Shown: one piece after another, positions 1 through 64,000 of the stretch
How the letters are laid out: every line of letters starts with the position of its first letter
Position numbering within the stretch: position 1 is the first letter of the stretch
Source of the DNA: a bacterium
GTDB lineage: Bacteria; Elusimicrobiota; Elusimicrobia; Elusimicrobiales; UBA9959
Assembly (NCBI GenBank): GCA_021811315.1
Contig: JAJZPF010000012.1
Span: forward strand, 1 to 64,000
Direction: 5' to 3'
Length of the DNA stretch: 64,000 bases
Translations under genes and position numbers: made by a program
Notes under the pieces: generated by a model
What the model saw: the letters and a program-made list of their open reading frames with translations, nothing else
What the model was told of the DNA's origin: nothing
Databases searched by the model: none

Positions 1-69
1 CCAGACCGAGTGCTCAAGATCGAGAAAATACCCACCGGGGAGGGTGTAGGTACACAAGATTTTGCCTAA
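1..69 (+). CDS. possible C-terminal end of a truncated CDS entering from the left edge
   Basis: Frame 1 reads PDRVLKIEKIPTGEGVGTQDFA then TAA; only 22 codons visible. Confidence 0.3.
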   Translation, partial: PDRVLKIEKIPTGEGVGTQDFA

Positions 70-294
70 AATGCAAAAAGTGCTTAAAAATTAAGGATTT
101 CTCAAAAACGAACTGTCAAAGTCGGGACTGAGACGCGCAGGCTTAGGCGTTTTCAAAGGACTCCTCGCGGGGTTGAAGTCCACGTTCAGCCGGGGCAGTA
201 TCAATAGGAAACATAAGGACGGTTATCGCAGGCCCCCCTGCATTTAACTCTTCCCTGCCTGAAATGCAGAGTCTTGATTTGATCCGTAAATATC

Positions 295-324
295 GCGGCG
301 CCCGGGGATAAGACCGGGCGCCGC
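295..324. terminator. intrinsic terminator-like hairpin downstream of the aconitase gene
   Basis: GCGGCGCCCGG ggataaga CCGGGCGCCGC followed by TTTAT; lies just past the stop of the minus-strand CDS ending at 360. Confidence 0.7.
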
Positions 325-359
325 TTTATCTGCCGGAGCGTTCACCGGGAACGCCGGCT

Positions 360-2291
360 TTACTTTCCAGTAGTATGGTTCAGCAGGCCTCCGGCGGTCA
401 GGATGGAGCGCTGGCGGGCGGAAAGGTCGCAGACGCATTCTATCGAAGCGCCGGTGCGGGCGTTCTTCAGGATGACCGGCTTCCCTTCGGCCGCGGCGGC
501 GCGCCAGTCGCCGCAGGTCAGTTTGTCTCCGACCTGGATGGTCGCGTAATCCGCCTGGTTCTTGAAGGTAAGCGGCGCTATGCCGAAGTTGAGCAGGTTC
601 GCGGCGTGGATGCGCTCGAAAGATTTAGCGACCACGGCTTTCACGCCGAGGTACATCGGGCACATCGCGGCGTGCTCGCGGCTGGAGCCCTGGCCGTAGG
701 ATTCGCCGGCGATTATCACGTTATGAGCTCCGGCGGCTTTGCTCTCGAGGCAGCGCTTGGAGAAAGTGGCGTCCACGTTCTCGAAGACGAACTGCGCGTA
801 TTTCGGGACATTGGAGCGGTATTTCAGGCGCGCGCCGGCGGGCATGATATGGTCGGTGGTTATTTTATCTCCGACGACCAGCATCGCTACGCCGTTAAGC
901 TGCTCGGGCATCTTGGCATTGCTGGGCGGCTCGCCTATGTTCGGGCCGCGGAAGACCTCGGTCTTAGCCGCGTCGGCGGGCTTGATCACGAAAGAATCGT
1001 CCACGAGGAACGTCCCCGGCTCTTTCACGGCGGGATAGTTTATCCCGGACTTGCGCGGGTCGGTGAACTTCCCGGTCAGGGCCGCGACGGCGGCCACTTC
1101 GGGGCTGACCAGGTAGACCTGGGCGTCGGCGGTTCCGCTGCGGCCTTCGAAATTGCGGTTATTGGTCCGCAGGGACACGCTGCCGCTCTTGGGCGAGAAG
1201 TGGTTGCCGATGCAGAAGCCGCAGGCGCTCTCGAGGAGGCGCGCGCCGGAGTCCAGCATCGAGGTGAGGGCGCCTTTGCGGGCAAGCATCTGGAGCACCT
1301 GGCGGGAGCCGGGCGCTATGCCGAGGCTGACTTCGGGATTTACCGTGCGGCCTTTAAGGATAGCCGCGGTGGTCATCATGTCCTTGAAAGAGGAGTTCGT
1401 GCAGGAACCGATGCAGACCTGGTCCACCTTCTTCCCCTCGAGCTCGGAGATCTTCTTGATGATGCCGGGGCTGTGCGGGCAGGCGGCCATAGGCTCCAGG
1501 GCGGAGAGGTCTATCTCTATAACCCGGTCGTATTTCGCGCCGCGGTCGGACTTAAGTTCGCTCCAGTCGGCCTCGCGGCCCTGCGCTTTCAGGAATTTCT
1601 TGGTGACATTGTCCGAAGGGAAAACTGAGCAGGTCACGCCCATCTCGGCGCCCATGTTCGCTATGGTGGCGCGCTGGGGCACGGAGAGCTTCTTCACGCC
1701 GGGCCCGCCGTATTCGAGCATCACGCCGACATTCCCCTTGGTGGAGAGGATCTCGAGCATCTTCAGGACCACGTCCTTGGCCGTGACCCAGGGCTGAAGT
1801 TCGCCGGAAAGCTTCACGAGGTAAACTTTAGGGGCCGCGGTGTAGAAAAGCCCGCCGCCCATCGCCACGGCCACGTCCAGGCCGCCGGCGCCGATGGCCA
1901 CCTGGCCTATCCCGCCGCCCGTCGGGGTATGGCTGTCGGAGCCGAGCAAAGTGGTCCCGGGTTTGCCGAAGCGCTCGAGGTGCACCTGGTGGCAGATACC
2001 GTTGCCGGGGCGGGAATAGACCACCCCGTATTTCGCCGCGACGCTCTGCAGGTATTTATGGTCGTCGGCGTTCTCGAAGCCGATCTGCACGGTATTATGG
2101 TCGACGTAGGAGACGGAAAGGTCGGTCTTTATTTCTTTCAGGCCCATAGCCTCGAACTGGAGGTAGGCCATGGTCCCGGTGGCGTCCTGGGTCAGGGTCT
2201 GGTCTATGCGTATGCCTATTTCCTTCCCCTTGATAAATTCGCCCTCTTTCAGGTGGGAGACGAGGATCTTCTCAACGATGTTCTGTTTCAT
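360..2291 (-). CDS. aconitate hydratase (shorter, about 643 aa, Aquifex/clostridial-type)
   Basis: Motifs GNGICHQVHLERFGKPG, GSDSHTPTGGGIG, IGSCTNSSF, GESYGQGSSREHAA typical of aconitases. Confidence 0.92.
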   Translation of the reverse strand: MKQNIVEKILVSHLKEGEFIKGKEIGIRIDQTLTQDATGTMAYLQFEAMGLKEIKTDLSVSYVDHNTVQIGFENADDHKYLQSVAAKYGVVYSRPGNGICHQVHLERFGKPGTTLLGSDSHTPTGGGIGQVAIGAGGLDVAVAMGGGLFYTAAPKVYLVKLSGELQPWVTAKDVVLKMLEILSTKGNVGVMLEYGGPGVKKLSVPQRATIANMGAEMGVTCSVFPSDNVTKKFLKAQGREADWSELKSDRGAKYDRVIEIDLSALEPMAACPHSPGIIKKISELEGKKVDQVCIGSCTNSSFKDMMTTAAILKGRTVNPEVSLGIAPGSRQVLQMLARKGALTSMLDSGARLLESACGFCIGNHFSPKSGSVSLRTNNRNFEGRSGTADAQVYLVSPEVAAVAALTGKFTDPRKSGINYPAVKEPGTFLVDDSFVIKPADAAKTEVFRGPNIGEPPSNAKMPEQLNGVAMLVVGDKITTDHIMPAGARLKYRSNVPKYAQFVFENVDATFSKRCLESKAAGAHNVIIAGESYGQGSSREHAAMCPMYLGVKAVVAKSFERIHAANLLNFGIAPLTFKNQADYATIQVGDKLTCGDWRAAAAEGKPVILKNARTGASIECVCDLSARQRSILTAGGLLNHTTGK

Positions 2292-2318
2292 ATTAGCTCC
2301 TTAAAGTTCGTTCTGTTT

Positions 2319-3383
2319 TCAAGGCTTGCGGCCGGCGGAATGATCGATGTACCAGACAAAATCGGCGAGGCCGGAGTCCCCGGCGGGGAAAATGGCGGGA
2401 CAGGCGGAAGCGTCCTGCGGGTAGAAAGAGACGGGGCGGAGGCCGCCGGCGCGGCTGGCGACGGAAGCGGGGATGCCGGCATTATAGATGACATGCCCGG
2501 CCCCGGCTATCACCTGGCCGGCGAAACCGGGATTCGCGTTCAGGAAATCGGCAAGGCGGGCGCCCATCGCTTCGTTCCAGGCGGACATAGCCGCGAGATA
2601 GTTCTCGAAGGTGAACATATCGCCCATGCCCTTGTTCCCGCCCAGGATGTACCGCCTGAGAAAGGCTTTCTCGCCGTCCGCGCGGGCTTTCCCGTGGTTC
2701 TCGAAAGAGTCCCGGATGTATTTTATATAGGCTTCGTTCTTGGTGATCTCCACTTTGGCCGGCAGGTATTTCTTCTGCTCGGGGGAAAGGCCGTCCAGAC
2801 CGGCGCGGGCTATGGTGGAAACCACCTTCCTGGGGAGGTTCAGGGCCAGGGCTTTAAGCTTGTTCGCGCGGATAAAGTCGAAGATCGGCTTGTAAAGGTT
2901 GAAATCGAAGCCCCACTCGGTCTTCCAGTCGGCCTTCGCCAGGAATTCCTCGTCGGTAAGCTTCCCCGCCGCGTACTCGTCGAGCACCGGCTGCAGGGTC
3001 ATATTCAGCATCTCGAAGCCGACCACGACCTTTTCGCCGCGGGCCGCGCCGAGCGCTTTAAGCGCCTCGAGCTGCGCCAGGTGGTCTTTCAGCTGGTCAT
3101 GGCTTTCGCCGGAGAAAACGGCGTCGGCCTCTTTCACTACGGCCCTGAAGGCGGCTTCATCGGCCAGCGGGGCCCCGCTTTTGCCGTTAAAAATACAGAA
3201 GCCGGGAACGGTCCCGGCCTCCGCGGGCCGCGCTACGGCGGCGCCGGCGGATTTTCCAGAGGTCTTCAGCTTTTCAACAAGGGCGGGAATTTCCCCTTTC
3301 TGGTCGAAGGAAACCCGGGTTTCGGCGTAAGCGCCGGGAATAAGCGAAATTAATAGGGTTAGAAGAGGGAATAATACTTTCAT
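2319..3383 (-). CDS. ChaN/Tiki-superfamily (haem-binding uptake-like) secreted protein
   Basis: N-terminal signal peptide; FSGESHDQLKDHLAQLEAL, VVGFEMLNMTLQPVLDEY, WGFDFNLYKPIFDFIRANKLKALALNLPR pattern. Confidence 0.7.
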   Translation of the reverse strand: MKVLFPLLTLLISLIPGAYAETRVSFDQKGEIPALVEKLKTSGKSAGAAVARPAEAGTVPGFCIFNGKSGAPLADEAAFRAVVKEADAVFSGESHDQLKDHLAQLEALKALGAARGEKVVVGFEMLNMTLQPVLDEYAAGKLTDEEFLAKADWKTEWGFDFNLYKPIFDFIRANKLKALALNLPRKVVSTIARAGLDGLSPEQKKYLPAKVEITKNEAYIKYIRDSFENHGKARADGEKAFLRRYILGGNKGMGDMFTFENYLAAMSAWNEAMGARLADFLNANPGFAGQVIAGAGHVIYNAGIPASVASRAGGLRPVSFYPQDASACPAIFPAGDSGLADFVWYIDHSAGRKP

Positions 3384-3445
3384 ATTCCTAAATTATAGTT
3401 AATTGTCGGAGGTCTGGCCAAATTTTATAAACTAGTATTTGTATT

Positions 3446-4498
3446 ATGAAGGGCCACGGACCTAGATCTTTTCTTGGCGCGCTTTTGAGCGCGACGCTGC
3501 CGCTTAAGGAAAAAACCGCCCAGAGGCGGCGTTTTGCCGTCCAGGCCGTATTTTTGGCGCTTACCCTCTCTATCGGCTATGCTTTCTTTGTTTTCGTCGC
3601 CTCGATCCAGGAAGGCGGCGAGCTCTCCCGCCGGCCGCCCGGGGTGGACGGTTTCCTGCCCATAAGCTCGCTGATGAGCCTCCGGCTTTGGGCCGCCTCG
3701 GGAGAGATCCACCGGGCGCACCCGGCCGGGCTTTTCATCCTGTTGGCGATAATAGCGATGTCGTTCGTCATAGGCAAATCATTCTGCGGCTGGCTCTGCC
3801 CCTTCGGCTTCGTCTCGGAACTGCTCTACCGGGCGCGGAAATATTTTTCCCCCTCTTTTAAGCGCCCGGCCGGCTGGGCGGATTACGCGCTGAGCGTGCT
3901 GAAATACCTTATCCTGGCTTTCTTCACCTACATAATATTCTTCGCAATGAACACGGCGGCCGTAAGGTCTTTTCTCGACGGGGATTACAACAAGATCTCG
4001 GACATAAGGATGTTCTATTTTTTCGCCCGGATCACCCCGCTGGCGGCCTTCATAACGGGAACGCTCTTCCTGCTCACTTATTTCGTGCCGTATTTCTGGT
4101 GCCGCTACCTCTGCCCTTACGGGGCGCTGCTCGGCCTGTTCTCGCTGGCGGGCCCCGTAAAAATAAAGCGGGACGCCGGCGCCTGCACTAATTGCGGCCA
4201 TTGCGCGGAGATCTGCCCCCAGGCCATCCCGGTGAACAAAACCGCTACGGTGTTTTCCGACGAATGCACCTCCTGCGCCCTGTGCCTGGACGTATGCCCG
4301 GCCCCCGGCGCGCTTGAGATGCGGCTCCGCGGGACCGCTTTGAGGATAAAGACGGCGGCCCTGCCGCCTCTGGTGGCGTTTATTTTCTGCCTGATCACCG
4401 GGCTGGCGATGCTTGGCGGCTATTGGAAGAGTAATATAAGCGCCGACGATTACCGGCGCCTGACGGCGGAGTACGACAGCGTCGACCTCGCCAGGTAA
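3446..4498 (+). CDS. membrane-bound 4Fe-4S polyferredoxin, NapH/CcoG-like
   Basis: Transmembrane segments, CGWLCPFGF, CRYLCPYGA, and two ferredoxin motifs CTNCGHCAEICP and CTSCALCLDVCP. Confidence 0.85.
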   Translation: MKGHGPRSFLGALLSATLPLKEKTAQRRRFAVQAVFLALTLSIGYAFFVFVASIQEGGELSRRPPGVDGFLPISSLMSLRLWAASGEIHRAHPAGLFILLAIIAMSFVIGKSFCGWLCPFGFVSELLYRARKYFSPSFKRPAGWADYALSVLKYLILAFFTYIIFFAMNTAAVRSFLDGDYNKISDIRMFYFFARITPLAAFITGTLFLLTYFVPYFWCRYLCPYGALLGLFSLAGPVKIKRDAGACTNCGHCAEICPQAIPVNKTATVFSDECTSCALCLDVCPAPGALEMRLRGTALRIKTAALPPLVAFIFCLITGLAMLGGYWKSNISADDYRRLTAEYDSVDLAR

Positions 4499-5176
4499 TT
4501 AGATCCCGGGAACTTCGGTGATCATCTCTAGCATGCTTTCGGAGCGCTTGTCCTGCGGATTGCACTTGAGCGCAAGGCGGAAAGCCCTGGCGGCGTCGGT
4601 GTTCTTGTAGATCCCCAGGTAAGCGAGCCCCAGCTTATACCAGGCCGTCGCCGAGGACGGGCTGAACTTCAGAAGTTTTTCCAGAACATCGATAGCTTCA
4701 GTGAACCGCCTGCGCTGGAGGTAGTCCTCGGCCATGTGGTAATACACTATCCGCGTCTCAGGGCTGGTTTCCTTCACGCGCTGGAAATGGTGCAGGGACT
4801 GGTCCGAGTTCCCTTTGTGGTAGTAGGCGAAACCGAGGTAATAATGGGCCATCGCGAGGTTGGAATCGATGCTGACGGCTTTTTCGAGCTCGTCTATCGC
4901 CTCGTTAAGGCGGGCCAGCCTGTAATAAGCGATGCCTATGCGCAGGTGCACTACAGGGAGGTCGGACTTTATAGTGAGGACCTTGCGGTAGATGTCGATA
5001 GACTGGAGGACGAAACCTTCGCTGAAATAAAGGCCGGCCAGATTGTCCCAGGCCCAGAAATCCCTGGGGCTGGCTTTCAGGCGCTTGGCCAGGGTGGCGG
5101 CCAGGGACTTGAGCCTTTTATTGGCCGGAGGGATATGCCCTAAAATTTCTTTTAAGAAGGATTGGTCGGTTGCCAT
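4499..5176 (-). CDS. tetratricopeptide repeat protein
   Basis: Repeated TPR signature (DFWAWDNLAGLYFSEG, PVVHLRIGIAYYRLARLNEAIDELEKA, LAMAHYYLGFAYYHKG, ATAWYKLGLAYLG). Confidence 0.85.
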   Translation of the reverse strand: MATDQSFLKEILGHIPPANKRLKSLAATLAKRLKASPRDFWAWDNLAGLYFSEGFVLQSIDIYRKVLTIKSDLPVVHLRIGIAYYRLARLNEAIDELEKAVSIDSNLAMAHYYLGFAYYHKGNSDQSLHHFQRVKETSPETRIVYYHMAEDYLQRRRFTEAIDVLEKLLKFSPSSATAWYKLGLAYLGIYKNTDAARAFRLALKCNPQDKRSESMLEMITEVPGI

Positions 5177-5270
5177 GTGTTTTTACCCCGTTCCCGCGGG
5201 CGCCGCCCGCGGCTTTATCCGATAATAACAGAATAGACAGGCGGAGTCAACGCGGCCTCCGGCCCGCCGC

Positions 5271-6749
5271 TCACACCGGAAGTATGCTCCGCTCTTTCGC
5301 CCAGTTGCGCAGGAAGTCCACCGCCTCGGCCTTGATGACGGAAAGGGGCCGGGTAAGCTTCAGCTGCTCGAGCACGTGCTTCGAGGAGATCTTCTCGTTC
5401 GCGCCGGAAGCGCTGTAGAGGGCGGAGATCACGGCCTGCTCTATCTCGGCGCCGCTGAAGCCGCCGCAGTTGGCGGCCAGCAAGGGGACGTCGAACAGCG
5501 CGGGGTCGAGGCCCCGCTTTTCGAGATGGATCCTGATTATGCCTTCGCGCGCCGGGGCGTCCGGCAGGTCGGAGAAAAAGATCTCGTCGAAGCGGCCTTT
5601 GCGCAGCAGCTCGGGCGGCAGGTTGTTTATATCGTTGGAGGTGGCGGCGATGAAAGAGCGGTCCTTGCGCTCCTGCATCCAGGTCAGCATGGTGCCCAGC
5701 ACGCGCTTGGACACCCCGCCGTCTATCTCGCCGGAGGACGAGGCGAAGATCTTCTCGATCTCGTCTATCCACAGGCAGACCGGGGCCAGGCGCTCCACCG
5801 TGGCCAGGGCCTTGCGCAGGTTCTCCTCGGTCTCGCCGATATACTTGGAATAAAGCCTGTTCAGGTCGAGCCGGTAAAGCGGGATGCCGAGCTCGCCCGC
5901 TATGACCTTGGCCGCGAGCGACTTGCCGCACCCCTGCACGCCCAGGAGCAGGAGGCCCTTGGGAGGCGGAAGCGGGCCGTCGGTGAAAAAAGAATTCCTG
6001 CGGTCGGAGACCCAGCGCTTGAGGTTGTCGAAGCCGGCGATGGAATTCACCTGCTCGGAGCCGAAATATTCCAGGATGCCGCCCTGGTCGAAAGCCTCTT
6101 TCTTGAATTTCTCTATCGTGGAAATATCTTTCCCGTCGAACCGCGAGTCCTTGAGGATGCAGAGATTGAGCGCGTTGCGGATCTGCTGCAGGGACAGGCC
6201 CTTCAGGGTCTTGATCACGCGCCGCAGGGCTTCCGGCGGCATATCTATCTCAAGCTGCGCGCCCGTCATCTTGAACTCGACCAGCACCTTATTGATCTCG
6301 GCCAGGATCTGCTTTTCGTCGGGGTAGCCGCCCGAGATGCGCGCGGCCAGGGGGGCGATGTCGGAAGGGAGTTTCCCTTCGGCGCCGAGCAGCACCACCG
6401 TGGTGGGCGTGCCTTTTATGCGGTCGAGCATGTCCTTGAAAAGCCGCGCCGGGGCGGCGTCGTTCAGGTAGCGGTCGAAGTCGGAGAAAGCGAAAAGGGC
6501 GCTGTGCGGGTCCTTTATCAGGTCGTTCGCGATGCGCAGCATGGCGACGGGGTCGCCGGATTTATAGAATGAATTTTCGTTCTTGCCTATGCGCAGGCCC
6601 TTGGTGAGGGACCAGCAGTAGAAGGTCAGGGCCTGCTCTTCCGCCACCCCGTGCAGCTGCCCCAGCACATAGTTCTCGTCGATAGCGTCCACCAGAACCA
6701 GGGGATACCGGGATTTAATCAGGAGGGAAATTTCTTCTTCAAAGTTCAT
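5271..6749 (-). CDS. AAA+ ATPase, Ycf46/SpoVK-like
   Basis: Walker A GVQGCGKSLAAKV, Walker B VCLWIDEIEKIF, sensor/arginine-finger region LPPELLRKGRFDEIFF; N-terminal non-ATPase domain. Confidence 0.85.
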   Translation of the reverse strand: MNFEEEISLLIKSRYPLVLVDAIDENYVLGQLHGVAEEQALTFYCWSLTKGLRIGKNENSFYKSGDPVAMLRIANDLIKDPHSALFAFSDFDRYLNDAAPARLFKDMLDRIKGTPTTVVLLGAEGKLPSDIAPLAARISGGYPDEKQILAEINKVLVEFKMTGAQLEIDMPPEALRRVIKTLKGLSLQQIRNALNLCILKDSRFDGKDISTIEKFKKEAFDQGGILEYFGSEQVNSIAGFDNLKRWVSDRRNSFFTDGPLPPPKGLLLLGVQGCGKSLAAKVIAGELGIPLYRLDLNRLYSKYIGETEENLRKALATVERLAPVCLWIDEIEKIFASSSGEIDGGVSKRVLGTMLTWMQERKDRSFIAATSNDINNLPPELLRKGRFDEIFFSDLPDAPAREGIIRIHLEKRGLDPALFDVPLLAANCGGFSGAEIEQAVISALYSASGANEKISSKHVLEQLKLTRPLSVIKAEAVDFLRNWAKERSILPV

Positions 6750-6779
6750 TTAAGGAGAAAGCCCGCGCCCGGCAGGTGA

Positions 6780-6823
6780 GGACCGGACTAAAGCACAGCA
6801 TAATTATGCTGTGCGTCCGGTCC
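6780..6823. repeat. long hairpin
   Basis: GGACCGGAC taaa GCACAGCAT AATT ATGCTGTGC GTCCGGTCC: two perfect stacked stems with a 4-nt bulge. Confidence 0.85.
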
Positions 6824-6833
6824 GAAAGGCGCA

Positions 6834-6860
6834 GGCAATTTTTTACGAAGCAAAATTGCC
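6834..6860. repeat. hairpin
   Basis: GGCAATTTT ... AAAATTGCC. Confidence 0.8.
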
Positions 6861-6876
6861 GAGCCGGGGTCGCGGA

Positions 6877-6893
6877 AAACCGCTATGCGGTTT
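6877..6893. repeat. hairpin
   Basis: AAACCGC TAT GCGGTTT. Confidence 0.7.
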
Positions 6894-6963
6894 ATCCGTG
6901 ACTCGAACCCCGGGATCTCGTGTGTTCGATTCCTGCCCGCCAACAGTAATCTAAAAGCTAATT

Positions 6964-7035
6964 TGCGCCCGGCAGGAATCGAACCTGCACTAGAAGCTTC
7001 GGAGGCTCCTGTGATATCCATTTCACCACGGGCGC
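6964..7035 (-). tRNA. tRNA-Arg (anticodon CCG)
   Basis: Reverse complement GCGCCCGTGGTGAAATGGATATCACAGGAGCCTCCGAAGCTTCTAGTGCAGGTTCGATTCCTGCCGGGCGCA folds as a cloverleaf; 7-nt anticodon loop CT-CCG-AA. Confidence 0.9.
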
Positions 7036-7076
7036 ATATGACCGAGAACTACATTATACCCCTTTAGTTAAAAGGG

Positions 7077-9725
7077 CTACACATGCTTTTTCGCTATTTC
7101 GACAAGCTGCTTCTCAAAAGCGGGGAGGTCTGCGGGGATCTCTCCCCCGCCCTGGGCGAAGTCTTTGCGCCCGCCGCCCGAGCCGTTTATCACGTCCGCC
7201 ACGCATTTCGCGATGGCGGAAGCGTCGGCTTTGACGTCCCCGGTATAGGTAACTATGAAAGAGAATTTCCCCTCCGCCCTGGAATAAATGAACAACAGGG
7301 TGGACTTCAGGTCTTTTTTCACCTCGTCCGAGAGCCCGCGGAGGTCCTTCATCCCGAGCCCGCCGGCGTCATAGATCAGGAAGCTGGAGCCGGAGCCGTC
7401 AATGCCCTCGGTCAGAAGCCGGCGCCCCTCTTTTGCGGAAGCCGCCGGGGCGGCTTTCGCTTTCCCGGCTTTGAGCTCCTTGATATTTTCAAGCAGTTGC
7501 TCCACGCGCGCCGGCAGGTCCTGCGGCGGAACCGAAAGCTTTGAAGCCGCGGCTTCCGCGAAGCCGGCAAGTTTTGCGAGGTGGGCTACCGCGGCCGGCC
7601 CGGCCACGCCCTCGATGCGGCGCACGCCGCGCGAAACCGAGGAGTCTTTGAGTATTTTTATAAGAACCAGTTCACCGAGGGAATCTATATGCGTTCCGCC
7701 GCAAAGTTCCAGGCTGTAATGGTCCGCGGCCGAGTCCCAGCCGTCTTTATTTATCAGCACGAAGCGCGCCGGGTCCTGGTATTTCTCGCCGAGCAAAGTA
7801 GTGGCGCCGAACTTGGCGGCGTCCTTGAGCGGGCGCTCCATTTTCAGGACCTTGTATTTGCGGCCCACGGCCTCGTTGGCTATCCTTTCTACTTCCGCCA
7901 TCTCTTCTTTGGACGGGGTCTTGGTGATAGTGTAGTCGAAGCGGAACCTGTGCGGGTCCACCTCGGAGCCGGCCTGGCGGGTGCTTTCCCCGAAAACTTT
8001 CTTAAGGGCGGCGTTCACCACGTGGATAGCGGTATGGTTGCAGGCCGTATTATGCCGCAGGGTGGAAACTTTAGAGCGCACTTTCATCCCGACCTTCAGG
8101 CCGGCCGCGGGTTTTACATGGTGGAAATAAACTTTCTTCACCGGCTTCTGCGTGTTTAAGACCTCGGCGAGCTTCGCCCCGCCGGACGACAAAGTCCCGA
8201 CATCCCCCACCTGGCCGCCGGATTCGGCGTAAAAAGGCGTGACGTCCAGGACAGCGTGGCCTTCAGAGCCGGCCTGAAGGGAATCGACTATATTCCCTTT
8301 CAGGTCGATCAGGCCGAGAATAACGGAGTCGGTTTCGGTGGCTTCATAGCCCTTGAAAACCGTGGCCGGGAATTTTTCCTCGGCGGTCTGGAAAACGAAG
8401 CCGTCCTGCTCGCCGGAATCCTTCCAGTTCGCGCGGGCAGTTTCCTGGGCGGCCTTGCGGGCGGCCTCGAAGCCTTTCTCGTCGAGCGGGATATTCTTCT
8501 TGAGGGCCAGTTCGCGCGTCAGCTCTATCGGGAAACCGTAGGTCTCGTAAAGCTTGAAAGCCTCGTCGCCTGGCACGCCGCGCGGGTATTTCTCCAGCAG
8601 GTCGGCCAGGAATTTCTCGCCGGTACCGAGGGTCTCTATGAAGCCCTGCTCCTCGAATTTGAGGGCGGCCGAGATCTGTTTCTCCGCGGAAATTATTTCG
8701 GGATAGACGTCCCGGAAAATTTCATGCACGGAAGGGACCAGCTTGTGCAGGAAAGGGTCTTTGGCGCCCAGGATGCGGCCGTAGCGCGCGGCGCGGCGGA
8801 TCAGGCGGCGGAGCACGTAGCCGCGGCCCTCGTTGGAGGGCATGATGCCCTCGGCGATCAGGAAAGAGGAAGCCCGCAGATGCTCGCTGATGATGCGGAA
8901 GGCCGAGTTGGCCTCGTCGGAAGAGCCGGGCTCGACCTTGAGGAGGTTCGCGGCGGCCTTCACTATAGGCTGGAAAAGCGAGGTCTCGAAGGGCGATTCC
9001 TTGCCTTCCACCACGAAAGTGAGGCGCTCGAGGCCCATGCCGGTGTCGATGTTCTTGCGCGGCAGCGGCTTGAAAGTCCCGTCGGCCTGCTTGTCGAACT
9101 GGGTGAAAACGTGGTTCCAGATCTCTATATAGCGGTCGCAGGAGCAGGCGCCGGGGCCCTCGCAGCCGGGGTGGTCGTATTTCGCGCCGCGGTCCCAGTA
9201 AACCTCGGAGCAGGGGCCGGAAGGGCCGGTCTCGCCCATCGCCCAGAAATTATCTTTGTCCCCAAGTTCGATGATATGGGAATGCAGGTTTTTGGGGAGG
9301 ATGTTTTCCCAGATAGCGCGGGCTTCCTCGTCGCGCGGGGCTACGCCGCCTTTATAGATGGACGGGTAGAAACGGTCGGCCGGGAGGCCAAGTTCTTTGG
9401 TGAAGAATTCCCAGCCCCAGTTCAGGGACTCTTTCTTGAAATAATCGCCGAAGGAAAAATTCCCGAGCATCTCGAAGAAGGTCAGGTGGCGGATGGTTTT
9501 GCCGACATTGTCTATGTCCGTGGTGCGGAAGCTTTTCTGGCAGGAAGCTGCGCGCTTCATATCGGTCTTCAGCCCGAGATAATACGGCTTGAACTGCACC
9601 ATCCCGGCGGAGGTGAAAAGAAGGGTGGGGTCGCCCTCGGGGATGAGCGGGCTGGATTTAACTACTGGATGGCCCTGTTTGGCGAAGAAATCCAAAAAAC
9701 TTTTGCGTATCTGGTAGCTTTGCAT
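7077..9725 (-). CDS. alaS: alanyl-tRNA synthetase
   Basis: Starts MQSYQIRKSFLDFFAKQGHPVVKSSPLIPEGDPTLLFTSAGMVQFKPYYLG; ELCGGTHIDSLGELVLIKI editing-domain motif. Confidence 0.98.
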   Translation of the reverse strand: MQSYQIRKSFLDFFAKQGHPVVKSSPLIPEGDPTLLFTSAGMVQFKPYYLGLKTDMKRAASCQKSFRTTDIDNVGKTIRHLTFFEMLGNFSFGDYFKKESLNWGWEFFTKELGLPADRFYPSIYKGGVAPRDEEARAIWENILPKNLHSHIIELGDKDNFWAMGETGPSGPCSEVYWDRGAKYDHPGCEGPGACSCDRYIEIWNHVFTQFDKQADGTFKPLPRKNIDTGMGLERLTFVVEGKESPFETSLFQPIVKAAANLLKVEPGSSDEANSAFRIISEHLRASSFLIAEGIMPSNEGRGYVLRRLIRRAARYGRILGAKDPFLHKLVPSVHEIFRDVYPEIISAEKQISAALKFEEQGFIETLGTGEKFLADLLEKYPRGVPGDEAFKLYETYGFPIELTRELALKKNIPLDEKGFEAARKAAQETARANWKDSGEQDGFVFQTAEEKFPATVFKGYEATETDSVILGLIDLKGNIVDSLQAGSEGHAVLDVTPFYAESGGQVGDVGTLSSGGAKLAEVLNTQKPVKKVYFHHVKPAAGLKVGMKVRSKVSTLRHNTACNHTAIHVVNAALKKVFGESTRQAGSEVDPHRFRFDYTITKTPSKEEMAEVERIANEAVGRKYKVLKMERPLKDAAKFGATTLLGEKYQDPARFVLINKDGWDSAADHYSLELCGGTHIDSLGELVLIKILKDSSVSRGVRRIEGVAGPAAVAHLAKLAGFAEAAASKLSVPPQDLPARVEQLLENIKELKAGKAKAAPAASAKEGRRLLTEGIDGSGSSFLIYDAGGLGMKDLRGLSDEVKKDLKSTLLFIYSRAEGKFSFIVTYTGDVKADASAIAKCVADVINGSGGGRKDFAQGGGEIPADLPAFEKQLVEIAKKHV

Positions 9726-9862
9726 GGCGTAACGCGTCCTTTCTTTACTTTAAAAGCAAGTCTAATTATACAAAACATGAGCGAGGCTAATGAGGCGGGA
9801 TCATTACAAGGACCCAGGACCCTATGGGTCCATTAACCAGGCCCGCCTGGGCCTATAGCCGC

Positions 9863-9891
9863 TTGGGCGGTCCCGCCGCCAGGGGTATAAT
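9863..9891 (+). promoter_or_regulatory. sigma70-type promoter for the secreted protein at 9920
   Basis: TTGGGC, 17 nt, TATAAT; 28 nt upstream of the ATG. Confidence 0.55.
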
Positions 9892-9919
9892 TAGATAGCG
9901 GCCGTATATGGAGCTTTAA

Positions 9920-11269
9920 ATGATGAAAATAAATAAAACAGCCTCCGTGTCCCTTTTACTCGCTTTATTCCCTTTCAGCTCATACTCCCAGGAACTGGTA
10001 TCGATAAAACAATTGACGGCTACGGCCGCCGGAGCCGGGCTGCCCGCCGCCCCCGCCGCGAGCCTCCCGGGCCGCGTGCAGGCCCCCGAGCCCGCCCGCC
10101 TCTCCGCTTCGAAAGATATGGGCCTGGCGGAACTTGCGGCGCAGCTCTCGAATGAGCCCGGGACCATCGACAAGCTGGTGGAAACCATCGCCGGGAAGAG
10201 CGGCTATCTCGCCGCCTGGGCCACCCCTGAGCGCAAAGCGGCCCTGGCCAAAGCCCTGAAGGAAGCCGACAAAGAAACCCTGGACCATTTCCCCACCCTC
10301 ACCCCGAAGGAACTGTTCGCCACCGCCGCCGCCTACGCTTCGAAGCAGCCGCAGATAAAAGAAGCCCCGATCCCGCCCACGCAGACCCTCCTTCTCAGCG
10401 GTTTCCCTAAAGCCCCCCGCCCGGACGAGTTCCTCAAGCCCGTCGGCTATGGCCTGCTTTACGGCGACGAATCGCAGCCCGCGGGCGCGGCCGCCTACGG
10501 GGACAGCATCGCCCTGGCGCAGGCGCTAGACCGCCTGGCCAACAATGCCCCGGAAGCCCCGGTCTTCACTCTGCTCTACGCCGGGAAAAGCTTCAATACC
10601 GTCTCCGCTTTCCTCGGCGCCCTACGGGCCGAGGGCGTCTCCATCGAAGTCCAGGACCGCCGCTACTTCGCGAATTTCGGCGACCTGCGCTACGAGAAGA
10701 ACGGCGTCCGCCGCGAGGTCCGCACCCCCCTGTACGTCGACACCGGCCTTAGCCTCTCCGGCGGCAGGCATTTGATCCTGCCCGCTACCCACAGCGAGCT
10801 CGATATCTACCTGCGCGGCAAGGTGAACGCGGACCTGAGCTTCTTCTTCGGCCTGGACGGGCTGTCCACTTTCCGCACGAACCCGACCACAAATATGAGC
10901 TGGGTGGGAGGCCGGACCGTGGAGACCTATTCCGGCGCCAGGGCCGTCGAGCTGCTGGACCGCGCCGGTTGGTTCCACCGGGCGATGAAGGCCAAGGCGG
11001 CGAACCTGCCGCAGGGCGGCTACGGGCCGCTCGGGGACTGCAATGACGTCAACGCTTTCGTGACCGGCCGCCCCGCCTACCCGATGACGCGCAATCCCTC
11101 CCTGTTCAGGGGCGGCAACGGCCTCGACGCCGTCTCCAACTCTCTGCCCTACGACCTGCTCGCCCTGCCGAAACCCGCGGTGATCTTCGATTCTCTCCCT
11201 TTCGGCAGCATCTCCGACATCCCCTTCCCCGAAGTGAGGCAGGGCCTGACGGAACTGCGCGGCAAATAA
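9920..11269 (+). CDS. hypothetical secreted protein
   Basis: Signal peptide MMKINKTASVSLLLALFPFSSYSQE; no recognised domain. Confidence 0.75.
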   Translation: MMKINKTASVSLLLALFPFSSYSQELVSIKQLTATAAGAGLPAAPAASLPGRVQAPEPARLSASKDMGLAELAAQLSNEPGTIDKLVETIAGKSGYLAAWATPERKAALAKALKEADKETLDHFPTLTPKELFATAAAYASKQPQIKEAPIPPTQTLLLSGFPKAPRPDEFLKPVGYGLLYGDESQPAGAAAYGDSIALAQALDRLANNAPEAPVFTLLYAGKSFNTVSAFLGALRAEGVSIEVQDRRYFANFGDLRYEKNGVRREVRTPLYVDTGLSLSGGRHLILPATHSELDIYLRGKVNADLSFFFGLDGLSTFRTNPTTNMSWVGGRTVETYSGARAVELLDRAGWFHRAMKAKAANLPQGGYGPLGDCNDVNAFVTGRPAYPMTRNPSLFRGGNGLDAVSNSLPYDLLALPKPAVIFDSLPFGSISDIPFPEVRQGLTELRGK

Positions 11270-11283
11270 GCCGGCAAGAATAG

Positions 11284-11318
11284 AAAAAGCCCGGAAGGCA
11301 TAGCCTTCCGGGCTTTTT
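11284..11318. terminator. bidirectional intrinsic terminator between convergent genes
   Basis: AAAAAGCCCGGAAGGC ATA GCCTTCCGGGCTTTTT between convergent CDSs ending at 11269 and 11338. Confidence 0.92.
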
Positions 11319-11337
11319 CATATCTGAGAATACTATT

Positions 11338-13155
11338 TCAGTTCCAGTTCTTTCCGTTCCCTGTCAGGAATTCATGGATATCGTTGCCGGCTTTGCGGGC
11401 GCAGCCCATGGCGGAGATCACAGTGGAGGAGCCGGTGGCGATGTCGCCGCCGGCCCAGACGCCGCGCTGGCTGGTGCGTCCGGAGGGGCCGATAGTTCTG
11501 ATGTAGCCGTTCGGCTCCCGCACGACTCCGGGGAATCCGGAGAAGACTACGGGGTTGGGACCGGCGCCGACCGCTATGATGGCCAGATCGGCCTCTATCA
11601 GGAAATTGGACCCCGCTATCGGTATCGGGCGCGGCCGGCCGGAGGCGTCGGGCTCGCCCAGCTTCATCTGGACGCATTCCACCTGGCGCAGCCAGCGCTG
11701 GTTGTCGCCGACGAATTTCACCGGGTTGGTCATCAGCCGGAACTTGATCCCTTCCTCCTCGGCGTGATCTATCTCTTCTTTGCGGGCCGGCATCTCGCCG
11801 CGGGAGCGCCGGTAGACCACGGTCACTTCGCGGCTGCCCATGCGAAGGGCGTTGCGGGCGCAGTCCATGGCCACATTGCCGGCGCCGATCACCACCACCT
11901 GCCGGCCTTTGGGGGCGGGCGTGTCGTAGTCGGGATAGGCGTAAGCCTTCATCAGATTGATGCGGGTGAGGTACTCGTTGGCGGAAAAAATATTGCAGAG
12001 GTTCTCGCCGGGCAAATTCATGAACACCGGCAGCCCGGCCCCGACGCCCAGGAAAACCGCGTCGTAACCCAGCTTCTTCAGGTCGTCGGCGTCGTACATC
12101 TTGCCTATCAGGGCGTTGACCTCTATCTTCACGCCAAGCCGGCGCAGGTAGTTGATCTCGCCGTCCACTATGGTCTTTGGCAGGCGGAATTCGGGAATGC
12201 CGTAAACGAGCACGCCGCCAGGCTTGTGAAGAGCTTCGAAGACCGTGACGCTGTGTCCCTTTACCACCATGTCGGCCGCGAGCGTCAGCCCCGAGGGGCC
12301 GCTGCCCACTATGGCTATCTTCTTCCCCGTGGGAGGGGCTTTTTTGGGAAGGGTCACGGCGCCGGTCTCCCTCTCCATATCGGCGGCGAAGCGCTCCAGG
12401 CTGCCGATAGCCACGGGCTCGTCCTTCAGCCCGACGATGCAGACCTTCTCGCACTGGTCTTCCTGGGGGCAGACCCGGCCGCAGATAGCCGGAAGAGCGT
12501 TCTTCTCTTTTATCTTCTGGGCGGCCTCCACGAATTTGCCTTCTTTTATCAGCTTCACGAAAGCGGGAATATCTATCTCCACCGGGCAGCCGGTCCTGCA
12601 TTTGGCGTTCTTGCATTCAAGACAGCGGGCGGCCTCGGCCAGCGCCAGCTCGCGGGTAAAGCCGTAAGGAACTTCCTGGAAATTGCGGATCCGAAGCAGC
12701 GCGTCCTGCGCCGGGACTTTCTGCCTGGGGACTTTCGGTTTTATCCGCTGCTCGTCGGCCTTGGTGATGCCGTGCCAGGGGCAGCCGACCTTGGTGCAGA
12801 TGAAGAAAGGGATCAGTTTGGAGTGGGCCAGGACCATCAGCCGCGCGACGGGGGAATCGCAGATGCCGCAATGCCCCTCTTTTTCCACGATGGAGGTCCG
12901 GCAGAACGGGCAGGAGAGGTCTTTGACCACGGTCCCGTCCGGCAGGTCGATAGTGGAGTGCTTGGAAAAGTCCTCCATCACCGGGGAGAGGAACAGTTCG
13001 CCCTCGGCGGCCCCGGACTTTACGTGCAGCCTGAACCAGGTCTTCCCGGTCTTCGGGTCGTATTGACCCAGCCCCTGGTGGCAATGCGGGCAAAAAACCG
13101 TAAGTTCGGTCCCCGCCGGGATCTTTTTCAGCTCGTCCTTCTTAGGTTCTGTCAT
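11338..13155 (-). CDS. glutamate synthase small-subunit-like / NfnB-like NAD(P)H flavoprotein with N-terminal zinc-ribbon module
   Basis: CLECKNAKCRTGCPVEIDIPAFVKLI, GRVCPQEDQCEKVC, IVGSGPSGLTLAADMVVKGHSVTVFEALHKPGGVLVYGIPEFRLPK; N-terminal approx. 130 aa carries CxxC pairs. Confidence 0.9.
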   Translation of the reverse strand: MTEPKKDELKKIPAGTELTVFCPHCHQGLGQYDPKTGKTWFRLHVKSGAAEGELFLSPVMEDFSKHSTIDLPDGTVVKDLSCPFCRTSIVEKEGHCGICDSPVARLMVLAHSKLIPFFICTKVGCPWHGITKADEQRIKPKVPRQKVPAQDALLRIRNFQEVPYGFTRELALAEAARCLECKNAKCRTGCPVEIDIPAFVKLIKEGKFVEAAQKIKEKNALPAICGRVCPQEDQCEKVCIVGLKDEPVAIGSLERFAADMERETGAVTLPKKAPPTGKKIAIVGSGPSGLTLAADMVVKGHSVTVFEALHKPGGVLVYGIPEFRLPKTIVDGEINYLRRLGVKIEVNALIGKMYDADDLKKLGYDAVFLGVGAGLPVFMNLPGENLCNIFSANEYLTRINLMKAYAYPDYDTPAPKGRQVVVIGAGNVAMDCARNALRMGSREVTVVYRRSRGEMPARKEEIDHAEEEGIKFRLMTNPVKFVGDNQRWLRQVECVQMKLGEPDASGRPRPIPIAGSNFLIEADLAIIAVGAGPNPVVFSGFPGVVREPNGYIRTIGPSGRTSQRGVWAGGDIATGSSTVISAMGCARKAGNDIHEFLTGNGKNWN

Positions 13156-13183
13156 TATCTCCCCGTTCGATAAAAGCTTTCCG

Positions 13184-14020
13184 TTATTTTGCGCGGATCG
13201 AGTGCAGGATCGAAGTCTTTTCGTCCCGGACGTACATATTGTTGCGGTGGATCAGCTCGTCAAAATCCACTTCATGCCCGTCGAAGTGGGGGCCGTCCAC
13301 GCAGGCGAATTTAGTTTTACCGCCGGCGCTAACGCGGCAGGCGCCGCACATCCCGGTTGCGTCCACCATCACCGGGTTCAGGCTGACGATGGTCTTGAGA
13401 TTGTAAAGTTTGGTCTGCTGGCAGACCGACCGCATCATGACAAGCGGGCCGACGGCCACCACCAGTCCTATAGGCTCGGGTTTTTCGCGCTCCACCAGCG
13501 TCTTCAGGGCGTCGGTCACCAGGCCGTGCATCCCGTAGCTGCCGTCGTCGGTCGTGACGATAAGCTGCTGACAGAGGCCCTTCATCTCGTCCTCGAGTAT
13601 CAGCAGGTCTTTCTCGCGCGAACCCATGATCCCTATCACTTTATTGCCGGCCGCGGCATAGCCCTGCAAGAGGTGGTGCAGCACGGCCACGCCGGAGCCG
13701 CCGCCTATCCCGACCACGGTGCCTACATTGGTAAATTCTTCGACGGCGCCCAGCGGGCCGACCAGGTCTTTTATCGCGTCGCCTGTTTTCAGCGAGCCAA
13801 GAAGCGCCGTGCTCTTGCCGACGATCATGAAGATGATAGTGATGGTCCCGTGGGAGAGGTCTTTGTAGGCGACGGTCAGCGGGATCCGCTCGCCGGTCTC
13901 GTTGACCCGCAGAACCACGAACTGCCCGGGCTTTATCTTGGCGGCGATCTGCGGCGCTTCCACCGTGATCAGAACCATGGTGCCCTTCGCGAGTTCCTGC
14001 CGGTCTATTATCGGGTACAT
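13184..14020 (-). CDS. NfnA-like / sulfide dehydrogenase-type ferredoxin-NAD(P)+ reductase subunit
   Basis: Dihydroorotate dehydrogenase electron-transfer-like fold: GIGGGSGVAVLHHLLQGYAAAGNKVIGIMGSREKDLLI, MCGACRVSAGGKTKFACVDGPHFDGHEVDFDELIHR. Confidence 0.9.
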   Translation of the reverse strand: MYPIIDRQELAKGTMVLITVEAPQIAAKIKPGQFVVLRVNETGERIPLTVAYKDLSHGTITIIFMIVGKSTALLGSLKTGDAIKDLVGPLGAVEEFTNVGTVVGIGGGSGVAVLHHLLQGYAAAGNKVIGIMGSREKDLLILEDEMKGLCQQLIVTTDDGSYGMHGLVTDALKTLVEREKPEPIGLVVAVGPLVMMRSVCQQTKLYNLKTIVSLNPVMVDATGMCGACRVSAGGKTKFACVDGPHFDGHEVDFDELIHRNNMYVRDEKTSILHSIRAK

Positions 14021-14024
14021 TGTT

Positions 14025-14888
14025 TCACCATTCCTTGCTGTCTTCGAGCATGATAAGCTCGGTGTCCTTGTCCGACAGGCCGTGCCACGTGCAGCCTTTG
14101 CGCATGCAGATGAAGAAAGAGACCATCTTGTGCATCGCGTCCAGGTTTATCCTGGCGACCCTGGCCTTGCAGCGGCCGCACTTTGTTTTAGGCTCTATCA
14201 GCGAATGCTTGCAGTGCGTGCAGGTCAGGTCTTTGACCTCCTCGCCGTGCGGGATAGTTATCGTGGAGCGGTTGGTGAAGACGTTGAGATAGGGAGAAAG
14301 GTGCAGCTCCCCCTTTTTCCCGTCCCGGCCGGTCACGCCGAGCAGCAGGGAGCCTTCGGTCGTCATGCTCTGGCTGCAGTGCGGGCAGTAGGCCTGCAGG
14401 TAGGAGCCGCTCGCGATGATCTCTTTGTCCGATTCCGCCTCGTTCTCGGCGGGAGCCGCTTTTTTTGCGGCCGGGTCGGCTATATTGTCCGCGGCGTAGG
14501 AATCGTAGAATTTCGCCAGGGCCTCGCCCGCGTCCTCGAATTCCAGGAAATGCTTCTTGCAGCCCTTGCGCGCGCAGATCCTGACCTTGCCGCCCTCGCG
14601 CAGCAGCAGCGGCACCATGGGCGCGCGGCATTTGTCGCAGAGCGACTTGCTGACCAGCTCGGCCTCGCACTTCGGGCAGTAGATCTTGGGAACGGAGCCG
14701 GCCGGCAGCTCGAATTCGGATTCCAGGGAGTAGCTGCCGTAGAGCGGGGAGAGGCGCATCCACCCTTTTTTCCCCTTAAGCTTCACGGTCAGCGCTATGC
14801 TGGGATGGCCGTCCAATTTGTGGCGCCGGTCCATCAGGCTCTTCTGGCAGGCGGGGCATTTTATCTGCAAAGCGATCTCTGGGCTCAT
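14025..14888 (-). CDS. tandem zinc-ribbon protein of unknown function
   Basis: Two copies of a CxxC-rich module also found at the N terminus of the 11338-13155 product. Confidence 0.75.
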   Translation of the reverse strand: MSPEIALQIKCPACQKSLMDRRHKLDGHPSIALTVKLKGKKGWMRLSPLYGSYSLESEFELPAGSVPKIYCPKCEAELVSKSLCDKCRAPMVPLLLREGGKVRICARKGCKKHFLEFEDAGEALAKFYDSYAADNIADPAAKKAAPAENEAESDKEIIASGSYLQAYCPHCSQSMTTEGSLLLGVTGRDGKKGELHLSPYLNVFTNRSTITIPHGEEVKDLTCTHCKHSLIEPKTKCGRCKARVARINLDAMHKMVSFFICMRKGCTWHGLSDKDTELIMLEDSKEW

Positions 14889-14980
14889 CGTTTTATCCTC
14901 GCTATGGGACTGCTAACGGTCAAAGAGTGAACCGTTACAATTATAATACAAAAGTAGACGCGTTTTTATGAAATGGCCGA

Positions 14981-15028
14981 AAAAGGGAACAGGCTGCTTT
15001 TCAAAAGAAAAGCAGCCTGTCCCCTTTT
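14981..15028. repeat. REP-like hairpin, 22-bp arms
   Basis: AAAAGGGAACAGGCTGCTTTTC aaaa GAAAAGCAGCCTGTCCCCTTTT, one mismatch; related to the repeats flanking tilS. Confidence 0.85.
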
Positions 15029-15038
15029 ATTCTCTTAA

Positions 15039-16037
15039 TTAAAACGCCAGAACGGCGAATTTATAACAAAGCGCGGAGATAAACGCCGCGGCCGGGATGG
15101 TGATCACCCAGGCCCAGACTATGTTGCCGGCCACGCCCCATTTCACCGCGCGCACCCCCTTGAGCATCCCCACTCCGACTATGGAGCCGGTTATGGTATG
15201 AGTGGTGCTTATAGGCACGCCTATGGCCGAAGCGCCGAACAGGACCATGGACGCGCCGAACTCGGCGCAGAAGCCGTCCACCGGGCGCAGTTTGGAAAGT
15301 TTATTGCCCATGGTCTTGACTATGCGCCAGCCGCCCGACATGGTGCCCAGGGCGATGGCCCCGTGACAGGAGAGAACTATCCAGAGAGGGATATGGAATT
15401 CCGTACCGAGGTAGCCGGCGCTGAACAGGAGGCCAGCGATTATGCCCATGGTCTTCTGCGCGTCGTTGCCGCCGTGCCCCAGGCTGTAAGCCGCCGCGCT
15501 CAACAACTGCCCCTTGCGGAACAGGTTATCCACCTTGGACGGGGTGGAACGGGAGAAGAGATTATAAACTATCAATCCCAGCAGCAGCCCCAGCAGCATC
15601 CCGACTACGGGGGAGATCACTATAAAGGCGACCGTTTTTATTATTCCGCTCATCACCAGCGCCGTCGGCCCGGACTTTACCAGCGCGGCCCCGATAAGCC
15701 CGCCGACCAGGGCGTGGGAAGAGCTGGACGGGATGCCGAAGTACCAGGTTATCACGTTCCAGGTGCAGGCGCCCATCAGCGCGCCGAAGATGATATAGCT
15801 GTCCACCTGGCCCAGGTCAATTATGCCCTTGCTTATGGTCCCGGCCACATGCAGGCCGAAGAAGGCGAAGGCGATGAAGTTGAAGAAGGCCGCCCAGAGC
15901 ACCGCGTACCTCGGGGAGAGTACGCGGGTAGCGACGATAGTGGCTATGGAGTTGGCGGCGTCGTGGAAGCCGTTCGAAAAGTCGAAGAACAGCGCCAGCG
16001 CGATCAGCAGGATTATGGCTATAAGCGTATTATCCAT
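15039..16037 (-). CDS. PiT-family inorganic phosphate transporter
   Basis: DFSNGFHDAANSIATIVATRVLSP and GGNDAQKTMGIIA, typical PiT motifs. Confidence 0.95.
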   Translation of the reverse strand: MDNTLIAIILLIALALFFDFSNGFHDAANSIATIVATRVLSPRYAVLWAAFFNFIAFAFFGLHVAGTISKGIIDLGQVDSYIIFGALMGACTWNVITWYFGIPSSSSHALVGGLIGAALVKSGPTALVMSGIIKTVAFIVISPVVGMLLGLLLGLIVYNLFSRSTPSKVDNLFRKGQLLSAAAYSLGHGGNDAQKTMGIIAGLLFSAGYLGTEFHIPLWIVLSCHGAIALGTMSGGWRIVKTMGNKLSKLRPVDGFCAEFGASMVLFGASAIGVPISTTHTITGSIVGVGMLKGVRAVKWGVAGNIVWAWVITIPAAAFISALCYKFAVLAF

Positions 16038-16656
16038 GCTTCACCAGGATAGCCTCTATGACTTTGGCCACGTGCTCGCATTTATCCAGCGTGGATTCCG
16101 CCACTTCATACATCTCTTTCCACTTTATGACCATGATGGGGTCCTTCTCCGTTTCGAAGAGGTGGCCGATGGCTTTCTCCCGCACCTGGTCGCCCATGTT
16201 CTCCAGGCGGTTGATCTCTATGCAGTGGTCCAGCACGCGGCGGACGCGCTTGGTGTCGTGCATATGCTTTACGGCGTTCGAAAGGGCCACGGAGGACTGG
16301 TCGATGAGGTCGATGAACTGCGAGAAGTACTCGTTGCCCGGGTCCAGCTTGTAGAGCCGCATGCGGCCGGCCATCGCGTTGAGCATGTCCAGCACGTCGT
16401 CGAGCTGGTTGGCCAGCGCGTAGATGTCCTCGCGGTCGATGGGGGTGATGAAAGTGCGGTTGAGCATGTCGGTGATCTCGTGGGACAGCGTATCGCCCTC
16501 GTGCTCGTAGTCGTGGATCTTCTTGGCGGCGGCTTCGTCCAGCACGCCGTTCTTGAGTATGGATTTAAAATAAGCGGAGGCCTTCACCAGGTTTTCGGCC
16601 TGCAGATTGAGATAATCAAAGAACTTCACTTCTTTCGGCATGAAATTAATGGACAT
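16030..16656 (-). CDS. DUF47 / PhoU-like protein paired with PiT
   Basis: FFDYLNLQAENLVKASAYFKSIL, HEGDTLSHEITDMLNRTFITPIDREDIYALANQLDDVLD. Confidence 0.92.
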   Translation of the reverse strand: MSINFMPKEVKFFDYLNLQAENLVKASAYFKSILKNGVLDEAAAKKIHDYEHEGDTLSHEITDMLNRTFITPIDREDIYALANQLDDVLDMLNAMAGRMRLYKLDPGNEYFSQFIDLIDQSSVALSNAVKHMHDTKRVRRVLDHCIEINRLENMGDQVREKAIGHLFETEKDPIMVIKWKEMYEVAESTLDKCEHVAKVIEAILVKHG

Positions 16657-16698
16657 ATTTTCTCCTGAATTAATTAGTTGTCGGCACTATAATTATAC

Positions 16699-17367
16699 TT
16701 ATTTTAATTCTTCCGGGTGGTGGCGGACCACCACGGCGGAAACCATGTAGATGATGTCTTCGGCCATGCTCACGGCGTGGTCGCAGACCCGCTCCAGGTG
16801 GCGCGCGGCCAGCAGCAGCGGCACGGCCCTGTCCGCCGTGGAACCGTCCCTCATCATATAGTCGTTGATCAGCTCTTTTTCTACGCCGCGTTTAAGCGTA
16901 TCGGCTTCCGGGTCGGAAAGAACGACTTTTTTCGCGAGCTCCGTGTCGCCGTTTATAAAGGCCTGGATAGCTTCCCCGGTCATGCGCTGGGCCACCCCGG
17001 CAAGTTTGGGAATATCCACGAGCGGCTTGAGCAGCGGCTTGTCGGCGATGGCCAGCGCCCGCTGGGCCACGTCCACGGCCAGGTCGCCTATGCGTTCCAG
17101 TTCCGCGTTCAGCTTTATCGCGGTGGTGATAAAGCGGAGGTCCCGCGCCATCGGCTGGTGCAGGGCGATCAGGTCCAGGCATTTTTCGTCTATGACCAGC
17201 TCCAGCCTGTCCATTTCCACGTCGGAGTCTATCACTTTCTGCGCGGCGGTCCTGTCGCGGTTCTTAAGGGAATCCACGGAATTTATTATGGCTTCCTGCG
17301 CCATGGCGCCCATTTTAAGGATGTCGTTCTTCAGCTGCTGCAGCTCGTCGTCGAAATGTCTTTGCAT
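16699..17367 (-). CDS. phoU: phosphate transport system regulator PhoU
   Basis: MQRHFDDELQQLKNDILKMGAMAQEAI, RDLRFITTAIKLNAELERIGDLAVDVAQRA. Confidence 0.95.
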   Translation of the reverse strand: MQRHFDDELQQLKNDILKMGAMAQEAIINSVDSLKNRDRTAAQKVIDSDVEMDRLELVIDEKCLDLIALHQPMARDLRFITTAIKLNAELERIGDLAVDVAQRALAIADKPLLKPLVDIPKLAGVAQRMTGEAIQAFINGDTELAKKVVLSDPEADTLKRGVEKELINDYMMRDGSTADRAVPLLLAARHLERVCDHAVSMAEDIIYMVSAVVVRHHPEELK

Positions 17368-17376
17368 GGTCCTCTC

Positions 17377-18246
17377 CTAGCCGAATCTTCCGGTTATATA
17401 GTCTTCAGTGCGCTTGTCCCTCGGCGCCTTGAAGATCTTGTCGGTCCTGCCGACCTCTATCAGGTCCCCCATCAGGAAAAAGGCCGTGTTGTCGGAAACG
17501 CGCGCGGCCTGCTGCATATTATGCGTCACTATCACTATGGTGTATTCCTTCTTCAGCGTCAGTATCAGTTCTTCGATCTTGGCCGTGGAGATAGGGTCCA
17601 GGCTGGCGCAAGGCTCGTCGAAAAGTATGACCTCGGGCGAGACCGCGAGGCACCTGGCGATGCAAAGCCGCTGCTGCTGGCCGCCGGAAAGGCCGAGCGC
17701 GCTGTCCTTCAGCCTGTCCTTGATCTCGTCCCAGAGCGCGGCTTTTTTAAGCGAGTCCACCACCCGCTCCTCGATAAGGTGCTTATCCGTAACCCCGTTG
17801 ACCTCCAGGCCGTAGGCGATATTCTCGAAGACGGTCTTGGGAAAGGGGTTCGGCTTCTGGAAGACCATGCCGACCCGCTTGCGCAGCTCCGCCGCGTCGC
17901 AGGCCGGGGAAAGGATATCCAGCCCGTCGAGAAGGATCTCCCCCTCCAGGCGGCTGCCCGGAACCAGTTCGTTCATCCGGTTCAGCAGGCGGATGAAGGT
18001 GGATTTGCCGCAGCCGGAGGGGCCGATGATGGCGGTGACCCGGCGGGGGCTGAAGTCTATGGTTATCCCGTTAAGCGCGCGCTTCTGGCCGTAATAGAAG
18101 TTCACGCCGCGGGCGCTTATCTTCGGCTCCGTTCCGAACAGGTCGGCCTCTCCCATGGAGTTCATATTTATTCCCACCGGGGCTTTTACCGGCGCCGGCG
18201 GGAAATTCCCGCCCGCCGCTTTCGATCCTGGATCCTGGTTAAGCAT
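17377..18246 (-). CDS. pstB: phosphate ABC transporter ATP-binding protein
   Basis: [51 protein letters not shown]. Confidence 0.97.
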
Positions 18247-19093
18247 TATACGTTTTCCTTTGCCTGGCCCTAATGTAGATCGCCAGCATGGACACCGACA
18301 GCACCAGCGCCAGCAGCAGCAGGCTGGAGGCGTAGGCGATGCGGGTCTGTTCTTCGGGGTGCGTGCCCTCGGTCATCAGGGCGTAAATATGATACGGCAG
18401 GGCCATGACCTCGGAGAAGATCGAATGCGGGTAGCCTTTTACGTAGAAAGCCGCGGCGGTGAAAAGTATGGGCGCGGTTTCGCCGGCCACCCTGCCCACG
18501 CTCAGGATCACGCCCGTAAGTATGCCCGGCAGCGCGGCTGGCAGCACCACCCGGCGGATGGTCTCCCACTGCGTCGCCCCCAGGGCCAGCGAGGCCTCCC
18601 GGATGGACTGCGGGACCGCCGTCAGCGCCTCCTGGGAGGCGGAAATTATGACCGGCAGCGCGAGTATGCCGAGCGTAAGCGAGCCGGACAGGATGGAAAC
18701 CCCGAAGCCCATATATTTAACGAACACCGTTAGGCCGAACAAACCGAACACCACCGACGGCACGCCCGCCAGGTTGTTGATGCTGATGCGCAGCAGGTTC
18801 ACTATCCAGCCCCTGGGCGAATACTCGGTGAGATAGATGGCGCTGGCGACGCCCAGCGGCAGAGCGAAAATTATCGCGCCGAGCGTGAGGTAAAAGGTCC
18901 CGGCTATGACCGGCGCCACGCCGCCCGCCGTCATGGAGTCGCGCGGAGCCTGGGTCAGGAAAGCCCAGTTGATGGAGCCGAGGCCGCGGGCGGCTATGAA
19001 AAAGACGATGCCCCCCAGGAAAACGATGTTCGCCGCCATGCAGGCGAATAAGGCGGAGAAGCCCAGTTTTTGAACTATGTCGCGGCGCTTCAT
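18239..19093 (-). CDS. pstA: phosphate ABC transporter permease PstA
   Basis: [27 protein letters not shown] and [18 protein letters not shown]. Confidence 0.95.
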
Positions 19094-19992
19094 CTTGACA
19101 GCCCCAGTTTCAGCCTGAACCTGCGGCTGATAAGTTCCGCGGCGATGTTAAAGGCGAAAGTTATCAGGAAAAGCATCAGCGCTATGGCGAACAGCGCGTG
19201 GTAGTGGTCGCTGCCGACGGGCGCCTCGCCCATCTCGGCGGCGATCGCGGCGGTCATCGGGCGCACCGGGTCGAAGATGGAATGCGGGATAACGGCCGAG
19301 CCCCCGGCTACCATCAGCACCGTCATCGTCTCGCCTATGGCGCGGCTCATCCCGAGTATGATGCCCGTGGAGATGCCCGACCCGGCGGCCGGGATGATCA
19401 CTTTAGTGAGGGTCTGCCAGCGGTCGGCGCCCACCGCGAAGGAAGCCTCGCGGAAAGACCTGGGCACATAGCTCAGCGCGTCCTCGGCGATGCTCGCCAC
19501 CGTGGGCGTGGCCATAACCCCGAGTATGATGCTGGTGGTAAGCGCGCAAAGCCCGATGGGCAGGTTAAAAGTATCCTGGAGGAAGGGCGCGAGTATCACC
19601 ATCCCGAAAAAGCCGTAGACTATGGACGGGACCGAGGCGAGTATTTCGATCACCGGTTTTAGCAGGGCCCGCTGGCGCGGCCCGGCCAGTTCGTGCAGGT
19701 AAAGCGCGCTGCCCACGCCCAGCGGCACGCAGATCACCAGCGCCCCCAGCGTAACCCAGAGCGAAGCGAGGATGAGCGGCAGGATCCCGAATTCAGGCGG
19801 CGACGAGGTGGGATACCAGCTTTTCCCGAGCAGAAAAGCTTTCGGGCTGACCTTCCCGAAGATGGGCAGGGCTTCCCTGAAAAGAACGAACACTATGCCG
19901 ACAAGGAAGACCAGCGAGGCGAAAGCCAGCGCGGTGAACAGATATCTTATTATCCGTTCTTTCCGTTTATTCATCAGCGGCCGCCCGGTCAC
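19090..19992 (-). CDS. pstC: phosphate ABC transporter permease PstC
   Basis: EILASVPSIVYGFFGMVILAPFLQ and GMSRAIGETMTVLMVAGG; internal ATG at 19974 (MNKRKERI) is the likely start. Confidence 0.95.
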   Translation of the reverse strand: MTGRPLMNKRKERIIRYLFTALAFASLVFLVGIVFVLFREALPIFGKVSPKAFLLGKSWYPTSSPPEFGILPLILASLWVTLGALVICVPLGVGSALYLHELAGPRQRALLKPVIEILASVPSIVYGFFGMVILAPFLQDTFNLPIGLCALTTSIILGVMATPTVASIAEDALSYVPRSFREASFAVGADRWQTLTKVIIPAAGSGISTGIILGMSRAIGETMTVLMVAGGSAVIPHSIFDPVRPMTAAIAAEMGEAPVGSDHYHALFAIALMLFLITFAFNIAAELISRRFRLKLGLSR

Positions 19993-20009
19993 CTGTTTCC
20001 ATATTTACA

Positions 20010-20063
20010 AGTATAAGAAAACCGGGTGAAGCCGGCATAAAAGGCGTGTAAAATCCGTGTAAA
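20010..20063 (-). promoter_or_regulatory. predicted Pho box (site A) plus -10, upstream of pstC
   Basis: Minus strand: TTTACA CGGAT TTTACA CGCCT TTTATG CCGGC TTCACC CGGTTTTCT TATACT. Confidence 0.88.
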
Positions 20064-20071
20064 GAAAAGGG

Positions 20072-20095
20072 GCCATGGAGAACCGTCTCCATGGC
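20072..20095 (-). terminator. intrinsic terminator after pstS
   Basis: GCCATGGAGA CGGT TCTCCATGGC then CCCTTTTCTTT on the minus strand. Confidence 0.7.
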
Positions 20096-20125
20096 GCCCT
20101 TCCCTTGTACAGGGGCTCCTGTCCC

Positions 20126-20953
20126 TTATTTAAGTCCCACGAAGCCTTCAGCTTCCACTATTTTCTGCCCCGCTTTGCTCTTTAGGAAGTCGAGGAACTG
20201 CTTGGCCGTCCCGGCGGGTTTCCCGTTGGTGTACATATAAAGCGGCCTGGATACGGGGTACTTGTGGTTGAGCACGGTGGCCTTCGAGGGCATCACGCCG
20301 TTCACCGAAAGGGCCTTTATGCTGGCGTTGAGATAGCCGAGGCCGACATAGCCTATGGCGCCCCGGGTGCGGGACACGGTGCTGCCCACGGCCTGGTTGG
20401 AAGCCTGCATGATAGCGTCGGCGCGGACCTTCTCCTTGTTCAGCACCAGCTCGTTAAAAGCCTCGAAAGTCCCGCTGGAGCTGTCCCGCGAGATCACCAC
20501 TATCTTAAGGTCGGGGCCGCCCACCTCGGACCAGTTGGAGAACTTGCCGGTATAGATGTTCTTGATCTGTTCCTTGGTAAGGCCTTTCACGGGGTTCGAA
20601 GGGTGTACCACGGGGGCTATGCCGTCCATGGCCACAACGAAGGGCTTTATGTCCTTGCCGCGCTTTTTTCCCTCCGCTACTTCTTCGGGCTGGATGGCCC
20701 TGGAAGAATCGGCTATGTCGCAGGCGCCGTCCAGGATGGAGGCTATGCCTACGCCGGAGCCGCCGCCGCGCACCGAAATGTCCGCGTCCTTGTGCAGCTT
20801 CATGAAGTCCTCCGCGGCGCGCTGCGCTATGGGCAGCACGGTGGTGGAGCCTTCAAGCACCACTTTCTGGCCGGCGAAAGCCGGCGCGCCCAAGGCTATA
20901 GCCAGGGCGGGCATTACCATCAGTTTCATCATTGTTTTCATTTTTTTCTCCAT
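20126..20953 (-). CDS. pstS: phosphate-binding protein PstS
   Basis: Signal peptide; VVLEGSTTVLPIAQRAAEDFMKLH, ISVRGGGSGVGIASILDGACDIADSSR, RDSSSGTFEAFNELVL. Confidence 0.95.
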   Translation of the reverse strand: MEKKMKTMMKLMVMPALAIALGAPAFAGQKVVLEGSTTVLPIAQRAAEDFMKLHKDADISVRGGGSGVGIASILDGACDIADSSRAIQPEEVAEGKKRGKDIKPFVVAMDGIAPVVHPSNPVKGLTKEQIKNIYTGKFSNWSEVGGPDLKIVVISRDSSSGTFEAFNELVLNKEKVRADAIMQASNQAVGSTVSRTRGAIGYVGLGYLNASIKALSVNGVMPSKATVLNHKYPVSRPLYMYTNGKPAGTAKQFLDFLKSKAGQKIVEAEGFVGLK

Positions 20954-20979
20954 ATTTTTCCCTATTCGTTCGAGTTAGC

Positions 20980-22218
20980 TTAAAACTTCAGGTTCAGGTC
21001 GGCCTGCAGCAGATGTTCCCGCTTGGATGTGTCGCTTATCCGCTTCGAGGCATAATAGTCGGCTTCCACGTTCATATTGCGGGCCACGCCCAGCGTAAGC
21101 ACCATTTCCGCGCCTTTTACGCCGGTGGAGCCGCCGTAGAAGTCGGAGTCGGGATAAGTATCCAGCCAGGCCTCCGCCTCCAGCCTGCGCAGCGAGTACC
21201 TGAACTGCCACTGCCCGGCCTCCTCCACCTTGCGCTGGCCCAGCTTGAAGCCGGCCAGCCAAGCGGCGCTCCGCCGGGAGTGGTCAGTGGCTTTCACGCC
21301 GCCGCCGAAAAGCCCGGCGTAATCCAGCTTAAGGCCGGTCCCGGCGATGTTTATCGGCGCGAAGCCCTTGTTCAATTCCGCGTCCGCCGCCAGCGACTCG
21401 TAATTATATTTATAGTCGGAACCCGCGAGCGTGTTCGATTTAACGTAGCTGCTTGCGGTGGAAGGCCTGTTGGCCAGCTCGCCGCGGCCCTTTACGTTGG
21501 CGAAGCCATAGTAGGTCATCGCTGCGGTAAAGTCCAGCTTATCCGCCCCGCTCCATTTGAACCCGGCCTGCCCGGCCGCCAGGTAAGGGGCCTGCGAACT
21601 GGAGGCGCTCTCGTCCAGCGCGAACCACGCGCCCGCGGCGAAAGGCTGGAACCCGGTTTTTTGCCGCGAGGCTAACCTGAAGGCGGCGCCCTCCGGATTT
21701 ATATCCCCGTCCCAGAGCATGTCGTTGGAGGTCCAGAAAGGATTGTGCATCCTGCCGCCGGTGAAGGAAAAGCCGCCGGCGCCCTTGTACTCCGCGTAAG
21801 CGTAATCGAGGTACAGGTCCTTCTTGGAGAAGTTGGAGGTCAGGGTCTGGTTGGTTGAGCGGGAATCGGCGCTCGAGCCGCTGGCCATCCCGAGACCCAC
21901 GGTCCAGGTGTCGTTCACCGCGGCGTCGGCGCCGGCGCGCAGGCGGATGCGCCCGCGGGACTCCCTTACGGTCCTGTCGTTATTGTCCACGCTTTCGGCG
22001 CGCAGGCGCATATCCCCGTGGAACTTCATGGTCTGCAGCCAGAGCGGGAGCTCCGCTTTGGGCTGCGGGCGTTCCGCGGCCTTTATCTCCTGTACTTCCG
22101 CGGGAGCGATCACGTTCTTCTCGGCAAGCCGGTAGAGAAGCATATCCATCTCTCCGGCGCGGGCGGGCGCGGCCGCCGCGAGTACCAGCAGGGTCAGCAG
22201 GGTGTTCTTTAGTTTCAT
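20980..22218 (-). CDS. outer-membrane porin-like protein in the Pho locus
   Basis: Signal peptide, coiled-coil-like N-terminus, alternating beta-strand pattern, terminal aromatic residue (LNLKF). Confidence 0.75.
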   Translation of the reverse strand: MKLKNTLLTLLVLAAAAPARAGEMDMLLYRLAEKNVIAPAEVQEIKAAERPQPKAELPLWLQTMKFHGDMRLRAESVDNNDRTVRESRGRIRLRAGADAAVNDTWTVGLGMASGSSADSRSTNQTLTSNFSKKDLYLDYAYAEYKGAGGFSFTGGRMHNPFWTSNDMLWDGDINPEGAAFRLASRQKTGFQPFAAGAWFALDESASSSQAPYLAAGQAGFKWSGADKLDFTAAMTYYGFANVKGRGELANRPSTASSYVKSNTLAGSDYKYNYESLAADAELNKGFAPINIAGTGLKLDYAGLFGGGVKATDHSRRSAAWLAGFKLGQRKVEEAGQWQFRYSLRRLEAEAWLDTYPDSDFYGGSTGVKGAEMVLTLGVARNMNVEADYYASKRISDTSKREHLLQADLNLKF

Positions 22219-22224
22219 AACTAA

Positions 22225-22278
22225 AGTTTAGAAAAACCGCTTAAAGGCGGCATGAAGGAGGTGTAAATTATGGGTAAA
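22225..22278 (-). promoter_or_regulatory. predicted Pho box (site B) plus -10, upstream of porin-pstS
   Basis: Minus strand: TTTACC CATAA TTTACA CCTCC TTCATG CCGCC TTTAAG CGGTTTTTC TAAACT. Confidence 0.88.
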
Positions 22279-22296
22279 GGAGTAAAAGCAAAAAAA

Positions 22297-22319
22297 GAGG
22301 CCGCCATTACGGCGGCCTC
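22297..22319 (-). terminator. intrinsic terminator for the 22347-22928 gene
   Basis: GAGGCCGCC gtaat GGCGGCCTC then TTTTTTT on the minus strand. Confidence 0.88.
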
Positions 22320-22346
22320 AAGTCCGGCGGTCCCGGCCTGCTTCTA

Positions 22347-22928
22347 TTATAAGGAAGCCGCGGCGGCGCTGGTGAACCCGGCTTTCACGTTCCCATTGGC
22401 GTCAAGGAACTCGGCGGCGACGAAGCTTATCAGCTGCTGGGGATCGAGAGGGTTGATCCTGGGGGCCACGGCGCCGTCCTCATGGTCGGGAGTGGAAAGC
22501 GCGTCTATAAAGTAAGCGCTGACCTGACCGTTTTTCTGCCCGGCATTGGTGGCGATGTAAGTCAGCCCGTACTGCATCCAGTCCCCGCCGGTGAAATAAA
22601 CTTCTATCCTGCGGGACAGCCCTTTAGAGTCGGTAAAGCTGAACACCTTCAGGATCCTTGAATTCTCCTCGGTGTGGACCAGCTTGTAGATCCCAGGGAA
22701 AGCGGAAACCACTTCGTAGTTCTGCGTGCATTGGGCGGTAATATCCTGCAGGTGCAGGGTGCGGTAGTCATAGCTGACTATGGCAGGCGCGGGCACGGAA
22801 GGCGTCTGGGGCGCGCCGGCCGAGGGCAGCTGGCCGAACGCGTAAGGCACGGGGCCCGTCTGCGCGAAAGCGGAGCCGGACAGGGAAACCAATACTATTA
22901 AGGAAAACAGATTAACGAACTTTTTCAT
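22347..22928 (-). CDS. hypothetical secreted protein
   Basis: Signal peptide MKKFVNLFSLIVLVSLSGSAFAQ, RBS GGAGG upstream. Confidence 0.75.
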   Translation of the reverse strand: MKKFVNLFSLIVLVSLSGSAFAQTGPVPYAFGQLPSAGAPQTPSVPAPAIVSYDYRTLHLQDITAQCTQNYEVVSAFPGIYKLVHTEENSRILKVFSFTDSKGLSRRIEVYFTGGDWMQYGLTYIATNAGQKNGQVSAYFIDALSTPDHEDGAVAPRINPLDPQQLISFVAAEFLDANGNVKAGFTSAAAASL

Positions 22929-23127
22929 GACACGAAGCCTCCGAAATATAATTTTCTGTTATATTCCCGATACTTTGTGCTAAGTTCCGTTATTAGGTGG
23001 GTGAACTTAACGCGCCTTCCGACCGTAATCCGGGAAGGACATCACTGCCGGAGGTAGTCTTAGGTGTTTAAGGATACCAGCGCAGCTTGTAAGATACGGA
23101 AACTACTCTGCAGACTGACATTGCTGT
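22929..23127 (-). ncRNA. structured leader RNA or ncRNA upstream of 22928
   Basis: About 200 nt between a strong promoter and the next start codon, with several complementary segments and no credible ORF. Confidence 0.45.
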
Positions 23128-23133
23128 ACCAAT

Positions 23134-23162
23134 ACTATAGCAAAAAGTGCGGACCTTGTAAA
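23134..23162 (-). promoter_or_regulatory. sigma70-type promoter
   Basis: Minus strand TTTACA, 17 nt, TATAGT with extended -10 TGC. Confidence 0.7.
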
Positions 23163-23163
23163 G

Positions 23164-24132
23164 CTATTGCCCGCCTATCCTGAACTGCTGCGTTCCGCCA
23201 AGATCGGTCCGGAACACGGTAGCGCCGACTGCCTGCAGATTGGATAAGGTCACCGGGGCAGGGAAAGCGAAGATATTATCCTTGCCGACCTCTATATAAG
23301 CGTATTTAGGCTTTACCGCGTTAAGGAAAGCCGGGCTGGTAGCCGTATTGCTGCCGTGATGCCCCACTTTAAGGACATCCGACTGCAGCAGGGCGCCGTA
23401 TTTCGCCACCAAATTGGCTTCCTGGTCCGACTGCATGTCGCCCACGAAGAGCAGGGAAGTGTTCTGATAGGTGACCTTAAGCACGATAGAGCAGTTATTG
23501 ATCACGGGGCCTGAATTGCTTCCGCCGGGGGCCGCGCAGGCGTTGAAAACGTTCACCTGGACTTCAGGCATATCCCAGTTCAGGCTGTCGCCGGGCGAAG
23601 GGTAAATAGTATTGACGCCCATCGCGCTGATCTTGTCGCGCAGGATCTTCGCGCCGGCCGCGCCGGTATTGTCCTCGCGGGTGTCGTAAAAATTGTCCAC
23701 TTTCAGATTGGTGAAAACGAAAGACAGCCCGGCGTAATGGTCCAGGTGCGGATGGGTGAGAACCACATGGTTGATCCTTTTGACGCCGTGCTGGAGGAGG
23801 AACTGGGCGAGCGGGGCCGTGGGATTGGGACCGCCGTCGATAAGGACATTGCCGCCGTTGGGCAGTTCTATGTATTCCGCGTCCCCCTCGCCTACGCTGA
23901 TGAAATAAGCGTTCAGCGGCGGCGGCGCTTTGAGAGGGCCGGGAAAGGGAGCGGGGGCCGACGGATCAGGGACTCCGGAAAAAACAGGGGAAGCGTTGGA
24001 TGAAAGGGACTCGAACGCGCTCGCAGCGAAAAGCCGGGGCCCCTGGGAAAAGACCAGCAGCCCCGAAAGGAGCAGAACGGCGGTGAAAAGTTTTTTCAGG
24101 TTCACGGTAGTGGTCTGACTTTTGGTTCTCAT
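23164..24132 (-). CDS. secreted metallo-beta-lactamase-fold protein, ComEC/Rec2 hydrolase-like
   Basis: VLTHPHLDHYAGLSFVFTN, ILLFVGDMQSDQE-type region, LKVGHHGSNTATSPAFLNAVKPKYAYIEVG. Confidence 0.88.
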   Translation of the reverse strand: MRTKSQTTTVNLKKLFTAVLLLSGLLVFSQGPRLFAASAFESLSSNASPVFSGVPDPSAPAPFPGPLKAPPPLNAYFISVGEGDAEYIELPNGGNVLIDGGPNPTAPLAQFLLQHGVKRINHVVLTHPHLDHYAGLSFVFTNLKVDNFYDTREDNTGAAGAKILRDKISAMGVNTIYPSPGDSLNWDMPEVQVNVFNACAAPGGSNSGPVINNCSIVLKVTYQNTSLLFVGDMQSDQEANLVAKYGALLQSDVLKVGHHGSNTATSPAFLNAVKPKYAYIEVGKDNIFAFPAPVTLSNLQAVGATVFRTDLGGTQQFRIGGQ

Positions 24133-24259
24133 ATCATCTGCCGTTGAAGCGGGCGCAACTTCGCCCTTTATCCAATATAGTCTATCAGTCTTAAATAAAA
24201 TAAAGGAGAGTCTTAGGACCCAGGAGGAAACAGACTTTAGACCTATATCCGGTTCCAGC

Positions 24260-24430
24260 CTAAGCGGCCGCTGAAACGCAGGCAGCGTTGGTTGGAAGGT
24301 CGCCGGTGTTCGAGGGAGCGGACGGCTCTTCCACTCCGACGCCCAGGTTTTCGAAGTCCGCCGCGTAAGCCGCGCCGTTCAGGACGAGCAGCACCGCCGT
24401 GATCATCATCATTTCTTTGCTTTTGTTCAT
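24260..24430 (-). CDS. 56-aa secreted microprotein
   Basis: MNKSKEMMMITAVLLVLNGAAYAADFENLGVGVEEPSAPSNTGDLPTNAACVSAAA; RBS GGGGAG 4 nt before ATG; Pho box upstream. ORF track over-extends the start to 24592. Confidence 0.7.
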   Translation of the reverse strand: MNKSKEMMMITAVLLVLNGAAYAADFENLGVGVEEPSAPSNTGDLPTNAACVSAAA

Positions 24431-24473
24431 AGTTCTCCCCTTTCGATCTATAACTTCAGTAACTCCTGAACAA

Positions 24474-24527
24474 AGTTTAACAAAGGCCCATAAAGGGCGT
24501 TTAAGATACGGGTAAAATGCGGGTAAA
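24474..24527 (-). promoter_or_regulatory. predicted Pho box (site C) plus -10, upstream of the 56-aa microprotein
   Basis: Minus strand: TTTACC CGCAT TTTACC CGTAT CTTAAA CGCCC TTTATG GGCCTTTGT TAAACT. Confidence 0.88.
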
Positions 24528-24539
24528 GAAAAAACGGGC

Positions 24540-26312
24540 CTATTTAGGGAGCGTGAACCAGAACGAGGAGCCGCGGCCTTCGGCGCTTTCAACCCCGACG
24601 GCGCCGCCGTGCAGGTCGATGACGTGCTTCACTATGGAAAGGCCCAGGCCGGTCCCGCCCATCTCGCGGGAGCGGGCTTTATCGGCGCGGTAAAAGCGCT
24701 CGAACACCCTGGGCAGGTGCTCCTGGGGAATGCCTATGCCGCTGTCGCTCACCGTTATTTTTACGCTATCCGGCAGTTCGGCGGCGGAGACCTCCACTTT
24801 GGCGTTCTCCGCGGAAAATTTTACGGCGTTATCCAGCAGGTTCACGAAAACCTGCCCCAGTTTCTCCGGGTCGGCCTTGACGGTGAGCCCGGGCGGTATT
24901 TTATTAACGACGGCGGCCTTTTTGGCTTTGAACACGGAAGCCAGCCCGGAGATCAGGGAGTCGGCCAGGTCTTTCAGGCCGACCTCGCTCTTATGCACTT
25001 CCACCGCGTAGGATTCCAGGGAAGAAAGCTTCAGCAGGTCGCTTACTATATTGTCCAGGCGCCTGGACTGGGTGTGAATGACGTTCAAGAACTCCACCGC
25101 GTGCGCCTTGTCGTCAATGGCGCCCTCCAGCAGGGTCTCGACGTAGCCGCGGATAGCGGTAAGCGGGGTCTTCAGTTCGTGCGAGACGTTCGCCACGAAG
25201 TCCCTGCGCTTGCCCTCCAGGCGCCGCACTTCGGTGATGTCGTGCACCACCATAAGGCAGCCCGACACTTCCCCCCCCGTGAACATGGGCGAAGCGTTTA
25301 CGCTGAAGATACCCCGGACGGGGACCGAAAGCTCCATTTCCTCCGCCACCGGCTTCCCGCCCGAGATGGCGCGCGCGCAGATCCCGCTTAAGCCCGCGTT
25401 AGGAATGACTTCCAGCAGCGGCTTGGAGATGGAGCCGGCGGCTTTCACGCTGAACAGCCGCTCCATGGCCGGGTTAAGGGCCTTGATCCTTGCGTCGAGG
25501 CCCGTCACCATTACGCCCTCGGCCATATTGGCGAAGGCCGCCGACAGCTGCTGCGCCTGTATTTCCACCCTCAGCAGGTTCCCTTCGACCGAGGCCGCCA
25601 TGGAGTTCAGAGTTTCTGCCAGCTTTCCCATCTCGCCGTGAAAATCTTTCTGTATCCGGTAGGAAAAATCCCCGGAGGCGAATTTCTTGGAACCGTAAAC
25701 TATTTTATCGAAAGGCTTGGAAAAACCGGCCGAGACCGCCAGGCTCACGAAGAAAGAGAGCAGCAGGGCCAGCGCCAGCGCCGCCGCCAGGGCCTTTCTG
25801 AGCAGGGAGTTCATCGTATCGAGCTGCGCGGCGGGGATGGCCAGCCGCACCACCGCGCTGGGGCGTCCGGAGAAACTAACCGGGTAGGCGGCGTAAAGCA
25901 TGGCTTTACCAAGAGTAGCCGAACGGCGCAGGTCGTAGGAAGCCGCCCCCCCCAGCGCCCCGGCCACTTCGGGCCTCTCCCGGTGGTTCTCCATGGCCTT
26001 TACCCCCGCGGCGTCCAGCTCCGAATCCGCCAGCACCAGGCCGTCCGCGTTTATTATGGTCAGCCTTGAGGCCACTTTCTCGCCAAGGGAATGCGCCAGC
26101 TGGTTAATACCCGCGGAAGCCAGGTCCGCGGAGCTCAGCTGGGCGGAAACCAGCGCGGCCTCGTCCGAAAGCTTGAGCTTTAAAGTGGAAAGTTCGGCGC
26201 GATCTATGCGCTGGTACACCAGGAAGAAAGCGGCCCCGAGCACGGCCGCCGACAGGGCCAGGTAGGAAAGAAAAAGCCTGAACCTGAAAGTTTTAAATAT
26301 CGCCGGCATCAT
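24540..26312 (-). CDS. phoR: PhoR-like sensor histidine kinase
   Basis: HAMP, PAS, FVANVSHELKTPLTAIRGYVETLLEGA, GGTGLGLSIVKHVIDLHGG. Confidence 0.92.
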   Translation of the reverse strand: MMPAIFKTFRFRLFLSYLALSAAVLGAAFFLVYQRIDRAELSTLKLKLSDEAALVSAQLSSADLASAGINQLAHSLGEKVASRLTIINADGLVLADSELDAAGVKAMENHRERPEVAGALGGAASYDLRRSATLGKAMLYAAYPVSFSGRPSAVVRLAIPAAQLDTMNSLLRKALAAALALALLLSFFVSLAVSAGFSKPFDKIVYGSKKFASGDFSYRIQKDFHGEMGKLAETLNSMAASVEGNLLRVEIQAQQLSAAFANMAEGVMVTGLDARIKALNPAMERLFSVKAAGSISKPLLEVIPNAGLSGICARAISGGKPVAEEMELSVPVRGIFSVNASPMFTGGEVSGCLMVVHDITEVRRLEGKRRDFVANVSHELKTPLTAIRGYVETLLEGAIDDKAHAVEFLNVIHTQSRRLDNIVSDLLKLSSLESYAVEVHKSEVGLKDLADSLISGLASVFKAKKAAVVNKIPPGLTVKADPEKLGQVFVNLLDNAVKFSAENAKVEVSAAELPDSVKITVSDSGIGIPQEHLPRVFERFYRADKARSREMGGTGLGLSIVKHVIDLHGGAVGVESAEGRGSSFWFTLPK

Positions 26313-26998
26313 TTATTCTCGAAGCGGTAGCCGTAATTCTTGACCGTTATGATGCGCTTGCCCTCTGACTTGAGCTTTTTTCGCAGCGTTCCCACGTGCA
26401 CGTCCACGGTGCGGGTTTCCACCTCGAGCGAGGCGTCCAGGCCCCAGGCCTTCTCCAGCAGGGCCTCGCGCGACAGCATTTTACCGCCTGAAACCATCAG
26501 GGCCTTCAGCAGCTCGAATTCGCGCGCGGTTATCTCGAGCGGTTTCCCTTTCACGAGCGCCAGCACGCGGGAGCAATCCAGTTCAAGGTCTCCGGCGCGG
26601 TAGATTTCCAGGGTCTCGGCGGCGGCCGTCGAGCGGCGCAGCACGGCTTTCACGCGGGCCAGGAGTTCCTTCACGCTGAAAGGCTTCGTCACGTAATCGT
26701 CGGCGCCTAGGCCGAGGCCCAGGACCTTGTCGGCTTCCTCGCCTTTGGCGGTAAGCATGATTATGGGTATAGAAGCGGTCTTTGCGTCCGCCTTGAGGCG
26801 GCGGCAGACTTCCAGGCCGTCGAGGCCGGGCAGCATCAGGTCCAGGATCACCAGGCGGGGCCTTTCTTTGGCGGCCAGCAGCGGCGCGGCCGACCCCTCG
26901 TGCGCGAGCACCGTGCGGTAGCCCTCTTTTTTTAGGTTATAGTCCAGCAGCCTGGCTATGTCCTTCTCATCCTCTACTATAAGTATCTTCTCGTCCAT
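26309..26998 (-). CDS. phoB: PhoB-like response regulator
   Basis: MDEKILIVEDEKDIARLLDYNLKKEGY; OmpR-type winged-helix C-terminus (LLEKAWG..VDVHVGTLRKKL). Confidence 0.93.
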   Translation of the reverse strand: MDEKILIVEDEKDIARLLDYNLKKEGYRTVLAHEGSAAPLLAAKERPRLVILDLMLPGLDGLEVCRRLKADAKTASIPIIMLTAKGEEADKVLGLGLGADDYVTKPFSVKELLARVKAVLRRSTAAAETLEIYRAGDLELDCSRVLALVKGKPLEITAREFELLKALMVSGGKMLSREALLEKAWGLDASLEVETRTVDVHVGTLRKKLKSEGKRIITVKNYGYRFENK

Positions 26999-27025
26999 AC
27001 ATGGATATGATAGCAAAACCAAAAT

Positions 27026-29086
27026 TCACAGAAGCCGTTTCTCCAGCAGAGTTCCTTTGTAAGAACTCCGGGCCAGGGAGGCAAAACGGAATTGCGAGCG
27101 CAGGGGCTTCCCGCCGGCCGCCTGTTTGACCCTGTCGTAAGTACCATCCGCCTGCAGCTGCCTCGCTTTCACATTATCAGCCAGGCCGCCTTCCAGTATT
27201 TCCTCTTTGACATACCGCTTCAGGAGCGGGTCGGACACCGGGAAAGCTATCTCGTAGCGGCTGTAGAAGTTGCGCGGCATCCAGTCGGCGCTGGAAAGAA
27301 AAAGCTTTCCCGCGCCGCCGGCGCGGAAATAAAAGATCCGCGAATGCTCCAGGAAGCGGTCGACTATGCTGAGAACTTTAATGTTCTCGCTCAGGCCCTT
27401 TATACCCGGCTTAAGGCAGCAGATCCCGCGCACCAGCAGGCGCACCTTAACGCCCGCCGAGGAAGCGGCATAGAGAGCTTTTATAACATCCGGATCAACG
27501 AGTGAATTCATCTTGGCCATTATCAGCCCGCCGCCGGACTGACGGTGAAAAGATATTTCCTCGCGTATCAAGCGCATTACGCTGCTGCTAAGGTTTACGG
27601 GCGCGACCAGCAGCTTCTTGAACCGCGGAAGCGGCCGGCCGGCGGCAAGGGAATTGAAATAGCCGTAGACCTCCGCGCCTATCTCCCGATCGCAGGTCAG
27701 GATGCCGATGTCCGTGTATTGCCGCGCCGTGCCGTAATGGTAATTCCCGGTGCCCAGGTGGGTGTAGGCGATGTTCTCCAGCCCCTCTTTGCGTATGACC
27801 TGTGTCACCTTGCTGTGCACTTTCGTTCCTTTGAACGGCGGGATCACGCGGGCGCCGGCGGCGCGCAGTTCTTTCATCCAGCGCAAATTATTCTCTTCGT
27901 CGAAGCGGGCCTTTACCTCTACGTAAACGACGACCTTCTTGCCCTTGGAAGCCGCTTCTTTAAGAGCTTCCATTACCGGGGAACGCGGCCCGGCGCGGTA
28001 GGCTACGTGGTAGATCTCGGTGACGGCGGGGTCCGCGGCCGCCTCTTTCAGGAAATTGACCACGATATCGAAAGAATCGTAAGGGTGGTGGAGCATGATG
28101 TCATGCTTCTTTATCGTCCGCATTATGCGCCCGGCGTTCCTGAAGGGACCCGGCACGGCCGGAAGAATGGCGGGATATTTGAGCCGCTCGAAGCCGGGAA
28201 GGGAGCAAACGGCGAACATGGATTTCAGGTCCAGCGGCATGTCGAAGCGGTAAAGAGAAGCCGAGTCCAGCCGCAGCGCCGAGGCCAGGAACATCGCCCC
28301 CTCTGAATAGTACGGCGCGTCCACTTCAAGGCGGACCACCCTGGAGCGCTGCTTGTTAAGGGATTGGTGCTCGATGTAATCCTCCACCGGGTCTTCGTCG
28401 TCCGGGCTATACCTCAGGTCATGCTCCCTGATTATCTTGAACGGGAAAACCTCGATGACCTCCCTGTCCTTGAAAAGCTCGTGCACTTTAGAGCACAGCC
28501 AGCGCTCCGCCAGGGCGAAGACGGCCGTCCCATCCGGCGACGCCAGCCTCAGAAGCCGGAGCTCGCGCTCGTTTATGGTGATAACGGCGTATTCCCCCGG
28601 GAAGCGGACGAAGACGTGAATCCGGTCCCCCTTCAGTTCGGGGAGCGGGTCGGAGGATTTCTTCACCGCCGGGTTCAGGTTTTTCAGTTTTCTCCAGATC
28701 TCGGCGTCGAAGGGCGCCTGGGCGCCGTCGAACCGGGAATGCACCGTTATGCCGGCCCTGCGCAGCTCGTTAAAGATATCCTCCAGCACGGAGGCCTGCC
28801 GGCTCTTCTGGCGCAGGACCTCCTCGCGTATCTGGACTATGGCCTGGGCGGCGCTCAGCCCGTCCGGCGAGCGCCGCGACGGGTCTTTCCGGGCCAGGCG
28901 CGCGGCCTCGGCCACGCGCACCATGAAGAACTCGTTGAGGTTGGAACTCACGATCGCGGCAAACCGCAGGCGCTCCAGCAGGGGGACGCTCCGGTCCGCG
29001 GCCTCGCCCAGGACGCGGTCGTTGAAACTGAGCCAGCTCATGTTCCTGTTGAAGAACTGGCGGCGGGAAAGGTGGTTGATCATCAT
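27026..29086 (-). CDS. ppk1: polyphosphate kinase 1
   Basis: FNRNMSWLSFNDRVLGEA, HHPYDSFDIVVNFLKEAA, THLGTGNYHYGTARQYTDIGILT. Confidence 0.97.
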   Translation of the reverse strand: MMINHLSRRQFFNRNMSWLSFNDRVLGEAADRSVPLLERLRFAAIVSSNLNEFFMVRVAEAARLARKDPSRRSPDGLSAAQAIVQIREEVLRQKSRQASVLEDIFNELRRAGITVHSRFDGAQAPFDAEIWRKLKNLNPAVKKSSDPLPELKGDRIHVFVRFPGEYAVITINERELRLLRLASPDGTAVFALAERWLCSKVHELFKDREVIEVFPFKIIREHDLRYSPDDEDPVEDYIEHQSLNKQRSRVVRLEVDAPYYSEGAMFLASALRLDSASLYRFDMPLDLKSMFAVCSLPGFERLKYPAILPAVPGPFRNAGRIMRTIKKHDIMLHHPYDSFDIVVNFLKEAAADPAVTEIYHVAYRAGPRSPVMEALKEAASKGKKVVVYVEVKARFDEENNLRWMKELRAAGARVIPPFKGTKVHSKVTQVIRKEGLENIAYTHLGTGNYHYGTARQYTDIGILTCDREIGAEVYGYFNSLAAGRPLPRFKKLLVAPVNLSSSVMRLIREEISFHRQSGGGLIMAKMNSLVDPDVIKALYAASSAGVKVRLLVRGICCLKPGIKGLSENIKVLSIVDRFLEHSRIFYFRAGGAGKLFLSSADWMPRNFYSRYEIAFPVSDPLLKRYVKEEILEGGLADNVKARQLQADGTYDRVKQAAGGKPLRSQFRFASLARSSYKGTLLEKRLL

Positions 29087-29130
29087 ATCGCCTCCGGCGC
29101 GGGCCGCGAAGCGGCGGCCCCTCCGGCTAT

Positions 29131-29184
29131 ATTATAAACAAGGCGTGTGCAGGGAGGGTAAAATGCGGGTAAAGCCGGGGTAAA
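29131..29184 (-). promoter_or_regulatory. predicted Pho box (site D) plus -10, upstream of ppk1
   Basis: Minus strand: TTTACC CCGGC TTTACC CGCAT TTTACC CTCCC TGCACA CGCCTTGTT TATAAT. Confidence 0.9.
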
Positions 29185-29185
29185 A

Positions 29186-29998
29186 TCAGAAAGCGCGGAC
29201 GTTCTCTGTCGGCGTGGACGGGCTCTTGATGAAACAGCTGAGCACCCGGTGATATTTATCCATTGGCTCGGCGTGCATAGGGAACTTCTTTGCAAGTTTC
29301 CCGTCGAATTCCAGAAGGTTGTCTATGTGTTCCAGCTTCGCCCCGAGCTCGTTGTCGTCGCTCTTTATCTCGTTCTCGTACTCCCAGAAATTGGAGACGG
29401 AGTGGAAAGAGCCGGCGTTTATGTGGAAAGCGCTGATATGGTCCAGGGAAGGTTCCAGCGCCGCCTTACCCATCTGCACCAGGTATTTTTCTTTCCGGTA
29501 CAGGCAGATCACCGGGGCTACGCAGACCTTCTTAATTATGGAAGAGGAGAAATGTTCCGAAAGGGCCGTCTTCATATCTTTCGGCAGGGACCTTTCCATG
29601 ATATCGCGGAACTTGGCGTCAGTGAAATGAATAATGTCGTGGAGACTTTCTTCTTTCACGAGGTTCTTCACCCTGCCCGAAGAGAACTCCGAGCGGAAAA
29701 GAAGCCCTTTATGGGAAAAACCATGCCCCTTGTACTGGACGTACACGTTGCTGCCGTCGCCCTTGTATCTTATACGCATGCTCGCGCCGGAATGGAAAAT
29801 ATCGAAATTGGGCGTGTCGATGAACTGGTCCATGAACACGGCGCTCTTGATATGCCTTACCCCCTTTTTTTTTGCGAAGTAGGCCTTTATGGCCTTTGCG
29901 GTCTCCGGGGAGATCTTTTTTTTTGCCTCTATCTCTATCTTGGAGGCGTTATGCACCCTCAGCTTGTGACAGACATAGGAGATGAGGAATTCATTCAT
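29186..29998 (-). CDS. CYTH/VTC-like triphosphate-tunnel superfamily protein
   Basis: IEIEAKKKIS N-terminal motif, FIDTPNFDIFHSGASMRIRYKG, VYVQYKGHGFSHKGLLFRSEFS; start set at internal Met. Confidence 0.55.
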   Translation of the reverse strand: MNEFLISYVCHKLRVHNASKIEIEAKKKISPETAKAIKAYFAKKKGVRHIKSAVFMDQFIDTPNFDIFHSGASMRIRYKGDGSNVYVQYKGHGFSHKGLLFRSEFSSGRVKNLVKEESLHDIIHFTDAKFRDIMERSLPKDMKTALSEHFSSSIIKKVCVAPVICLYRKEKYLVQMGKAALEPSLDHISAFHINAGSFHSVSNFWEYENEIKSDDNELGAKLEHIDNLLEFDGKLAKKFPMHAEPMDKYHRVLSCFIKSPSTPTENVRAF

Positions 29999-30117
29999 AA
30001 TTTTTATCGCCGCAATGCGCAGTCCCGTACCATACGAAAATATGATAGCAGATGGCAGTCCTGAAGGCAAAAAAAGCCTGGCGAGCCGGGCGGCGCGGTC
30101 CGACGCTCCGGAGGAGT

Positions 30118-31272
30118 TCAGATACCGCAGACTGCGGCGGGCTGACCGCCAAGGACCTTAGCGACCCCGGGATCCCTGCCCAGTATGTTCTCGACGCGGT
30201 ATTTTGCGGAAGGATGGTCGGCGGAGGTTATCGCCACCAGCAGCGAGCCGGCTTCTCCCTCAGTACCGCAGATCAGCTCGTAAGATTTGCCCAGATAGTC
30301 CAGCCCGCCGGAACGCGGCATAAAGGCCGGCAGCGCGGAAACGGCCCAGTAGTCCGCCAGCACCTCGTCCCAGTTCTTGAAGCTCTGGCCGTAAGCCGAT
30401 TTCAGGCAGCCGGCATAGCCCGCGTAGAGCGAAGGGAAACGGCCGGAATCGATGGAATGCGCGGTCTCGTGAAGAAGGACGAAGTCGAGCCGAGCCGGCG
30501 CGCCGTCGCCGCGCATCTCGGCCAGGAGGATGCCCGGGTATACTATTATGACGCTCTGGTTGGGCCTGAGCTCCGGATTCCCCGCCCCGCCCAGATCCTC
30601 ATAAGACGCGTTCCAGGCCTGGTCGGCCACGAGCTGCGGGATCACCGGCCAGAGCTCTTCGCTGGACGTAATATATTTCCTGATATATTGCGAGGGAAGT
30701 ATAAGCGAGGTCAGCTCTACCCTGTTCACCAGTTCCGCTTTTACGGGGATCTCCAGGCCCGAAGACTTTATACGGGCTATCAGGGCCGCTTTTATCCGCC
30801 CGTAATCCGGCATGGGCATCTTGTTCAGGACCGCGGCCTCTATCACCTCGGCGAACTCGGCCAGCGCCCCTTTCGACTTTTCTATCTGGTACGGGAAAGT
30901 ATAGGAAACACTGTTGAGCGCGGAGTTAATAAAATCCCCGCTTTGCAGGTCCGGCAGGCCGTATTTCTTAACCACGGCCTGGAATCCGGGGCGGATTTCC
31001 GGCTCGAGCGCTTTCAGGTTGGCGCTGCGGCGCTTGTCCCTGGCCTCGCTCAGCGCGGCGGGATCCGCTCCGCAGATGTCCGCGTAGGCTATCCCTGACG
31101 CCGTTTCAGCGGCGGGAGCCGGCGCGGGGGTCGCCGGGGAGGCGCTTTTCCGGCTCAGCAGCAGTTCGTCGGCGGACAGCGCGGCCTTGTCCAGCGAAGA
31201 GGCGCAGGCGTACGAAGCAGCCAACGCCGCCGCGGCGGTTATCGTAATGAAGGTCAGCGGCCTGGGTGCCAT
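30118..31272 (-). CDS. secreted protein with HExxH zinc-metallopeptidase-like motif
   Basis: Signal peptide MAPRPLTFITITAAAALAASYACASS; DFVLLHETAHSIDSGRFPSLYAGYAG. Confidence 0.6.
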   Translation of the reverse strand: MAPRPLTFITITAAAALAASYACASSLDKAALSADELLLSRKSASPATPAPAPAAETASGIAYADICGADPAALSEARDKRRSANLKALEPEIRPGFQAVVKKYGLPDLQSGDFINSALNSVSYTFPYQIEKSKGALAEFAEVIEAAVLNKMPMPDYGRIKAALIARIKSSGLEIPVKAELVNRVELTSLILPSQYIRKYITSSEELWPVIPQLVADQAWNASYEDLGGAGNPELRPNQSVIIVYPGILLAEMRGDGAPARLDFVLLHETAHSIDSGRFPSLYAGYAGCLKSAYGQSFKNWDEVLADYWAVSALPAFMPRSGGLDYLGKSYELICGTEGEAGSLLVAITSADHPSAKYRVENILGRDPGVAKVLGGQPAAVCGI

Positions 31273-31318
31273 ACCTACAGTATAATGCACGCCCGGCCCG
31301 CGCGCAAGAGGGTATGAA

Positions 31319-31372
31319 TTTACCCGGTTTTTACATATATTTCACAACTCACTTACCACTGTACTGTAGAAT
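31319..31372 (+). promoter_or_regulatory. predicted Pho box (site E) plus -10, upstream of the 57-aa microprotein
   Basis: Plus strand: TTTACC CGGTT TTTACA TATAT TTCACA ACTCA CTTACC ACTGTACTG TAGAAT. Confidence 0.88.
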
Positions 31373-31411
31373 ATTATTGTTCCGCCACATTCCGGTAATG
31401 GAGAGCATACA

Positions 31412-31585
31412 ATGCCAGCCAATAACACCATCAAAAAATCAGCCGCCATACTCGCGTTCTTCATAGGCGCCGCCGCGTGGGTCGCGCACGAGGCTAAACA
31501 GGAAACCCGCCCCGCCGCCCCGAATACGCCCAGCCAGTCAGAGACCCCCAACTCCGACGTAGTCCTTCGCCCCCTTACCGACTGA
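31412..31585 (+). CDS. 57-aa putative membrane-anchored microprotein
   Basis: MPANNTIKKSAAILAFFIGAAAWVAHEAKQETRPAAPNTPSQSETPNSDVVLRPLTD; GGAGAG 7 nt upstream; below the ORF-track length cutoff. Confidence 0.65.
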   Translation: MPANNTIKKSAAILAFFIGAAAWVAHEAKQETRPAAPNTPSQSETPNSDVVLRPLTD

Positions 31586-31741
31586 CTCGCCTCAGCCCCC
31601 AGGAGGTCCCGCCCAAAAGGTCAAAAGTAAAGACCCCGCCCCCCGCGGGGCGGCGGTCTGGCGGTTTGGACGGGTTTTATTGTAGATTGTTGGAACAAGT
31701 TAAAAAACCTAAACCCTGTTGCAAGCGGTCAGGAGCGCGCT

Positions 31742-32620
31742 ATGAAACACGATCCCAAAATACTTTTAAAACCCGGCAGGAAACTGCAGCTAAAGGACTT
31801 CGACTCCGGGTACACCGGCACGTTCAAGGACAAGGCGGGCGCTAAGGAAAAACTCGCAAAAGACATTGAAAGGATGACCGGGCTCCAGGCCAGATTATAC
31901 GCGGAGAACCGGCACGCCGTCCTGCTCATCTTCCAGGCCATGGACGCGGCGGGCAAGGACAGCACCATCAAACACGTGATGTCGGGGATCAACCCGCAAG
32001 GCTGCCAGGTGGTCAGTTTCAAGCAGCCGTCGACACTCGAACTCAATCATGATTTTTTATGGCGCACGGTCCAGCACCTTCCCCAGCGCGGGATGATAGG
32101 CATCTTCAACCGCTCCTACTACGAGGAGGTCCTGGTAACGCGCGTGCACCCGGAGCTGGTCCTGAAACAGAACCTGCCCGGGATGCACAATGTCGAAGAC
32201 ATTCCCAAGTCGCTGTGGGAAACCCGGTTCTCGCATATCAACCATTTTGAAAAGATGCTGGCCGAAAGCGGCACGCGGATCGTAAAGTTCTTCCTGCACG
32301 TGAGCAAGCACGAACAGAAAAAGCGCTTCCTCGAGCGCATAGAGAACCCCGAGAAGAACTGGAAGATAGCCATGGCCGACGTGGAAGAGCGGGCCTGCTG
32401 GAGCGCTTACCAGAATGCCTACGAGAACGCGCTCACGAAGACCTCCACGGACCTGGCGCCCTGGTATATCATCCCCGCGGACAACAAGTGGTTCATGCGC
32501 GCCGCGGTCGGCGACATCCTTGTGAAGACGCTTAAGGAGCTTAAGTCGGAGTATCCGTCGGTAGCCGGCGCGAAAGCCGCCGACCTGGCCAGGATAAAGC
32601 GGATCTTGATGAAGGAATAG
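31742..32620 (+). CDS. ppk2: polyphosphate kinase 2 family protein
   Basis: LIFQAMDAAGKDSTIKHVMSGINPQGCQVVSFKQPS, FNRSYYEEVLVTRVHPE, VEERACWSAYQNAYENAL. Confidence 0.95.
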   Translation: MKHDPKILLKPGRKLQLKDFDSGYTGTFKDKAGAKEKLAKDIERMTGLQARLYAENRHAVLLIFQAMDAAGKDSTIKHVMSGINPQGCQVVSFKQPSTLELNHDFLWRTVQHLPQRGMIGIFNRSYYEEVLVTRVHPELVLKQNLPGMHNVEDIPKSLWETRFSHINHFEKMLAESGTRIVKFFLHVSKHEQKKRFLERIENPEKNWKIAMADVEERACWSAYQNAYENALTKTSTDLAPWYIIPADNKWFMRAAVGDILVKTLKELKSEYPSVAGAKAADLARIKRILMKE

Positions 32621-32626
32621 AGGGGC

Positions 32627-33523
32627 TTACCTGCGGGAATAGCGGTTTAATTTCCGAAAGAAACCCGACCCGGCGCCGCAGAGCCAGCTTTTTTTCAGTT
32701 TCCTGAAAAACTCCGCTTCTTTTTCAATAACGAAACACATCGCTGGCTCCAGCCCCTCGCTCCCCCCGCTTTTGCCGGCGCAGCGGTGCAGCAGCCCGCA
32801 AACCACCTGAATATCGTGGATCTTACCGAGCAGCAACTGGAGCCGGATGATCTTTTTTACCAAGCGGGAAACCCGCCGGTCCAGGCGCGCTTCAGGCTCG
32901 AGAATATAGCGCAGCCTTTTGGCCAGCAGCCTGGCGCGGTGTATTTCATAAGCATCGGACAGCGCTTTAACGGCCGAAAGCCCTTCTCTCAGCCTCCGGA
33001 TATGCCTGCGGACAGCTTTTCCGTTAACCGCGGCCAGGGAGAGCTCCCCTTTCTTTTTCCCGGGAGCTCCGCCCGCTGCCCCGTCGGCGAGACTGGCGCG
33101 CAATTTCACGGCCAGGACCAGGAATTCTCTCCGCAGCACCGCCGCGAAGTTTTTCCGGGGACGGCTTCCGCAGCTCTCCAGCCGCCCGGCGGCGGCGAGC
33201 AGCGATTTTTTTTCTTTGCCGCCGGCCTTACCCGCGAAAGCGCTCAGCAGCGCTATTCCGGCCTCGGTATCCCGGAGCGGGTTCGTGCGGGCGCATAACC
33301 GTTTCAGTTCTTTCCGCAAGCCCGCGACGGCAGCTGGAAGCTGGTCGCGGTAATCCCGGAGCAGGCAGCTTAGCCTGTGAAGGCCGACCCTGAAGTCATG
33401 GAGCGCTTCGCTGTCACCTGGCGAACCAAGGCGGACGGCCGCCGCCCCGCATTCTTCTACGAGGCGAAGCGCAAGGCACCGCGCGCCCTCAGTGGCCGGT
33501 ATTTTAAAAAAGCCGGTTTTCAT
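32627..33523 (-). CDS. CHAD-domain protein
   Basis: ALHDFRVGLHRLSCLLRDYRDQL, NPLRDTEAGIALL, IHRARLLAKRLRYILEPEA, LQLLLGKIHDIQVV. Confidence 0.85.
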   Translation of the reverse strand: MKTGFFKIPATEGARCLALRLVEECGAAAVRLGSPGDSEALHDFRVGLHRLSCLLRDYRDQLPAAVAGLRKELKRLCARTNPLRDTEAGIALLSAFAGKAGGKEKKSLLAAAGRLESCGSRPRKNFAAVLRREFLVLAVKLRASLADGAAGGAPGKKKGELSLAAVNGKAVRRHIRRLREGLSAVKALSDAYEIHRARLLAKRLRYILEPEARLDRRVSRLVKKIIRLQLLLGKIHDIQVVCGLLHRCAGKSGGSEGLEPAMCFVIEKEAEFFRKLKKSWLCGAGSGFFRKLNRYSRR

Positions 33524-33546
33524 CCGCGGATTCTCCTGGCCGGAAG

Positions 33547-34050
33547 CTAGCCCAGGCGCTGCAACTGCCCGGGTTCCAGCAGCCAGATGAGCGCGGCCTT
33601 ACCCGGCGCCGGCCTTTCTTTGAATTCCACCATGCAGGCGCCGCCTTTACCGATAGAGACGAAAGACCGTCCCGGCCCGCGCAGGAATTGCGAAACGATG
33701 CCGCCAAGGTAAGGCTCATGGCCCGCCAGCACCACCGTCGTACCCGGAGCAAATTTACGGATGTAAGATAAAAGCTCCGTCAGCCTGCCGGCCGGCGTCA
33801 GCGCCGCGGTCTTTCTGACCTGCTTTATGCCCAGCTTTTTAGCCAGGATCTCCGCGGTCTGTACTGCCCGCAGGTAGGGGCTGGAAACCACGGCGTCCAC
33901 TCCCCCCGTTATTTTTTTCAGGCCGGCGGCGCACTTCTTCATTTTTTTAACGCCCTTGGCGGTAAGCGGCCGCCCGGAGTCCGGCTTCCCGGTCAGCGCG
34001 TACTCAACCTTGTCCCCGGCCAGACCGTGCCGGACAAATATTAATTTCAT
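33547..34050 (-). CDS. sixA: SixA-like phosphohistidine phosphatase
   Basis: MKLIFVRHGLAGDK, VVSSPYLRAVQTAEILAKKLG, VVLAGHEPYLGGIVSQFL. Confidence 0.88.
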   Translation of the reverse strand: MKLIFVRHGLAGDKVEYALTGKPDSGRPLTAKGVKKMKKCAAGLKKITGGVDAVVSSPYLRAVQTAEILAKKLGIKQVRKTAALTPAGRLTELLSYIRKFAPGTTVVLAGHEPYLGGIVSQFLRGPGRSFVSIGKGGACMVEFKERPAPGKAALIWLLEPGQLQRLG

Positions 34051-34096
34051 AATCCCCCCTTATGCGATGTGACGTGGATATGATAGCAAAACGGGT

Positions 34097-34120
34097 AAAG
34101 GGGACAGGCTACTTTTTATT
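34097..34120 (+). repeat. REP-like repeat, left copy flanking tilS
   Basis: AAAGGGGACAGGCTACTTTTTATT; inverse copy at 34872-34894. Confidence 0.8.
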
Positions 34121-34131
34121 ATAATCAAAGG

Positions 34132-34881
34132 ATGAACAAAAGGGCGGTCACAATGGGGCTATGGAACAAGGTTCTGGCGCACGCCAGGGCCCGGAAACTA
34201 TTTTCCGACGGCGATTCCATACTCCTGGCCGTTTCCGGCGGGCCGGATTCCGTGGTCATGCTAGATTTTTTCGCGGGCCAGGCGCGGTCGCACCGCTTGA
34301 AGCTTTTCATCTGCCATATCAACCACAAGCTGCGCGGCAAACTGGCCGACGCGGACGCGGCTTTCGTCAAAAAGCTCGGCGCCGAATACGGGATAGAGAC
34401 CTTCATCCTTACGGCCGACGTAAAAGCGCTGGCTAAAAAGTCCGGCACGAGCATAGAACACGCCGCGCGCAACGCCCGCTACAGGCTGCTTTCGGGAACG
34501 GCTTTAAGGAAAAAATGCGGGCTGGCGGCGACGGCGCACCATGCGGACGACCACGCCGAGACCATTATTCTGAATTTATTGCGCGGCACGGAGCCGAAGG
34601 GCCTGCTGGGCATACCCGCGAAGCGGGAGCTGGTCCGCGGCAGGAAAAAAGTGCAGCTTATCAGGCCGATGCTTGCGGTTTCGAGGAAAGAGATAGAGGC
34701 TTATCTGAAGGCCAACGGCCTGCCGTCAAAAAAAGACCATACCAACGACGATGAGTATTATACCCGCAACTGGATCCGAAAAACCCTGCTGCCGCTTATG
34801 CTTAAAAAACAGCCCCGCCTGCGCGAGCATCTCGGCGAACTTTCCCAAAAGCTCTCCGCGGCGCTTAAAACAAAAAAGTAG
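34132..34881 (+). CDS. tilS: tRNA(Ile)-lysidine synthetase
   Basis: LLAVSGGPDSVVMLDFFAG PP-loop, ICHINHKLRG, ATAHHADDHAETIILNLLRGT. Confidence 0.95.
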   Translation: MNKRAVTMGLWNKVLAHARARKLFSDGDSILLAVSGGPDSVVMLDFFAGQARSHRLKLFICHINHKLRGKLADADAAFVKKLGAEYGIETFILTADVKALAKKSGTSIEHAARNARYRLLSGTALRKKCGLAATAHHADDHAETIILNLLRGTEPKGLLGIPAKRELVRGRKKVQLIRPMLAVSRKEIEAYLKANGLPSKKDHTNDDEYYTRNWIRKTLLPLMLKKQPRLREHLGELSQKLSAALKTKK

Positions 34882-34894
34882 CCTGTCCCCTTAA
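34872..34894 (-). repeat. REP-like repeat, right inverted copy overlapping the tilS stop codon
   Basis: AAAAAAGTAGCCTGTCCCCTTAA; the TAG stop of tilS lies inside it. Confidence 0.8.
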
Positions 34895-36696
34895 CTCCAG
34901 TGATGCTGCTGCTCTATCAGGCCCTTCGCGGGCAGGAAGCGGACATGGGCGGGGCGGTTCTCATAGAGCACCCCGCCTTCGCCTTTGTCGATGATGAACT
35001 TGTAAGCTATGGCCTTGCCGGCGCTTTCTTTCAGCGGCAGCTGGCCCAGCCACATATTCTCGTTGATGTATTCCAGCGGGAAAGCTTTTTCCAGGTCCCA
35101 GTTGCCCAGCTCAGGGCAGTTGCCGGTCACCTTTACGCGTTCGCCGAAGGGCGTGCAGTACCCGTTCAGCAGGAAAGAAATTTCAAGCCCGGCTTTTTCC
35201 CGCATGGGCCCGCAATAGGAAAGAACGAAAGAACTGTCGCGCTCGAGCCTGAGCCCTTTTATCCGGCCGTCCTTTACCGTGACCGCGCGGTCGGACAGGA
35301 CGTCTTTATACACCCCGTCCGGCATCTCGACGGTTTCAAGGTCGATAGAGGTGTCGGCGCCGCGGTTGAAGGCGGCCAGGCAGCAGCTGCCCCGGTAAAC
35401 GCGGGTGTAGGCGTAGACGTCGGGCGTTAAATATTTCTTCCTGTGGCTGCCGCTCTGCACGGCTTTGTTCTCCCTGCGGACCGCCGCGAGTTTTTTAACT
35501 ATGCGGAAAGCCGGGGTATCTGTTTCCCACTTTTCCATCATGGGCCTGTTATAGGGGTCGACCCCGCCGTTGGTGTCGTCGTGCAGGTACTGCTCCGTGC
35601 CGTAATAGATGCAGGGGGTGCCGCGGCAGGTCAGGATAAAAGCCAGGCCCATGTCCACGCGCGCGGGGCTCGCGCCGGCCGACATGAAGCGCGGCATATC
35701 GTGGTTGTCCAGGAAAGTGACCAGGTGGCGGCAGTCGTCGAAAAGCGAATCCATACCGAAAACGTTGTCCACCAGCTCGAAGCCCTGCTCCTCCCCGCGG
35801 GCGAGGCAGCCTTCGAGCCCGCGCTGGAGGGCGAAGTCAAGCATGCCCATCCCGCTCTTGTTCGCGAACTCCACCGACTGGCCGTCGTAGCAGCCGCCCT
35901 GGAACCATTCCCCGAAGATAAACAGGCCGGGCCTATGGAAGAACATGTCGGACACGAACTCCTGCCAGAACCAGAGGGGCATATGTTTGACGGTGTCCAC
36001 GCGGAGGGCGTCCACGCCTTTGTCCAGCCACAGCCGCATCGCGTCCTTTATATAGTTGCGGTAGCCTATATGCGACTCGTTGAAATCCGCGAGCCCGGCG
36101 AGTTCGCTGGCCTCCACCTGGCCCTTATTGTTCCAGTCGCTGACGCCGCCGTTCCGGTGGTACCAGCCCAGTTTGTCGTCGTCGTAGGAAGTCAGCAGTT
36201 TCCCGTCGTCGTACAGCTCCCCCTTGGTAGGCAGCCCCCCCCTGTCGGGGCGCTGCGCGGGGCTGGAATGGTTGCAGACGATGTCGAGCACCAGGCGCAT
36301 GTCTTTGTCATGCATGCTCTTCACGAGGCGGTCCACGACGGTATTTTTAGAGGCGAAAACCCTCACATCGTCCTTCGAGCCGGACAAGTGCTCGTCGAGC
36401 CGCTTAAAATCCTTAGCCCAGTAGCCGTGATAGGAGGCCATGCCGCGCCCCTCCACGTCCACCAGCCCGTCCGCCTGGTCGAACAGCGGGGTCAGCCAGA
36501 CGGAGGAACAGCCGAGCTCTTTTAAATAATCCAGCTTGCTGATCACGCCGTGAAGGTCCCCGCCCCAGTACTTGAACCAGTCGGTATGGGTTCCGTCAAA
36601 AGAGTCGTTGTTGAAGCCGGCGTCGTTTGAGGGGTTGCCGTTGCAGAACCTGTCCACCACCGCGAAATACATCACGCTGTCGTTGAAAGGGCGCAT
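34891..36696 (-). CDS. alpha-amylase family (GH13) with C-terminal CBM20-like starch-binding domain
   Basis: DIVCNHSSP, GVDALRVDTVKHMP, FGEWFQGG, FLDNHDMPRFM; C-terminal GERVKVTGNCPELGNWDLEKAFPL. Confidence 0.92.
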   Translation of the reverse strand: MRPFNDSVMYFAVVDRFCNGNPSNDAGFNNDSFDGTHTDWFKYWGGDLHGVISKLDYLKELGCSSVWLTPLFDQADGLVDVEGRGMASYHGYWAKDFKRLDEHLSGSKDDVRVFASKNTVVDRLVKSMHDKDMRLVLDIVCNHSSPAQRPDRGGLPTKGELYDDGKLLTSYDDDKLGWYHRNGGVSDWNNKGQVEASELAGLADFNESHIGYRNYIKDAMRLWLDKGVDALRVDTVKHMPLWFWQEFVSDMFFHRPGLFIFGEWFQGGCYDGQSVEFANKSGMGMLDFALQRGLEGCLARGEEQGFELVDNVFGMDSLFDDCRHLVTFLDNHDMPRFMSAGASPARVDMGLAFILTCRGTPCIYYGTEQYLHDDTNGGVDPYNRPMMEKWETDTPAFRIVKKLAAVRRENKAVQSGSHRKKYLTPDVYAYTRVYRGSCCLAAFNRGADTSIDLETVEMPDGVYKDVLSDRAVTVKDGRIKGLRLERDSSFVLSYCGPMREKAGLEISFLLNGYCTPFGERVKVTGNCPELGNWDLEKAFPLEYINENMWLGQLPLKESAGKAIAYKFIIDKGEGGVLYENRPAHVRFLPAKGLIEQQHHWS

Positions 36697-36724
36697 AAGT
36701 CTCCTGGTGCCGTATTATTCAGCG

Positions 36725-37135
36725 CTACATCTTGAGGCCCGGCCTGCCGCCGGAACCGTAATCCCAGAAAAGCGGGATATCCGTCACTTCGTCCATGGCC
36801 TTGTGCAGGGCTGCCAGGCTGAAAGGTTTTTTCAGGAAGCGCAGCTTATGGTCGGTGGCGGCCAGGGCGTGGCCTTTTTCTATCTCGAGTCCGCTCCAGA
36901 GGATGAACGGGGTGGTCTCGTATTCGTGCATCGCCCGGGTTTTATTGTAAAGCTCGATGCCGTCGAAGCCGGGCATGTTTATGTCGGAAATTACCAGGTC
37001 GGCGCGGGTTTCCGCTATTTTTTTCAGGAGCTCCGCGCCGTTGGCGGCCAGCGTCACTTTGTGCCCTGCGTGCTCCAGGTGCGGGACCAGCATGGCCAGC
37101 AGGTTCTGGTCGTCGTCGGCTATGACTATGTTCAT
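36725..37135 (-). CDS. single-domain response regulator
   Basis: MNIVIADDDQNLLAMLVPHLEHAGHKV, LVISDINMPGFDGIEL, LRFLKKPFSLAAL. Confidence 0.88.
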   Translation of the reverse strand: MNIVIADDDQNLLAMLVPHLEHAGHKVTLAANGAELLKKIAETRADLVISDINMPGFDGIELYNKTRAMHEYETTPFILWSGLEIEKGHALAATDHKLRFLKKPFSLAALHKAMDEVTDIPLFWDYGSGGRPGLKM

Positions 37136-37860
37136 CGTGCGGCCTCCTCTATAAGCGCCTGCGGGTAACCTATAGGCAGAACCCTGATCGCCCCGGTATT
37201 TTTCTGGGCGTGCGCCGCCATCAGGCCGCTCTTCGCGAAGCCCAGCGTCAGAGTCAGCTTCGCCATGATGTACACGCCGCTGTGGTGGCCGGTGTCGGTG
37301 CTGAGGCCGGAAGGGATGTCGACGGCGATTATCGCGCGTCCGCTTTTGTTCATCAGCTGTATCACCCTGTGGACCGGGCCGGTAGGTTTTCCTACGGCGC
37401 TTATGCCCAGCAGGGCGTCCAGGAGCAGGTCGGCGGAGGAGAACTCGGCCGCCAGGGCGTCGAGCCCCTCTTTTTCCGTCATAGCCACCGGAACCCCGGC
37501 GGCTTTAGCGGCCTCGAGGTTCTTTACCACCAGCTCGCCGTAGCCAGTCTCCTTGGGCGGGAGGATAAAGGCCTTCACGTCCGCGCCGGCCTGCTTCAGG
37601 TAGCGCGCGGCGACGAGCCCGTCCCCGCCGTTATTCCCCTTGCCGCAGCAGACGACGGCTTTAAGGCCGGCCGGCTGTTTGCCCAGTTCCGCGGCGGCGA
37701 ATTCGAGCGCGGCCTGCGCCACGGCGCGGCCGGCGTTCTCCATCAGAATATGGGAAGGGATGCCGTACTCGAGCGAGGCCTTCCTGTCGAGGTACTTCAT
37801 TTTTTCGGCCGTCACTACCGGAAAGCCGCCGAATTCTTTAACCTGCGGGATTTTGGACAT
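37132..37860 (-). CDS. nnrE: NAD(P)H-hydrate epimerase (YjeF N-terminal domain only)
   Basis: PSHILMENAGRAVAQAAL, VVCCGKGNNGGDGLVAARYL, LLLDALLGISAVG, IIAVDIPSGLSTDTG. Confidence 0.92.
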   Translation of the reverse strand: MSKIPQVKEFGGFPVVTAEKMKYLDRKASLEYGIPSHILMENAGRAVAQAALEFAAAELGKQPAGLKAVVCCGKGNNGGDGLVAARYLKQAGADVKAFILPPKETGYGELVVKNLEAAKAAGVPVAMTEKEGLDALAAEFSSADLLLDALLGISAVGKPTGPVHRVIQLMNKSGRAIIAVDIPSGLSTDTGHHSGVYIMAKLTLTLGFAKSGLMAAHAQKNTGAIRVLPIGYPQALIEEAAR

Positions 37861-37872
37861 GCGGCTTCAGCC

Positions 37873-38418
37873 TCAGACGATCAGCCAGACCAGCCAGGCG
37901 ATGGAATAGACGCCCACGGTAAAGACCACCGCGCCCAGCCCGGCGTACGGGAGCCAGATCGAGAGCAGCGCCTTGTTCGTGGAGACCGGGTAAAGCCTGC
38001 GCACCAGCCGCGTCCTGGCGTAGAACACTACGAGCAGGCAGAGGCAGAACCAGAGGAAGGCGTTCAGGAGCTGCAGCTTCGCGAAGAAGGCCAGCGGGAC
38101 CAGCAGCGCCAGGAAGTAGTCCGAGAGGCCGAAGGCGAGGAAAAGCCTGGCGGCGCTGCCCCTGGCCCCGGTGAAGTCCATGAACAGGTGGATGGACGAG
38201 GCGAGGAAGTAATTGAACGCCAGGAGGAGCGTCAGGACGACCATGAAAGACATGGCCCCCGGCGGCACCGCCGAGAACATGCGCAGGAAGGTGAAGACGC
38301 CCAGCGTGCCGGCGAAATAGCCCAGCAGGCCGGCGCGGCCGAGCCCGGCTGGGCGCTCCTCCCCTGCCAGTATTTCAGGCCGCTCCAATACGTTCTCCAA
38401 AACGGAAAAAGGTTGCAT
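37873..38418 (-). CDS. polytopic membrane protein (Yip1-like?)
   Basis: Multiple hydrophobic segments, no clear motif. Confidence 0.6.
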   Translation of the reverse strand: MQPFSVLENVLERPEILAGEERPAGLGRAGLLGYFAGTLGVFTFLRMFSAVPPGAMSFMVVLTLLLAFNYFLASSIHLFMDFTGARGSAARLFLAFGLSDYFLALLVPLAFFAKLQLLNAFLWFCLCLLVVFYARTRLVRRLYPVSTNKALLSIWLPYAGLGAVVFTVGVYSIAWLVWLIV

Positions 38419-38419
38419 T

Positions 38420-39469
38420 TTACCTCCCGTACCAGCGGTATTCCAGGCTGGGCGCCATGTCCATGGCGTCGGTCACCGACTTAGTTCCCATGAAAGAGAG
38501 CTTGGTGTCGATCAGGGAAAGGAAGTTTTCCAGCGGGTCGGCCTCGTTCAGCACGCGGGGGTTCTTCCCCAGACCGCCAAGCTCGCCGGCCTTGTCGATA
38601 GCGTCCTGCAGGTCGCCCAGCGAGTCCACGAGCTTATTGTCCAGCGCCTGCCGGCCGGTGTAGATGCGGCCGTCGGCCAGCAGCTTCACCTGGTCCACCG
38701 GCATCTTGCGCCCGTCGGACACGGCCTTCACGAACTGGTCGTAAGAGTCGTCTATCATAGCCTGGAGCAGCTTGTGCTCCTCGGGGGTCATTTCACGCGA
38801 AGGAGAGCCGATATCCTTGAACTTGCCGGATTTTATGACCTCGCTCCGGTAGCCCACTTTTTTCATCAGCCCTTCGAAGTTGCCCACGCTGAAGATCACG
38901 CCGATGGAGCCGGTTATGGTCCCGGGGTGGGCCATGATCTGGTCGCAGGCCGCGGCCACGTAATAGCCGCCGCTGGCGGAAACCTCTCCGAAGCGGGCGA
39001 TGAAAGGTTTCTTGGTCTCGGCTTTGGCCTTCAGGATGGCCGAGTAGATCTCCTGCACCGCGCCCACGGTGCCGCCGGGGGAGTTGATGTCCAGGACGAT
39101 GGCCTTGACTTCTTTTTTGGCGGCCATGTTCTTTATGCGTTTTGCGATCTGCTGGCTGCCGTTATCCCAGGAGTGGCCGGAGGTGCCCTGGGAGATGGCG
39201 CCGTAAAGCGGTATTACCGCCACGGCGTTCTTCTTGCTTTGGCCCAGGCCCGTGAGCTTGGAGATGTCCAGGTCGTCGGGCTTCGCCTTGCGGGCCGCGT
39301 CGGCCTTGCTTATCACGGTATAGGACGCCGCGAGCGAAAGGGCGTATAGCACGGCTATTATCTTCAGCCAGAGCGCCGCTCCGGGCCTGGCCGCCGCGGG
39401 AACGGGCGGGGCCGCCGGCTTGGGCTGCGCTTCGGGATTTACCGCGCCGCTGTTGTTTTGCTCTTCCAT
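38420..39469 (-). CDS. sppA: signal peptide peptidase SppA
   Basis: VIPLYGAISQG, IVLDINSPGGTVGAVQEIYSAI, FGEVSASGGYYVAAACDQIMAHPGTITGSIGVI. Confidence 0.95.
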   Translation of the reverse strand: MEEQNNSGAVNPEAQPKPAAPPVPAAARPGAALWLKIIAVLYALSLAASYTVISKADAARKAKPDDLDISKLTGLGQSKKNAVAVIPLYGAISQGTSGHSWDNGSQQIAKRIKNMAAKKEVKAIVLDINSPGGTVGAVQEIYSAILKAKAETKKPFIARFGEVSASGGYYVAAACDQIMAHPGTITGSIGVIFSVGNFEGLMKKVGYRSEVIKSGKFKDIGSPSREMTPEEHKLLQAMIDDSYDQFVKAVSDGRKMPVDQVKLLADGRIYTGRQALDNKLVDSLGDLQDAIDKAGELGGLGKNPRVLNEADPLENFLSLIDTKLSFMGTKSVTDAMDMAPSLEYRWYGR

Positions 39470-39532
39470 TAGTCCTCCAACCTGAATTAAGCCGAAAAAA
39501 GTAAAAATAAACTATAGCATATGGCCGCAAGC

Positions 39533-40783
39533 CTACAGGTTCGCCGCGTCAAGCACCCTGTTGCGGCCGCCTTCCTTGGCGGCGTAAAGCGCCGCGTCGG
39601 CCCGCCCCACTATCTCTTCCGGCGCCCGGCCGTCGCGCGGGAAATGGGCTATGCCTATGGACACCGTCAGGCGGACTTTTTCCAGCCCCTGGGAGAACAC
39701 CTCGGCCTCTATGCGCGCCCTTATGGTCTCCGCTTTGCGCAGCACGCCGGCGGAATCCGCCCGCGGCAGCACTATGCCGAACTCCTCGCCGCCGTAGCGC
39801 CCCACGAAGTCCGTCTCGTAGACGCCCTCTTTAAGCAGCTGCGCCACCCGCCTGAGCACGGCGTCCCCGAACTGGTGGCCGTAGGTGTCGTTCAAATGCT
39901 TGAAATGGTCGATGTCGGCTATCATGAAGCCCATCGTGGTCTTGAAGGCCGCCGCCCGGCGCAGCTCCTCGCGGATCTTCTCGTCGAGCGCGCTGCGGCG
40001 CCAGAGGCCGGTAAGCCCGTCGGTCAGCGACAGCCATTCCACCTTGCGGAACAGGATGACGCGCTTCAGCGCGAAAGAGATCTCGGCCGCGAACCTGGCC
40101 GCGGACTCCCCGCCCTGCTGGCCGCCGCGGAGCGCTATCAGCCCGAGCGGGGCGCCGCCGGCCGAGACCGGCGCCAGCACCAGGCCCTTGACGGCCATCG
40201 CCGCCGCCGGGAAGCCGCCGGCCAGGGCCAGCAGTTCCGGGTAGCCGGGAAGCGCGGAGCCCTTCGCGCCATGCGCGAAAAGTTCCATCCCACCGCCGCC
40301 CGGGGAATTGCCCTCCATGTAAAGCGCGACCTCTTCGGTCTCGAAATAATCGGACAGGTATTTGCCGAGCTGCTTGGCCGCCGACTGCGGCTCCACGGTG
40401 TCGGAAAGCAGCCTGACCGCGGAATACACCGCAAGGGATCTTTTCTCTCCGGCGGCGTTCAAGCCCGTCATGGTCTTTATAAGGGTAAGCTCCCCCTGCA
40501 GTTTGGCCGCGCGGGCCAGCAGCTTTTCGAGGCCGGAACGGTCCGTGGCCGCGCCGTAACCGCCATTTAGCATGACCGAATGCGCCAGCGCGGCCACGGT
40601 CCACAGCGCGAGCGCCGCGTACGGCGCGCCCCGGGAGATCTCCCCGGCCAGCATGAAAGAGGCGGAAGCGAAAAGCGCCGCTCCGGCCGCGGCGCCGGCC
40701 CAGCGGTTGAGGCGCCCCAGGAAATAGGAGAGCAGGGGCGAAGCGGCGGCCGCGGCGATCCAGAATTCGGGCCTAGAAGCCAT
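39533..40783 (-). CDS. GGDEF-domain protein (diguanylate cyclase)
   Basis: DIDHFKHLNDTYGHQFGDAVLRRV, RYGGEEFGIVLP; ATG at 40783 has RBS AAGGAG at 40791-40796. Confidence 0.92.
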   Translation of the reverse strand: MASRPEFWIAAAAASPLLSYFLGRLNRWAGAAAGAALFASASFMLAGEISRGAPYAALALWTVAALAHSVMLNGGYGAATDRSGLEKLLARAAKLQGELTLIKTMTGLNAAGEKRSLAVYSAVRLLSDTVEPQSAAKQLGKYLSDYFETEEVALYMEGNSPGGGGMELFAHGAKGSALPGYPELLALAGGFPAAAMAVKGLVLAPVSAGGAPLGLIALRGGQQGGESAARFAAEISFALKRVILFRKVEWLSLTDGLTGLWRRSALDEKIREELRRAAAFKTTMGFMIADIDHFKHLNDTYGHQFGDAVLRRVAQLLKEGVYETDFVGRYGGEEFGIVLPRADSAGVLRKAETIRARIEAEVFSQGLEKVRLTVSIGIAHFPRDGRAPEEIVGRADAALYAAKEGGRNRVLDAANL

Positions 40784-40935
40784 CCGGAAACTCCTTCGCG
40801 CCTGCAAACGCTGCTTTTGGCCGGCTGCCGCGTTGCTCCTCACTTACAGACCGCCGGTATGCTCGTTCGTCGCGCCTTGCATCCGGCACAAAATCCGCGT
40901 TTTCGCGTATCAAAGCAGTTTCCGGATGGCTTCTA
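40774..40935. repeat. palindromic element R1 (23-bp terminal inverted arms plus shared core)
   Basis: TAGAAGCCATCCGGAAACTCCTT / AAGCAGTTTCCGGATGGCTTCTA (22/23 complementary); core 40820-40887 is 66/68 identical to 45904-45971. Confidence 0.85.
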
Positions 40936-40936
40936 T

Positions 40937-42277
40937 TCACGCGGACACCACCCTGTTGCGGCCGGCCTGCTTCGCCTTGAAGAGGCGTTCGTCCGCGAGG
41001 CGCACCAGCTGCCCGGCGGCGGAGGCCTCGGAGGGGAATTCGGCCACGCCGAAGCTGGACGTCACGCCGGAAACCTTCCCCCCGAAATTAAAAGAGCGGG
41101 CTTCCAGCGCGACGCGTATCTTCTCGGCGGCTGCGGCGGCCTGCGCTTTATCGGCGCCGGTTATGATCAGCGCGAATTCCTCGCCGCCGTAGCGGGCCGC
41201 GAAATCGACCGCCCTCACCCCGCCGGCGATGGTCTCCGACACGGCCTTGAGCACCGCGTCGCCGGCCTGGTGGCCGAAAGTGTCGTTATAGGATTTAAAA
41301 TGGTCGATATCCGCCATTACCAGCGCGAAGGGCACCTTGGCGCGGGCGGAGCGCAGGATCTCCTCGTCCAGCCTGGACTGGAAAGCGCGATGGGTATAAA
41401 GGCCGGTAAGGCCGTCCTTTATGGCCAGTTCGTTCACCTTTTCGAACAGGTGGATGTTCTCCATGCTGACCCCGGCCAGCGTGCAGGCCAGCTCGGCCCC
41501 GCGCAGGTCCTCCGACCTGAAGCGGTCCGGCTCCTGCGCGGAAGCCCGGACAAAACCCACGAGGCGGCCGAACAGGTGCAGCGGCAGGGCCATAAACGAC
41601 TTCTCGCCCGGCCCGAAGAAACCCTTGGCGAAGCGGCTGTCGGTTTCGGCGTTGCGCACGAGCAGCGGGATCTTGCGCTCGGCCACCCACCGGTCGGCGA
41701 AATCCCGCGGAGCGCCCGAGCGCAGCTCCACCAGCGCGCCGGGGAAATAATTGTTCAGCAGCGTCTCGAGCCGGCCCTTGACTTCGTCGGGGGTCGAGGC
41801 GGCCCCCATATCCTGGATAGCGGAGGAAAGCGCGCCCTTGTCCCTTATCCGCGCCAGGGTGCTGTCCAGGTGCAGGCGGTAGCGGGCCAGCTCGTCCTCC
41901 AGGCTCTTGATTTTCTCGCCGGCGGCCGTCTCTTCAGAGGCCAGCCGCTCGCGGGCCGCCGCCCGCGCGCTTTCGGAATGGGAAAGGGCGAAAAAAAGCA
42001 GCCACAGGCAAAGGACTTCGGCTATGGCCCCCGTCGTCAGGTAAATTGAATCCCCGCCGCCCGAAAGCTTGGGCAGGAGGAACCCGGCCACCGTCACCAG
42101 GAAGAGGAAGATATACTTGACTTCTTTTTCTCCGGACCAGGAAAACCAGATAAAAAGCGCCCCGCTCGCCGGAAAGACCCAGAGGAAATGGGAGGGCCAA
42201 AGCCAAAGCGACCAGCCGATCGCGCCCAAAATAGCGACCGGGCCGGCAACCTTGGCAAAAGCGTTCGGCCTTAACAT
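40937..42277 (-). CDS. membrane GAF-GGDEF protein (diguanylate cyclase)
   Basis: N-terminal TM helices, GAF-like region, DIDHFKSYNDTFGHQAGDAVLKAV, RYGGEEFALIIT. Confidence 0.92.
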   Translation of the reverse strand: MLRPNAFAKVAGPVAILGAIGWSLWLWPSHFLWVFPASGALFIWFSWSGEKEVKYIFLFLVTVAGFLLPKLSGGGDSIYLTTGAIAEVLCLWLLFFALSHSESARAAARERLASEETAAGEKIKSLEDELARYRLHLDSTLARIRDKGALSSAIQDMGAASTPDEVKGRLETLLNNYFPGALVELRSGAPRDFADRWVAERKIPLLVRNAETDSRFAKGFFGPGEKSFMALPLHLFGRLVGFVRASAQEPDRFRSEDLRGAELACTLAGVSMENIHLFEKVNELAIKDGLTGLYTHRAFQSRLDEEILRSARAKVPFALVMADIDHFKSYNDTFGHQAGDAVLKAVSETIAGGVRAVDFAARYGGEEFALIITGADKAQAAAAAEKIRVALEARSFNFGGKVSGVTSSFGVAEFPSEASAAGQLVRLADERLFKAKQAGRNRVVSA

Positions 42278-42312
42278 ATAATGAAAATTTTACTATATAA
42301 GGGGAGGTAAAT

Positions 42313-44019
42313 TCAGTACTTACAGGTGACGGGGAAACCTTCGAGCCAGGCTCCAAATTGGTCGGCTTCTTTTCTTGACGGTGATCCCGCCGCGGCGGTT
42401 CGGTAAAGGGACAGCTCTCTCTCCGCCGCTTTCCGCTTTATCGCTCCATTGCATAGAGACAGCATGACGCTGTCAAAATCATCCGGCCGGACAATTTTAA
42501 ATTCCGCCGGCAGCGGCTTTCCCCTGCGGGCAAAAACCAGCGAGAAAGCGTCCCAGTAGACCAGCGCCCATTTTTCTTTAGGCATGAACACCAAATAGGC
42601 GGGCCTTAAGACCGTGACCTTCTCCCCCTTCCGTCCGGCCTGCTCGAAAGGCAGCAGCCGGCGGTCCCGGCGGAAAATCGCCAATTCGAAACCGTTTTCC
42701 ACGGCGAACTTCTCCCAGGTATCCTGGTCCGCCATGGCGGCGCTTACTGGCTCCAGGTATTTGTGGAAAAGGTACCTGCCGTCGGTGAAAACTTTATACT
42801 CCGGGTTCAGCGCCCAGCCCAGGTAGCCTCCCCAGGTCCAGGGATTGTAGAGTTTCCTGCCTCCCAGTTCTCCGGCATTGGCTTTAAGATAGGCCGCCGC
42901 GCCGGCGGCTTCCTCGCCGAGGTTAACTTTGAAAGCGGCGTACCGCGGCCAGACCAACAGGGCGAGATAAACCAGGGCCAGGCCGAAGATAATGCGGCCC
43001 CGGCGGCGCAGCGCGGCCGGGTCCCGCAGGCGCGCGGCTGCGTCAAAGGAGAATACGGCCGCCGCCATGGAGAAAAAAACGATATGCCGCGTATGCCGCG
43101 AGGCCTCGAAGGCGAGCCCCCCCAGGGTGAGCAGGTGCGCAAGCGGGAGCGAGCGGTCTTTCAGGAACCTTTTCAGCAGGAGCGAAAAAGAGACCAGCAA
43201 AAACACCATGAAAGGCCAATGCCATACATTAGTAAGGGAAGGAGGAGCCCATTCCGCCAGATAGCGGGACATGTCGCCGGCCTGGACCGCATGCTGCAGA
43301 AGTATGTAATACAGCTTAAAGCCCCAGGGATTCAGCAGCGTGCCGGCAAAGGCGGCCAGCACGGCCAGGGCGGGGCCCCAGCCCCGGCTTTTCTCCCCCG
43401 CGGCCGGCCACAGGCTCCGGTCCGCCGGATCCCCGGCCGCGTAAGCTCCCAGCAGCGCCAGCCCGTAAGCGAACCCGGCGTGCAAATTGGCCCATAGAGC
43501 GAAAAAAGCCGCAAGCAGGAGATAGGAACGGGGCCCCGCGGACCGCCGGCCGGAGATCCTTTCAGCCTCGAGCCGCCAGAGCAGGAGAGAGAAGAACAGG
43601 ACGCTGAAATTCTCGGGCCGAAGGTCCGAGTTGGCCATCAGCGCCAGCCCCCAGACGGGCAGGGCGAAAAAAGCGGCCCGCTTCAGCCCGTTAAGGGAGA
43701 GGATGGAATAGAATACCGGGAAGGTGGCGGCGAGCACCGCCAGCTTCAGCGCGAAAAAACCGGCTTTGCCTCCCAGGGAATAAACGGCGTAGTAAATCAG
43801 CTGCGCCAGCCATTCAAAATCCGTCCACCGCGCGCCGTTCTCCGTCCAGGAAAGGAAATCCGCGGACGGAAGGCGCAGGTTCTGAACGATATATTTACCG
43901 GCCGAGAGGTGCCAGTACAGGTCGGGGTTCAGCACGGGCATGGCGATAGCGCCCAGCGCCAGCGCGGCGCCGGCGGCCAGCCAGAGTCTTCCGCTCAGGG
44001 AATCCGGGTTTTCTTCCAT
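42313..44019 (-). CDS. polytopic membrane protein, GT-C glycosyltransferase-like
   Basis: About 9-10 hydrophobic segments, NPDLYWHLSAGKYI near the N terminus. Confidence 0.6.
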   Translation of the reverse strand: MEENPDSLSGRLWLAAGAALALGAIAMPVLNPDLYWHLSAGKYIVQNLRLPSADFLSWTENGARWTDFEWLAQLIYYAVYSLGGKAGFFALKLAVLAATFPVFYSILSLNGLKRAAFFALPVWGLALMANSDLRPENFSVLFFSLLLWRLEAERISGRRSAGPRSYLLLAAFFALWANLHAGFAYGLALLGAYAAGDPADRSLWPAAGEKSRGWGPALAVLAAFAGTLLNPWGFKLYYILLQHAVQAGDMSRYLAEWAPPSLTNVWHWPFMVFLLVSFSLLLKRFLKDRSLPLAHLLTLGGLAFEASRHTRHIVFFSMAAAVFSFDAAARLRDPAALRRRGRIIFGLALVYLALLVWPRYAAFKVNLGEEAAGAAAYLKANAGELGGRKLYNPWTWGGYLGWALNPEYKVFTDGRYLFHKYLEPVSAAMADQDTWEKFAVENGFELAIFRRDRRLLPFEQAGRKGEKVTVLRPAYLVFMPKEKWALVYWDAFSLVFARRGKPLPAEFKIVRPDDFDSVMLSLCNGAIKRKAAERELSLYRTAAAGSPSRKEADQFGAWLEGFPVTCKY

Positions 44020-44023
44020 GCTT

Positions 44024-44758
44024 CTAATTTTTTTTCAGCAGCCAGAGGAACTCAAGGTTGCCTTTGGCGCCTCTTATAGGCGAATCTACCAGACCTTTTT
44101 CTTCGGCTCCGGGCAGGGCAGTTTTCAGGAAGGCCCTCATGTTTTCCATGGCTTTAAGCCGCAGCTCTTCGGTTTTAACTATCCCGCGCTTCAGGTCGCC
44201 CGGGGCGAGCTCGAACTGCGGCTTCACGAGCGCTATCACTTCCCCGCCAGGCGCCATTACGCTGAAGACCGGGCCGAGGATAAGCCGCAATGAAATAAAA
44301 GAGACGTCTATGGCACAAAGGGATGGCTGCTCCGGGAACAATTCAGGCTTTAGGAAGCGGGCATTGGTCTCCGGCATGAAGACGACCCGGGGGTCGGTCT
44401 TTATTTTCTCGTGTATCTGGCCTTCGCCCACGTCCACCGCGTAGACTTTAAGCGCCCCCTCCTGCAGGAAGCAGTCGGTGAAGCCGCCGGTGGCCACGCC
44501 CACGTCCAGGCAGACCCGGCCTTTGACGGCCGTCTTGAAAGCGTCCAGCGCGCCCCTCAGCTTTGTCCCGCCCCGGGACACGTAGGGACAGTCGCTTTTT
44601 GCCAGCTCTATGAGATCGGCTTCTTTGACCTGCTGCCCGGCCTTGTCCGCCGGCCGCCCGTTGACGGTCACCAGCCCCGCCATAATAGCGCGCAAAGCCT
44701 TCTCGCGGCTTTCAAAAAGCCCCCTCCCGACGCAAGCGACATCCAGTCTGGTTTTCAT
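44024..44758 (-). CDS. tlyA: TlyA-family RNA methyltransferase
   Basis: MKTRLDVACVGRGLFESREKALRAIMAGLVTVNG (S4), YVSRGGTKLRGAL, CLDVGVATGGFTDCFLQEGA; start reset from track start 44851. Confidence 0.93.
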   Translation of the reverse strand: MKTRLDVACVGRGLFESREKALRAIMAGLVTVNGRPADKAGQQVKEADLIELAKSDCPYVSRGGTKLRGALDAFKTAVKGRVCLDVGVATGGFTDCFLQEGALKVYAVDVGEGQIHEKIKTDPRVVFMPETNARFLKPELFPEQPSLCAIDVSFISLRLILGPVFSVMAPGGEVIALVKPQFELAPGDLKRGIVKTEELRLKAMENMRAFLKTALPGAEEKGLVDSPIRGAKGNLEFLWLLKKN

Positions 44759-44804
44759 ACTACATATACTACAAAATTGATTCTTCCGGGTTTCATGTGG
44801 TCCG

Positions 44805-44943
44805 CTGCGGGCGCCACGGGGACCGGAACGCAAAAACGTTGTCTCGCACACCGTGCTCGCAACTCCCGCTCTCGCCCTCCGCGCTTACGCAAGCGTCGGG
44901 CTCCGAGAGGGTTTTGCTAACCCGGTCCCCGTGTCGCCCGCAG
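44805..44943. repeat. palindromic element R3 (22-bp arms, 21/22)
   Basis: CTGCGGGCGCCACGGGGACCGG ... CCGGTCCCCGTGTCGCCCGCAG. Confidence 0.8.
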
Positions 44944-44974
44944 AGTCAACCCGCCTGAAGGCCAAAGCCAAATA

Positions 44975-45005
44975 AAAAGGGACTCTCCCATAAAGAGTCC
45001 CTTTT
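44975..45005. terminator. intrinsic terminator
   Basis: AAAAGGGACTCT cccataa AGAGTCCCTTTT downstream of the 45023 CDS. Confidence 0.88.
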
Positions 45006-45022
45006 CGGCCGCGTAAGGCGCT

Positions 45023-45661
45023 TTAGCGGCGGCCGTGGGCCGCTTCCTCCCACAGCTCGCTCAGCTTCTCCGGAAAATTCCGGCGCACGTCCTTCATCTC
45101 GCCCTTGCTGACATGCCGCTCCATTACCCGTATAATGCCGACGGTAATCCGCATCGGGTCCATCCCTTTGGGGAGCTGCTCCTGCACCCGGTCCAGGAAT
45201 TCGTCCATCGTGCGCATCTTCACCGGCTTATCTATCGGGGTCCAGCCGTTATAATACATCCCCGTGATCAGCATAGGCAGCTGCGAGGCGAACTCCGTGC
45301 TCTCCCTCACCGGCAGCCTGTCCCTGACGGCGTGCAGCACCGCGCGCAGCGCGCGGTAGGCGTCATTCGGATTATCGAAGCCAAGCTCTTCCTCTATTTC
45401 CTTCAGCCAGACCCGCGTCTTGGCCATCGCCTTGTCGAACAAATGCGACTCAGAGGCTTCCGTGATGGTCTTGGGCCATTCGCTGGTTATCCTCTCGGCC
45501 GCGTGCCAGTCGTCCTGCGGCGTGCCGGGCCTGTCGCCCCGGTTGAAGTAGATCTGCTCCGCCACTTCCCTGGTCGCGTCCTCCAGGTTCCCGCTGCGCA
45601 GGTAATCCGCGTAGGCCTGCGCGTAGAAATGCTTCACTGTGCTCATTGTATTTTTAGTCAT
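45023..45661 (-). CDS. DUF2267-type protein with DUF2934-like N-terminal segment
   Basis: N-terminal ...VAEQIYFNRGDRPGTPQDDWHAAERI; then AYRALRAVLHAVRDRLPVRESTEFASQLPMLITGMYYNGWTP. Confidence 0.72.
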   Translation of the reverse strand: MTKNTMSTVKHFYAQAYADYLRSGNLEDATREVAEQIYFNRGDRPGTPQDDWHAAERITSEWPKTITEASESHLFDKAMAKTRVWLKEIEEELGFDNPNDAYRALRAVLHAVRDRLPVRESTEFASQLPMLITGMYYNGWTPIDKPVKMRTMDEFLDRVQEQLPKGMDPMRITVGIIRVMERHVSKGEMKDVRRNFPEKLSELWEEAAHGRR

Positions 45662-45750
45662 TCTTCCCCCTTGTGTGGCAAACGGCCGGCCGCGCTTCTT
45701 AGCGCGGGAACGTTGCCTTATTTAATTGCGGGATAGGAACTATCCCCCCT

Positions 45751-46017
45751 AGGGCTCGCGACAAAATAATATGAGCATTTGGCTGAGCGGATTTTGGAGC
45801 GAGCCGAAGCGGCGTGCAGCGACACGTACTGTATGTACGTTAGCGGAATGCCGCAAAGGCGCAGCCCAAAAGCGGCTCAGCCCCGGGGGAGGCCCATCTT
45901 TAAGCCGGCTGCCGCGTTGCTCCTCACTCACAGACCACCGGTATGCTCGTTCGTCGCGCCTTGCATCCGGCTCAAATATGGGCCTCCAAATGCTCATATT
46001 ATTTTGTCACGAGCCCT
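45751..46017. mobile_element. palindromic MITE-like element R2 (32-bp terminal inverted repeats, about 267 bp)
   Basis: AGGGCTCGCGACAAAATAATATGAGCATTTGG / CCAAATGCTCATATTATTTTGTCACGAGCCCT (31/32); shares a 68-bp core with R1; no transposase. Confidence 0.75.
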
Positions 46018-46081
46018 AACCCCATACTACAAAATTATGGATAAAATGCAATATAGCCCGAAAGTCACATCAGGAACGGAC

Positions 46082-46330
46082 CTATTGCTCGTTCTCTTCG
46101 TCCTCGAAAGCTTCAAGCTTAAGCTTGCCCTCGGCGTCCTTGCGGAGCACTTCTATCTTGCGCTTCACCTCTTCCAGCTTCACCGAGAGCTCTTTTGAAA
46201 TGACCACGCCTTCCTCGAAGAGGGAGAGCGATTCCTCGATAGGAGTATTCTCGTCCTCGAGCTTGGCCACTATCTCCTCGAGCTTCTCCAGCTTTTCCTC
46301 GAAACCGCCCGCATTGGCTTTCTTTACCAT
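46082..46330 (-). CDS. xseB: exodeoxyribonuclease VII small subunit
   Basis: FEEKLEKLEEIVAKLEDENTPIEESLSLFEEGVVI. Confidence 0.93.
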   Translation of the reverse strand: MVKKANAGGFEEKLEKLEEIVAKLEDENTPIEESLSLFEEGVVISKELSVKLEEVKRKIEVLRKDAEGKLKLEAFEDEENEQ

Positions 46331-47610
46331 AAAGTCTCCTGTTGGGGCCCCGCCCCGCCTTTGGCTTCAGGCTTGTTCTTTTTCCTGTCCGCGCTGCTCC
46401 CCGCGCCGCCGCCGCCGGCGCCCAGGACTTCGGCCTCGGCCCTGCCTTCAGCGAACTGCAGCGAAAGGCGGTCGCCCGGGAGGAGGGCGGCCGCGGTTTT
46501 AACGGCTTTGCCTTTCGCGTCCTTGACGATGGCGTAACCTTTCTTAAGAGGGAAAAGCGGGCTCAGGGCCTTCAGCTTTTCCGACTGCAAATTCAGCTTC
46601 TCCGCGGCATGGCGCGCCTTGTCGGCGGAGGCCAGGAAAAGTCCCTCTATCGCGTCGTCCAGCCTGCGCGTGGGCCGCTCGAGCAGGACCAGCGGGTTCA
46701 CCATCGGCCTGCTAGAAACCAGCCTGCGGAACTTGCCCTGCAAATTCTCGTAATAGATGCGCAGGCTCTGCAGCAGCCGCCTCTCGAGCCCCGCTATATT
46801 CGCCGCAAGCTCCACCTTGCTTTTCACCACCAGCTCGGCCGCGGCCGAAGGCGTGGGCGCGCGCAGGTCCGCCACGAAGTCCGCTATAGTGAAATCGGTC
46901 TCATGCCCGACGCAGGAGATCACCGGGATCCTGGAATTGAAGATGGCGCGCGCGACTATTTCCTCGTTGAAGGCCCAGAGGTCCTCCATCGAGCCGCCGC
47001 CGCGCCCCACCAGCATCACGTCTATATCGGGGAAGCCCTCGTTCAGGTCTTTGATAGCCTGCGCTATCTCTTCTTTCGAGCCCTGCCCCTGCACTTTCAC
47101 CGGCGCTATGATGATGTGCATATTCGCGTAGCGCCGCTTGAGTATTGAAAGTATGTCCCTTATCGCCGCGCCCGTGGGAGAAGTGACCACCGCTATTTTT
47201 TGCGGCAGGGCGGGAATGGGGCGCTTGCGGGCCTGGTCGAAAAAGCCCTCGGCCTGGAGTTTTTTCTTCAACTGTTCGAAAGCGAGCTGGAGCGGGCCGA
47301 TGCCGGCCGGGACGACCTCCTTCGCCATCAGCTGGTACTTGCTCTGCTTGTCGTAAGTGGTGATATTCCCGCGCACGCGCACAAGAAGGCCGTTCTGCAG
47401 GTCGAACTTCAGGTTAGCCGCGTGGCCGCGGAACAGAACTCCTGAAATATTTGAATTCGCGTCCTTCAGGTCGAAATAAGTATGCCCCAGCGAGGAGACT
47501 TTAAGCCCGGAGAGCTCGCCTTCCACCCAGACTTCGCGGAAAGAGGACTCGAGCAGGTATTTAATTCCCTGGCTGAGCTCGCTGACGGTATAGATCCTGG
47601 GCTCCGTCAT
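46324..47610 (-). CDS. xseA: exodeoxyribonuclease VII large subunit
   Basis: YTVSELSQGIKYLLESSFREVWVEGELSGLK, VVTSPTGAAIRDILSILKRR, GRGGGSMEDLWAFNEEIVARAI. Confidence 0.97.
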   Translation of the reverse strand: MTEPRIYTVSELSQGIKYLLESSFREVWVEGELSGLKVSSLGHTYFDLKDANSNISGVLFRGHAANLKFDLQNGLLVRVRGNITTYDKQSKYQLMAKEVVPAGIGPLQLAFEQLKKKLQAEGFFDQARKRPIPALPQKIAVVTSPTGAAIRDILSILKRRYANMHIIIAPVKVQGQGSKEEIAQAIKDLNEGFPDIDVMLVGRGGGSMEDLWAFNEEIVARAIFNSRIPVISCVGHETDFTIADFVADLRAPTPSAAAELVVKSKVELAANIAGLERRLLQSLRIYYENLQGKFRRLVSSRPMVNPLVLLERPTRRLDDAIEGLFLASADKARHAAEKLNLQSEKLKALSPLFPLKKGYAIVKDAKGKAVKTAAALLPGDRLSLQFAEGRAEAEVLGAGGGGAGSSADRKKNKPEAKGGAGPQQETLW

Positions 47611-48938
47611 TTTTCTCCCCGGAGGCGCTTCAGCCGCTTTGAAATTTCTATCTCAAAACCCTGCTCCGTCGGCCGGTAGAAAATTTTAGGGTCCGGCATA
47701 TATTCCTGCTTCACGTAATGGTTCTCGAAATCGTGCGGGTATTTGTAGCCCCGGCCGTGGCCGAGGGCTTTCCCGTCCTTGGAAGCGTCGCGCAAATGCA
47801 GGGGAACCGCGCGCTCTATCCCGCTGTTCACCTCGGCCTGGGCCTCGTTGACGGCCATATAGGAAGCGTTAGACTTGGGCGAGCAGGCCACGTAGATTGC
47901 GGCCTGGGCGAGGATTATCCGCGCCTCGGGCATGCCGAGAACCTCGGCGGACTTGAAAGCGCTTTCGGCCATCACCAGCGCCATCGGGTTGGCGTTCCCC
48001 ACGTCCTCGGACGCGCAGATAAGGATGCGCCGGGCCACGAAGCGGGGGTCCTCTCCCGCCTCGAGCATTTTGGCCAGCCAGTAGACCGCGGCGTCCGGGT
48101 CCGAGCCGCGCATGCTCTTTATGAAAGCCGAGATATGGTCGTAATGCTCGTCGGAGCTGCGGTCGTAGCGCAGGCTGCGGCGCTGAATGGATTCCCTGGC
48201 CACCGCTTCGTCTATCAGGCGTTTCCCGTCCGCGCCCGGCTTTGTGGTTATCACGGCAAGCTCGAGAGCGTTCAGAAGGCGGCGCGCGTCGCCGGAGGAA
48301 TTTTCCACCAGGTAGCGCTTCGCCTCCGGGGTCACCTCGGGCTTCAGGGCTTTCAGGCCCGCCTCGGCGGTCAGGGCCCTGTCGAAAATAGTAGAAAGAT
48401 GCTCGGTGGTCAGCTGTTTGAACTCCACGACGATGAACCTGGAGAGCAGCGCCTGGTTTATATAGAAGAAAGGATTCTCCGTGGTCATTCCGATCAGGAT
48501 GATCTCGCCTTTTTCCACGGAAGGAAGAAGCACGTCCTGCTGGGTGCGGTTGAAATGGTGGATCTCGTCGAGGACCAGGAGCACGCGCTGGTTCTGCGCC
48601 AGGCCGCTCCCCATCCCGCGGGAGAACTCGATTATTTTTTTAAGGTCGGCCACGCCCGCCATGACGGCGTTCAGGTCGAAGGTCTTTGCGTTTGCGCGGG
48701 AGGCGATGTACCGGGCCAGGGCGGTCTTGCCGGCCCCAGGCGGGCCGAAGAACACGGCCGATTTAAGATTATCCGACTCTATAGCGCGGCGGAGCAGCTT
48801 GCCCTCGCCCAGGATATGCTCCTGCCCGGAGAAATCTTCGATGTTCTTAGGCGCCAGCCGGGCCGCCAGCGGGGAATAAGCCGGGCCGCCCTCCGCCTCG
48901 GGCGCCGCCGGTTTTTCGTCAAAAAGGGATTCGGACAT
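47607..48938 (-). CDS. rarA: RarA/MgsA-type AAA+ recombination protein
   Basis: FFGPPGAGKTALARYIA, LVLDEIHHFNRTQQDVLLPSVE, LIGMTTENPFFYIN. Confidence 0.95.
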   Translation of the reverse strand: MSESLFDEKPAAPEAEGGPAYSPLAARLAPKNIEDFSGQEHILGEGKLLRRAIESDNLKSAVFFGPPGAGKTALARYIASRANAKTFDLNAVMAGVADLKKIIEFSRGMGSGLAQNQRVLLVLDEIHHFNRTQQDVLLPSVEKGEIILIGMTTENPFFYINQALLSRFIVVEFKQLTTEHLSTIFDRALTAEAGLKALKPEVTPEAKRYLVENSSGDARRLLNALELAVITTKPGADGKRLIDEAVARESIQRRSLRYDRSSDEHYDHISAFIKSMRGSDPDAAVYWLAKMLEAGEDPRFVARRILICASEDVGNANPMALVMAESAFKSAEVLGMPEARIILAQAAIYVACSPKSNASYMAVNEAQAEVNSGIERAVPLHLRDASKDGKALGHGRGYKYPHDFENHYVKQEYMPDPKIFYRPTEQGFEIEISKRLKRLRGEK

Positions 48939-48963
48939 TTTAGGATAAGGGCCCGGGTATTAA

Positions 48964-49275
48964 TTACTGCTCGCCGTGTATTTCTTTTTCGAGAGTTTTC
49001 GCCAGCTTTTCCACCAGCTCCTCTACCTTCTTCGAGTCGGCCTCGCGGTTGGTCTCGGATCGCTGCTTCAGGTGGTAAAGCTCTACGGCGAAATCGTAGG
49101 CGGCCAAAATAGCGAGTTTAGAGGAATCCACGATGTTAAGTTTCTCTTCTATCTTGTTTATCTTTTCCTCGACCTGGCCCACGATCATGCTCATCTCTAG
49201 CTGGGACATCCCGTCCACGGACGGGAACTTGATCATGCGGTTCTTGATCTTCGCTTCGAATTCGTTATTCTGCAT
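48964..49275 (-). CDS. zapA: ZapA-like cell division protein
   Basis: VGQVEEKINKIEEKLNIVDSSKLAILAAYDFAVELYHLK. Confidence 0.8.
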   Translation of the reverse strand: MQNNEFEAKIKNRMIKFPSVDGMSQLEMSMIVGQVEEKINKIEEKLNIVDSSKLAILAAYDFAVELYHLKQRSETNREADSKKVEELVEKLAKTLEKEIHGEQ

Positions 49276-49531
49276 CTTCGTCCTCGAACAGGGCCGGCTG
49301 CAGGTCGTTGGCCTTTTCTATCTTCGCGCAGAGGCGCTCCAGCCGGCGGCGCACCTTGGCCTTGAACTCGGCCAGCTCGCGCGCGGCGGCGGTATTTGAG
49401 GCTGACTTGTTGCGGGCGGCGCCCAGCAGTTCCACCTGCTGCTTCAGCACCTCGTTCTCTTCTTTAAGCCGCGCGATAAGTTCTGAAGCGCCGTTCACCA
49501 GTTCCTCAAGGCGCTTTATGCGGTTATGCAT
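49265..49531 (-). CDS. small coiled-coil protein (ZapB-like position next to zapA)
   Basis: MHNRIKRLEELVNGASELIARLKEENEVLKQQVELL; overlaps zapA start. Confidence 0.65.
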   Translation of the reverse strand: MHNRIKRLEELVNGASELIARLKEENEVLKQQVELLGAARNKSASNTAAARELAEFKAKVRRRLERLCAKIEKANDLQPALFEDEDAE

Positions 49532-49563
49532 AGCTAGATTATAGTAAAACTTCGCGCAAAAAA

Positions 49564-49591
49564 AAGCGGCCCGCTTCACTGCGGGCCGCTT
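49564..49591 (-). terminator. intrinsic terminator
   Basis: AAGCGGCCCGC ttcact GCGGGCCGCTT followed by Ts on the minus strand. Confidence 0.88.
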
Positions 49592-49608
49592 GACCGAAAA
49601 CTACTGTT

Positions 49609-50373
49609 TCAGAGCGGCGCCGCCGCTTTCAGAACGACCCCGGCGGGATAGCCGAAGAGCTGGCCGCCCCTTTTGGCGATGGAGGCGTCTATCAGGCTCC
49701 TGGCATAATCGTTATTTTCGCCCAGGACGGTTATTTCTATGACTTTGTCGTTCTTGGCGGCGGCTACGGAAATAGGGGCGTCGGCGGAGATCTTCGAGAC
49801 CCCGGCCAGGCAGGGCTTGAGCATCTTCAACGCGTCTTTCATGAAAGGCTGCATGAAGAACTGCGCGTCCACGATGGAGCAGGCCTCCACTTCGGTGAAA
49901 ACGTCCCTGGGCAGGATGGAGGTTTTGGGTTCGGCAGCGATCACGACTACGGAAGCGGGATAGCCGAAGACCTGGCCGTTCCGCTTCGCGAGCGAGCCTT
50001 TTATCAGGTCCGCTACGTCTTTGTTCTTGCTCCCGAGTACGGTTATCTCTATGGCTTTGCCGTTCTTAACGGCCCCTACGGAGATCTTGGCTTTGCCGGT
50101 CAGGTCGGAAACTCCGGCGAGGCAGGGCTTGAGCATGCTCAGCGCGTCTTTCATGAAAGGCTGCATGATGAACTGCGCGTTCAGTATCGAGCAAGCGTCC
50201 ACTTCCCGGAAAACGTCCCTGGTCAGGCCGTAGGCGGGGCCGGGGAGCGGGATAGCAGCGCCGGCTTTCTGGCCGGACAGAGAATCGAAAACTTCGGACT
50301 GGCCGGCGGCGGCGGGCAGGCTTACGGCCGCCAGGAAAGTAAAGAGAGTGAACGTTTTCGCGATTGTTTTCAT
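49609..50373 (-). CDS. secreted protein with internal tandem duplication
   Basis: Signal peptide MKTIAKTFTLFTFLAAVSLPAAAG; two approx. 95-aa repeats each beginning RDVF(R/T)EV(D/E)ACSI. Confidence 0.75.
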   Translation of the reverse strand: MKTIAKTFTLFTFLAAVSLPAAAGQSEVFDSLSGQKAGAAIPLPGPAYGLTRDVFREVDACSILNAQFIMQPFMKDALSMLKPCLAGVSDLTGKAKISVGAVKNGKAIEITVLGSKNKDVADLIKGSLAKRNGQVFGYPASVVVIAAEPKTSILPRDVFTEVEACSIVDAQFFMQPFMKDALKMLKPCLAGVSKISADAPISVAAAKNDKVIEITVLGENNDYARSLIDASIAKRGGQLFGYPAGVVLKAAAPL

Positions 50374-50521
50374 TTTATCATCCTTTCTAAAGGGAAGCCG
50401 CTCCGGCTTCCTACAGGATAATAGTATGAAAACGCCGCCGTGGGCGGCATGATGCCAAATACCCAAAAGAGAGGACTCTTTAGGCCTATCCCGGCCTGGG
50501 CACTTCGGGAATTGACCAGAG

Positions 50522-51934
50522 TCAGGGTTTATAGCCGAAGAAGCGGCGGGCCTTGATGCACTTCGCCACTTCGGCGGGAACCATAGCTTCCCAGCAGGCG
50601 TCGCCCGCGCAGATCCTGGCGAGCACGTTCCGCGAAAGGATGCCCAGGCTTTCTTTGCGGAAATTTCCTATCGGGACTATGCAGCCGTTATCCCTAAGAT
50701 AAATGTAGAGGTGCTTAAGCTGGTCCGGGACCTTCACGTTTTCCGCGGTGACGACCTTGCCCGGCGCGCCTTCCATGAAAGGATAGACGTACAGCTTGAT
50801 GTCGTTCTTGAAAAGCCGGCCGAAAGACTCAAGGATGCCGCCGCCCAGGTCCTCGTAATACTTGACGTTGAAAACTTCTTTCAGGGTCGGGATCCCCAGC
50901 GCGATCCTGATGCTGCGCCCGGTATAGCGCCGCAAATAGGCGGCCAGTTTGTAATACCTGGCGTAATCCGAGATCAGGACCATCCTGCCCACGGAGTTTA
51001 TCGTGTCCGCGCGGGCGAGGAAGTCGGTATGGTCGATCTTCCCGGAGCTCAGCAGATTGCTCATGGTGATCTCCATAAGCTCCACTATCTCGCCTTCCCC
51101 CCCGCCTTCCTCGGCCTGGAACTGGACGCGCGAGCAGTCGAGCATGTCCAAATTCACCTTGGTGAGAGGGCGGAAGCTGCCGCGCTCTATCAGGATCTTT
51201 TTTTTCCACAGGACTTCGGAAGGCTGCAGGACCTCCCCGTTCGCGCCGATAAGCGCCGCGCCGGTAAGCTTCTGGGCCACGAGCTGCAGGCTCATCAGCC
51301 GGTTGTCCACGCCTTTGAAGCAGGGCCCGGTGAACTTTATCATGTCCACTTCTATCCGCTCGGTCGAAAGGCCGTCGAGCAGCGAAGCGATAAGTTTTTC
51401 AGGCTCGGCGTTGAGATAAAAAGCGCCGTAGGCCAGGTTCACGCCTATGATACCGAGCGCTTCCTGCTGCTGCAAATTCTCCTTGTCCAGCATGTTCACG
51501 TGCAGGACGATCTCGGACGGCGCCCCTTTCGGCTCCGCCTGGAACTTGAGCCCCATCCAGCCGTGGCATTCATTGTTCCCCTGGTAGCTCCGCGCGGCGA
51601 CGGTATCGGCGAAAGCGAAGAAAGAGGATTTATCGCCGCGCCCCGAGCCCAGGCGCTCGACCATCAGGTCGAACTCGTAATCCAGCATTTTCCGCAGCCG
51701 CGCCTGGCTGACATAGCGCTTGTCTTTGCCGTAAATAGCGTCCGAGACCGCCATATCATAAGCGGAGATGGTCTTGGCGAGGGCGCCGGAAGCGCCGCCG
51801 ACCACGAAGAACCAGCGCGCTACTTCCTGGCCGGCGCCTATCTCGGCGAAGGTCCCGTAAAATTTCTTGGCGAGGTTTATCCTGGTGGCTTTTTCCTGCG
51901 TAGTCAGGGGCCTGGAATTATTTTGTGTGTTCAT
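50522..51934 (-). CDS. conserved protein of unknown function (family often labelled nicotinate-nucleotide adenylyltransferase or TonB-dependent receptor by automated pipelines)
   Basis: KFYGTFAEIGAGQEVARWFF, TISAYDMAVSDAIYGKDKRYVS, FFAFADTVAARSYQGNNECHGWMG, IERGSFRPLTKVN. Confidence 0.7.
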   Translation of the reverse strand: MNTQNNSRPLTTQEKATRINLAKKFYGTFAEIGAGQEVARWFFVVGGASGALAKTISAYDMAVSDAIYGKDKRYVSQARLRKMLDYEFDLMVERLGSGRGDKSSFFAFADTVAARSYQGNNECHGWMGLKFQAEPKGAPSEIVLHVNMLDKENLQQQEALGIIGVNLAYGAFYLNAEPEKLIASLLDGLSTERIEVDMIKFTGPCFKGVDNRLMSLQLVAQKLTGAALIGANGEVLQPSEVLWKKKILIERGSFRPLTKVNLDMLDCSRVQFQAEEGGGEGEIVELMEITMSNLLSSGKIDHTDFLARADTINSVGRMVLISDYARYYKLAAYLRRYTGRSIRIALGIPTLKEVFNVKYYEDLGGGILESFGRLFKNDIKLYVYPFMEGAPGKVVTAENVKVPDQLKHLYIYLRDNGCIVPIGNFRKESLGILSRNVLARICAGDACWEAMVPAEVAKCIKARRFFGYKP

Positions 51935-51955
51935 ATTGATTCTCTTTGACCGGCG

Positions 51956-53353
51956 CTAGAGCCGGGGCTTTCCCGCGCCCGGGCGCGTCAACCGTACGGG
52001 GTCAAGCAGGCGGGCAAGGGCCCCGGGGGAAAGCAGGCCCTCAGCCTCCGCCAGCCCGGCGATGCTCTTGCCCGAAGCAAGCGCGCGTTTGGCCGCGCCG
52101 GCGGCCGCCAGGTAGCCGATCTCGGGCGCGAGCGCGGTCGCCAGCCCCATCGAGCGGCCGGCGTAGTCGCGGCAGCGCGCCGCGTCCGCGGTGATGCCGT
52201 CCACGCAGCGCAGCGCCAGCTGGCGGCAGGCGGCGGCGAGCAGGTCTATGGACTCAAGCAGGTTCTCGGCCATCAGGGGCATCATCACGTTCAGTTCAAG
52301 CTGGCCCGCGGCCGCGGCGAGAGAAACGCTCAGGTCGCCGCCGACAGCGTGAAAACAGACCATATTGACCATCTCGGGGACGGAAGGATTGACCTTGCCC
52401 GGCATGATGGAGCTTCCCGCCTGCACGGCCGGGAGCCGGATCTCGGCGAGGCCGGTGGCCGGGCCGGAGGAGAGAAGCCTGAGATCATTGGCTATACGCC
52501 CGAGTTCCACCGCAAAATCGCGCATCGCCGAGGAAACCCTGCCAAGCGGGGCCTGAGACTGCATCGCGTGCATAAGGTCGGCCGCTTTGCGCAGCTTGAA
52601 ACCCGAGGACCTGGAAAGCTCCGCCGCCATGCGCCGCGCGAAGGCGGGGTGGGTGTTCATCCCGGTGCCGGCGGCCGAGCCGCCGATGCCGAGTTCCTTC
52701 AGGTCCGCGGCCGTGCGCCGGATATGGCGCGCCGAGGCGCGTACCGCGGCGGCATAAGCCGAGAACTCGCGCCCGAGCAGGACCGGGACGGCGTCCTGCA
52801 GATGCGTCCTGCCGCTCTTGAGGACTTTGGAAAATTTCTTCCCCCGCTCCGACAGCGAAGCGGCCAGGCGCGCGGCCTCGGCTTCAAAATCATCCAGCGC
52901 CGCGAGCGCCGCCAGGTGCGCCGCCGCCGGGTAAGTGTCGTTGGTGGACTGCCCCATATTCAGATGGTCATTTGGCGACAGGATATCGTAGCGGCCTTTC
53001 TTATGCCCCAGGAGCTCAAGCGCGCGGTTGCAGAGCACCTCGTTCACGTTCATATTCGTGCTGGTCCCGGCTCCCGCCTGGAACCTGTCGATAATGAACT
53101 GGTCGCGGAGCCCTCCGGACAGGACCTCTTCGGCGGCACGGATAATTGCTTTGCCTTTCGCTTTTGAAAGCTCCCCGGCCCGCATATTCACGGCCGCGGC
53201 GGCTTTCTTTATCCGGCAGTAAGCGGCTATCAGGCGCGGATTGATCTTCCGGCCGCTTATCGGGAAATTCTCCGCGGCGCGGCCGGCGTTTATCCCCCAG
53301 TAGGCCCCTGCCGGGACCGGGAATTCGCCGATAGAGTCTTTTTCAATACGCAT
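51956..53353 (-). CDS. class II fumarase/aspartase superfamily, probable fumarate hydratase
   Basis: GAGTSTNMNVNEVLCNRA, SGRTHLQDAVPV, GSSIMPGKVNPSVPEMVNMV. Confidence 0.9.
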   Translation of the reverse strand: MRIEKDSIGEFPVPAGAYWGINAGRAAENFPISGRKINPRLIAAYCRIKKAAAAVNMRAGELSKAKGKAIIRAAEEVLSGGLRDQFIIDRFQAGAGTSTNMNVNEVLCNRALELLGHKKGRYDILSPNDHLNMGQSTNDTYPAAAHLAALAALDDFEAEAARLAASLSERGKKFSKVLKSGRTHLQDAVPVLLGREFSAYAAAVRASARHIRRTAADLKELGIGGSAAGTGMNTHPAFARRMAAELSRSSGFKLRKAADLMHAMQSQAPLGRVSSAMRDFAVELGRIANDLRLLSSGPATGLAEIRLPAVQAGSSIMPGKVNPSVPEMVNMVCFHAVGGDLSVSLAAAAGQLELNVMMPLMAENLLESIDLLAAACRQLALRCVDGITADAARCRDYAGRSMGLATALAPEIGYLAAAGAAKRALASGKSIAGLAEAEGLLSPGALARLLDPVRLTRPGAGKPRL

Positions 53354-53414
53354 GGCCCCGGCCCGGTTAGAAGCGCGCTTGCGGTCATGGGAGATGCGGC
53401 TCATAGGTTTTTCC

Positions 53415-54272
53415 TCATTTGAACTTCTCGAAAAGAGGCCTGACCCTTTCAGGGGAATAAGCGGCGGTGCGGACCGCTATCGCTTCGCCTTTCAGCGCCG
53501 AAAAGCGGGCGTCGAAGGCGGGCCGGTCAGTTTTGTAGATAAGGCCGGTCGGGATGGTCTCCTGCGCGCGGGAAACAAGGCTCAAAGCCGCGTCGAAATC
53601 CGACGGGTCGTGTTCGGGCCCGACCGGTTTCGCGCGCTGCCTGAACCAGCCGAAAGTATTGACCTTGTTGAAGGTAATGCAGGGCGACATGATATCCAGG
53701 AGCGCGAAACCTTTATGCTCTATAGCCTGCTTCATCAGCCCGGTCAGTTCCGGCTTGTTCCCGGAGAAAGCCCGGGCCACGAAAGTGGCGCCGGAGGCCA
53801 GGGCGAGCAAAGCCGGGTTGACGGGCTTGCCGCCGACGCCCTCGGGATGGATGGGCGTGGAGAAGTCCGGGGAAGAAGTGGGCGAAGCCTGTCCCTTGGT
53901 AAGGCCGTAGACGCGGTTGTCGCCGGCGAACACGGCTATATTCAGGTTCCGGCGCGCGGCGTGGATGAAGTGGTTGCCGCCTTCCGAGTAATAGTCGCCG
54001 TCCCCGGAAACGGAAAGAAGTTTCAATTTATGATTGGCCATGTTCACGCCGGCGGCCACCGGCAAAGCCCGGCCGTGCAGCCCGTTGAACAGATTGCATT
54101 TCACGGAAAAGCCGAGCTTGGAGGCCTGGCCTATCCCGGTGACCATGATGAAATCCTGCGGCTTCAGGTCCAGCCCGCAGAGCGCCTCTTTAACGCAGGG
54201 CAGGATGTCGAAATTGCCGCAGCCGGGGCACCACTGGGGCTTGTGGAAATCGTAACTTGCCGTGCAGGTCAT
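53415..54272 (-). CDS. korB: 2-oxoacid:ferredoxin oxidoreductase beta subunit
   Basis: KPQWCPGCGNFDILPCVKEAL, LSVSGDGDYYSEGGNHFIHAARRNLNI; start reset to Met at 54272. Confidence 0.92.
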   Translation of the reverse strand: MTCTASYDFHKPQWCPGCGNFDILPCVKEALCGLDLKPQDFIMVTGIGQASKLGFSVKCNLFNGLHGRALPVAAGVNMANHKLKLLSVSGDGDYYSEGGNHFIHAARRNLNIAVFAGDNRVYGLTKGQASPTSSPDFSTPIHPEGVGGKPVNPALLALASGATFVARAFSGNKPELTGLMKQAIEHKGFALLDIMSPCITFNKVNTFGWFRQRAKPVGPEHDPSDFDAALSLVSRAQETIPTGLIYKTDRPAFDARFSALKGEAIAVRTAAYSPERVRPLFEKFK

Positions 54273-55981
54273 ATTTTCCCCTCCAGCCCGGCTTCCAGCA
54301 GCGCCACGGCGTCCTCGACCGTCAGGTTCCGCCCGTCGTATTTCCCGAGATGCGCGTGCGTTTCCACCCCGCATTCCATGCGGAGCAATTTGCCCAACTG
54401 GCCGGAATAATTCTGTTCGAGCGTGACAAGCCGCTTGAAGCCCTTCAGCGCCTCCCGCACTTTCTCCTTGTCCAGCGGATAGAGATACCTGAAGACGGCC
54501 ACAGAGAAATCAATGCCCTTTTCCTTGAGAAGCAGCTTCGCCTCGAGCAGCGGTCCGACGGTGGAGCCCCAGGCTATCACGCAGACCGGCCGGCCGGGAT
54601 CTATTATCTCCGGGCCCGGGAAAGAGGCGGCCAGGCCGGCGAGCTTGCGCATCCGCTTGGAATGCTGGGCGACGCGGTTGGCGGGATCGTCCGTGAGGTG
54701 GCCGTGTTCGTCGTGCTCGTGGCTGTCGCAGGAGACCAGCCATTTTGACAGGCCGGGGACGGCGCGCGGCGAAACTCCGGAATCCGTTACCGCGTAGCGC
54801 GCGAGCATCTCCGGCCCGGCGGGTTCCGGGGCGAAAAGGCCGCGGTCTATCCGCACGCGGGAAACGTCGAATTCTCCGACCGTAGATTCCGAGCCTGCCT
54901 GCCCCAGGTCGTTCGCGAAGAAGACCGGGACCTGCCAGGCGTCGGCGATATTGAAAGCCTCGGCCGCCAGGTAAAAGCTGTCTTCGTGGGTGGCGGGCGA
55001 AATTACCGCCCTCGGGAACTCGCCGTGCGAAATATTAACCAGCGACAGAAGGTCGCCCTGCTCCGTGCGGGTCGCCATGCCCGTAGAGGGGCTGGCGCGC
55101 TGGCCGTCGTAGATCACCACCGGAGTTTCTGTGATCCCGGCCAGGCCTATCGCCTCGGCCATCAGGCTCATGCCCGGCCCGGAAGAGCCGCAGGCCGCGC
55201 GCGCGCCGGCGTAGGAAGCCCCGATCGCGAGATTGAGCGCGGCTATTTCGTCCTCGGCCTGCTCCACGGCGATGCCGAGCTTCGGCCCGGCCGTGCCGAG
55301 AGCGTTGAGGATGGTCGTGGAAGGCGTTATAGGGTAGCCGGCGTAAACGCCGATCCCGGCGGCGACCATGCCCAGGGCTACGGCGTCGTTCCCGGAGATA
55401 AGCATCCGGTCCGGCGCGGGGGCCGGCTTGAAGGCCGGGGGGCGGACGTCCTTCGCCCCGATAAAACCGGAGACGGCGGCGACGGCGTCAAGATTGGCCT
55501 GCAGCGCTTCCGGCTTCAGGCGCCCTTCGAACATTTTCTTTACCGAACCGGCCAGAATATCCGGCTGGAAACCGAGGCTCGCGAACAGCATAGAGACTAA
55601 TTTCACCGCGGCGAACTTTTCCCCCCGCGCGGCCTCCGGGCCAAGCGAGTCCGGAAGCACCCGCAGGCGCGGGTCCGTATTCGCGCCCTTGTCCGCCTCC
55701 AGGCAGAAAGCCAGGCCTTCCGGCCCGAGGTCGCCAAGCCTGAGCCCGACGCTTTCTTCGTTCAGGGCGAGCAGATAATCCGCCCGCCTGACCGGGGCCG
55801 CAAGCGGCCCTCCGGAAAAGCGGACGCTCATGAAGTTATGCCCGCCCCGCACCCGCGACTGGTAATCCTGGGTGATGAAGATATGGTAGCCGAGCCTGAG
55901 CAGGGTCTTGCCGAGTATCTCGCCCGCGGACTGGACCCCTTGCCCCGCCGCGCCGGCGATAACTATATTGAGATGTTCCAT
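54269..55981 (-). CDS. korA: 2-oxoacid:ferredoxin oxidoreductase fused gamma-alpha subunit
   Basis: VIAGAAGQGVQSAGEILGKTLLRLGYHIFITQDYQSRVRGG; GVYAGYPITPSTTILNALG, EDEIAALNLAIGASYAGARA. Confidence 0.93.
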   Translation of the reverse strand: MEHLNIVIAGAAGQGVQSAGEILGKTLLRLGYHIFITQDYQSRVRGGHNFMSVRFSGGPLAAPVRRADYLLALNEESVGLRLGDLGPEGLAFCLEADKGANTDPRLRVLPDSLGPEAARGEKFAAVKLVSMLFASLGFQPDILAGSVKKMFEGRLKPEALQANLDAVAAVSGFIGAKDVRPPAFKPAPAPDRMLISGNDAVALGMVAAGIGVYAGYPITPSTTILNALGTAGPKLGIAVEQAEDEIAALNLAIGASYAGARAACGSSGPGMSLMAEAIGLAGITETPVVIYDGQRASPSTGMATRTEQGDLLSLVNISHGEFPRAVISPATHEDSFYLAAEAFNIADAWQVPVFFANDLGQAGSESTVGEFDVSRVRIDRGLFAPEPAGPEMLARYAVTDSGVSPRAVPGLSKWLVSCDSHEHDEHGHLTDDPANRVAQHSKRMRKLAGLAASFPGPEIIDPGRPVCVIAWGSTVGPLLEAKLLLKEKGIDFSVAVFRYLYPLDKEKVREALKGFKRLVTLEQNYSGQLGKLLRMECGVETHAHLGKYDGRNLTVEDAVALLEAGLEGKI

Positions 55982-55982
55982 A

Positions 55983-58682
55983 TCAGCGCTTCCCTATCAG
56001 CCTGCGGAGCACGTAGTGGAGGATACCGCCGTTGCGGAAATACTCCAGCTCTATCCGCGTGTCTATGCGGCAGAGCGCGTCGAAATAGCGCGGCTCGCGG
56101 CCCTCGGCCTCGACCTCCACTTTTACGGTCTGCCGCGGCGCGAGCTTATCGTCCAAAAGAACGGTGTAAGTTTCCCTGCCGGTAAGTTTGAGCGGGCCGA
56201 TGCCCTCGCCCGGCTGGAACTGCAGCGGGAGCACGCCCATGCCGACCAAATTGGAGCGGTGTATCCGCTCGAAAGATTCGGCGATGACGGCGCGCACGCC
56301 CAGCAGGAAGACCCCCTTGGCCGCCCAGTCGCGGCTGGAGCCCATGCCGTAGTCGGCGCCCGCGAGCAGGACCAGCGGCACGCCCTCGCCCTTGTAGCGC
56401 TCCGCGGCGTCGAAGATGGACAGCTTCAGGCCCGAAGGCTGGTGCAGCGTCACCCCGCCTTCGGTGCCGGGGACGAGAAGATTGAGCAGCCGCCTGTTGG
56501 CGAAGGTCCCGCGCGTCATGATCTCGGCATTGCCGCGCCTGGTCCCGTAGGAGTTAAAATCCGACGGGGACACGCCCCTGCCGGAGAGATGCAGGCCGGC
56601 CGGGCTGTCGGCCGCGATCGTTCCGGCCGGGCTTATATGGTCGGTGGAAATAGAACCGCCGAACATCGCCAGCACGCGGGCTCCGTTCACCGGCGCAAGC
56701 GGATGCGGCTCCTCGGTCATGCCCTTGAAGAAAGACGGCTCGCGCAGGTAGGTGCTCTTGGTATCCCAGGGGTAGAGCGGGGATTTCCCGCTCCCTATCC
56801 CGTTCCAGACCGCGTTCCCCGTATAAAGGCTGGAATAGGCCTCGCGGAAAGCCGCGGGGTCCTCCGCCAGGGCCAGGTGCGCGTCTATCTCGGCCTCAGT
56901 CGGCCAGATATCTTTCAGGAACACCCCGGGGCCGAGCGGTTCATTTTCAAAGTCGAAATCCAGCGTGCCCGAAAGAGCGTAGGCCAGGACCAGAGGAGGC
57001 GAGGCCAGGAAAGAAGCTTTGCAGTGCGGGTTTATCCGGCCGTTGAAATTCCGGTTGCCGGACAGGACCGCCGTCATAGCCAGGGCGTCCGCCGCCGGCA
57101 CGACATGGTCCGGGAGCGGGCCGCTGTTCCCGATACAGGTGGTGCAGCCGTAGCCCACGGTATGAAAACCCAGTTTCTCAAGAAAAGGAGTGAGGCCCGC
57201 GGCGTCGAGGTAGCGGGTTACCGCGAGAGAGCCCGGCGCGAGGCTGGTCTTGACGTAAGGCTTCGCCTTCAGCCCGGCCGCCACAGCTTTTTTCGCCATT
57301 ATGCCGGCGCCTATCATCACCCGTGGGTTGCTTGTATTCGTGCAGCTTGTGATGGCGGCGATCGCCACCGCGCCGTGGGCGACAGTTCCTTTCGATCCGT
57401 CCGGGAAATTTATCGCCGCTATCCTGGCGGACTCGGTCTCCGGCACGCCGAGGCCCTGCGGTCCCGGCGCGGAAGTAAGTATCCGGCGCCAGGCGGACTT
57501 CGCCTCGCTCAGCGGAATCCGGTCCTGCGGCCTGGAAGGGCCCGCTATAGCGGGGCTGATGCCGGAGAGGTCCACCTCTACGGTGTCCGTGAATACGGGA
57601 GCGGGCGTTTCGTCGGTCCTGAAAAGCCCCTGCGCTTTGCAGTAGCGCCCGGCCAGGTCGACTTCCGCTTCCGTCCGGCCGGTGGCCCGCATATAGCGCA
57701 GAGTTTCGGCGTCGACGGGGAAGAAGCCGCAGGTGGCCCCGTATTCAGGCGCCATATTCGCGACGGTGGCCCTGTCCGCGAGCGTGAGCGAAGAGAGGCC
57801 GGGCCCGAAGAATTCCACGAATTTCCCCACCACGCCTTTTTTGCGGAGTTTCTGCGTGACGGCCAGGACCAGGTCGGTCGCCGTGCAGCCGGCCGGCATA
57901 GCGCCGGTGAACCGGACGCCTATCACTTCCGGCAGCTGGATAAAGACGGGCTGGCCGAGCATCGCGGCGGCGGCCTCTATCCCTCCTACGCCCCAGCCGA
58001 GTATCCCCAGGCCGTTTATCATCGTGGTATGCGAATCGGTGCCGACCAAAGTGTCGGGGCAGGCGGTCTCCGCGCCGTCCTCATTAAAGCGCCAGACCAC
58101 TTTCCCGAGATATTCAAGATTGACCTGGTGGCAGATCCCGGACGCCGGAGGGACCACTTTGAAATTAGTGAAAGCTTTCTGGCCCCAGTGCAGGAACTCG
58201 TACCGCTCGCGGTTGCGCTCGAACTCCTTGCGCGCGTTCACGGCAAGGGCTTCCGGCGAGCCGTAAGCGTCCACCTGCACGCTGTGGTCGATAATGAGGT
58301 CCACGGGAAGCCGCGGGTTTATCAGCTGCGGGTCCCGGCCCAGCCGGGCCAGCGCGTCGCGGAGAGCGGCCAGGTCGGTCAGCGCCGGCACGCCGGTGAA
58401 ATCCTGCATCAGCACTCGCGCCGGAACGAAAGGGACTTCCGGCCCGGAGGGAGCTTTAGCGTTATAGCGGGCCAGGTTCAAAACATCTTCCGCCGTGACT
58501 TCCAGCCCGTTCTCGGCGCGCAGCGCGCCTTCGAGCAGTATTTTTATCGTAAAGGGCAGGAGGGAAAGGTCCACGCCGGCCTGGCCCGAAAGGGCCGCCA
58601 GCCTGTAATACTGCACGCTGCCCGAAGATAATGGAAGGGCGGAGCGCGCGCCGAAAGAATTTAAGCCGGAGGATTTTGACAT
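55983..58682 (-). CDS. acnA: aconitate hydratase A type
   Basis: YYRLAALS, VLMQDFTGVPALTDLAALRDAL, VGTDSHTTMINGLGILGWGVGGIEAAAAMLGQP, GADYGMGSSRDWAAKG. Confidence 0.97.
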   Translation of the reverse strand: MSKSSGLNSFGARSALPLSSGSVQYYRLAALSGQAGVDLSLLPFTIKILLEGALRAENGLEVTAEDVLNLARYNAKAPSGPEVPFVPARVLMQDFTGVPALTDLAALRDALARLGRDPQLINPRLPVDLIIDHSVQVDAYGSPEALAVNARKEFERNRERYEFLHWGQKAFTNFKVVPPASGICHQVNLEYLGKVVWRFNEDGAETACPDTLVGTDSHTTMINGLGILGWGVGGIEAAAAMLGQPVFIQLPEVIGVRFTGAMPAGCTATDLVLAVTQKLRKKGVVGKFVEFFGPGLSSLTLADRATVANMAPEYGATCGFFPVDAETLRYMRATGRTEAEVDLAGRYCKAQGLFRTDETPAPVFTDTVEVDLSGISPAIAGPSRPQDRIPLSEAKSAWRRILTSAPGPQGLGVPETESARIAAINFPDGSKGTVAHGAVAIAAITSCTNTSNPRVMIGAGIMAKKAVAAGLKAKPYVKTSLAPGSLAVTRYLDAAGLTPFLEKLGFHTVGYGCTTCIGNSGPLPDHVVPAADALAMTAVLSGNRNFNGRINPHCKASFLASPPLVLAYALSGTLDFDFENEPLGPGVFLKDIWPTEAEIDAHLALAEDPAAFREAYSSLYTGNAVWNGIGSGKSPLYPWDTKSTYLREPSFFKGMTEEPHPLAPVNGARVLAMFGGSISTDHISPAGTIAADSPAGLHLSGRGVSPSDFNSYGTRRGNAEIMTRGTFANRRLLNLLVPGTEGGVTLHQPSGLKLSIFDAAERYKGEGVPLVLLAGADYGMGSSRDWAAKGVFLLGVRAVIAESFERIHRSNLVGMGVLPLQFQPGEGIGPLKLTGRETYTVLLDDKLAPRQTVKVEVEAEGREPRYFDALCRIDTRIELEYFRNGGILHYVLRRLIGKR

Positions 58683-58813
58683 GATCGCCTCTTTATAAAA
58701 CGGGGCTTTTTTCCGCGCCGACCGGCCCGGAAGCCCCCATTACGGCTATGATACAAAAAACGGAACCTCGCCTGAAAAACCGGGCAAACCGCCTTGCCGG
58801 CCGCGCCCGGGAT

Positions 58814-59236
58814 TCAGTGATGGAGATCGCTTTTCCTGGGCGGCGGGGGCGGCGGCGGCGCAAGTTTCGGCAGGGCCATCATTTCGCTCACGCACAGCTC
58901 CAGCTCTTTGGTGGAACAGCCTTTCTTCAGGAACCTGAGCCGTGAATTCTCGGTCAGCATCCTTTTTATAAGCCCTAAAAGCGTGGAAGACAGGAAGATG
59001 ACCGGGATGACGGCGGTTTCGGGATACCGGTGCAGCTCATTGTAAGTCTCGACGCCGTTGTTGCCCGGCATATTGAAATCCAGCGTTATCAGGTCGGGCA
59101 GAATTTCCCTGGCCCTGGCGGCGCCGGCATGGCCGTCGGCTTCCCGGGAAACGGTATAGCCTTTAGAGACCAGGAAATCCCTGAGCAGGCTGGAAAGAGC
59201 GTCGTCGTCGTCGATAATAAGAACTTTTCCTGACAT
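58814..59236 (-). CDS. single-domain response regulator with proline-rich tail
   Basis: MSGKVLIIDDDDALSSLLRDFL, LITLDFNMPGNNGVETYNEL, LRFLKKG; tail PPPPPPRKSDLHH. Confidence 0.85.
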   Translation of the reverse strand: MSGKVLIIDDDDALSSLLRDFLVSKGYTVSREADGHAGAARAREILPDLITLDFNMPGNNGVETYNELHRYPETAVIPVIFLSSTLLGLIKRMLTENSRLRFLKKGCSTKELELCVSEMMALPKLAPPPPPPPRKSDLHH

Positions 59237-59247
59237 AGATAGACGAT

Positions 59248-60093
59248 CTACCTTTTAATAAAAGTACCTTTGCGGTATTCTTCGAAAGCTTTTTTCAGCT
59301 CGGACTCGGTATTCATCACTATCGGGCCGCGCCAGGCCACCGGCTCGTTGAGCGGCTTGCCGGCAATCAGCATGAAGCGCAGTCCCTCTTTGGAGGCGGA
59401 GCAGGCGATGGTTTCCCCTTCCTCCAGCACCGCAAGCTGGCCCGGGCCGACCTCCTGCGTCTTTTTCTTGTCGAACCAGCCCTTTCCCTCGAAGACGCAG
59501 CAGAGCACATTGTCTTCCGGGCGGACCTTGAGCGAGAACTCGGCGCCGGGCTCGGCCTGCACGTCGAAGAACCAGGGGTTTATCACTATGTCCTGCGCCG
59601 GGCCGCTAACCCCGCCGTACTCGCCGCAGATAATTTTAATTTTAAAGCCTTCGCCCTTGAACTCGGCCATATCCTCTGCTTTTATATCCCGGTAGCGCGG
59701 GCGGCACATTTTTTCTTTCTTCGGCAGGTTGGCCCAGAGCTGGAAGCCGCGCATGTTCCCGTCATAAGCCTTCGGCATTTCCTGGTGGACTATGCCGGAG
59801 CCGGCGGTCATCCACTGCACCTGGCCGCTCTTTATCGTCCCGGAGTTGCCGAGCGAATCGCCGTGCGCCACCACGCCTTCTATCATATAGGTGATGGTCT
59901 CGATGCCGCGGTGCGGGTGCCAGGGGAAGCCGGCGATATAATCCGCCGGGTCCTTTGAGCCGAAATTATCCAGCAGGAGGAAAGGGTCGGTGAGGGCGGT
60001 ATCGCCGAAACCGAAGATGCGCCTGAGCTTTACGCCGGCGCCCTCCATCACCATCATGCCTTCCACGATCTTTTTAATTTTTCTTTCTTTCAT
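59248..60093 (-). CDS. pirin family protein
   Basis: DPFLLLDNFGSKDPADYIAGFPWHPHRGIETITYMIEGVVAHGDSLGNSGTIKSGQVQWMTAGSGIVHQEMP. Confidence 0.95.
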   Translation of the reverse strand: MKERKIKKIVEGMMVMEGAGVKLRRIFGFGDTALTDPFLLLDNFGSKDPADYIAGFPWHPHRGIETITYMIEGVVAHGDSLGNSGTIKSGQVQWMTAGSGIVHQEMPKAYDGNMRGFQLWANLPKKEKMCRPRYRDIKAEDMAEFKGEGFKIKIICGEYGGVSGPAQDIVINPWFFDVQAEPGAEFSLKVRPEDNVLCCVFEGKGWFDKKKTQEVGPGQLAVLEEGETIACSASKEGLRFMLIAGKPLNEPVAWRGPIVMNTESELKKAFEEYRKGTFIKR

Positions 60094-61630
60094 AGTTCAT
60101 TTCCGCGGTTTTCCAGGGGCTGCCCTTTATTTTACCATTAACGAAAACCCTAAGCCCGTGGGCGGGAACTTCCGTTTCCAGTACGCCGCCTTTCACTTTA
60201 AGCCTTGAGCCGGTATAAAGTTCGCGCCAGTTTCCGTCAGGCAGGCCTGAAGCCTTGAGCTGCGCGGTTTTTTCGTCCTTGTTCAGGAAAACCGCGGCGG
60301 TCTCTCCGCCGTAATCGCGGCGGAAAGCGTACTGGTTCGGCGAGGCCAGCAGCCGCGTCTGGGCGCCCCGCCGCAGCGGAAGCGCCGAGCGCCTTATTGC
60401 GTTGAGCTTTTGGAGATGGGCGTAGACCGGGTCCGACTTTGCTTTTTCAATGCCCCCGGCGCCGAGCATTCTGCGGTTATCCGGGTCCTCTCCGCCCGGC
60501 ATTCTTATCTCTGTACCGTAAAAGATGCAGGGGATGCCGCGCGCGGTAAAATAAAAATTAAGCGCGTCGAAATACCGCTCCGCCGGAGCCGCTTCGCCGG
60601 TTCCGCCGCTGAAGCGCGGTTTGTCGTGATTGTCCAGGTAGGTCACCAGGTAGCTGGCGTCTTTATATTCGCCATCGTGTCTCAGTATCTCGTCGGCCTT
60701 TGAATAATCCCCGCCCTTGAAGACCTTCTCCATCGGCCCCCAGCCGCCCATGGAGGACAGCGGCATGTCCAGCACGCTCATCGCGCTGTTCATCGGGTCG
60801 CCCGGCGACAGTTTAGTGTAGGAGGACAGCGTTTTAAAATCATCATTGGTCCAGGCTTCCCCGAACATGAAGAAATCTTTTTTACCTTTATGCATCGCCG
60901 CGGCGAAATCCCGCCAGAAGTCGTTCTTCATCCAGACCAGCGTGTCCACGCGGAAAGCGTCCACGCCCATATCCCGGTATTTTCCGTAAATAGCGGTAAA
61001 CCACTTAAGAACTTCCGGATTTTCGTCGTTAAAATCAAGCAGGTCGGCCAGCACCGGCCCTTTGTGAGTGAACCAGTTCTTGTCGTCGGCGAAGTAGTCG
61101 TATTCGCGCCCGAGCCCGCGCACTTTGCCGCGGTCGGCGTACCACTTTACGGACGGATGCGTGTCGCCGCCGTGGCCGTGGTTGAGCACGATGTCCTGGA
61201 TAAGCTTCATGCCCTTGCCGTGCACCGCTTTTATCAGGTCCGGATAGGCAGCGCCTTTGGATTCAAGGTGCGGGTCTATCCTCGAAAAATCCCAGGCCCA
61301 GTAGCCGTGGTAACCCGCCGCGTCGTAGGTCTGCGAGCTGTTGACGTAGCGGCCGGGCGGCTGCATCACCGGCGGGGTTATCCAAAGCGCGGTAAAGCCC
61401 ATGGCCTTTATATGGTCCAGATTATCGATAAGGCCGCGGAAATCCCCGCCCTGGTAGTAGCGCAGATTGCCGGGAACGTATTCGTCCCCGTAAATATTAT
61501 TATTTGCCGGGTCTCCGTCCGCGAAACGGTCCGTTACCGCCAGGTATATCGTTTCGTCCCTGAAATCCGCCGCCGGAGCGAAAGGCGGGCAGGCGAGGAA
61601 AAAAGAGAGAAGGAGCGCGGTCTTGAACAT
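60074..61630 (-). CDS. secreted alpha-amylase family glycosidase (GH13)
   Basis: Signal peptide MFKTALLLSFFLACPPFAPA; DIVLNHGHGGD, GVDAFRVDTLVWM, FGEAWTND, YLDNHDKPRF. Confidence 0.92.
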   Translation of the reverse strand: MFKTALLLSFFLACPPFAPAADFRDETIYLAVTDRFADGDPANNNIYGDEYVPGNLRYYQGGDFRGLIDNLDHIKAMGFTALWITPPVMQPPGRYVNSSQTYDAAGYHGYWAWDFSRIDPHLESKGAAYPDLIKAVHGKGMKLIQDIVLNHGHGGDTHPSVKWYADRGKVRGLGREYDYFADDKNWFTHKGPVLADLLDFNDENPEVLKWFTAIYGKYRDMGVDAFRVDTLVWMKNDFWRDFAAAMHKGKKDFFMFGEAWTNDDFKTLSSYTKLSPGDPMNSAMSVLDMPLSSMGGWGPMEKVFKGGDYSKADEILRHDGEYKDASYLVTYLDNHDKPRFSGGTGEAAPAERYFDALNFYFTARGIPCIFYGTEIRMPGGEDPDNRRMLGAGGIEKAKSDPVYAHLQKLNAIRRSALPLRRGAQTRLLASPNQYAFRRDYGGETAAVFLNKDEKTAQLKASGLPDGNWRELYTGSRLKVKGGVLETEVPAHGLRVFVNGKIKGSPWKTAEMNYERKKN

Positions 61631-61667
61631 AGCAGAGTTTAGTTTAGCAAATGGGGGCATAAGCCGT

Positions 61668-63131
61668 TTACCCGTGCCTTGCCTGCCGGCGGGCGCCGCT
61701 TCCCGTACGGCGGCGCGCTTTAGCTTCGTCACGCCCGGCCAGGGCCGCCGCGGCTTCGGCAGGCTGTTTCAGTACCTCGGCAAGATAGACCGTCAGCAGT
61801 TCCCTCAGGCGCGAGCGGGAGATAGCGTGAGTCTGCCCCGTCCGGGCGTAAAGCCAGTCGCTGAAGGCGAGAAAATTATTAAAAGACGAAGCCCCGGAGC
61901 AGATCAGCGCGGCGGTTTCAGCGAAAACCCCGCTGTTGGAGACAAGGTCCCAGTAGCGCGCGAAACGGCGCAAGCGCTGCATGGTGAAGAAATCAAGGAG
62001 CCCGTTCTGCCTCAGCTCGTAGGGCGGCTCCTGGCTGTAGACCATTTTCCACTCCGCGTCGTGCCGGGCTATGGGCGCGCCGCGCAGGCGCTTAAGTATC
62101 CCCACCTGGATCTCCTGCGGCCCCAGGGCAGCAAGCCTGTCGAAGCCGGCCGCGAAAGAGGCCAGGCCCTCTCCCGGCAGGCCTATGATAAGGTCGGCGT
62201 GCAGGTGGGCGGCGGTTTCCCCCCTAAGGCGGAGCAGGTTCTTCTCCGCCGCGGAGTTGTCCTGCCTGCGCCCGATCCGCTCCGCGACGGACTGGTTGAA
62301 AGTCTGCACGCCCGCCTCGAGCTGCAGCGAGCCGGCCGGGAATTTTTTTACGATAGAATAAAGTTCTTCGGGGAACCGGTCGGGAACCATCTCGAAATGC
62401 AGGAACAGGCCGGGCCGGTAACGCTCAAGGAAAAAATTAAGGACGGCGGCCGCGCGCCCCGTCTCCAGGTTGAAAGTGCGGTCCACGAACTTGAATTTAA
62501 GGGCGCCGCGGGCCAGGAGCTCCTCCCAGGCCGGGAACAGGCGCTCCAGCGGGAAATTCCTTACCGTTTTATCCAGGGAGGAGAGGCAGAATTCGCAGGC
62601 GAAAGGGCAGCCGCGGGACGCTTCGGCGTAGATAACGCGGTGGGAGATATCCTCGTCCGTATAAAGACCATAGGGCGGAGCAAGCAGGGAAAGGTCGGGC
62701 GCGGGAGCGTCTATTACTCTTTCCCCGGGAGCCTGCCCGGAAAGCAAGCCGCCGCACAATCGCGCGAAAGCTATTTCCCCCTCGCCTTTTATGACGAAAT
62801 CGGCGTCCCGGCAGAGCTGCTGCTCCGGGATCTCATGGCTTACCTCCGGCCCTCCAAGAACTATGATCAGCTCAGGGCGGAGCCGCTTAAGCTCGGCCAC
62901 AAGCCCGGCGCTTTCCCGCGCGTTCCAGACGTAAACGCCCAACCCGAGTATCCGCGGCTCCAGGGTAAGAATAGCCTCAGCGGCCTCGGCCGTGCGGATC
63001 CCGATGTTCAATTCAAGTATTTTAGCGCGCGCGGAGAGCCCGCCCAGGTTGGCCATAAGGCAGCGCAGCCCGAAGGAGCAGTGCTCGTACCGGGCGTTAA
63101 AAGTGGCGAGGACTATATCGGCCATGAACAA
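61668..63131 (-). CDS. B12-binding-domain radical SAM protein (DUF4080-like)
   Basis: N-terminal Rossmann ILGLGVYVWNARESAGLVAELKRLRPELIIVLGGPEVS; ASRGCPFACEFCLSSLD (CxxxCxxC). Confidence 0.9.
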   Translation of the reverse strand: MFMADIVLATFNARYEHCSFGLRCLMANLGGLSARAKILELNIGIRTAEAAEAILTLEPRILGLGVYVWNARESAGLVAELKRLRPELIIVLGGPEVSHEIPEQQLCRDADFVIKGEGEIAFARLCGGLLSGQAPGERVIDAPAPDLSLLAPPYGLYTDEDISHRVIYAEASRGCPFACEFCLSSLDKTVRNFPLERLFPAWEELLARGALKFKFVDRTFNLETGRAAAVLNFFLERYRPGLFLHFEMVPDRFPEELYSIVKKFPAGSLQLEAGVQTFNQSVAERIGRRQDNSAAEKNLLRLRGETAAHLHADLIIGLPGEGLASFAAGFDRLAALGPQEIQVGILKRLRGAPIARHDAEWKMVYSQEPPYELRQNGLLDFFTMQRLRRFARYWDLVSNSGVFAETAALICSGASSFNNFLAFSDWLYARTGQTHAISRSRLRELLTVYLAEVLKQPAEAAAALAGRDEAKARRRTGSGARRQARHG

Positions 63132-63162
63132 AGTGTATAAAATCCTGCGCGGAAAAAAATAA

Positions 63163-63187
63163 GGCCGCCCGCTTTATGCGGACGGCC
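63163..63187 (-). terminator. intrinsic terminator after the TSCPD gene
   Basis: GGCCGTCCGC ataaa GCGGGCGGCC then TTATTTTTTT on the minus strand. Confidence 0.8.
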
Positions 63188-63205
63188 GGAAGAACTCCGC
63201 GCCGG

Positions 63206-63454
63206 CTATTTAGGGCTCTTCTTGATCTTCTTCAGGACTTTAGCGAACTGGTCCGAGCAGGAAGTCGGCCTGTCCCCGCAGGGAATGCCTTTTAATTTCA
63301 GGATGACCTCGTCCACGCTCATCCCTTCCAGCAGCACGGCCATCGCCTGCAGATTTCCGGGGCAACCCCTGATGAACTCCACGTCCCTCAGCCTGCCGCC
63401 CACGATCCTGAACTTAACTTCCTTAGCGCAAACGCCTTTAAGTTTATGTTTCAT
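63206..63454 (-). CDS. TSCPD-domain protein (TIGR03905-type)
   Basis: VEFIRGCPGNLQAMAVLLEGMSVDEVILKLKGIPCGDRPTSCSDQFAKVL. Confidence 0.85.
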   Translation of the reverse strand: MKHKLKGVCAKEVKFRIVGGRLRDVEFIRGCPGNLQAMAVLLEGMSVDEVILKLKGIPCGDRPTSCSDQFAKVLKKIKKSPK

Positions 63455-63479
63455 GTTTTAGTCCTGGCAGCCCAAATAC

Positions 63480-63998
63480 CTAATTTCCGCAGTCGCGCGG
63501 GCAGCGGCCGGCCTGGGCCCGTTCGAAAGCGTCGCAGAGCCCGTCGCCGCAGCGGGTCCTCTGCTCCAGATTCTTCCCGCCGGCGCGCGGGCCGAACATC
63601 AGTTTCCCTACCTTGCCGTAAAAGGACGGGACGGGCCTGAGACGGGGAAGGTCGACCGGCGGGTCCGGCTCCAGCTGGGGGACTTTCTTCTCTGCTTTCG
63701 CTGTTTTCGCCGTTTTCGCCGGTTTCGCCGCGGCCTTCACTTCTTTTTCCGGCAGGAGTTTCCCCTCGACCGCCGAGGAGACCGTGCGGCTGCGCAGCCC
63801 CTGCGGATCCTTGCCTTTCAAAAAAGAAAGCCAGGCGTAGAAAGCCCCGAATTCGGACGGGGAACTTTTGAAAGAAGCGCCGTAAACTCCGGAAGAAAGC
63901 GAGGCGAAAGCCATCCTCGCCGCCAGGACGCCCGCCTTGTCGGCCGGGTGCAGGACCGAGAGGCTTTTTCCCGGCCTCTCCCCCCCGGTAACGGCCAC
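63480..63998 (-). CDS. hypothetical protein, truncated at the window edge
   Basis: Open at the right edge; Cys-containing C-terminus TRCGDGLCDAFERAQAGRCPRDCGN. Confidence 0.55.
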   Translation of the reverse strand: MAVTGGERPGKSLSVLHPADKAGVLAARMAFASLSSGVYGASFKSSPSEFGAFYAWLSFLKGKDPQGLRSRTVSSAVEGKLLPEKEVKAAAKPAKTAKTAKAEKKVPQLEPDPPVDLPRLRPVPSFYGKVGKLMFGPRAGGKNLEQRTRCGDGLCDAFERAQAGRCPRDCGN

Positions 63999-64000
63999 GA

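Follow-up and report, generated by a model that had tools for sequence, protein, structure and literature searches.

What controls the phosphate genes gathered in one part of the window, a stretch of 64,000 nucleotides from a member of the Elusimicrobiota, is the question raised by five similar 54-bp segments that lie upstream of these genes. Read from the sequence, the five sites are very probably PhoB-dependent activator promoters (Pho boxes). A search for papers that deal with Elusimicrobi* together with a 'Pho regulon' gave no relevant result.

The phosphate cluster and its five sites

Each of the five sites (A to E, Table 1) contains four hexamers at an 11-bp period, followed after 9 bp by a -10 element. 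The sites are spread over no more than 11.4 kb, and TTTAC is the core in all of them. The coordinates, strands, hexamers, spacers and -10 elements given in a preliminary description were reproduced letter for letter. The same description reported no -35 box, and no sigma-70 -35/-10 pair was called at any of the five sites. Site E is the lowest profile match among the five (E 0.0014). Site C directly follows the phoR stop codon, and its leader is 43 nt long with a Shine-Dalgarno (SD) sequence.

Table 1. Predicted promoter sites, genes and hairpins of the phosphate cluster (positions in the window)
Feature	Position	Strand	Remarks
Site A, predicted Pho box promoter of pstC-pstA-pstB-phoU-DUF47-Pit	20010..20063	-	profile E 9.1e-14; repeat starts 20063, 20052, 20041, 20030; -10 TATACT at 20010-20015
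Site B, predicted Pho box promoter of porin-pstS	22225..22278	-	-10 TAAACT at 22225-22230
Site C, predicted Pho box promoter of a 56-aa secreted-like protein	24474..24527	-	profile and sequence reading
Site D, predicted Pho box promoter of ppk1-phoB-phoR	29131..29184	-	profile and gene order
Site E, predicted Pho box promoter of a 57-aa protein, then PPK2	31319..31372	+	
DUF47 (PhoU_div) and Pit (PHO4) phosphate transporter	15039..16656	-	
pstA, pstB, phoU	16699..19093	-	
pstC, phosphate permease	19090..19992	-	
Intrinsic terminator at the end of the porin-pstS unit, immediately upstream of site A	20072..20095	-	-24.6 kcal/mol, z -5.3
pstS, phosphate-binding protein	20126..20953	-	
Porin_5 family porin, leading the site B unit	20980..22218	-	signal-peptide-like start MKLKNTLLTLLVLAAAAPARA
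Hairpin and T tract resembling a terminator, immediately upstream of site B	22297..22319	-	
phoR/pnpS sensor kinase	24540..26312	-	Cache-like, HAMP, PAS, HisKA and HATPase domains
phoB, OmpR-family response regulator	26309..27022	-	recognition helix RTVDVHVGTLR
ppk1, polyphosphate kinase	27026..29086	-	
57-aa protein and PPK2 polyphosphate kinase	31412..32620	+	

The minus strand of the cluster carries Pit, DUF47, phoU, pstB, pstA, pstC, pstS, porin, a metallo-beta-lactamase-fold gene, phoR, phoB, ppk1 and CYTH. PPK2 is encoded on the plus strand, and beyond it lie minus-strand genes of the CHAD and histidine-phosphatase types. The phoR-phoB pair is thus encoded in the same cluster as the five sites, as had been described earlier. 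PhoB (TIGR02154) is the best NCBIfam model for the regulator, yet the score lies below the cut-off (242.8 vs 296.2), and the kinase scores 399.4 bits against the PnpS model, the cut-off of which is 400. The TTG start listed for phoB (26998-27022) is probably too early, as conservation among homologues begins at Met9.

The genes ppk1, phoB and phoR are arranged head to tail, overlapping slightly or separated by no more than 3 bp. Control by site D therefore most likely extends to phoB-phoR, and PhoB is probably autoregulated through this site. Polyphosphate synthesis and the regulator may be co-induced from the ppk1-phoB-phoR run (24540-29086, minus strand). Strong terminator-like hairpins precede sites A and B, which makes it likely that porin-pstS is transcribed separately from pstCAB-phoU. 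Upstream of pstC sites in general, the mean folding energy is -21.3 kcal/mol vs -15.5 kcal/mol in controls, and insulation holds there on average. Terminator insulation of every Pho promoter was considered and dropped, since DUF47 sites (-15.4 kcal/mol) resemble the controls (-15.5 kcal/mol). In many relatives DUF47-Pit has a Pho box of its own.

Two small secreted-like proteins are encoded behind the predicted Pho boxes, one of 56 aa (24260-24430, minus strand) and one of 57 aa (31412-31585, plus strand). Two relatives encode proteins resembling the latter (51 aa and 39 aa), in each case in the interval from a Pho box to phoB.

Rarity, repeat anatomy and start codons

A degenerate search for the whole pattern (at most 3 mismatches) returned exactly sites A to E in the window, against an expectation of 0.00 from 100 dinucleotide shuffles. 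The shorter pattern TTTAC-N6-TTTAC, with at most one mismatch, occurs 9 times in the window vs 1.5 expected, and 8 of the 9 occurrences fall inside the five sites. Three occurrences of TTTACN6TTTACN6TTTAC with at most one mismatch were found in the 2.67 Mb genome, all of them in the cluster (sites A, D and E). The preliminary description had suggested a genome-wide scan with a 54-bp matrix. A profile of 54 bp, derived from 33 sites, was run against the own genome, the scan scoring pre-filtered candidates only, and at E<=10 it recovered the five sites of the phosphate cluster and no others. The pattern was accordingly confined to this cluster; its being equally common inside genes or before genes unrelated to phosphate had been named beforehand as the outcome that would speak against the proposal. 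The own genome is a draft (2.67 Mb, 48 contigs, 63% complete), so further members of the regulon may be missing from it.

Almost all copies of repeats 1 and 2 read TTTAC(A/C). More variation is seen in repeat 3, TT(T/C)A(A/T/C), and in repeat 4, TTNA(C/T/A), and most units are followed by C. A fifth repeat was sought and none was found. The sequence TAnnnT lies at exactly +9 in 104 of 107 matches of a repeat-only scan, in which many of the loci had originally been picked with a profile covering the -10 element as well. This element has the consensus TANACT, and its fifth position is C in 74 of 88 cases; it resembles a poor sigma-70 -10, which would suit an activated promoter.

At site B, 6 nt separate the end of the -10 element from the porin ATG (22218), and no SD sequence is present. 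The same combination of a 6-nt gap and no SD is found in 19 of 28 porin sites, and a 7-nt gap in 9 of 22 pstC sites, although the pstC gap of the own genome is longer. DUF47 sites have an SD sequence in 33 of 33 cases and gaps of 28-67 nt. A 5' UTR shorter than 8 nt without an SD sequence characterizes leaderless mRNA (PMC10783764), and the spacing at site B indicates that the porin transcript is probably leaderless. Among SD-less open reading frames of the genus, TAnnnT is in excess 12-13 nt upstream of the start codon (25 and 16 vs about 3, the loci being non-independent), and the SD-less genes preceded in this way include some phoB and non-Pho genes. This excess suggests that leaderless genes are common in the genus.

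Distribution among relatives and comparison with known Pho boxes

For a phylogenetic footprint, the surroundings of phoB orthologues were scanned in 20 members of the genus. The architecture recurred there, and a reversed-profile control on the genus loci gave zero matches. The architecture is present in 31 of 32 genus genomes. In a scan of the phylum, 50 of 341 Elusimicrobiota genomes matched, and 46 of the 50 belong to the same family. The 102 family sites lie mainly upstream of DUF47-Pit (33), porin (28), pstC (22), ppk1 (5) and phoB (2), with single sites also before pstS and PPK2-type genes; sites of the ppk1 class, like site E, score far below the others and are individually less certain. 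The earlier proposal of a phosphate regulon is supported by this occurrence before Pho genes throughout the genus and in much of the family. In two relatives, Pho-box-like sites were read before alkaline-phosphatase-like and metallophosphoesterase-like genes, targets that extend the predicted regulon.

A count that does not depend on the profile gave a similar picture. In loci chosen by phoB, 36 TTTAC pairs are spaced at 11 bp vs a mean of 0.8 at other distances. The motif also co-occurs with the regulator, being present in 37 of 38 family genomes with a close PhoB orthologue vs 6 of 15 without one (Fisher p 1e-5); several of these six genomes are incomplete.

Pho boxes of the established kind consist of 11-nt direct repeat units to which PhoB or PhoP binds head to tail (PMC4415409), and the E. 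coli box lies about 10 bp above the -10 element (PMC1906773); the core of the repeat differs from species to species. The preliminary description had recognized in the 11-bp direct repeats above a -10 the established layout of PhoB/PhoP boxes, in agreement with these sources (PMC4415409, PMC1906773). The sites contain four units at the 11-nt period, where two are enough for a Pho box, lie about 10 bp above the -10 where they replace the -35, precede phosphate-acquisition genes, and are accompanied by a PhoB/PhoR-type pair (best match, below the equivalog cut-off). They are classed, by sequence features, as putative Pho boxes of the established kind with a lineage-specific core.

The resemblance to the E. 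coli Pho box includes the 11-nt head-to-tail repeats, the lack of a -35, the phosphate genes and the PhoB/PhoR pair (PMC4415409, PMC1906773). Unlike in E. coli, TTTAC is found here for TGTCA, the repeats always number four, and Thr occupies the position of PhoB Arg201. An E. coli-type core (CTGTCAT) was rejected on reading all five sites, and the difference from this motif that had been remarked on earlier holds, the core belonging to the TTNAC class of other Pho regulators.

The PhoP box of Bacillus subtilis consists of TT(A/T/C)ACA-like hexamers with spacers of about 5 bp, four of which are used for strong binding. By this consensus it would be close to the present sites, with a nearly identical hexamer, 5-bp spacers and up to four repeats above the -10. 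It belongs to another phylum and another PhoB clade, whereas spacing and number are rigid here, and the Bacillales PhoB homologues included in the analysis have His201. The PhoP box of Streptomyces coelicolor (GTTCACC-N4) is likewise composed of 11-nt direct repeats, and its TTCACC is one base from TTTACC (PMC4415409), but the number and order of units vary there and are rigid here. The cyanobacterial SphR box (CTTAACCT, with 3-bp linkers) has an 11-bp period and a TTAACC-type core (PMC1906773); it differs in having three or more repeats and a variable distance to the gene, in contrast to the constant four repeats found here. The (T/C)GTCAC boxes of other Elusimicrobiota families share the period and the kinds of genes (porin, pstS, DUF47 and phoB) and go with a sister PhoB clade. 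Unlike the boxes of this family, they have an E. coli-like core, and their PhoB keeps Arg201.

PhoB clades, operator cores and alternative readings

In a tree of 118 PhoB-like proteins, the PhoB of this family and that of Omnitrophota form one clade (100/98), and the PhoBs of other Elusimicrobiota families form a separate clade (100/99). The residue at E. coli position 201 is Thr in 27 of 27 proteins of this family and in 6 of 6 of Omnitrophota, the recognition helices being RTVDVH(I/V)GTLR or similar and RTVDVH(I/V)(R/Q/T)TLR, respectively. In other Elusimicrobiota families the helix is RT(V/I)DQH(I/V)ARLR or a close variant, with Arg201 in 20 of 20.

The operators are divided in the same manner. 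A motif-free count of 5-mers repeated at 11 bp returned TTTAC in this family and in Omnitrophota, and GTCAC/CGTCA/TGTCA in other Elusimicrobiota families. The TTTAC sites of Omnitrophota lie in pst/phoBR clusters before Pho genes. Pairs of GTCAC and TGTCA at 11 bp number 12 and 9 in the other Elusimicrobiota families vs about 0.1, and many of the (T/C)GTCAC pairs precede porin, pstS, DUF47 or phoB. A third unit, where one is present after the GTCAC pair, is in many cases nTTTAC; this would align TTTAC on GTCAC and make the guanine and a G-C pair the lost positions. The sites of these families often read (T/C)GTCAY-N5-(T/C)GTCAY-N5-nTTTAC or nTTGAC-N8-(T/C/A)ATGG, and the conserved ATGG sits where the -10 is expected. 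Support is weaker in other phyla, where loci with Arg201 have 5 GTCAC pairs vs 0.5 and loci with His201 have 4 TTAAC pairs vs 0.4.

In the crystal structure of E. coli PhoB with DNA, Arg201 forms a hydrogen bond with guanine (PMC3973317), and Thr201 in its place fits a box that has no TGTCA guanine. Residue 201 may have caused the change of core; the link is a correlation, because it represents essentially one evolutionary event (one split in the tree). An even chance is given to the broader proposal that the PhoB regulon of Elusimicrobiota was recoded as a whole. In that scenario, Arg201 would have changed to Thr and all boxes from (T/C)GTCAC to TTTAC together in the ancestral lineage of this family, the pair would be common to Omnitrophota by transfer or common descent, and boxes, -10 and start codon would have been fused into a leaderless cassette in part of the regulon.

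The repeats are improbable as operators of a different regulator of the OmpR family, such as a WalR/YycF-like protein. Their targets are nearly all phosphate genes, the motif tracks this PhoB orthologue and the same PhoB clade in Omnitrophota, and the regulator encoded next to the sites is matched best by the PhoB model. These facts weigh against several that would suit such a regulator, namely that a WalR/YycF-like box on the opposite strand resembles TTTACA-N5-TTTACA, that predicted YycF sites of S. epidermidis (TTAACA/TTTACA-N5-TTTACA) include pstS (PMC5405149), that the adjacent kinase also matches WalK models, and that the own genome has at least 69 response-regulator matches. As a class, WalR/YycF-type boxes were rejected on gene context, the targets being phosphate genes and not those of the cell wall.

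The very rigid geometry down to the -10 and the departure of TANACT from the house consensus could also be expected of alternative-sigma promoters that have an extended upstream element and no activator operator. This reading is considered very unlikely, as four in-phase 11-bp repeats fit head-to-tail binding by an OmpR-family protein, and sister families change the repeat sequence and the PhoB helix but keep the period and the gene context. Least credible of all is a recent duplication of one promoter segment, with no selection for an operator. The five sites are close together, as such an origin would have them, but they have hexamers, period and -10 in common and not their spacers and flanks, and orthologous sites across many species and in Omnitrophota contradict it.

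With the sites taken as Pho boxes, PhoR would phosphorylate PhoB under phosphate limitation, and PhoB would bind the four direct repeats (TTTACMC-N4, one per helical turn) head to tail, probably as two dimers. The upstream pair of repeats may act as a strong anchor and the downstream pair as weaker sites. PhoB would thus be placed over the missing -35 and hold sigma region 4, and polymerase would then start transcription from a deliberately weak -10 (TANACT) that follows the last hexamer at a distance of exactly 9 bp. The predicted output is phosphate import (porin, PstSCAB and Pit) together with the making and use of polyphosphate (Ppk1 and PPK2), and site D would feed back on phoB-phoR.

Beyond the preliminary description, the analysis adds the proposed Thr201/TTTAC recoding within the phylum and a porin mRNA that is probably leaderless. 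The fixed leaderless starts predicted for porin and pstC suggest that leaderless translation is routine in Elusimicrobiota. The sites define a predicted PhoB regulon and its box in a phylum whose gene regulation is hardly documented, and they present a natural experiment in which a one-residue change of a regulator appears to have moved together with its whole set of operators.
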